In this document: piece after piece, positions 1 through 25,480 of the stretch
Position numbering within the stretch: position 1 is the stretch's first letter
How the letters are laid out: every line of letters begins with the position of its first letter
DNA from: a virus
IMG/VR virus record: IMGVR_UViG_3300044946_000002
Location: 1-25,480 of that record
Strand: one strand, 5' to 3'
Length of the DNA: 25,480 nucleotides
The notes under the pieces: generated by a model
Told to the model about the DNA's origin: nothing
Databases searched by the model: none
What the model saw: only the letters and a program-made list of their open reading frames with translations
Made by a program: the position numbers and the translations under genes

Positions 1-113
1 CGTGTGGGTCTGATAGGTTTACCACCGGCACTCCCTTACCCCGGCTTGATCACCGGGGGACAAGCTGAACCAGCAGCCGGGAGCTGCCCCTTATCTGGCT
101 CACTGGAGGCCTT
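1..113 (+). promoter_or_regulatory. Leader with two small hairpins upstream of the replication gene
   Basis: No gene is supported here. Two inverted repeats are visible. CCCCGG at 39-44 pairs with CCGGGG at 53-58 around an 8-base loop, and GCAGC at 73-77 pairs with GCTGC at 83-87 around a 5-base loop. Neither is followed by a T-tract, so they are not convincing intrinsic terminators. They may be leader structure, an operator, or the tail of an upstream gene. A GGAGG Shine-Dalgarno at 104-108 serves the GTG start at 114. One plus-strand frame is open from base 1 to a stop at 172-174, but it lacks strong third-position GC bias and overlaps the next gene. Confidence 0.35.
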
Positions 114-995
114 GTGGCCCGTTATCGAAAGATCGACCCGCGTATCTGGAATGACAAGAAGTTCCGCGATCTAAGCGACCGTGGAAAGCTGGCCTTTCTG
201 TTCCTGTTGACCCATCCGCATATGACTGCCGTAGGCGCAATGCGTGGCTCTATGGGCGGTTTAGCCGAGGAACTTGGGTGGACCAAAGAAGCCTTTGCGG
301 AAGCCTTTCGAGAAGCTTTGGCAAAGGGTATGGCGCAGTTCGATTCTGAAGCCTCATTTATCGCCCTTCCCAACTTCCTAAAGTACAACGGTCCCGAGTC
401 TCCCAACGTCGTAAAGGCATGGGCTGTGTCCCTTGAGACCCTCCCTGAGTCTCCCTTAATTGTTCCAGTTATTCAAAGAGTTACAAGTTTTCTTGAAGCC
501 TTACACCCATCCTTCCTGAAAGCCTTACCGAAAGACTTCCTGATAGGAACTCGAAAGGCTATGCCTAATCAGGAGCAAGAGCAGGAACAAGAACAAGAGC
601 AGGAACCAAGAGCTTTCTCCCCACCTAACGGTGGTGAGGGGGATCATCTCAACGGGCACGACCTGCTAGGCGATGCTCCAACCGTCCGAGAAGCCAAGCG
701 GCGCAAGAACGTTCCCTTCGAACGGATCATTGCCCTCTACCACGAAAAGCTCCCGCAGCTTCCCCGCGTCGAAAAGCTCACCGACAAGCGCAAGGGCTAC
801 ATCCGCCAACGCTGGCAGGACGACCTGACCGAGCTCGACCATTGGGGGAACATGTTCGATTACGTCGCTCAGAGCGATTTCCTGATGGGACGTACGCAGG
901 GGAGTAACGGGCGCCCACCGTTCCGAGCCGACATCGAATGGCTCACCAACCCCACTCATTTCACCGCCATTGCCGAGGGTAAGTACCACCGATGA
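114..995 (+). CDS. Phage replication initiator / replisome organiser
   Basis: This 293-residue protein probably recognises the phage origin and recruits the host or phage helicase. The N-terminal ~120 residues (MARYRKIDPRIWNDKKFRDL, then LAFLFLLTHPH and FIALPNFLKYNGPES) match the winged-helix style of phage replisome organisers. A hinge made almost wholly of Glu-Gln pairs sits at about residues 153-164. The C-terminal ~95 residues (VPFERIIALYHEKLP, RRWQDD-type helix, FRADIEWLTNP) look like the helicase-loader-interacting part of these proteins. The start is GTG, chosen for the GGAGG at 104-108. The stop overlaps the next gene by 4 bases. The family call rests on remembered sequence patterns. 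No helicase or loader gene follows in the window, so the partner is either upstream or supplied by the host. Confidence 0.72.
   Translation: MARYRKIDPRIWNDKKFRDLSDRGKLAFLFLLTHPHMTAVGAMRGSMGGLAEELGWTKEAFAEAFREALAKGMAQFDSEASFIALPNFLKYNGPESPNVVKAWAVSLETLPESPLIVPVIQRVTSFLEALHPSFLKALPKDFLIGTRKAMPNQEQEQEQEQEQEPRAFSPPNGGEGDHLNGHDLLGDAPTVREAKRRKNVPFERIIALYHEKLPQLPRVEKLTDKRKGYIRQRWQDDLTELDHWGNMFDYVAQSDFLMGRTQGSNGRPPFRADIEWLTNPTHFTAIAEGKYHR
288..607 (+). repeat. Iteron-like repeats and AT-rich stretch inside the replication gene
   Basis: Three near-identical 12-base units begin at 288, 300 and 312, each starting GAAGCYTT. Related copies occur at 348 (GAAGCCTC), 495 (GAAGCCTTA) and 519 (AAAGCCTTA), the last two 24 bases apart. 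CTTCCTGA also repeats at 512 and 536, again 24 bases apart. An AT-richer stretch lies at about 455-500, and a purine-rich CAAGAG/CAGGAA hexamer tract at 570-607. Lambdoid phages place the origin inside the O gene in a comparable position. The first three units also encode an Ala/Glu-rich helix, so protein constraint may explain them. Confidence 0.3.
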
Positions 996-1423
996 CCAAG
1001 AAATTCCAAAGCAAGTCGGGTCTACCTGAAGCGCTGGGAAGTAGCGCGCACATTCACGAACAAACGCGCCCGAAAAAGGTCAGCGAGGAAATGTGCTACA
1101 TCCCCGGTTGCCTGAGTATCCGCACCAACCGTGATCAGACGATGCCCGATGGCTCCGTGGAGCGCATCTACGAACAGGGCAAGAGCGACATCGTCATCAA
1201 GTCCAAAGACGGCACAGTTCACGGCTACGTGTGCCAGTACCACTACCAGAAAATGCTGGACGAAGCGGGCAAAGACCAACTGAGCTGCGTGCGCACCGAA
1301 GGCATTAGCGCGCCGCAGCAAGAGCTTCCTGTGACCGAGCGCGCGCCTGCCGGGTTGGTTGATCACCTTCGCCAGATCGAGGACCAGATCGCCGAGCAAT
1401 GGAGTCAGCTCCATGACGACTGA
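992..1423 (+). CDS. Unknown 143-residue early protein with Cys/His pairs
   Basis: I do not recognise this protein. It starts at an ATG overlapping the stop of the replication gene (ATGA), with GAGGGT at 975-980 as a somewhat distant Shine-Dalgarno. A cysteine pair near residues 35-40 (CYIPGC) and a CQYH motif near residue 80 are spaced like a possible zinc site, and the segment between them is charged and polar. The last ~25 residues look helical (a DHLRQIEDQIAEQW-type segment). There is no signal peptide or membrane segment. Its position right behind the replication gene suggests an early accessory or DNA-metabolism role, which is inference only. Confidence 0.65.
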   Translation: MTKKFQSKSGLPEALGSSAHIHEQTRPKKVSEEMCYIPGCLSIRTNRDQTMPDGSVERIYEQGKSDIVIKSKDGTVHGYVCQYHYQKMLDEAGKDQLSCVRTEGISAPQQELPVTERAPAGLVDHLRQIEDQIAEQWSQLHDD

Positions 1424-1646
1424 CGAGCGCATCCTCACAGCTCTCCTATGCGGCCCTATGACCAGCGGACAGGTTGCCAAGGGGCTGATGCGGTCACCCC
1501 GTCGGATTCGCCCCAAGCTCTTCGTATTGCGTTCTAGAGGGTATCTGATGGGTGTCCCGTGCCCGAATAGTATTCGACCCATCCCAGCCTATGCCCTGAC
1601 GGCGAAAGGTCTTGCGCTGGTCCAGCAGTTGCTAAGTAATCGTTAA
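1413..1646 (+). CDS. Small winged-helix-like DNA-binding protein
   Basis: The ATG at 1413 is preferred over the upstream in-frame ATG at 1359 because GGAG at 1401-1404 is correctly spaced and the overlap with the previous gene then shrinks to 11 bases. The 77-residue product has a helix-turn-helix-like layout: ERILTALLCGPMTSGQVAKG as first helices and turn, an RRIRPKLFVLRSRGYL recognition region, and a strand pair ending in YALTAKGLALVQQLL. This pattern (DILxxL...G.xT..qIa..L......v...L..L...Gyl......Y.LT.kG) is typical of small winged-helix regulators. It may regulate phage transcription. The target is unknown. Confidence 0.6.
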   Translation: MTTDERILTALLCGPMTSGQVAKGLMRSPRRIRPKLFVLRSRGYLMGVPCPNSIRPIPAYALTAKGLALVQQLLSNR

Positions 1647-1686
1647 CAATCCACTCACACATCGCGCTCAGGCGGGAAAAGACCTT

Positions 1687-2100
1687 ATGAACAACGATTA
1701 CGAAACATCCGCAGTCCGAACTCTTCTCCACCTCGGATACACATTTCATGGCGGCGAGCAGTGGAAACCGCCTATCGGTAAAAAGCCTTCTTGGTTTGAT
1801 GCTGATAATGCGAAAGGACAAGTCGGATTGGCTGAGCAGGCTAAGCCGATGAATGCTATGTACACGAGACAGGAAGCTCAACGTGCCCATCGCGCGCAAG
1901 CCGTAGATGCTGGTGGTTGGGTATCGCGCGACGACCACGAGAAGGCGCTTATCAACGCGCTGCGTGATGTCAACAGCGATGAGGCTAAGGAATTCCGTGT
2001 AGCGTATGAAGGAGCGCCAATAACCAGCATTAATGATGCACTCGCCTTTGCCCTTGATGCATTCCTCGCCAAGCGTCGTGCTGAGAGGCAAAGACTATGA
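1687..2100 (+). CDS. Unknown 137-residue early protein
   Basis: I do not recognise a family. The ATG at 1687 follows a 40-base gap holding GGCGGGAAAAG, a weak ribosome site. The N-terminus (NDYETSAVRTLLHLGYTFHGGEQWKPP) resembles short phage proteins of unknown function that begin with a helix and a GYxxxGGxxWxPP turn. The middle is polar, and the C-terminal half is helical and charged (SRDDHEKALINALRDV, then DAFLAKRRAERQRL). It has no cysteine cluster, signal peptide or membrane segment. Its stop overlaps the start of the next small ORF (ATGA), suggesting translational coupling. Confidence 0.6.
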   Translation: MNNDYETSAVRTLLHLGYTFHGGEQWKPPIGKKPSWFDADNAKGQVGLAEQAKPMNAMYTRQEAQRAHRAQAVDAGGWVSRDDHEKALINALRDVNSDEAKEFRVAYEGAPITSINDALAFALDAFLAKRRAERQRL

Positions 2101-2201
2101 ATCTGCGATTTAAGCTGGGGGAAATGGCGTTGCTCGCACATCCCGAGGCACCGAAGTTGAGATTCGGTTGCTTGCACCGGAGATGCTGTGATGTGGCATG
2201 A
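2097..2201 (+). CDS. Tiny ORF, possibly frameshifted
   Basis: The ATG overlaps the preceding TGA and reads 34 codons. The first ~19 residues (MNLRFKLGEMALLAHPEAP) look like the start of small phage proteins that begin with a xRFKxGExAxLA strand pair. Frame 1 then turns into a Cys/Arg-rich tail. From about 2150 another frame reads TEVEIRLLAPEML and stops at 2189-2191, which looks like the expected continuation (an EVEI strand) of the same fold. I infer a small deletion or frameshift that joined two pieces in different frames. The family resemblance is from memory and is uncertain. Confidence 0.4.
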   Translation: MNLRFKLGEMALLAHPEAPKLRFGCLHRRCCDVA

Positions 2202-2400
2202 GTTCACTTTCGACTCAACGCAGGACATTTCGCGCGATCCAGTGATAATCGAAGCCCGCAAGCGGCACTTTGAGAACGAACGGATCAAAGAGGACATTCG
2301 CAAGACCGTCCAAGGCCTGCACGATGAGGGTTATCACGATCTGGCTATGCAATTTCAGTCAGCAATGCTAGCGGTCTATGTGCAATGGAGGGTGTTTTGA
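2191..2400 (+). CDS. Unknown 69-residue early protein
   Basis: ATG at 2191 has GGAG at 2179-2182 eight bases upstream. A GTG directly before it (2188) could add one residue. The product is acidic and helical: WHEFTFDSTQDISRDPVIIE, then a charged helix (ARKRHFENERIKEDIRKTV) and a hydrophobic C-terminal helix (MQFQSAMLAVYVQWRVF). I recognise no family, and no metal-binding or membrane signature is clear. It overlaps the 3' end of the tiny ORF before it, and its last codons contain the GGAGGG ribosome site used by the following gene, so it belongs to the same coupled set of small early genes. Confidence 0.55.
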   Translation: MWHEFTFDSTQDISRDPVIIEARKRHFENERIKEDIRKTVQGLHDEGYHDLAMQFQSAMLAVYVQWRVF

Positions 2401-2639
2401 TGAACGTACTCTGCCTGTTTAGAATTCATTCATGGCGCATCCATGCAAAGCGAAACCCGAGGCTTTATATGAGCTCTTTAGTTGCCCTAATGGAATCGAA
2501 AACATGTGGTGAATTCACTGCATATAAGCGGGTTTGTAAGCGCTGTGGAAAAACTTATCAGTTTCCTTTGCAAATTTTTGCGAATGAACTGGTAGCTTCC
2601 GTTATTTCCAGAAAGATAGGAGAAAAACGTGCGGATTGA
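2400..2639 (+). CDS. Small zinc-ribbon-like protein (DUF1660-like layout)
   Basis: The ATG at 2400 is chosen because GGAGGG at 2387-2392 is ideally spaced, and its A is also the last base of the preceding stop. The 79-residue product starts MNVLCLFRIHSWR and later has RVCKRCGKTY, a C-x4-H plus C-x2-C arrangement. This resembles small prophage proteins of the DUF1660 type (short C...H..W start, CRRCGK later), though the spacer here is longer. A zinc-bound fold is likely and the function is unknown. The gene is clearly AT-richer than its neighbours, as expected for a recently acquired accessory gene. Confidence 0.55.
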   Translation: MNVLCLFRIHSWRIHAKRNPRLYMSSLVALMESKTCGEFTAYKRVCKRCGKTYQFPLQIFANELVASVISRKIGEKRAD

Positions 2640-2946
2640 AATCAAGGAACTGGTCGGCGCTATCTTTCTCACGATTGATGAGATGACCCAGCGCTTTAAG
2701 GGCAAGATTGAAGAATTGGGAGAGCGAGTCGATACGCTCGAAAAGGAACATGCGGTTCGCAATTACCGCGATTACTTGCGGGATAAGCCTGAGGAAGAAC
2801 CAGTCGATTGGGATCATTACGAAGAAAACAATGCAGCTGAGCGAGCCGCCGCCGAAGCCCAAATGGAAGAACGCTTAGCCGAGTTGCAAGGACGAAAGGC
2901 ACCGAAGAAGACAGCCAAGAAGCGCACTCGGTCTCGCAAGTCATGA
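2629..2946 (+). CDS. Charged coiled-coil protein with lysine-rich tail
   Basis: GTG at 2629 is used because GGAG at 2619-2622 sits six bases upstream. It overlaps the previous gene by 11 bases. The 105-residue product has an N-terminal hydrophobic segment (IKELVGAIFLTIDEM), a heptad-like helix (RFKGKIEELGERVDTLEKEH), an acidic middle, a second long Ala/Glu helix (AAERAAAEAQMEERLAELQ) and a basic tail (APKKTAKKRTRSRKS). The tail suggests nucleic-acid contact. I recognise no specific family. The stop overlaps the next start (ATGA). Confidence 0.55.
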   Translation: MRIEIKELVGAIFLTIDEMTQRFKGKIEELGERVDTLEKEHAVRNYRDYLRDKPEEEPVDWDHYEENNAAERAAAEAQMEERLAELQGRKAPKKTAKKRTRSRKS

Positions 2947-3140
2947 ACAAGGACAAGGACAAGCCTCGGATCATGGTAATCAACTCCAAGCTGTTTATGC
3001 TGGGCGGTGAATCGCGCTACTGGGAGGCGTTTGACGGTCAACGTATCGGCTATGGGTATACCCCAAAAGATGTGTGGTTGAACTGGTGGTATGCGAAACA
3101 GCTTAATGTCCCCTCAGTTCCGACTACTGCCGGATTTTAG
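2943..3140 (+). CDS. Unknown 65-residue early protein
   Basis: The ATG at 2943 overlaps the upstream TGA by 4 bases, indicating coupled translation. The product is compact and probably beta-rich: MVINSKLFMLGGESRYWEAF, DGQRIGYGYTPKDVWLNWW. The segment 'G...YWEAFDGQRIGYGYTPKDVW' resembles short conserved phage ORFs in which a modified sequence is displayed ahead of a Trp-rich helix, but I know no function for them. There are no cysteines or membrane segment. It is the last gene of the early cluster, and a terminator-like hairpin follows about 70 bases downstream. Confidence 0.55.
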   Translation: MNKDKDKPRIMVINSKLFMLGGESRYWEAFDGQRIGYGYTPKDVWLNWWYAKQLNVPSVPTTAGF

Positions 3141-3150
3141 TTGAGGAAAG

Positions 3151-3159
3151 TGATACGAT
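3151..3159 (+). promoter_or_regulatory. Candidate extended -10 promoter element
   Basis: TGATACGAT at 3151-3159 has the TGn-TAnnAT layout of an extended -10 element and lies in the only sizeable non-coding gap between the early and late genes. No good -35 is visible at the matching distance (CGGATT-like sequence only). A separate TTGACG at 3176-3181 has no well-spaced -10. This is a weak candidate for a promoter at the module junction, and transcript starting here would have to pass the hairpin at 3209-3240. Confidence 0.2.
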
Positions 3160-3208
3160 CTGTTCGCGGTAACGATTGACGGGTTCCCCCTGACCGGTCG
3201 TTATCCTG

Positions 3209-3246
3209 AAGGCCGCCACGTCGTGAGATGTTGCGGCCTTTACCTT
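3209..3246 (+). terminator. Terminator-like hairpin at the early/late junction
   Basis: AAGGCCGC at 3209-3216 pairs perfectly with GCGGCCTT at 3233-3240 around a 16-base loop, and a T-rich run (TTTACCTTTT) follows. This is consistent with a factor-independent terminator closing the cluster of small early genes. The arms begin AA and end TT, so the structure could also work, less well, on the opposite strand. It is the main recognisable element in the 3141-3298 gap. Confidence 0.6.
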
Positions 3247-3298
3247 TTGTGGCACACTGACTCCCCGTCAAGCCACCGTGAATGAGAGGTCGCGTGCC

Positions 3299-3787
3299 AT
3301 GACGGACCCGAGCAAGGTCAAGGTTCGCCCACCGCAAGCCGTGGGGAATCTTTCGACAGACTCACCTGAGCACGTCGCTAACCTCATCCTGCAAATCCGC
3401 CGACGCCGCGTCGGTCCCCACGTCCCCTTCCACGTCTTCGTCCGCGATGGACTGGTCTACGTCCTACGCCAGACCTACACCGTCTGCCATCTCTGGGAAG
3501 TCCTGTATCCGGCAGCCATGATTGGGGTCTACTCCGGTCGCTGGAAACCATCCGATCTCGCTGACGACCTCGCCATGGCGCGTGATGAGCACTTCGCGCA
3601 AATAGGGCGGGACATGACGGCCAAGGCGTGCGATGCTCCGGCCACCGTCATCCCGCTCAGCCGGACTTCCAGCCATGGCAAAGAACTTCATCAAGTCAGC
3701 GATCAAGCGTCCCGGCCAGTTGCACCGCGACCTCGGCGTCAAGCAGGGCGAAAAGATTCCAAAGTCCAAGCTGGAAGCTGCGGCTAA
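3299..3787 (+). CDS. Unknown protein overlapping the next gene by 113 bases
   Basis: The ATG at 3299 is preferred to the upstream GTG at 3278 because GAGAGG at 3284-3289 is well placed. Codons from 3380 to 3600 show strong third-position GC, so this is real coding. The 162-residue product has a basic N-terminus, a helix (EHVANLILQIRRRR), a beta-like stretch (FHVFVRDGLVYVLRQTYTV) and a helical WEVLYPAAMIGVYSGRWKPS segment. I recognise no family. The last ~37 residues (Arg/Ser/Gln-rich) overlap the next gene in another frame and look like low-quality coding, so the authentic 3' end could be altered by a past frameshift or extension. Confidence 0.55.
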   Translation: MTDPSKVKVRPPQAVGNLSTDSPEHVANLILQIRRRRVGPHVPFHVFVRDGLVYVLRQTYTVCHLWEVLYPAAMIGVYSGRWKPSDLADDLAMARDEHFAQIGRDMTAKACDAPATVIPLSRTSSHGKELHQVSDQASRPVAPRPRRQAGRKDSKVQAGSCG

Positions 3788-4061
3788 GAAGGGCGGCAAA
3801 GTCGGCGAGCGTGCTCGCTTCGCTGAAACTCTCGAAAAGCTCCGACCCAAGGGAAGCGAGATGAAAAAGCACGAAGGCAAGAAGCACGAGCGCAAGGAAC
3901 ACGAAGGAAAGCGCCACGAGAAAAAGGCCGAGAAGTCGGAGAAGCGTGAGCATTACACACGCCGTCATCACGAGCCGCGCGCCGATCACCCTACCGCTAA
4001 CCAGCACTTCGACGCCATGCATGGGGCGTTCAAGCGCGCCAGCGGGAAAATGGAAGACTGA
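3675..4061 (+). CDS. Basic phage protein with Lys/His/Glu-rich middle
   Basis: The ATG at 3675 (MAKNFIKSAIKRPGQLHRDL) is chosen over an upstream in-frame ATG at 3633 because the N-terminus then matches short phage and plasmid proteins that start MAKxFIxxAIKxPGxLHRxLGV. The 128-residue product continues with QGEKIPKSKLEAAAKKGGK and RARFAETLEKLRP, conserved in that family as I remember it. A middle tract of alternating Lys, His and Glu (about residues 58-93) follows. Function is unknown. The charge pattern suggests nucleic acid or metal binding. It lies just upstream of the small terminase. Confidence 0.65.
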   Translation: MAKNFIKSAIKRPGQLHRDLGVKQGEKIPKSKLEAAAKKGGKVGERARFAETLEKLRPKGSEMKKHEGKKHERKEHEGKRHEKKAEKSEKREHYTRRHHEPRADHPTANQHFDAMHGAFKRASGKMED

Positions 4062-4063
4062 CC

Positions 4064-4615
4064 TTGGACTGGCGTGAACGCGACGCGTTGCCCATTTTCG
4101 AATGGAACGGCTGGGAATGGGACGACGCGTTCAAGCACATGGCCGAGCAGCTGAGTAAGGGTTTCTGCCCGCTTAGCGTCATCCGCGCCCATATGGACCC
4201 TCCGGTCGCCGCGCATCAGCTGCGTTACCAGCGTCAGAAGTCCAAGAAGTACGACCAGATGATCGAGGACGCGTTCCTCACCGGCATGGACCATCTAGCC
4301 AAGGACTGTCTAGACCTCGCTGATGGCTTCGAGCCACTTCCTGAAGACGCCAAACTTCCGGAAATCCGCAAGTACCGCGCGGCCTTCAAGGCTCGCCGAT
4401 TGCGCATCCATATCCGCATGCAACTGTTGGCTAAATGGGACGCACGCTACGGGGATAAGCGCATCATCTCGGGTGATGCGGACAATCCGCTCAAGCATGA
4501 AATCGTTCCGATTGATGTCGCCAAGCAGCGCCTCGACGAGCTCTTGCGCAAGGCTAAGGCCGAGCAGCTAGAAGACCCTGATACCAAGCCGAAAGCCACG
4601 AAGAAAAAGAAGTAG
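4064..4615 (+). CDS. Terminase small subunit-like protein
   Basis: This is the probable DNA-recognition subunit of the packaging motor. It starts at TTG 4064 with GGAAG at 4052-4056; the alternative ATG at 4138 would drop a conserved-looking N-terminus. The 183-residue product carries the features of phage TerS proteins: an N-terminal helix-turn-helix-like region (FKHMAEQLSKGFCPLSVIRAH), a central segment with YDQMIEDAFLTGMDHLAKDC and a KARRLRIHIRMQLLAKWDARYGDKR block, which closely resembles the 'R.R...R.WLLAKl.PkkYGDK' signature of this group. A basic tail ends PKATKKKK. Its position ahead of TerL and portal supports the call, although two genes intervene before TerL. Confidence 0.75.
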   Translation: MDWRERDALPIFEWNGWEWDDAFKHMAEQLSKGFCPLSVIRAHMDPPVAAHQLRYQRQKSKKYDQMIEDAFLTGMDHLAKDCLDLADGFEPLPEDAKLPEIRKYRAAFKARRLRIHIRMQLLAKWDARYGDKRIISGDADNPLKHEIVPIDVAKQRLDELLRKAKAEQLEDPDTKPKATKKKK

Positions 4616-4618
4616 CCC

Positions 4619-5164
4619 ATGCTCGACGTCCACGTCCTGACGCTGAACAGCTCGCGCAAGGATTGGCTGAGGGAATGTCTGGAATCCATCCAGATCGCGA
4701 TGGAGCGATGCCCCTTCGCGGTCAACCTGCACCTTGTGCAAGGCATCGAAGGCCACATCGGCCTCGGGCGAGACAAGGGGTATGCCTTGGGCGACCATCC
4801 GTTCGTCACATACGTGGACGATGACGACTTCGTGCTACCGGACGCGTTTCGCAATATGCGAGATGCAATTCAAGCCAAACCTGATGTCATCTTTACACCG
4901 GAGTACGTATTACAGAATGGTTTTCAAGTACATGGAGAAAGACGACACCACTTGTCGGTGTATGCGCGAGGATTTCTGATTGACCACTCGGCTTACACAG
5001 TATGCGGTGATTACGCCCAGATTCGCTACGCAGAACGCGCTAACCGAGTCATCGATCTTCCAAAACGAACCTATGTCCACCGGCTATACCAAAGCGGGGG
5101 ACGCAAGCTAAGACGGGAGTACCCCGACGAGTGGAGAAAGGTCTGTGGCAAACATCCTACTTGA
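4619..5164 (+). CDS. GT2-like glycosyltransferase (GT-A fold)
   Basis: This probably transfers a sugar from a nucleotide donor. The 181-residue product begins HVLTLNSSRKDWLRECLESI, the classic first strand and helix of family 2 glycosyltransferases. It has IGLGRDKGYALGDHPFVTYV at about 47-66, followed by DDDD at 67-70, which occupies the place of the metal/nucleotide-binding DXD motif, and then FVLPDAF. It is shorter than typical GT2 enzymes (usually over 220 residues), so the acceptor half is minimal. It lies between TerS and the Ig-like protein, and its 3' end overlaps the latter by 20 bases. The DNA from about 4860 is AT-richer. The acceptor could be a virion protein. No target is shown. 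Confidence 0.7.
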   Translation: MLDVHVLTLNSSRKDWLRECLESIQIAMERCPFAVNLHLVQGIEGHIGLGRDKGYALGDHPFVTYVDDDDFVLPDAFRNMRDAIQAKPDVIFTPEYVLQNGFQVHGERRHHLSVYARGFLIDHSAYTVCGDYAQIRYAERANRVIDLPKRTYVHRLYQSGGRKLRREYPDEWRKVCGKHPT

Positions 5165-6200
5165 TGGGACGAACTGGCAAGACCCGAATTATGGCGATCA
5201 GCCCCCGGCTTATTGGACGGGAGCGACGTATGAGTACATCGGGAGCAATCTGAACGGCCAATTCTATCTGGGTGCCGATATGACTTATCAGGGCACTGTG
5301 AACGCCGGGGACATTTGTGCGGGGTCCATTACTTCCACGAGTGCTGATACGACAGCCTTCTCCATCACGATCAATGGAACGCCAGTCGCCACGCAAGAGT
5401 TAGCCACTAATCAAACCTATCCATTCAGCTTTACTTTGTCCACCAATGACACGGTGTCTGTACTACTTGGCACAGGTCAATTTCTGTATTCTCAAGATGC
5501 CGTTCTAACGCCGACAGCTGAACCTACGATCACGGCACAGAACACCGCGATTAGTATGGCTTATGAGGCGGCACAGACATCGCTTCCTTATATCGTGCTG
5601 GAGAATGGTACGCAGACACCGCCGGATTCGCTAGCGATCATCACGCCGCCTACTTACGGCACAGCGCAGGTCAACGGCCAGACGATCCAGTACATTCCGA
5701 ATCAGGGCTATTCCGGTCCGGATTCACTGACCTATACGGGAACTATCGATGGCATCACGTCAAACGTTGCCACCATCGCCATCACCATGCTTCCACCAGC
5801 GCCTTGCGATGAGTTGGGACGCGTCACCCGTGCTTATGTCAGTGGATATCAGCGAGATCGTGTTCATCGATCAGACCTCGTTCGTGGCGAAGCGCGTTGC
5901 TTGTGCGCGGAGTTCCGTGGAGCTATTAATCCAGCGCGATCCATCGTCAGCGTTCAGTGGATGTGCCAGCAGCCTTACGCCATCTTCATGTCCAATGCCC
6001 GCATATCCGGAACGGAATGCGCCGTAACCATCAGCGCGCAGGCCGCGTCGTGGTGCTACATGAAGTGCATCGCCACGCTGGATAACGGTGAGCAGTACAC
6101 GCAGCTGTTTTACCTGACCATCCGCTCGGCACCGTACTTCTTTGGGGAAATCTTCCCGACGATGTCTGGCCCAACGATCCTCACGGCGCAGCAAGCATGA
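5145..6200 (+). CDS. Virion-type protein with Ig/cadherin-like domain
   Basis: GTG at 5145 has GGAG at 5133-5136. The 351-residue product is rich in Ser, Thr, Asn and Gly and is predicted to be beta. The N-terminal ~125 residues contain SITINGTPVATQEL and FTLSTNDTVSVLLGTG. Residues ~162-215 match a bacterial Ig/cadherin-like repeat (P-x-x-GTAQVNGQTIQYIPNQGYSG-x-DSLTYT). The C-terminal ~95 residues (QWMCQQPYAIFMSNARISG, LDNGEQYTQLFYLTIR) resemble a recurring phage structural domain. Residues ~219-254 are Arg/Cys-rich, and a different frame is clearly better there, so two compensating frame changes are likely (see findings). This may be a decoration or adhesion protein. The last 4 bases overlap TerL. 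Confidence 0.65.
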   Translation: MANILLDGTNWQDPNYGDQPPAYWTGATYEYIGSNLNGQFYLGADMTYQGTVNAGDICAGSITSTSADTTAFSITINGTPVATQELATNQTYPFSFTLSTNDTVSVLLGTGQFLYSQDAVLTPTAEPTITAQNTAISMAYEAAQTSLPYIVLENGTQTPPDSLAIITPPTYGTAQVNGQTIQYIPNQGYSGPDSLTYTGTIDGITSNVATIAITMLPPAPCDELGRVTRAYVSGYQRDRVHRSDLVRGEARCLCAEFRGAINPARSIVSVQWMCQQPYAIFMSNARISGTECAVTISAQAASWCYMKCIATLDNGEQYTQLFYLTIRSAPYFFGEIFPTMSGPTILTAQQA

Positions 6201-7717
6201 GTCTGACCGCCGAAGAACTGACCGAGGTCTACATGTTGAGCGAGCAAGTCGCGCGGCATGAGCGGCGCTATCTAGCACGGACCGATCTGTTCTTCCTGAT
6301 GACGGAGATTTTGGGTCGTCGCGACATGAATCGACCATGGCTGCGCGAGCGCTGCGAAGAGGTGCAAGTCCATCCGGATGACTATCTGGACTTGTGGGCG
6401 CGCGAGCACTACAAGTCGACCATCATCACCTTTGGAAAGACCATTCAGGACATCCTTGCCAGTCACGGCGATGATCCGTTGCCAGAATGGGAAGGCATCG
6501 AACCCACGTTCGGCATCTTCAGTCACACGCGACCGATTGCGAAAGGCTTTCTTCGCCAGATCAAACAGGAGTTTGAGCGCAATGCGATCCTGTTAGACCT
6601 GTTCCCGGACATCTTGTGGAGCGACCCGCGCCGAGCGCCGAAGTGGTCCGAAGACGACGGGATCATAGTCAAGCGCAAATCCAACCCGAAAGAAGCCACG
6701 ATTGAGGCGTGGGGCGTGGTCGACGGCCAGCCTACCTCCAAGCACTTCACCTACCTCATCTACGACGACGTCGTCACTAAGGAATCAGTGACCTCGCCTG
6801 ACATGATCGAGAAAACGACGTCCTCGCTCAAGCTTAGCTACAACCTGGGTTCGCAGGGCGGCCACAAGCGCTTCATCGGAACGCGCTATCACTTCAACGA
6901 TTCCTACCGCGACGTGATGGATACGAAGACCGCCACACCGCGCATCCATGCGGCCACGGAAGACGGTTCGGTTGATGGCAATCCGGTACTCCTGACGCGA
7001 GACGACCTGCATAAGAAGCGCGCCGAGCAGGGGCCGTACATCTTCAGTTGCCAGTTCCTGCAAAACCCCAAGGGCGATGAGACCCAAGGCTTCCGCGAGG
7101 AATGGCTGCGCGAGTTCTCGGGCAATGCTGCTTCGGATACGGTCAAGTATCTGCTGGTCGATCCGGCCAGCGGCAAGCGCAAGACCAACGACTACACCTC
7201 GATGTGGGTCGTGGCACTCGGCGCGGATCAGAACTACTACATCGTGGACATGATCCGTGATCGTCTGAACCTGACTGAGCGCGCCAAGACGCTGATGTCG
7301 CTGCACCGCAAATGGCGTCCGTATCAGGTGCGTTATGAGAAGTACGGCATGATGGCTGATATCGAGCACATCAAGACGGTGCAGGAGACCGAAACCTACC
7401 ATTTCGACATCATCGAGATGGGCGGGGCCACATCCAAGATCGACCGCATCAAGCGCCTTATTCCGCTCTTTGAAGCCGGTCGCATCTATCTGCCGCACAC
7501 GCTTCACCGCACCAACTACCAAGGCGTTACCGAAGACCTCGTTCACCTCTTCCTGCAAGAGGAATACAAGGCCTTCCCGGTACCCGTGCATGACGACATG
7601 CTCGACGCGCTGTCACGTATTGCGGAGCCCGATATCGATGACAAACGCCTAACGCTCAAATGGCCTAAAGAGGACGATGTGCCCGTGGTCCTGACCTTCC
7701 AATCGGAGTTTGCGTAA
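6197..7717 (+). CDS. terL: Terminase large subunit
   Basis: This is the packaging ATPase and headful/cos nuclease. The 506-residue product has a deviant Walker A (AREHYKST, 68-75), a Walker B (YLIYDD, 186-191) with the following acidic pair, and a GTRYHFND coupling-motif region. The C-terminal RNase H-like nuclease shows LLVDPASGK near 319 and HDDMLDAL at 465-472, supplying the metal-binding aspartates. The length is normal for the family. It overlaps the Ig-like gene by 4 bases (ATGA) and the portal start by 1 base (TAATG). The P-loop differs from the GxxxxGKS form of P22 gp2, so this may be a different TerL lineage attached to a P22-type head. Confidence 0.93.
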   Translation: MSLTAEELTEVYMLSEQVARHERRYLARTDLFFLMTEILGRRDMNRPWLRERCEEVQVHPDDYLDLWAREHYKSTIITFGKTIQDILASHGDDPLPEWEGIEPTFGIFSHTRPIAKGFLRQIKQEFERNAILLDLFPDILWSDPRRAPKWSEDDGIIVKRKSNPKEATIEAWGVVDGQPTSKHFTYLIYDDVVTKESVTSPDMIEKTTSSLKLSYNLGSQGGHKRFIGTRYHFNDSYRDVMDTKTATPRIHAATEDGSVDGNPVLLTRDDLHKKRAEQGPYIFSCQFLQNPKGDETQGFREEWLREFSGNAASDTVKYLLVDPASGKRKTNDYTSMWVVALGADQNYYIVDMIRDRLNLTERAKTLMSLHRKWRPYQVRYEKYGMMADIEHIKTVQETETYHFDIIEMGGATSKIDRIKRLIPLFEAGRIYLPHTLHRTNYQGVTEDLVHLFLQEEYKAFPVPVHDDMLDALSRIAEPDIDDKRLTLKWPKEDDVPVVLTFQSEFA

Positions 7718-9783
7718 TGGATACCTTGGCTTACGACGACGAAGATTCGGCGACCTTTGGTCTACCGGAAGGCAAAACGGTCGATGAATTCCTGGCCGAG
7801 ATGCGCACACGCGCGAACTGGTGCTTTGACACGCATCGGGACATGTACCGCGACGCCATTGAGGACGTGAAGTTCTGCGACATTCCCGGGCATCAATGGG
7901 ACGATCACATGCGCGGTTTGCGCAAGGATCGCCCGTGCTACGAGTTCAATCAGGTCCGCAAGAACATCCAGCAGATCACCAACGAGCAGCGCCAGAACCG
8001 AACGGCGATCAAGATTCGCGCCCTGAAGGATGCTACGGAAGACGATGCCGAGATTCGGATGGGCATTATCCGCAATATCGAGGCGATCAGCTTTGCCGAT
8101 AACGCTTATGACACCGCGTTCGACTTCGCGGTCAAGGGCGGTTTTGGCTGCTACCGCATAAAGACGCAATGGTGCGATGACGACGCGTTCGATCAGGAAA
8201 TACGCATCGAGACCATCGAAGACCCGTTCTCAGTGATGTTCGATCCATCGGCAAAGCGCTTCGACCGCAAGGACGCGCGCTACTGCTTCATCTTTAAGGA
8301 AATCCCGCGAAGCTTCTTCAAGCAGTTGTATCCGGATGCCGATCTTGTGAGCTTCACCGCCGGTCAGCAAGGTTCCGAATGGGACTGGAATGACTGGTGG
8401 GGCGAGCAGAAAGTCAGGATCGCCGAGTATTGGTGGAAGGAACCGACGACCGTCAAGCTCTACCTGATGAGCGACGGCTCAACCGTCAACGCCGATGACA
8501 CGGACCCTTACCTTGACCGCCTGAAAGCTGAGGGCGTCACCGTAGAGCGCACGCGAGAGGTCGATACCTACGACGTGTATTCCTGCGTGGTCTCTGGCTC
8601 GGAAATCCTGGAAAAGACGGCCAAATGGATGGGACGCAACATCCCGATCATTCCGGTATGGGGCAATCTGACGCGCGTCGAAGGCCGTGATATCTGGTGC
8701 GGTGAGGTTCGTTTCCAGCGCGATGCGCAGCGCTTGTACAACTACGAACGCTCCACGATGGTGGAAGTGATCGCCAAGCAGCCTAAGCAGCCGTTGATGG
8801 CCGCCATCCAGGCGATAAAGGGCTACGAGCGCATGTATCAGGATATGGGCCATTCGGACACGCCCGTGCTGCTTTACAACTACGTGCCAGAGATGCCTCA
8901 AGGTGGGATGCCGCAGCGTGCGCAGCCGCCATTCTTCCCGCAGGGCTTGGCCGAAGCCGCACAAATGTCGCAGTCGGACCTCAAGTCCACGTCTGGCGTC
9001 TATGACGCGGCAGCAGGTCGCAATGGCAACGAGACAGCCGGTGTCGCCATCAATGCCCGTATCCGTCAGGGTGGCATCTCCAACTTCCAGTACACCGACA
9101 ACTTTGCCAAGGCGAAGATGTACGAAGGCGAGATTCTGAACGAGTTGATCCCGCTGGTGTACGACACCGAACGCCAGATTCGCATCATTGGGGCCGATGG
9201 CGCGCAGAAGATCATCCAGATCAACCATGCGATCCAAGACCCGGATACGCAGGAATGGGTGACGGTCAATGACCTTTCTATAGGCAAGTTCGACATCGTC
9301 GTCGATGTGGGTCCGAGCTACACGACCCAGCGTATGGAGGCCGCTGAGGCCATGTCGCAGATGGCTCAGGTTCCTGGTCCGTTCCAGCCTCTCATGCAGT
9401 ACGGTTACGCGCGCTATATCGACGTGCCGGACATGGACGACATCAAGGAAGCGGCGCGCATGATGCTGGTCAAGCAGGGTGTCTTGCCGCCGAATCCCGG
9501 CGATCCTCCTGTGCCTCCACAGAAACCGAACCCGATGGTTATGAGCAAGGTTCAACTCACCCAAGCGCAGGCGCAGAAGACCATGGCCGAAGCGGGCAAG
9601 ACGCACATCGAGGCGCAGCAGATCGCGCAGAATGCGCCGCTTGAAATGGCGCATCTAACCGCTGTGACAGCGAAGGAAGAGGCGCATGCGATCAGCAAGA
9701 TTCCGCCGCTCGCGCCTGATCCAACCGTTCCGCAGCCCCCGAATAATGCCACGCTTCCGCTGACACCACCGGCACAGCTATGA
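7717..9783 (+). CDS. P22-type portal protein
   Basis: The dodecameric portal sits at the unique head vertex and is the DNA channel and motor dock. The 688-residue product has the P22 portal family layout: an N-terminal helical arm, then YEFNQVRKNIQQITNEQRQN and AISFADNAYDTAFDFAVKGG (about 66-145), a wing region rich in Trp and acidic residues (SEWDWNDWWGEQKVRIAEYW), ETAGVAINARIRQGG near 430, and a helical, Gln/Ala-rich C-terminal barrel-like tail (QAQKTMAEAGKTHIEAQQIA). P22 gp1 has 725 residues, so the length fits. GGAG at 7705-7708 precedes the TAATG start. Confidence 0.93.
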   Translation: MDTLAYDDEDSATFGLPEGKTVDEFLAEMRTRANWCFDTHRDMYRDAIEDVKFCDIPGHQWDDHMRGLRKDRPCYEFNQVRKNIQQITNEQRQNRTAIKIRALKDATEDDAEIRMGIIRNIEAISFADNAYDTAFDFAVKGGFGCYRIKTQWCDDDAFDQEIRIETIEDPFSVMFDPSAKRFDRKDARYCFIFKEIPRSFFKQLYPDADLVSFTAGQQGSEWDWNDWWGEQKVRIAEYWWKEPTTVKLYLMSDGSTVNADDTDPYLDRLKAEGVTVERTREVDTYDVYSCVVSGSEILEKTAKWMGRNIPIIPVWGNLTRVEGRDIWCGEVRFQRDAQRLYNYERSTMVEVIAKQPKQPLMAAIQAIKGYERMYQDMGHSDTPVLLYNYVPEMPQGGMPQRAQPPFFPQGLAEAAQMSQSDLKSTSGVYDAAAGRNGNETAGVAINARIRQGGISNFQYTDNFAKAKMYEGEILNELIPLVYDTERQIRIIGADGAQKIIQINHAIQDPDTQEWVTVNDLSIGKFDIVVDVGPSYTTQRMEAAEAMSQMAQVPGPFQPLMQYGYARYIDVPDMDDIKEAARMMLVKQGVLPPNPGDPPVPPQKPNPMVMSKVQLTQAQAQKTMAEAGKTHIEAQQIAQNAPLEMAHLTAVTAKEEAHAISKIPPLAPDPTVPQPPNNATLPLTPPAQL

Positions 9784-10001
9784 CACTGGCAGTGATCAAG
9801 AATCAAAAAACAGAAGCGCGGCAGGAATGTGCCAAGATGCTACGTGATCTGGCCGATCAGGCCGAGCGCGGCGAGATCGATTCGTTCTTTGGCATTGTGG
9901 AAATAGGCGCCGGTTACGCGGTCGTTGGAAGTACATCACTCTCGCGCTTACAGACGGTGGGTGCGTTATTCGAGTGCGCCACGGATCGCCTCAAGGTCTG
10001 A
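9780..10001 (+). CDS. Unknown 73-residue protein after the portal
   Basis: The ATG overlaps the portal stop by 4 bases. The product has an N-terminal helix (EARQECAKMLRDLADQAERG) and then a beta-like stretch (SFFGIVEIGAGYAVVGSTSL) ending in a hydrophobic helix. Short proteins with a 'cA.mLr.LAd.aerGEi.sf' start recur in phage genomes without a known function. There is no signal peptide or metal motif. It lies between portal and scaffold and is probably co-expressed with both. Confidence 0.55.
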   Translation: MTLAVIKNQKTEARQECAKMLRDLADQAERGEIDSFFGIVEIGAGYAVVGSTSLSRLQTVGALFECATDRLKV

Positions 10002-10082
10002 TCGGGCGCGACAGCCTCTTGCATCAGCCTCTAGGGTGTGCCGCATTACGGGGTGCATCCCCGGTTGCCATGTGCGCATTCC

Positions 10083-11102
10083 ATGACTGATCAAACGCAA
10101 GCACCCGCCAAAGCGAAACCTGTCGATACAGGCGTCAAGCAAGCCGACGTCGAAGTCATCAAGAAACAGGCCGAAGCCAAGCGGGAAGCTCGCAACAAGA
10201 GTTCGGGTTCCCCTGCACCAACTCCCGCTCCGGTGGCGACTCCCGCAGCGACACCAGCAGGCGACGACGGCGAAAGTGCCGGTGATGGCTCACGACAGCC
10301 GGACGACCTGACCGGGAAAGACCCGGACTGGTACGTCAAAAAAATCGGGAAGCTGACGAAGAGGGAAAAGCAGGCCCAAGAGCGCGCGAGCGCTGCCGAA
10401 GCCAAGCTAGCCGCACTGGAAGGCCAACGCACGGCACCACCTGCCGAAGCGCCAGCCCCCGCGCCGACCCCGCCGCCCGCTGCATCGAACACACCAGATC
10501 GTCCGAAGTTTGAGCAATTCGGTGGTGATACGGAGAAGTACCTCGAAGCCCTTTCCGATTGGAAGGTGGAACGAGCCTTAGCCGAGCGCGACGAGAAGGC
10601 GAAACGCCAAGCCGTCGAAACCGAAAAGCGCAAGCGTATGACGACGCTCCGTGAGCGTGAAACGCAGTTCGCCGCCGATCATCCGGACTACTTTGACAAG
10701 GCGTACAAGTCGCCCATCAATTACAGCCCCGACATGATCGACTTCGTGACCGAATCCGAAAAGGGTCCGGAAATTGCGTATTACCTCGCTGAGCATCTGG
10801 ATGAGGCCGCAACCATCTCCCAGCTTCCTCCGCACCGCCGCGCTATCGCGCTCGACCGGTTGGAGTCCAAGCTCAAGATTGCGCCAGCGGCCGATGACGA
10901 TGCTTTGGACGACGAAGACGACGACGATCCAGTTGCCCCTCCTGCTCCGCCAGCGCGCAAGGTCACCAAGGCACCCGCGCCGCCCGCGACAGTTCATGCC
11001 GGTGGAGCACCGACTCGGTCTGCGACCGATGCAGGGCTTTCCACCGCCGAACGGATTGCGAAATGGCGTCAGGGCGACAGAAACAGGCGTCGCAGGCGGT
11101 AA
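10083..11102 (+). CDS. Scaffolding protein
   Basis: This is an internal scaffold that directs coat assembly and leaves the head before or during packaging. The 339-residue product is highly charged and low-complexity: a Pro/Ala-rich linker (about 45-65 and 115-130), coiled-coil helices (KREKQAQERASAAEAKLAAL; DWKVERALAERDEKAKRQAV), then FAADHPDYFDKAYKSP, ISQLPPHRRAIALDRLESKL, an acidic run (DDDALDDEDDDD) and a strongly basic C-terminus, as in P22 gp8, whose basic tail binds coat. It lies between portal and coat, as expected. The ATG at 10083 has no strong Shine-Dalgarno. An upstream in-frame GTG (10038) has AGGG too close to be useful. A weak GGGG/CCCC hairpin at 10050-10062 lies just upstream. 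Confidence 0.85.
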   Translation: MTDQTQAPAKAKPVDTGVKQADVEVIKKQAEAKREARNKSSGSPAPTPAPVATPAATPAGDDGESAGDGSRQPDDLTGKDPDWYVKKIGKLTKREKQAQERASAAEAKLAALEGQRTAPPAEAPAPAPTPPPAASNTPDRPKFEQFGGDTEKYLEALSDWKVERALAERDEKAKRQAVETEKRKRMTTLRERETQFAADHPDYFDKAYKSPINYSPDMIDFVTESEKGPEIAYYLAEHLDEAATISQLPPHRRAIALDRLESKLKIAPAADDDALDDEDDDDPVAPPAPPARKVTKAPAPPATVHAGGAPTRSATDAGLSTAERIAKWRQGDRNRRRRR

Positions 11103-11135
11103 TCCGCACGCGCGCCTTTCTTCAGGACGCGACCC

Positions 11136-12356
11136 ATGTCAAATACATTAGTCACTACCGAACTGGTTGCCGACAAGGCACTCCAGATACTCACCGAAAA
11201 ACTCACCTTCATCCCGACCATCAATCGCGAGTACGACGATTCGTTCGCGCGTACCGGCGGCAAGATCGGCGACACCTTGCGCGTTCGCGTGCCTCAACAC
11301 GGCACCGTGCGTCAGGGCAAGGTCATGCAGCCCGATCCGCTGGTGGACGTGACCACGCCGGTCATCATCGCCAATCAGTCCGGTATCGACTTGGGCTACA
11401 GCTCAGCCGAACTGGCGCTGGACATCGATGAGATTGCCGAGCGTTACCTCAATCAGCGCATGGCCGACTTGGCCGTGACCATCGAAGCGACGTTGATGGC
11501 CCAGGCCTACATCGCGGTCAACAGCGAAACCGGCAACCCGGCAGGCGCGCTCAACAGCCTGTACTACACGCAGTACGCCAAGAAGCTGTTGGACGATCAG
11601 CTCGCCCCGCGCGGCGACCGCAACATGCTGCTCGGCACGGCAGCGGAAGTGCAGATCATCCCGGCACTGGCTGGCCTCTTCAACTCCGTCGAAGAGATTG
11701 CCGAGCAGTACCGTGAAGGCCGCATGGGCTATGCGACGGGCTTCGACTGGGCGGCCTCGACCGTCATGCCGACGCACACGACTGGCTCCTTTGCCGGTAC
11801 GCCGATTGTCTCGGGCGGTAACCAGTCCGGTTCGTCCATCGTGACCTCTGGCTGGACCGCTTCGCAGCCGGTGCTCAATGCTGGCGACATCATCACCTTC
11901 ACCGGTGTGAATGCCGTACATGCGCAGACCAAGCAGAACCTGGGCTATCTGGCGCAGTTCGTGGTGACGTCGGCGGTTGTTTCGGCAGCCTCGGGCACAA
12001 CCACGATTCAGATCAGTCCCGCGCTGACACCTTCGGGTGCTCAGCAGAACGTGACAGGCTCGCCTGCCGCTAACGCACCGATCCTGCTGCCTGCCGGCGC
12101 AGCGACCACTTACGGCATCAATCTGGCCTACACACGCGACTTCTTCACGTTCGTGACCGCCGATCTGCCGATTCCGCCGAAGAAAGACGCTGCACGCCGC
12201 ATGTTCGAAAGCATCTCGCTGCGTGTGATCCATGACTTCGACACCCGCAACGATGAGTTTCTGGCCCGTGTGGACGTGCTGTGGGGCGGTAACGTGATCC
12301 GTCCGCAGCTGGCGACCCGTGTCGCGAACTCGCTGACTCTCACCCCTCCGAGCTGA
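11136..12356 (+). CDS. Major capsid (coat) protein, P22 gp5 family
   Basis: This is the HK97-fold shell protein. The 406-residue product resembles P22-type coat: SNTLVTTELVADKALQILTE, then VRVPQHGTVRQGK and a long spine helix (IDEIAERYLNQRMADLAVTI). An inserted beta domain lies in the middle (GDIITFTGVNAVHAQTKQNL to about 320), and it ends FESISLRVIHDFDTRNDEFL and DVLWGGNVIRPQLA. P22 gp5 has 430 residues, so the length fits. AGGA at 11124-11127 lies eight bases before the ATG. Its codons are strongly GC3-biased, as for a highly expressed gene. A UUCG hairpin follows the stop. Confidence 0.92.
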   Translation: MSNTLVTTELVADKALQILTEKLTFIPTINREYDDSFARTGGKIGDTLRVRVPQHGTVRQGKVMQPDPLVDVTTPVIIANQSGIDLGYSSAELALDIDEIAERYLNQRMADLAVTIEATLMAQAYIAVNSETGNPAGALNSLYYTQYAKKLLDDQLAPRGDRNMLLGTAAEVQIIPALAGLFNSVEEIAEQYREGRMGYATGFDWAASTVMPTHTTGSFAGTPIVSGGNQSGSSIVTSGWTASQPVLNAGDIITFTGVNAVHAQTKQNLGYLAQFVVTSAVVSAASGTTTIQISPALTPSGAQQNVTGSPAANAPILLPAGAATTYGINLAYTRDFFTFVTADLPIPPKKDAARRMFESISLRVIHDFDTRNDEFLARVDVLWGGNVIRPQLATRVANSLTLTPPS

Positions 12357-12379
12357 TCGGGGTTGATCTAACCTGAGCG

Positions 12380-12403
12380 CTCGCCCTTCGGGGCGAGTTC
12401 TTC
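12380..12403 (+). terminator. UUCG hairpin after the coat gene
   Basis: CTCGCCC at 12380-12386 and GGGCGAG at 12391-12397 form a perfect 7-base stem closed by a TTCG tetraloop, followed by TTCTTCC. It is a stable hairpin with only a poor T-tract, so it may be a leaky terminator, a transcript-stabilising 3' end for coat mRNA, or both. It sits in the 68-base gap between coat and the decoration-like gene. Confidence 0.65.
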
Positions 12404-12424
12404 CCAAGCTTCGAGGACATTTCC

Positions 12425-12748
12425 ATGACTAACCCTGTCGTTCCGACCTATCAGGCCACCACGGCAAACCAGAACGTTCCTGACCGTCACTTCGATGTCT
12501 GCGTCCCCGGCGCAGGCGCTGCTGATGGTGTGCTTCTTGGTGCGCAATCCACCGACAAAGTCGGCCTCTTTGGCGTCATGCCTGTGACTGCACCGGCAGC
12601 GCCAACCGGAGTTACTGACACGCCTACTGTGGGCACCGGCGCTGAAGTGCACGTCGACACCACGTTCGACGGTGGGCTTGGCACCACGGCTTACACCATC
12701 GGCGACATTGTCGCGGCTCTCAAATCGTATGGTGCGCTACCGCAGTAA
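12425..12748 (+). CDS. Small head decoration-like protein
   Basis: ATG at 12425 has GAGGA at 12413-12417 seven bases away. The 107-residue product is Thr/Val/Gly/Ala-rich with a TDKVGLFGVMPVTAPAAPTG segment. It resembles small proteins found next to coat genes that contain 'KIGFYGxTPVxQ' and end in a short helix (here IGDIVAALKSYGALPQ). They are often annotated as decoration or head-fibre-like proteins, and I rely on memory for this. No signal or membrane segment is visible. Its location, sandwiched between the coat hairpin and a strong terminator, supports a highly expressed virion component. Confidence 0.55.
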   Translation: MTNPVVPTYQATTANQNVPDRHFDVCVPGAGAADGVLLGAQSTDKVGLFGVMPVTAPAAPTGVTDTPTVGTGAEVHVDTTFDGGLGTTAYTIGDIVAALKSYGALPQ

Positions 12749-12773
12749 CCCTTTTCCGACAACGCAGTGTGCC

Positions 12774-12805
12774 GAGGCGTCCGGGCAGGACGCCTCTTTT
12801 TTTTT
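12774..12805 (+). terminator. Strong intrinsic terminator after the decoration-like gene
   Basis: GAGGCGTCC at 12774-12782 pairs perfectly with GGACGCCTC at 12788-12796 (9 base pairs, 5-base loop GGGCA), followed by nine T residues at 12797-12805. This is a textbook factor-independent terminator on the plus strand. It ends 17 bases before the next start codon. Confidence 0.93.
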
Positions 12806-12822
12806 ATGCCCTAATCCCGCCC

Positions 12823-13236
12823 ATGGCCACCGTCCTCGAAGTCGTCAGCCGCTCTTTGCGCCTCTTGGCTGTGCTCGACGCACGGCAACCACCGACAGCG
12901 GACGACATTCGCGACGGCACGATCTCGATCAACCGCATGATGCAGCGCTGGGAAGCAGACGGCACCGCGATTGGCTGGACGCCTGTTTGGAATCCCACCG
13001 ACACGCTCACCGTGCCGGAAGAAATCCTGGAAACGGTCGAATACAACCTCGCCGTGCGCCTTGCGCCGCAGTACGACCGCGAACCCTCTCAGACTGTAGC
13101 CGCGATGGCGACCGAAGGCCTGAGCAATCTCTTGCGTGATCGCGTGGTGGAAATGCCGCTAGAACAGACGCTGGATACACCGCTAGGCTTCCGTTCCGGC
13201 AAGTACGACACCCTCACTGATACGTGGCGGCGCTGA
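12823..13236 (+). CDS. P22 gp4-like head completion / tail accessory protein
   Basis: This is the head-tail connector protein that attaches under the portal. The 137-residue product begins ATVLEVVSRSLRLLAVLDAR, with DDIRDGTISINRMMQRWEAD and LETVEYNLAVRLAPQYDREP, matching the helical pattern of P22 tail accessory factor gp4. The length is near the family's ~150-166. The ATG at 12823 lacks a visible Shine-Dalgarno. The upstream in-frame extension would begin inside the terminator stem, so it is rejected. Its position directly before gp10-like fits P22 order. Confidence 0.82.
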   Translation: MATVLEVVSRSLRLLAVLDARQPPTADDIRDGTISINRMMQRWEADGTAIGWTPVWNPTDTLTVPEEILETVEYNLAVRLAPQYDREPSQTVAAMATEGLSNLLRDRVVEMPLEQTLDTPLGFRSGKYDTLTDTWRR

Positions 13237-14627
13237 TGCCGTCGCCGCAGCGTCGTCCGCTTCCGATTATCGGTGGGGCTTTCACCGATCTGGCGCGTCC
13301 GTTCGATCTGCAAGACTGCGTGAACTATCTGGTCGAACCAGCGGCCGATGCCCATCAGCGCTCGGAAGGCTTACTACGCGGCGCACCGGGGCTGACCACC
13401 AAAGTCACACTCCCCACCTTCCCAAATCGGGGATTGCATGATGCAGAGGGAAATCTCTTTGCGGTGAACGGCCAGGAGCTATATCAGCTCAACATCGCCG
13501 CAGGCACGTATACCGCTTTAGGTGCAGTTCCCGGCGTCACTCGCGTGACCATGGCGCACAACCAGATCGCGGGCGGCTATGAAGTCGTCATTGCGGGCAA
13601 CGGCACGGATGGCTGGATTTACAACACAGCCACCGCGACTTTCAGCCAGATCACCGACCCGAATTGGCCCGGCGCGCTACGGCTGGATTACATCGATGAC
13701 TACATCATCGGCGTCGAACCGTTTGGCCAGTTCTGGTTCAACTCCAATCTTGCCGATGCGACGACATATCAGGCGCAGAACACCTACGAAGCCTCGATTT
13801 CACCCGGCCCCCTCCTTTCGCTCAAGGTCAACCATGATGAGGTGTGGGCATTCGGCTCGCGCATCGTAGAGCCGTTCGTCGACGCTGGAGCGATTGACAT
13901 CCTGTTTCAGCCTCAGCAAGGGGTGACGATGCAGATCGGATGCGCCTCGACCTTTTCGGTGCAGTTGATCGATAACACGATGTTATGGCTTGGCAATGAT
14001 GGCGTCGTGTATGCCTGCATGGGCTATGTGCCGAGCCGCGTTTCCACCTTCGCCATTGAACAGCAGATTGCGCTATGCAACAAAGCGCAAAGCTTTGCCT
14101 TTGTCTGGAATGACCGAGGTCACAAGGTCTATTACCTAACCTTCCCGGATGGCTTTACGTGGGGCTATGACATCAATTCCGGCGAATGGCACCGCCGCGA
14201 ATCGGTAGGTCTCAACCGCTGGCGCGTCTCCGATATCGCGGCCTCCAACAACCTGCAGATCGCGGGCGACTTCCAGAACGGGAACATCTATCAGGTCGAT
14301 TGGACCAATTACACCGAAGCGGGTGCACCGCTGGTCGCGCGCCGTCGCATGCCTTACATGCACGCCAATCAGAATTGGGTGCGCATGTCGGCGATGGAGC
14401 TGATCATGCAGACCAACGTGGCAGCAGTGGGCCAAGATGCCTCGGTGTGGCTGCGCTACTCCGACGATTACGGCACGACATGGTCCAATCTGGTCGAAGT
14501 TCCGCTTCAATATGCCGTTCGCGCCACGTTCAATCGCTTAGGCCGTTTCCGTGATCGCGTCTTCGAGATCGGCATTTCCTCACCCGTACAGCGCGACATC
14601 GTCGGCGCAGTAGGCATCATGCAATGA
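13236..14627 (+). CDS. P22 gp10-like packaged-DNA stabilisation protein
   Basis: This plug/tail-tube protein keeps DNA inside the filled head. The start at ATG 13236 overlaps the upstream TGA (TGATG). A GTG at 13224 would add four residues. The 463-residue product has the gp10 character: DLQDCVNYLVEPAADAHQRS, GLLRGAPGLTT, LDYIDDYIIGVEPFGQFWFN, FGSRIVEPFVDAGA and MLWLGNDGVVYA, a beta-propeller-like series. P22 gp10 has 472 residues. It follows gp4-like as in P22. No gp26 tail-needle gene follows it here. Confidence 0.88.
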   Translation: MPSPQRRPLPIIGGAFTDLARPFDLQDCVNYLVEPAADAHQRSEGLLRGAPGLTTKVTLPTFPNRGLHDAEGNLFAVNGQELYQLNIAAGTYTALGAVPGVTRVTMAHNQIAGGYEVVIAGNGTDGWIYNTATATFSQITDPNWPGALRLDYIDDYIIGVEPFGQFWFNSNLADATTYQAQNTYEASISPGPLLSLKVNHDEVWAFGSRIVEPFVDAGAIDILFQPQQGVTMQIGCASTFSVQLIDNTMLWLGNDGVVYACMGYVPSRVSTFAIEQQIALCNKAQSFAFVWNDRGHKVYYLTFPDGFTWGYDINSGEWHRRESVGLNRWRVSDIAASNNLQIAGDFQNGNIYQVDWTNYTEAGAPLVARRRMPYMHANQNWVRMSAMELIMQTNVAAVGQDASVWLRYSDDYGTTWSNLVEVPLQYAVRATFNRLGRFRDRVFEIGISSPVQRDIVGAVGIMQ

Positions 14628-15193
14628 AGAACTTCCAGCGCCTCTTTACCGGCATCGACACCAAGCCGCTTATGCTGGCGATCAATCGGCGTCCGGAACT
14701 GTGGAAAGAGGACACGTATCTGCGCGACTACCCACAAGGGCCGTTCGCGGATATGGAATCGATCATGCTTCGGTTCCCGGTCAAAGGCGTCTACGAGACC
14801 GAGAAAGAGCTTCAGGACCACTTGTCCAAATACGACCCACACGAATCGATCGATTACCCGGCGTACAAACTACTCACCGAAGCGCGTCCGCTGGTGATGA
14901 ATCTCATGCATTACGTGGGTGGCGAGCGCTTGGGCCGCGTGATGCTGAACAAGCTTCGCCCGGGTGGTCGCATCTACCCGCACGCCGACACGCCCGAACA
15001 CGCGGCCTACTATTCCCGCTTTCACCTTGTGCTCTATTCCCGACCGGGCGTTGTCTTTCGGTGCGGCGAAGAGGAATGCTACTGGGAAGAAGGAAGCGTT
15101 TTCTGGTTCAACAATGCGCTTGAGCATGCCGTATTCAATGGGTCAGCCGATGACCGCATCCACATGATTGTCGATATCAGGACAAGCCGATGA
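14624..15193 (+). CDS. Aspartyl/asparaginyl beta-hydroxylase-like oxygenase
   Basis: This is a likely Fe(II)/2-oxoglutarate-dependent dioxygenase of the AspH type that hydroxylates a protein side chain. In the 189-residue product the core is RPGGRIYPHADTP (112-124), FHLVLYS, WEEGSVFWFNNALEHAVFN and DDRIHMIVDI. The metal ligands expected in the family would be H120 and H168, with D122 near the first, and R178 as the 2-oxoglutarate anchor. AspH enzymes use two histidines and often lack the third carboxylate, so the role of D122 is uncertain. It overlaps gp10 by 4 bases (ATGA) and the next tiny ORF by 4 bases. The substrate is unknown, but a neighbouring virion protein is possible. Confidence 0.75.
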   Translation: MKNFQRLFTGIDTKPLMLAINRRPELWKEDTYLRDYPQGPFADMESIMLRFPVKGVYETEKELQDHLSKYDPHESIDYPAYKLLTEARPLVMNLMHYVGGERLGRVMLNKLRPGGRIYPHADTPEHAAYYSRFHLVLYSRPGVVFRCGEEECYWEEGSVFWFNNALEHAVFNGSADDRIHMIVDIRTSR

Positions 15194-15282
15194 GCACCGA
15201 AACCTACTTCAACGCTGAACCGGGCGAAGAGCCGTTCGAGACACTGATGCGCGAGGCGCTGGGCGGAAACGATGACCCGTAA
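15190..15282 (+). CDS. 30-residue ORF between two modifying enzymes
   Basis: The ATG overlaps the previous stop (ATGA) and the 3' end overlaps the acetyltransferase start by 11 bases. The product reads MSTETYFNAEPGEEPFETLM and then REALGGNDDP. It is very acidic, with no membrane segment. The position and overlaps on both sides, plus GGCGGA inside it serving the downstream ATG, support a translated coupling peptide or a small functional protein. Alternatively it is only a translational bridge. No homolog is recalled. Confidence 0.5.
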   Translation: MSTETYFNAEPGEEPFETLMREALGGNDDP

Positions 15283-15787
15283 GCACAAAAAAGTGTCCAC
15301 GGGTACAGCGTCCGTCACAGTCCCAAAACCAGAAGTGACGTTCATGGTTGAGCCGTGGTCGCGCTTCAAGATCGAAGCCGCCCCGCTTTGGATCGAGCAC
15401 TGGAAAGAGGTCGCGATAAATCAGGCCGAGATTCCGCTCAAGGTCGATTACCGCCAGTTCGATCAGCAGGATGCGACCGGATCGCTGCACATCATTGTGG
15501 CGCGACACCAAGGCGTCATCATCGGATACTGGCTCGGGTTTGTGCGGCCTCATTTCCATTATGCCGACAGCTTGACGGCATACACGGACATCTACTACCT
15601 CGATCCGGCTTTCAGGAATGCAGGGACCGGCGCAGCGTTATTTGGCTTCGTCGAAAAGAGTCTGAAACAGCGTGGCGTACAGAAGATTTTCACGGCAACG
15701 AAGTGCCATCTTGACCATTCGGCCTTGTTTGAGGCTCTGGGTTACAACCGCACTGAGATCGTTTTTACGAAGCTTTTAGAGGATTGA
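15272..15787 (+). CDS. GNAT-family acetyltransferase
   Basis: This probable acetyl-CoA-dependent N-acetyltransferase has 171 residues. The core shows IIVARHQGVIIGYWLGFV (strands), DIYYLDPAFRNAGTGAALFG, where R115-NAGTG-120 is the R/Q-x-x-G-x-G/A acetyl-CoA pyrophosphate loop, and a final helix/strand with SALFEALGYNRTEIVF, typical of GNAT motif B. The start has GGCGGA at 15261-15266. It lies directly downstream of the beta-hydroxylase-like gene and upstream of ejection proteins. GNATs occur in some phages in similar positions. The acceptor (virion protein, host target or small molecule) cannot be read from the sequence. Confidence 0.78.
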   Translation: MTRKHKKVSTGTASVTVPKPEVTFMVEPWSRFKIEAAPLWIEHWKEVAINQAEIPLKVDYRQFDQQDATGSLHIIVARHQGVIIGYWLGFVRPHFHYADSLTAYTDIYYLDPAFRNAGTGAALFGFVEKSLKQRGVQKIFTATKCHLDHSALFEALGYNRTEIVFTKLLED

Positions 15788-15790
15788 GAC

Positions 15791-16561
15791 ATGGTCGCAG
15801 CAGCCATCGGCATCGGAACGGCAGTCGCTGGCATCGCGGGTTCGGCCATGTCGTCCAGTGCGTCATCGAGTGCAGCAGGCGCGCAGGAAGCCGCGGCTAA
15901 TCAAGCATCCGCCAATCAGATGGCGATGTTCAACAAGACGCAGGCCAATGAACAGCCCTACATGCAGACGGGGCAGAATGCGCTTGGCGCCCTCTCGTCG
16001 CTTTACGGCTTGAATGGCAGTGCGCCGAACTACTCCGTCTTGACGAACTCGCCGAACTATCAGTTCGCCTTCAATCAGGGTGAAAACGCGCTGGATGCGA
16101 GCGCGGCGGCGAAGGGCAATCTCTTTGCCGGTGGCTACGGTCAAGACCTGGTGAACTATGGACAAGGCATGGCCTCTCAGCAGCTTGGCGCCTATACCGG
16201 CGAGCTGAACACACTCGCCAATCAAGGTCAGAATGCAGCCAGCGGCACCGGCGCACTTGGACAGAACGCCGCATCGACCTCCGGGCAAGACCTCATGAAT
16301 GGCGCAAACGCCTACGGCACGGGTCAGATCAACAGCGCGAATGCCTGGATGAATGGCTTGGGCCAAGCGACAAACGGTATCTCGTCGGCGCTCGGCTATG
16401 GCAACGCCTACGGCGGTCAGATGCCCGGCATGGTGCCCACGGGTGGCATCAGTGACTTCAGCAACTACGGAAACTATGGCGGTATAAATGGCTTCGGCAG
16501 TCTGGGCGGTGGCTTCCAGACTCCCACCCAAGTAACTAATGTTCTTGGACCCATTCAGTAA
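15791..16561 (+). CDS. DNA ejection (internal virion) protein, p32/gp7-like
   Basis: The 256-residue Ala/Gly/Asn/Gln-rich product begins MVAAAIGIGTAVAGIAGSAM, a hydrophobic segment followed by a long helix (AAGAQEAAANQASANQMAMF). It then has YMQTGQNALGALSSLYGLNG and SPNYQFAFNQGENALDASAA, which recur in phage DNA-transfer proteins (P22 gp7 role, 'p32' type). The C-terminus is Gly/Tyr/Asn-rich and probably disordered. GAGG at 15779-15782 serves the ATG. It should be carried in the head and ejected to help form a trans-envelope channel. It heads the ejection module. Confidence 0.72.
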   Translation: MVAAAIGIGTAVAGIAGSAMSSSASSSAAGAQEAAANQASANQMAMFNKTQANEQPYMQTGQNALGALSSLYGLNGSAPNYSVLTNSPNYQFAFNQGENALDASAAAKGNLFAGGYGQDLVNYGQGMASQQLGAYTGELNTLANQGQNAASGTGALGQNAASTSGQDLMNGANAYGTGQINSANAWMNGLGQATNGISSALGYGNAYGGQMPGMVPTGGISDFSNYGNYGGINGFGSLGGGFQTPTQVTNVLGPIQ

Positions 16562-16571
16562 GGATTGCGTC

Positions 16572-18695
16572 ATGGCTTACGACACAATGGCAATGCCGCA
16601 GATTCCCAACTACACGCAGAATGCGCTCGGTGCGTATGCGACCGGGGAAGCGCTGGGCCAGAACCAGCAGAATCAGGACAACACGCAGCAGCTGAACCAG
16701 CTCGCTAGCTCCGCTGTTGGCATGACCGATCCGACGCAGCAGACCAACTTGCTCAAGCAGATGGCCGCGATCAGTCCGGATGCCGCCAAGCAGCAGCAGG
16801 CCGAGTTCCAACAGCTCGAGGCTCAACAGCAGGGCATGGCCGCGCAGAAGCTTCAGGGCGTCGCGCAGACCGCCGCTGCCATTGGCTCCATGCCAGATGG
16901 TCCCGACAAGGATGCTGCATGGCAAAAAGTCTTACAGCAGGCCGATGCGTCGGGTGTTGATACGTCCCCCTACAAGGGCTTGCCCACCGATACGGCGGTC
17001 AACCTTGCGCTAGCGAAAATCTCCAATTCGCAGCAACTGCTCGGCATGGCAAAAGAGGGGCAACCAGCTCCCGATGCTGCGCCAGTCTATAAGGAAGTAC
17101 CGACCGGCAAGGTCGATTCCCAAGGCAATCCGATCATGCAGGGCGGATGGGTAGCTCCCGGCAAGCCCTTCCAGCCAATCATGGGTCCAGCCGGTCAAGG
17201 CGGCGCGCAGCCAGCAACACCCGGCGCAGGACAACTTGCCGCCGAAACGCAGCAATATGTGCCGAGCGTGCTCGCCAAACTCAACGGCGCATCCCCAACG
17301 AATCCTGATGGCACGGCTTCCGATGCGTTGGTCAACGCTGTGATTGCGCAGGAATCGGGCGGCAATCCGCGCGCGCGGTCGAATAAGGGCGCGGTGGGCC
17401 TCATGCAGCTCATGCCTGCCACGGCGGCAAGTATCGGCGCACCACAGAACGTGGACCTGACCGATCCGGCCACGAATGTGCAGTTAGGTCGTCAATACCT
17501 GAACCAGTTGCTGACGCAGTTCAAAGACCCTCGCCTCGCGCTAGCCGCCTATAACGCCGGTCCCGGCGCCGTGCAGGCGGCAATGGGCGGTCAGGGTCCG
17601 AACGGTCCTCAAGCGCTTGCTTTCGGTCAATCTGCGAAGGAAGGCGACAAGGCTCCATCCGGCTACCGCTATAACCCGGACGGGTCGCTCAGTGCGATCC
17701 CAGGCGGCCCCGCTGACAAGACCAACAAACAGGAAGTGCAGAACGTCGGCGATCCGTCACAGACCGGGAATGCCTACCTGCAATCGATTCCGGATGTGGG
17801 CTTGCGCAACCTGATTGCAGGTATTGCCTCGGGCAACATCTCCATGCCGCGCATCTATAAGTCAAGCGCCGGCACGCTCAATTCGACCGACATTGACAAG
17901 GCTGTGGCGCAGTTCGACCCAAGCTATCAAGAGGGTGATTACCACACACGTCTGAAGACCCAGCAGGATTTCACGACCGGTGCGGATGCCAAGAACCTCA
18001 CCAGCCTGAATCAGTTTGCGGCCCACGCGCAGCAGTTGAACGACATGATTCCGCAGCTGGCAGGTTCCGGTATTCCAGTGATCGGGCATGCCTACAACGC
18101 TGCGGTGAACACACTGGAAGACCCGATGAATGGACAGCTCACCGCATGGCAGACCAAAGCCAACGCCGTCGCCCATGAAGCGCGTGCAGTCTTCGCCGGT
18201 CAGTCGGGGGGCACGTTGGCTGAACTGAATGATCAGCTGGCCGTGCTCAACGGCAACAATTCGACGGCGCAGAAACAGGCGGCCCTATCCTCGATTTCCG
18301 ATCTGGTGCGCTCGCGCATCGGCATCATGCAGGACAAGTACGACAACGGCATGGGGTCGATGAGCAAGCCCTTGGCCGTCGTGTCGCCGGAAACCAAATC
18401 GGCGCTGGATTCGCTGGCTAAGATCGACGGCGGTCCAGACGGAACCAGTCAGGCCGCACCGGCTCAGCCACAAGCTCAACCTGCCGCCCCGCCATCCGTA
18501 CCGCAGGCTGCGCAACCGGTCGCCCCTCAGCGATCCCTACCGGGGCAAGCGCCGATGAGTGCTAGCGTTCCACGTGGAACCCCTCCACCTGCCGCCGTGG
18601 CTCACTTGCGCCAGAATCCGGCGCTCGCTCAATTCTTCGATGCCAAATACGGACCCGGAGCGGCGCGTGCTGCGCTGACAGCCAATGGCGGATAA
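16572..18695 (+). CDS. Ejection protein with soluble lytic transglycosylase domain
   Basis: ATG at 16572 has AAGGA at 16560-16564. The in-frame ATG at 16539 is rejected because it lies inside the previous gene without a ribosome site. The 707-residue product has a Gln/Ala-rich helical N-terminus and a lytic transglycosylase (SLT, lysozyme-like) domain at about 253-340: VIAQESGGNPRARSNKGAVG with catalytic E261, GLMQLMPATA, LAAYNAGPGAV. A long helical C-terminal part follows, with a Pro/Ala/Gln-rich tail. The domain should cut peptidoglycan during DNA entry. It corresponds to the P22 gp20/gp16 position. Confidence 0.85.
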   Translation: MAYDTMAMPQIPNYTQNALGAYATGEALGQNQQNQDNTQQLNQLASSAVGMTDPTQQTNLLKQMAAISPDAAKQQQAEFQQLEAQQQGMAAQKLQGVAQTAAAIGSMPDGPDKDAAWQKVLQQADASGVDTSPYKGLPTDTAVNLALAKISNSQQLLGMAKEGQPAPDAAPVYKEVPTGKVDSQGNPIMQGGWVAPGKPFQPIMGPAGQGGAQPATPGAGQLAAETQQYVPSVLAKLNGASPTNPDGTASDALVNAVIAQESGGNPRARSNKGAVGLMQLMPATAASIGAPQNVDLTDPATNVQLGRQYLNQLLTQFKDPRLALAAYNAGPGAVQAAMGGQGPNGPQALAFGQSAKEGDKAPSGYRYNPDGSLSAIPGGPADKTNKQEVQNVGDPSQTGNAYLQSIPDVGLRNLIAGIASGNISMPRIYKSSAGTLNSTDIDKAVAQFDPSYQEGDYHTRLKTQQDFTTGADAKNLTSLNQFAAHAQQLNDMIPQLAGSGIPVIGHAYNAAVNTLEDPMNGQLTAWQTKANAVAHEARAVFAGQSGGTLAELNDQLAVLNGNNSTAQKQAALSSISDLVRSRIGIMQDKYDNGMGSMSKPLAVVSPETKSALDSLAKIDGGPDGTSQAAPAQPQAQPAAPPSVPQAAQPVAPQRSLPGQAPMSASVPRGTPPPAAVAHLRQNPALAQFFDAKYGPGAARAALTANGG

Positions 18696-20574
18696 TTCCA
18701 ATCCCTTCGATCAGTTCGACGCGCAAGGTGCCCCCGTAAGCGCGCAGGGAGCACCGACAGCATCAGGCAACCCGTTTGACCAGTTCGATGCCGCTGGCGC
18801 GCCAGCGCCAGCACAGGCAGCCACAGCGTCTACACCTTTCGACCAAGCGGTCCAGCAACAGGTGCAGATTGCTCGCTCGCAAGATTCGGCAGCCGGTCCA
18901 GCGCCCACTCCCGGAATGCTCGATACCGCATTGCAATCCGTGCAGGACTACGGCAATGCCGCAGCGCATCACCTTGCGAACATTCCGGTCGGCGCTTTAC
19001 AGCTCGGTGCGAATGCCGCGTCGAAGATCGCGGATTCCCTACTCCCGGCAACGAGTCAGGAACGGCAGCTTGACGATGCCGCCGCGCAGCGCATTAACCA
19101 GAACGTGGCGCAGCGTGAGGCGCAGTACCAAGCCACTACTCCGACCAATAAGTCGTCTATTGCTGGCGCGACCACGAGCGAAATACTGCCATGGATGCTT
19201 GGTATCGGCGAGGCAAAGGCTGCTGGGTACATTCCGGAGGCTACGACCTACCTTGGCAAGATCGGCCAAGGTGCACTGACAGGAGGCGCTATCGCGGCAA
19301 CCCAGCCCGTCTCCACGCCGACCGGTTCAGGTCAGACGACCCTCAATGACGTGGCTGAAAACAAGACCGCTGCGCCGACCTATGTGGATCAGAAGCTCAA
19401 GCAGATCGGTTTAGGCGCGGTGACCGGTGGTGCGATTCCCGCTGTTACCGGTGCGCCTGGTGCAATCCTACGAACGGTTGCGGGAAATATGTCGCCGGAA
19501 ACGGCTCAGCTTGCTCAGCGTGCTCAGCAACTCGGCATCGACTTGAATGCCCCGCAAGTGTCCGATTCGGTGCCGCTCAAAGTCGCCAATTCGGTCACTT
19601 CGCAATTGCCATTTAGCGGAGCCGCGTCCGCTGCCGCTAAGCAGCAAGGTCAGTTCAATCAGGCTGTCGCGCGCACCATCGGTCTCGCCGATCCCATTAC
19701 CAACGATGCGCCCAAGGCCATCACGCCGGATGTGTTCCAGCAGGCCGTGCAAAAAGCCTCCCAAGGCTTCAATGATCTGTGGTCACGCAACAACATGAAT
19801 GTGACGCCACAGGTGCTCAAGAACCTGACAGATGTCGCCAATCAGGCGCAACAGGTAGATGGGCCGGATAGCGGGCAGGCCTTGAATGGCGTGCTCGACC
19901 GCGTTGCCAAGGAAGCTAGTAACGGCACATTGCCGGGGCGCAACTTCCAGACCATCGATACGCTGCTCGGTAAGATGCAGCAGGGCGGTGGGCAGAAAGC
20001 CTATTGGGCCGGAGAGATGCAGGATGCGCTGCGCGATGGTATGCAGCAGTCCATGTCGCCCGCTGACCAGTCGGCCTTGAGCGATCTACGCGGGACGTGG
20101 CAGAACATCAAGACGCTTACTCCGCTGGTCGCTAAGGCATCGGGTAACGATGGCAACATCTCACCTGGGGCATTGATGGGCGCTGTCACGTCCAACGGCG
20201 TCGGCAAGAATGCGGTAGCGCAAGGCACGCGCGGTGATCTGGCTGACTTGGCGGCTATCGGTCAGCGCTTCCTCAAGCAGCAGATTCCCGACTCCGGCAC
20301 AGCTATACGTTCGCATGCATTGGATGCTATCAAGACGATGGGTGGTGTGGCGTCTGGCGCGCCACTGGTAGGCGGTCCCGCTGCAGTAGGTGCTACGGCA
20401 GCTACCCTTGGCACCGGTCGGGCATTACAGGCGCTCCTACGCAGTCGTGCGATGTACAACGCGTTGGGCCAGACTCAGGGTGTGGCTGCATCTCCGACGA
20501 CCAATGCGCTCGGTATCGCCGCCTCGCAGTACGCGATCAATCCTCCGATGCAGGCTCCTGCCACCCAGCAGTGA
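18685..20574 (+). CDS. Large ejection/internal virion protein with NPFDQFD repeats
   Basis: This 629-residue product starts at an ATG overlapping the previous gene by 11 bases. It opens with two near-identical units (SNPFDQFDAQGAP, GNPFDQFDAAGAP) and a third partial TPFDQAV. An Ala-rich helical region follows, with two Gly/Ala/Thr hydrophobic stretches (about 160-215 and 555-580) that may insert in membrane, and long amphipathic helices between them. The order after the transglycosylase protein matches P22 gp16, an internal pilot protein with 609 residues, so size and place agree. No enzymatic motif is visible. No strong Shine-Dalgarno is seen, so coupling to the upstream gene is likely. Confidence 0.7.
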   Translation: MADNSNPFDQFDAQGAPVSAQGAPTASGNPFDQFDAAGAPAPAQAATASTPFDQAVQQQVQIARSQDSAAGPAPTPGMLDTALQSVQDYGNAAAHHLANIPVGALQLGANAASKIADSLLPATSQERQLDDAAAQRINQNVAQREAQYQATTPTNKSSIAGATTSEILPWMLGIGEAKAAGYIPEATTYLGKIGQGALTGGAIAATQPVSTPTGSGQTTLNDVAENKTAAPTYVDQKLKQIGLGAVTGGAIPAVTGAPGAILRTVAGNMSPETAQLAQRAQQLGIDLNAPQVSDSVPLKVANSVTSQLPFSGAASAAAKQQGQFNQAVARTIGLADPITNDAPKAITPDVFQQAVQKASQGFNDLWSRNNMNVTPQVLKNLTDVANQAQQVDGPDSGQALNGVLDRVAKEASNGTLPGRNFQTIDTLLGKMQQGGGQKAYWAGEMQDALRDGMQQSMSPADQSALSDLRGTWQNIKTLTPLVAKASGNDGNISPGALMGAVTSNGVGKNAVAQGTRGDLADLAAIGQRFLKQQIPDSGTAIRSHALDAIKTMGGVASGAPLVGGPAAVGATAATLGTGRALQALLRSRAMYNALGQTQGVAASPTTNALGIAASQYAINPPMQAPATQQ

Positions 20575-20586
20575 TACAGTGCGCGC

Positions 20587-20754
20587 ATGGATGCACCGCT
20601 CATCACCGCCTACAAAACCGCTGAATACCGCGTGTTTCTAGTCCGTCGCTGGCGTATTTCCTCTGGCGTAGTGCGCTTCATCCTAACCTTCGCGTTCTTC
20701 GCCCTTCTTCGCTATGTCTTCTTCCGTCTAGGCTGGATTCCCAGCCTCAAGTAA
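20587..20754 (+). CDS. 55-residue membrane protein
   Basis: The ATG opens 12 bases after the previous stop and reads to TAA 20752-20754. The product begins MDAPLITAYKTAEYRVFLVR, then has a basic RRWRISS stretch and one hydrophobic segment, VVRFILTFAFFALLRYVFFR (about 28-47), ending LGWIPSLK. The basic side suggests an N-in orientation. Function is not recognised. A lysis modulator, superinfection-exclusion peptide or membrane-docking tail factor are options. There is no clear Shine-Dalgarno. Confidence is moderate because of the short length. Confidence 0.5.
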   Translation: MDAPLITAYKTAEYRVFLVRRWRISSGVVRFILTFAFFALLRYVFFRLGWIPSLK

Positions 20755-20773
20755 GGGCGCGACGCGTATTCAA

Positions 20774-20793
20774 GCCGCCCGCTATAAAGCGGC
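20774..20793 (+). promoter_or_regulatory. Hairpin abutting the tail-fibre start codon
   Basis: GCCGC at 20774-20778 pairs with GCGGC at 20789-20793, or CCGC/GCGG with loop TATAAA in an alternate register. The right arm ends exactly where the ATG at 20794 begins. No Shine-Dalgarno is visible in the gap 20755-20793. This could be a translation-control structure, or the 3' end hairpin of the upstream transcript. Confidence 0.35.
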
Positions 20794-21609
20794 ATGAGCC
20801 AGCCTTTCCGCTTCGTATCGCCCTATTTTCAGTTCCTCTATCAGAGCGCCTTGAAGGTGCTGGCGGGAGGCCAACTCTTTTTCTATGAAAGCGGTACGAG
20901 TACACCGCAGGCGACGTACACCGATTCGTCGCTCACCACGGAAAACCCGAACCCGGTCCAGTTGAACTCAGCGGGTGTTCCCGAAGCCGACATCTGGATG
21001 AACGGCAATTACCGCGTCGTGATTGAAGATGTGAACGGAAACGTCCTTGGCACCTATGACAACGTCGAAATTCCGGGTGGATCGGCACAATCCATTCCAT
21101 CGCTGGTGGAAGGGGAGTTCCTGACGAATGACGGTTCTAACCTGATCTGGCAAGCCATCGCGCAAATTCCAACGATGACCGGACAGTCCGGGAAATACCT
21201 CACCAACAATGGCAGTGCAGCGACGTGGGCGACACTGACGATCCCGCAGCCTGATATCAATGTCGTAGAGAACAGCGGCAATCTTTACGGCGATCTGACC
21301 AGTGGATCGTCCGGCGCACTTGTTCTGTCGATCCAAGCTGGCAGCGGAAGTGCGCCAGCGTCGGGTGGTTCATCGACTTCCGCATCCGTGACATTTCCCA
21401 AGGCATTTGTGGCTACGCCTTATGTGTGCATCACCCCCACGACTAATACCGCTGCCTCCGCAGGCATTCCGGTAGCAGCCGTCATCGGCGCGGGCACCAC
21501 TGGCTTTAGCGCCTTCTTCAACAATGCTGTGAATACCAGCGCTGGCGGCGCGATCAACAACCAAGTGACGTTTGACTGGATCGCTATCGGCATCGTGTCG
21601 GCGGTGTAA
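20794..21609 (+). CDS. Tail fibre / receptor-binding protein
   Basis: This is a probable host-contact protein of 271 residues. The N-terminus (FQFLYQSALKVLAGGQLFFY, ESGTSTPQATYTDSSL, NPNPVQLNSAGVPEADIWM, GNYRVVIEDVNGN) is the phage tail fibre/tailspike head-binding-like domain. The middle holds two related 'GxFLTNDGSxLxW' and 'GKYLTNNGSAATW' units (about 108-150), common in fibre shafts. The C-terminus (VTFPKAFVATPYVCITPT, FFNNAVNTSAGGAINNQVTF, WIAIGIVSAV) is a beta domain found at fibre ends. It lacks an obvious endosialidase or hydrolase motif and is shorter than P22 gp9 (666 residues), so it is not a P22 tailspike. Confidence 0.82.
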   Translation: MSQPFRFVSPYFQFLYQSALKVLAGGQLFFYESGTSTPQATYTDSSLTTENPNPVQLNSAGVPEADIWMNGNYRVVIEDVNGNVLGTYDNVEIPGGSAQSIPSLVEGEFLTNDGSNLIWQAIAQIPTMTGQSGKYLTNNGSAATWATLTIPQPDINVVENSGNLYGDLTSGSSGALVLSIQAGSGSAPASGGSSTSASVTFPKAFVATPYVCITPTTNTAASAGIPVAAVIGAGTTGFSAFFNNAVNTSAGGAINNQVTFDWIAIGIVSAV

Positions 21610-21612
21610 GCC

Positions 21613-22041
21613 ATGGCCAATATCCAGCTCCCGCTCGCCTCGCAACCAGCGGTAGTAGCGGGCGGACTTTTCAGCACGCCTTGGTATCGCTACTTATCCA
21701 ATCTCAACATTGCAGCCAACGGTTATGTGACGCTGCAAAATGAGATCGATGCGCTACAAGCGCAAGTCGATGCGATCCCCGCAGGATTTAGTCTGCAAAG
21801 CCAGATGTCGATTGCACAGGCCGGTGCCGCTACCCCTGGAAGCGTGATCACGATCTCTCTCGTCAACGACGAGCAATCACCCGCAGAAACCTCTTTCTAC
21901 GGCACCGACGATGCAGGAAATAAAGGCTGGCAGCCGATGCTAGGAGCCTTCTCTAAGACGGGGAGCATCAATATAAACGCGGCGTCTAACGGCGTCGTCT
22001 CTTTCCAGGCTGACCTCTTCTATCTCATGGCGACACGCTAA
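21613..22041 (+). CDS. Fibre-associated protein of unknown role
   Basis: The ATG at 21613 follows the fibre stop by 3 bases. The 142-residue product has an N-terminal segment (IQLPLASQPAVVAGGLFSTP, WYRYLSNLNIAANGY) seen in short tail-region proteins, a helix/coil (LQNEIDALQAQVDAIP) likely to trimerise, and a beta-rich end (SVITISLVNDEQSPAETSFY, GVVSFQADLFYLMATR). No enzyme motif. It probably forms part of the tail fibre or baseplate. Its stop overlaps the next start (TAATG). Confidence 0.6.
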   Translation: MANIQLPLASQPAVVAGGLFSTPWYRYLSNLNIAANGYVTLQNEIDALQAQVDAIPAGFSLQSQMSIAQAGAATPGSVITISLVNDEQSPAETSFYGTDDAGNKGWQPMLGAFSKTGSININAASNGVVSFQADLFYLMATR

Positions 22042-23642
22042 TGCCTATTCAGCTAGCCAGTACCGATGAGCTTCAGGTGGTGCTCGACGCAGCGCCTACC
22101 AATCAGCTTCCGATCAATGCTTCGTACGTTGACCAAGGTGGCAATGGTGGAAATCTTCCATCGAGCACAAACGGTGTAACGCCAGTCACATTCGTCGGAT
22201 CGCCTGCTGCGGGCGTTGAGCGACTGGTGAGCCAGATAAGTATTCCGAATGCTGATACAGCTACACGCATCATCACGGTTAATTTGGTGCGTAGCGGAAC
22301 GGCGCATGAGATTCTTAGCTATTCCCTTGCTTCAGGCTCTCATCTGTTCTATGACGGCCAGTGGAGGGTCAATGACAACAAGGGAAATTTTCTCTGTAAC
22401 GTCACGGTCACAGGCGGCACGCTGACGGCAAATCAAGGAACAGCCGCCGCCATCACTGCACCGTGGCCTGTTGAGTTGAGCAACGGTACAAACGCGGTCG
22501 GTACATCGGGTGCACCACTACGCATCGACCCTACCGGAACGACGACACAGCCCGTCTCGGTCAGCAACTTTCCCGCAGATCAGAACGTCAACCTAGCGCA
22601 GCTGGATGGAAGCGCGCTGGCCGGACCTACCGCGTGGGGAACGGCCCCAGCAACCGGTGCGCAAGTCCTCAACGTCAACGCCAACATCGTTGCCGGAGGT
22701 GGCGGAGGTGGCGGAAACGTCAATGTCACGGAATGGAATACCGTAGCGCTGGGTTCGCCGACGATATATGGCACGGCGCCTACGGGCGAAGCGGTGATAG
22801 GCGTAAACGCCTTCATCACCAATCTACCCACGACACAGCCCGTTAGCGGTACGTTCTGGCAAGCCACGCAGCCTGTCAGCATCGCCGGAACCGTTGCGGT
22901 AAGCGTCAGCAACTTTCCGGCAACACAAGCACAAAACCTTACACAGCTAGCCGGTTCCACACTTGGCGCTCCGTCTAATTACGGAACGTCACCGGGCGCT
23001 GTCGCAGTTCAAGGCGTCAATGCCTTCGTGACGAATACGCTGACAGTCAACACACACGCCGTCACGCAGTCAGGCGCATGGAACGTGACTTTAGGCGCTG
23101 GATCAGCGGCAATCGGCACTGTGGGCGTCACATCGCTTCCTGCATTGCCAGCCGGCAGCAATACCATCGGCGCGGTGACGCAGGCTAGCGGGCCATGGAC
23201 GTTTAACATTACGCAGGTTGCCGGAAGTGCCGTCTCGCTTGGTTCGAAAGTCAGCGCAAGCTCCATTCCGGTTGTCATCGCATCTGACCAAGCACCTATA
23301 CAAACCATCGGAACGGCCACTATCGTCAATAGTGTGGTCGTTAACAGCACTACGCCCGTTACGCTGGCTGGTTCTATACGAACCTTTATTCGATCACTGT
23401 ATGTGGTAAGCAATCAGGTCGTTCTAGCAGCGGGATCGGTCACGTTAACCATAAAAGATGGAAGCGGAAATACGGTGGTTAATGCAGTTTTACCAACAGC
23501 TACAAGCACTGCAGCGCAACCGTTTCCCTGTATAGCTATGGACGGTCTAGACATTCCGCTTACGAATGGCTCAGGCAGTGTAATGGCGTCCCTTTCCGCC
23601 AACGTGACAGGTTCGTTTCTTGTTGCGGCTGCTCTCGAATAA
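22041..23642 (+). CDS. Repeat-rich tail fibre or virion protein
   Basis: This 533-residue product is almost all Val, Thr, Ser, Gly, Asn and Ala, predicted to be beta. The N-terminal ~140 residues have SQISIPNADTATRIITVNLV and LSYSLASGSHLFYDG, as in other phage structural proteins. Three related units follow: LDGSALAGPTAWGTAPATG, VALGSPTIYGTAPTGEAVIG and LAGSTLGAPSNYGTSPGAVA, each ending in a VNAxxxN strand, plus two QPVSVSNFPA-type units and a GGGGGGG linker at about 221-227. The last ~120 residues (VVASDQAPIQTIG, SIRTFIRSLYVVSNQVVLAA) form a terminal domain. There is no catalytic motif. It is probably a fibre or surface-exposed beta-rich protein. Confidence 0.75.
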   Translation: MPIQLASTDELQVVLDAAPTNQLPINASYVDQGGNGGNLPSSTNGVTPVTFVGSPAAGVERLVSQISIPNADTATRIITVNLVRSGTAHEILSYSLASGSHLFYDGQWRVNDNKGNFLCNVTVTGGTLTANQGTAAAITAPWPVELSNGTNAVGTSGAPLRIDPTGTTTQPVSVSNFPADQNVNLAQLDGSALAGPTAWGTAPATGAQVLNVNANIVAGGGGGGGNVNVTEWNTVALGSPTIYGTAPTGEAVIGVNAFITNLPTTQPVSGTFWQATQPVSIAGTVAVSVSNFPATQAQNLTQLAGSTLGAPSNYGTSPGAVAVQGVNAFVTNTLTVNTHAVTQSGAWNVTLGAGSAAIGTVGVTSLPALPAGSNTIGAVTQASGPWTFNITQVAGSAVSLGSKVSASSIPVVIASDQAPIQTIGTATIVNSVVVNSTTPVTLAGSIRTFIRSLYVVSNQVVLAAGSVTLTIKDGSGNTVVNAVLPTATSTAAQPFPCIAMDGLDIPLTNGSGSVMASLSANVTGSFLVAAALE

Positions 23643-23644
23643 CT

Positions 23645-23866
23645 ATGGAAACGAAGCCAACATCGGTCACGCTTCCCCAGGCTCTTGTCCTGACAATCTG
23701 CATCGGCGCGTGTGGTTGGTGCTTCACGTCCATTCAAACAGCACTCGGCCACACGGCTGCCGCTGACACACAAAAAGACGCTCGCGACCGCGAGCTAGAC
23801 AAACTCACCGACAGGGTTACCGAACTTGAGCGAGCAGCCACCGCGAGATGCCACGATGACCGCTAA
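23645..23866 (+). CDS. Small membrane protein with C-terminal coiled coil
   Basis: The 73-residue product has one hydrophobic segment (about 9-28, LPQALVLTICIGACGWCFTS), then a charged helix with heptad spacing (DARDRELDKLTDRVTELERA), and ends CHDDR. It could be a lysis accessory (holin-like or antiholin) or a tail-associated membrane protein; I cannot decide. The next gene overlaps its end by 11 bases. It lies between fibre and holin-type genes, at the start of the lysis region. Confidence 0.6.
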   Translation: METKPTSVTLPQALVLTICIGACGWCFTSIQTALGHTAAADTQKDARDRELDKLTDRVTELERAATARCHDDR

Positions 23867-24173
23867 GAAGAAAGCCACGCTTGAGATGACGCTAAACGGC
23901 ATCGTCTATCTTGTCGACCATTGGGACGGTAAATCCCCTCACGCGTTCATCAAAGACATACGTAAGCATACCGTTGACGCGCTGGAATTGCTCAAGACGC
24001 CAGATCCGATGGTGCGGCATATCGGCTTTATCGTGCTGGCGCTCCAAACCGGGACGCAGGTCAGCGAGCGCACGCTCAACGGAAAGCTGATCACCCGCGT
24101 CACCATCACGGATCACACCCTCTACAACTGGGCGCTGGCCGAGATTCACAAACTGCCGGAGAAACTGGCATGA
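23856..24173 (+). CDS. Unknown 105-residue protein in the lysis region
   Basis: ATG at 23856 is preferred to an upstream TTG at 23826. It overlaps the previous gene by 11 bases. The product begins MTAKKKATLEMTLNGIVYLV, has a helical middle (DIRKHTVDALELLKTPDPMV) and an IGFIVLALQTGTQ segment, then RVTITDHTLYNWALAEIHKL. It is mostly soluble, with no clear membrane helix or motif. I recognise no family. A tail assembly chaperone or antiholin cannot be excluded. It overlaps the holin candidate by 4 bases. Confidence 0.5.
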   Translation: MTAKKKATLEMTLNGIVYLVDHWDGKSPHAFIKDIRKHTVDALELLKTPDPMVRHIGFIVLALQTGTQVSERTLNGKLITRVTITDHTLYNWALAEIHKLPEKLA

Positions 24174-24445
24174 ACCTGATCGATGAACTGGACGGCAAAA
24201 TCCACAAGCTGTGGCGCTTCTGGTCCGTGCGCTGGGGTCTCATATCCGCCGCATGTTCCGGCACAGTCGCTGCCTACGCAGGCTTCAAGCAGATCGATCC
24301 AGCGCTCGTGGCCTATGTACCGCAGTGGACGATGAGCGCATGCTCCGCTGGGGCCGTGGCAAGTACCTTTGCGTCGATCATTGCGCGAGGGCTGAAACAG
24401 CCACCGGCTGATGTGCCGCCAACTGACGCTGAGGATCACCCGTAA
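24170..24445 (+). CDS. Holin candidate (two membrane segments)
   Basis: This probably permeabilises the inner membrane at lysis time. The 91-residue product has an N-terminal KLWRFWSVRWGLISAACSG segment, then two hydrophobic stretches (about 20-40 and 54-72), PALVAYVPQWTMSA between them, and a short charged tail (ARGLKQPPAD). This layout, with W-S-V-R-x-G before the first segment and IARxxKQP after the second, resembles a recurring phage holin family. GGAG lies in the end of the previous gene. It sits right before the endolysin (TAATG overlap). Confidence 0.72.
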   Translation: MNLIDELDGKIHKLWRFWSVRWGLISAACSGTVAAYAGFKQIDPALVAYVPQWTMSACSAGAVASTFASIIARGLKQPPADVPPTDAEDHP

Positions 24446-24993
24446 TGGACGCTGAGACCTTAGCCGCTTGTACCGGGGCCACGATGACGCGTTCGAGCGC
24501 GTGGGCGCTTCCGATCACCTCTGCCATGTCTCAGTACCAGATCGACTCGCCAGCGCGTCAGGCCGCGTTTCTGGCGCAGATAGGGCATGAGTCGGGTGGC
24601 ATGAACTGGACAACTGAACTATGGGGACCGACCGATGCTCAGAAACTCTATGAACCACCTTCCGCCAAAGCTGCTGAGCTTGGGAATATCCAATCTGGTG
24701 ACGGGTATCTGTTTCGCGGTCGTGGTCTCATTCAGATCACCGGGCGTGCCAATTACAATGCTGTGGGCGACGCTCTTTGCCTTAACTGCACTGCTAATCC
24801 TGCTCTGCTCGCTTCCCCGGAATGGGCCGCACTGAGCGCCGCGTGGTGGTGGCGCACGAACGGTCTGAATGAATTGGCCGATGCAGGTAACTTTCAGCAG
24901 ATCACGCGAGTGATCAATGGTGGTCTTACCGGCGAAGCGGATCGCGAACGCCTGTGGGCCGCAGCCAAACAAGCATTGGGAGTATCGCCATGA
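24445..24993 (+). CDS. Endolysin, glycoside hydrolase family 19-type
   Basis: This is a peptidoglycan-degrading enzyme with the chitinase-class (GH19) lysozyme-like fold. In the 182-residue product, QAAFLAQIGHESGGMNWTTE carries the catalytic pair E49 and E58, followed by YLFRGRGLIQITGRANY (about 87-103) and ALSAAWWWRTNGLNELAD, the usual active-site floor. The length fits a single-domain enzyme. No signal peptide or SAR anchor is seen at the N-terminus, so it would depend on the holin. GAGGAT at 24431-24436 precedes the start, which overlaps the holin stop (TAATG). Confidence 0.88.
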   Translation: MDAETLAACTGATMTRSSAWALPITSAMSQYQIDSPARQAAFLAQIGHESGGMNWTTELWGPTDAQKLYEPPSAKAAELGNIQSGDGYLFRGRGLIQITGRANYNAVGDALCLNCTANPALLASPEWAALSAAWWWRTNGLNELADAGNFQQITRVINGGLTGEADRERLWAAAKQALGVSP

Positions 24994-25480
24994 GTCCTTG
25001 GACCATCCTTGCAGGACTGTTGCTTCTCATTGGCGCAGCCGGTGCGGGCTATTACGAAGGCCACCACCAAGAGCAGAATGTGCTCACCGCTCAGGTCGCT
25101 ACGATCAAGTCCGCTGATGCTCAAGCACTCGCATCATCCGAAGCTAAGGCTCGGGCTCAGGAACAAGCCGATGCACAGCACCTGGCCGTCATCACCCAAA
25201 CCTACGAACAGGACAAAGCCCATGCGAAACAAGCTGCTGATGCCACTATCGCTAGCCTTAACGCTGGCACTCTCCGCTTGCGTTCCCAATTCAGCTGTAC
25301 GCCCGTACTCGCCGCCAGTGTGTCCAGTGCTGCCGCCAGTGGATCAGTCCCTGATGCAGCCACCGAGCTACGGTACAAAAGCGCGAGCGATCTTGTTCGT
25401 AACGCCGACGACGCCGACGCAGAAATAAAAGCGTTACAAGCTGTGATTAAGGCTGATCGTCAGCAATTCAGTGCAAGTCA
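24990..25480 (+). CDS. Rz-like inner-membrane spanin, runs off the window
   Basis: The ATG at 24990 overlaps the endolysin stop by 4 bases (ATGA), with GGGAG at 24978-24982. The frame is open to the last base of the window, so only 163 codons are visible and the stop is outside. Residues 4-22 (WTILAGLLLLIGAAGAG) form one membrane anchor. The rest is Ala/Gln/Lys-rich coiled coil (AQVATIKSADAQALASSEAK, then HAKQAADATIASLNAG). This is the layout of i-spanins (Rz). It would pair with Rz1, encoded inside it, to fuse inner and outer membranes. Confidence 0.82.
   Translation, partial: MSPWTILAGLLLLIGAAGAGYYEGHHQEQNVLTAQVATIKSADAQALASSEAKARAQEQADAQHLAVITQTYEQDKAHAKQAADATIASLNAGTLRLRSQFSCTPVLAASVSSAAASGSVPDAATELRYKSASDLVRNADDADAEIKALQAVIKADRQQFSAS
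25222..25428 (+). CDS. Rz1-like outer-membrane lipoprotein spanin, embedded in Rz
   Basis: The ATG at 25222 lies in a different frame inside Rz, with AGGAC at 25210-25214 seven bases away. The 68-residue product has a signal peptide of basic-start and hydrophobic-core type (MRNKLLMPLSLALTLALSAC) whose lipobox is L17-S18-A19-C20, so C20 should be lipidated. The mature part is proline-rich (RPYSPPVCPVLPPV), typical of Rz1. An upstream in-frame TTG extension (25009) is rejected because it lacks a signal and would bury the signal peptide. Wholly nested Rz1 genes are known in lambdoid phages. Confidence 0.85.
   Translation: MRNKLLMPLSLALTLALSACVPNSAVRPYSPPVCPVLPPVDQSLMQPPSYGTKARAILFVTPTTPTQK

Follow-up and report, generated by a model that had tools for sequence, protein, structure and literature searches.

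An AspH-family 2-oxoglutarate/Fe(II) oxygenase and a GNAT acetyltransferase constitute a co-inherited, usually translationally coupled gene pair that is tied to the DNA ejection genes of more than 100 P22-like podophages and prophages. The window (the whole stretch of DNA analysed, a 25 kb viral record of 25,480 nucleotides) is a P22-like podophage late region that includes genes for TerS, TerL, portal, scaffold, coat, gp4, gp10, three ejection proteins, tail-type proteins and an endolysin. An earlier note on this DNA had pointed to three enzyme genes lying among these virion genes, and all three ORFs were borne out by an ORF check and by Pfam, with their coordinates and families correct. Its grouping of the three held for AspH and the GNAT, which belong together, but not for a glycosyltransferase that is missing in relatives. 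We give roughly even odds to the reading that AspH and the GNAT are a maturation pair that acts on ejection proteins during virion assembly, before packaging, the ejection proteins being the substrates that we infer.

Of 126 distinct AspH genes from viral contigs, phage records and prophages with enough downstream sequence, 122 are followed directly by the GNAT. At 117 loci the sequence extends far enough to show the gene after the GNAT, and at 104 of them it encodes a gp7-like ejection protein. The sample favours close relatives, and the numbers are inflated by shared descent. Exceptions to the GNAT-next order (L004, L039, L318 and L319) all fall among the more distant relatives, and several other apparent exceptions to the pairing were artefacts of ORF-start assignment. 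The IMG/VR scans covered the best 80 of 414 AspH matches and the best 80 of 476 GNAT matches. At 98 of about 118 loci the GNAT begins before AspH has ended, the two genes sharing four bases (ATGA); in the window itself they do not overlap and are separated by 78 bases. When loci were counted from the GNAT side, AspH was directly upstream in 55 of 63 distinct loci, with at least two of the remainder being false negatives. GNAT genes lacking an AspH are found in more distant phages, for example in Zobellviridae. The frequencies of pairing and overlap contradict independent acquisition of AspH and GNAT, which the note had held to be the simpler alternative. Of the three genes whose co-occurrence in relatives it proposed to check, these two proved to be co-inherited, and the glycosyltransferase was found in none of the AspH-bearing relatives tested.

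Upstream of AspH the neighbouring gene differs from locus to locus, and these neighbours sort into at least 36 clusters, of which five are large. The order of AspH, GNAT and ejection genes stays fixed while this upstream neighbour changes, indicating that the block moves as a unit. Pairing also reaches beyond close kin, as judged by AspH proteins with 55% and 35% identity to that of the window in, respectively, the cultured Pseudomonas phage PfAn1, where AspH (XRX11816) and GNAT (XRX11817) are followed by internal virion proteins (XRX11818-XRX11820), and Limnohabitans phage DC33, where AspH and then GNAT stand ahead of genes not recognised as ejection genes. Of 13 bacterial genome records, 11 show the same order of AspH, GNAT and ejection genes; they are mostly from Burkholderiales plus an Acinetobacter, and the loci are presumably prophages. 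The module is also seen in a record whose label is Patescibacteria MAG (L310), most likely a misbinned phage contig.

The first gene of the pair (14624..15193, + strand), which in the window shares 4 bases with the end of gp10, matches Asp_Arg_Hydrox (PF05118) with E=1.9e-16 and 60.7 bits against a cut-off of 22.6. Its AlphaFold model (pLDDT 90) resembles proline 3-hydroxylase (Z 16.0, rmsd 2.4, 148 aligned residues), proline cis-4-hydroxylase (Z 15.3, rmsd 2.6, 161 aligned) and human AspH (Z 14.8, rmsd 2.9, 155 aligned); the three matches are near ties. Profile comparison gives E=1.7e-9 to human AspH and 1.7e-6 to proline cis-4-hydroxylase. Residues H120, D122, H168 and R178 are invariant in all 119 relatives and correspond, in the alignment, to positions in the catalytic half of human AspH. 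They include the two histidine metal ligands (H120 and H168) and the 2-oxoglutarate-binding arginine (R178), the matching human residues serving in metal and 2-oxoglutarate binding. The phage protein has an HxD motif, whereas human AspH is not known to have that aspartate. Fold and cofactor-binding residues are common to the phage enzyme, human AspH and the proline hydroxylases (1e5r, 4p7w), but the phage protein is about 190 amino acids long, has no TPR domain and possesses a distinct, conserved N-terminal half. Scores against the NCBIfam equivalogs for LpxO and OlsC (17.5 and 21.8 bits) are far under their cut-offs of 500 and 450.

No other protein of the region is as conserved as AspH, which has a median coverage-weighted identity of 64%, compared with 34% for the GNAT, 31% for coat, 28% for gp10, 23% for portal and 22% for gp7. 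Possible reasons for this high conservation are a substrate that is itself conserved and transfer of the cassette from phage to phage. Median dN/dS values of 0.30 for AspH and 0.52 for the GNAT lie near dS saturation and so lend only rough support to purifying selection. At two loci (L045 and L046), AspH and gp10 seem split or shortened, which could be due to sequencing error or to decay of prophages.

The second gene of the pair (15272..15787, + strand) matches Acetyltransf_1 (PF00583) with E=4e-10 and 40.3 bits against a cut-off of 20.7, and its AlphaFold model (pLDDT 87) matches many GNATs at Z values of about 14-16. Seven residues (H43, E46, H96, Y97, D106, R115 and K144) are identical in all 118 relatives, even though median identity to the window protein is only about 34%. 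The acetyl-CoA motif A (R/Q-x-x-G-x-G/A) reads RNAGTG in the window; across the relatives R115 is invariant, position 120 is Gly in 105 of 118, and the middle Gly is variable. Judged by these conserved residues, both AspH and the GNAT appear to be catalytically intact.

The GNAT gene immediately precedes the first ejection gene, as do gp14 (DUF2824) in P22 and gp13 (Phage_T7_Gp13) in T7, proteins annotated in connection with head morphogenesis and as internal virion protein, respectively. Both share the genomic slot and a similar size with the GNAT, but unlike the window protein they have no Pfam GNAT match and no AspH partner. Alignment of the GNAT with P22 gp14 and T7 gp13 by hhalign gave no significant match in either case (the P22 alignment being shallow), and the equivalence therefore rests on position. 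Searches of PDB sequences for a link uniting the GNAT with gp13 or gp14 gave nothing convincing, T7 gp13 matching only two spermine/spermidine acetyltransferases at E of about 0.4, and no entry named T7 gp13 or P22 gp14 is among the 50 viral structure matches listed, which counts neither for nor against a link. In Cobaviruses and Zobellviridae a GNAT also directly precedes the ejection or internal virion genes (PMC6775973) and belongs, like that of the window, to the phrog_1249 acetyltransferase family, but no AspH adjoins it as in the window. The Cobavirus paper (PMC6775973) has proposed the GNAT in this position as the counterpart of T7 gp13, citing a role in virion morphogenesis that had been suggested.

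Short-tailed phages inject their DNA through a transient channel formed by ejection proteins. In the window, the GNAT is followed on the + strand by a gp7-like DNA ejection protein (15791..16561; phrog_598, E=1.2e-35), a gp16-type ejection protein with a transglycosylase domain (16539..18695; lytic tail protein and transglycosylase matches, best E=1.1e-22) and a gp20-type DNA ejection protein (18685..20574; phrog_26400, E=1.9e-59), whose family is found downstream in 67 loci. The genes two and three past the GNAT belong to conserved families in most loci and complete this ejection trio. The fixed position before the ejection genes suggests that the two enzymes act on ejection proteins, and coupled expression just ahead of these genes, with the trio downstream, makes them the most economical targets. 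Among the targets that the earlier note had listed, ejection proteins are favoured by position, and coat, decoration and Ig-like proteins have no comparable link.

AspH and the GNAT would be co-expressed with the ejection proteins and made together with them in the cytoplasm, where the ejection proteins might be hydroxylated and acetylated prior to packaging or otherwise readied for the ejection channel. The gp7-like protein would be modified first, possibly followed by the gp16- and gp20-type proteins, and the modification may consist of prolyl hydroxylation plus acetylation. Conserved prolines are present at P56 (98%) and P88 (93%) of gp7 and at P76 (97%) and P153 (88%) of the gp20-type protein; P56 is found in P22 gp7 too, though P22 is without AspH. 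Together with the proline-hydroxylase-like predicted fold, these residues make prolyl hydroxylation of ejection proteins a possible candidate reaction. Several observations run counter to a maturation pair. The median identities of 64% for AspH and 22% for gp7 are unexpected under co-evolution; the ejection trio has no well-conserved Asp or Asn column, none reaching 65%; and the DC33 pair precedes genes that are not recognised as ejection genes. The fuller proposal, in which the two genes are a dedicated oxygenase and GNAT cassette that modifies podophage ejection proteins for packaging and for later assembly of the DNA-ejection channel, is put forward tentatively, as somewhat less likely than not.

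Both enzymes might instead be made late and modify host proteins as a takeover pair, in the manner of Rac, the phiKMV GNAT that is reported to trigger cleavage of the alpha subunit of host RNA polymerase (PMC7552054). Rac is a documented case of a phage's own GNAT acting on the host, with an effect reported at the protein level, but its target is the host transcription machinery and an AspH partner is not reported (PMC7552054). The GNAT of ZP6, whose gene has tail tube B on one side and a structural gene on the other, has been read in the same way (PMC8515928), and a conserved host target would suit the strong conservation of AspH. We nevertheless consider host takeover unlikely, given a location in the late structural operon and constant linkage to ejection genes despite rearranged genomes. 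Occupation of the slot of P22 gp14 and T7 gp13, proteins that have been suggested to act in morphogenesis (PMC6775973), would also fit a non-catalytic function in which the GNAT is a chaperone or assembly protein with an enzyme-derived fold, like gp14 and gp13, assisted by AspH. This is quite unlikely, since the metal- and 2-oxoglutarate-binding residues of AspH and seven polar residues of the GNAT are fully conserved, and hhalign gave no significant match of the GNAT to gp14 or gp13. More doubtful still is a pair directed at small molecules or lipids, in which AspH would hydroxylate free proline or, in the manner of LpxO and OlsC, a membrane lipid, while the GNAT would acetylate a metabolite, the two being metabolic or envelope-modifying cargo. 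Free-proline hydroxylases are among the AspH fold matches, OlsC and LpxO are matched weakly in NCBIfam, and the DC33 gene has been described as an auxiliary metabolic gene (PMC12195039); the lipid-hydroxylase scores, however, are far below curated cut-offs, and metabolic cargo is not expected to hold one position ahead of ejection genes.

The three-enzyme virion-decorating set of the earlier note has in its favour that all three genes lie in one late operon of this one phage, but it is largely refuted by the absence of the third member elsewhere and is now highly improbable. That gene (4619..5164, + strand) encodes a small GT2 glycosyltransferase that matches Glycos_transf_2 (PF00535) with E=1.2e-5 and 25.7 bits against a gathering cut-off of 23.3, over a partial profile covering residues 50-135 only, and phrog_19440 with E=1e-15; it contains an Asp-rich DxD-type stretch, YVDDDDF. 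No relative was found in INPHARED or IMG/VR: tblastn against 50,697 phage records gave no match, and neither did an IMG/VR scan whose reach is limited to close relatives. Among 30 AspH-bearing viral records a PF00535 search detected no glycosyltransferase, although the same search recovered the window's own gene as a positive control, and the protein used as query against AspH-bearing viral records likewise returned nothing. In L030, the locus with the closest portal, an Ig-like protein is followed by a TerS-position protein and a TerL-like protein, and the glycosyltransferase is absent from this region. Because it is absent from relatives, the three-gene set is rejected. The gene looks like an accessory of this phage's late operon with a distant relation to phrog_19440, and from its distribution we judge it to be a one-off outside the module and unrelated to the AspH-GNAT pair. 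The neighbouring Ig-like protein of the window (5145-6200) is about 40% identical over its C-terminal residues 226-351 to the L030 protein upstream of the terminase genes, and its N-terminal Ig part has no match in L030.

Published annotations treat AspH and GNAT singly, mostly as metabolic or host-takeover functions. GNATs in or near the slot have been reported one at a time as a morphogenesis factor (PMC6775973) or with a Rac-like host-takeover reading (PMC8515928), other podophage GNATs have been read as metabolic (PMC6918029), and it is AspH of DC33 that was called an auxiliary metabolic gene (PMC12195039). In the open-access literature, subscription literature being outside the search, we found no report of AspH-GNAT coupling or of a link to ejection genes. 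P22 gp14 and T7 gp13 are little-understood morphogenesis proteins encoded just before the ejection genes, and a conserved, apparently active enzyme pair in their slot yields a hypothesis open to test, namely that ejection proteins undergo chemical modification before they are used. A maturation cassette, if true, would bear on the role of this poorly understood slot, and the pair speaks against a default metabolic, resistance or host-takeover annotation of AspH and GNAT genes in such phages.

The N-terminus of the gp7-like protein (window 15791-15850) has a conserved VAAA(V/I) core that is found in many loci (for example L141, L145 and L311). A leader of about 14-25 residues precedes this core in about 20 loci, as in MKKLRGELKQDSHLNGGDRYCN, and recalls the P22 gp7 leader, which is annotated as being removed by host OpdA. 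The idea that VAAA marks proteins acted on by AspH or the GNAT was rejected, because VvAW1, BA3 and X14 have the motif but no recognised AspH or GNAT.

The slot in VvAW1, BA3 and X14 is occupied by phrog_12032/24280 proteins, and that of Rhodoferax phage P26218 (L324:1985-2857) by a related phrog_34170 protein. The P26218 protein has a sub-threshold C-terminal match to a SET domain (E=0.015) and is possibly another protein-modifying enzyme. Two further slot proteins look GNAT-like by eye and have in common an HP[DE] stretch close to the N-terminus: that of Pseudomonas phage PAE2 (L326:2294-2698), with a sub-threshold Acetyltransf_4 match (E=0.027), and that of PspP-H6/1 (L322:1881-2363), which is a DUF2824 protein like P22 gp14. 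Phage CBW1004C-Prop1 carries a sulfotransferase-family gene (L321:143-670; PF03567, E=1.4e-8) in its head-tail operon, upstream of a gp10-like gene.
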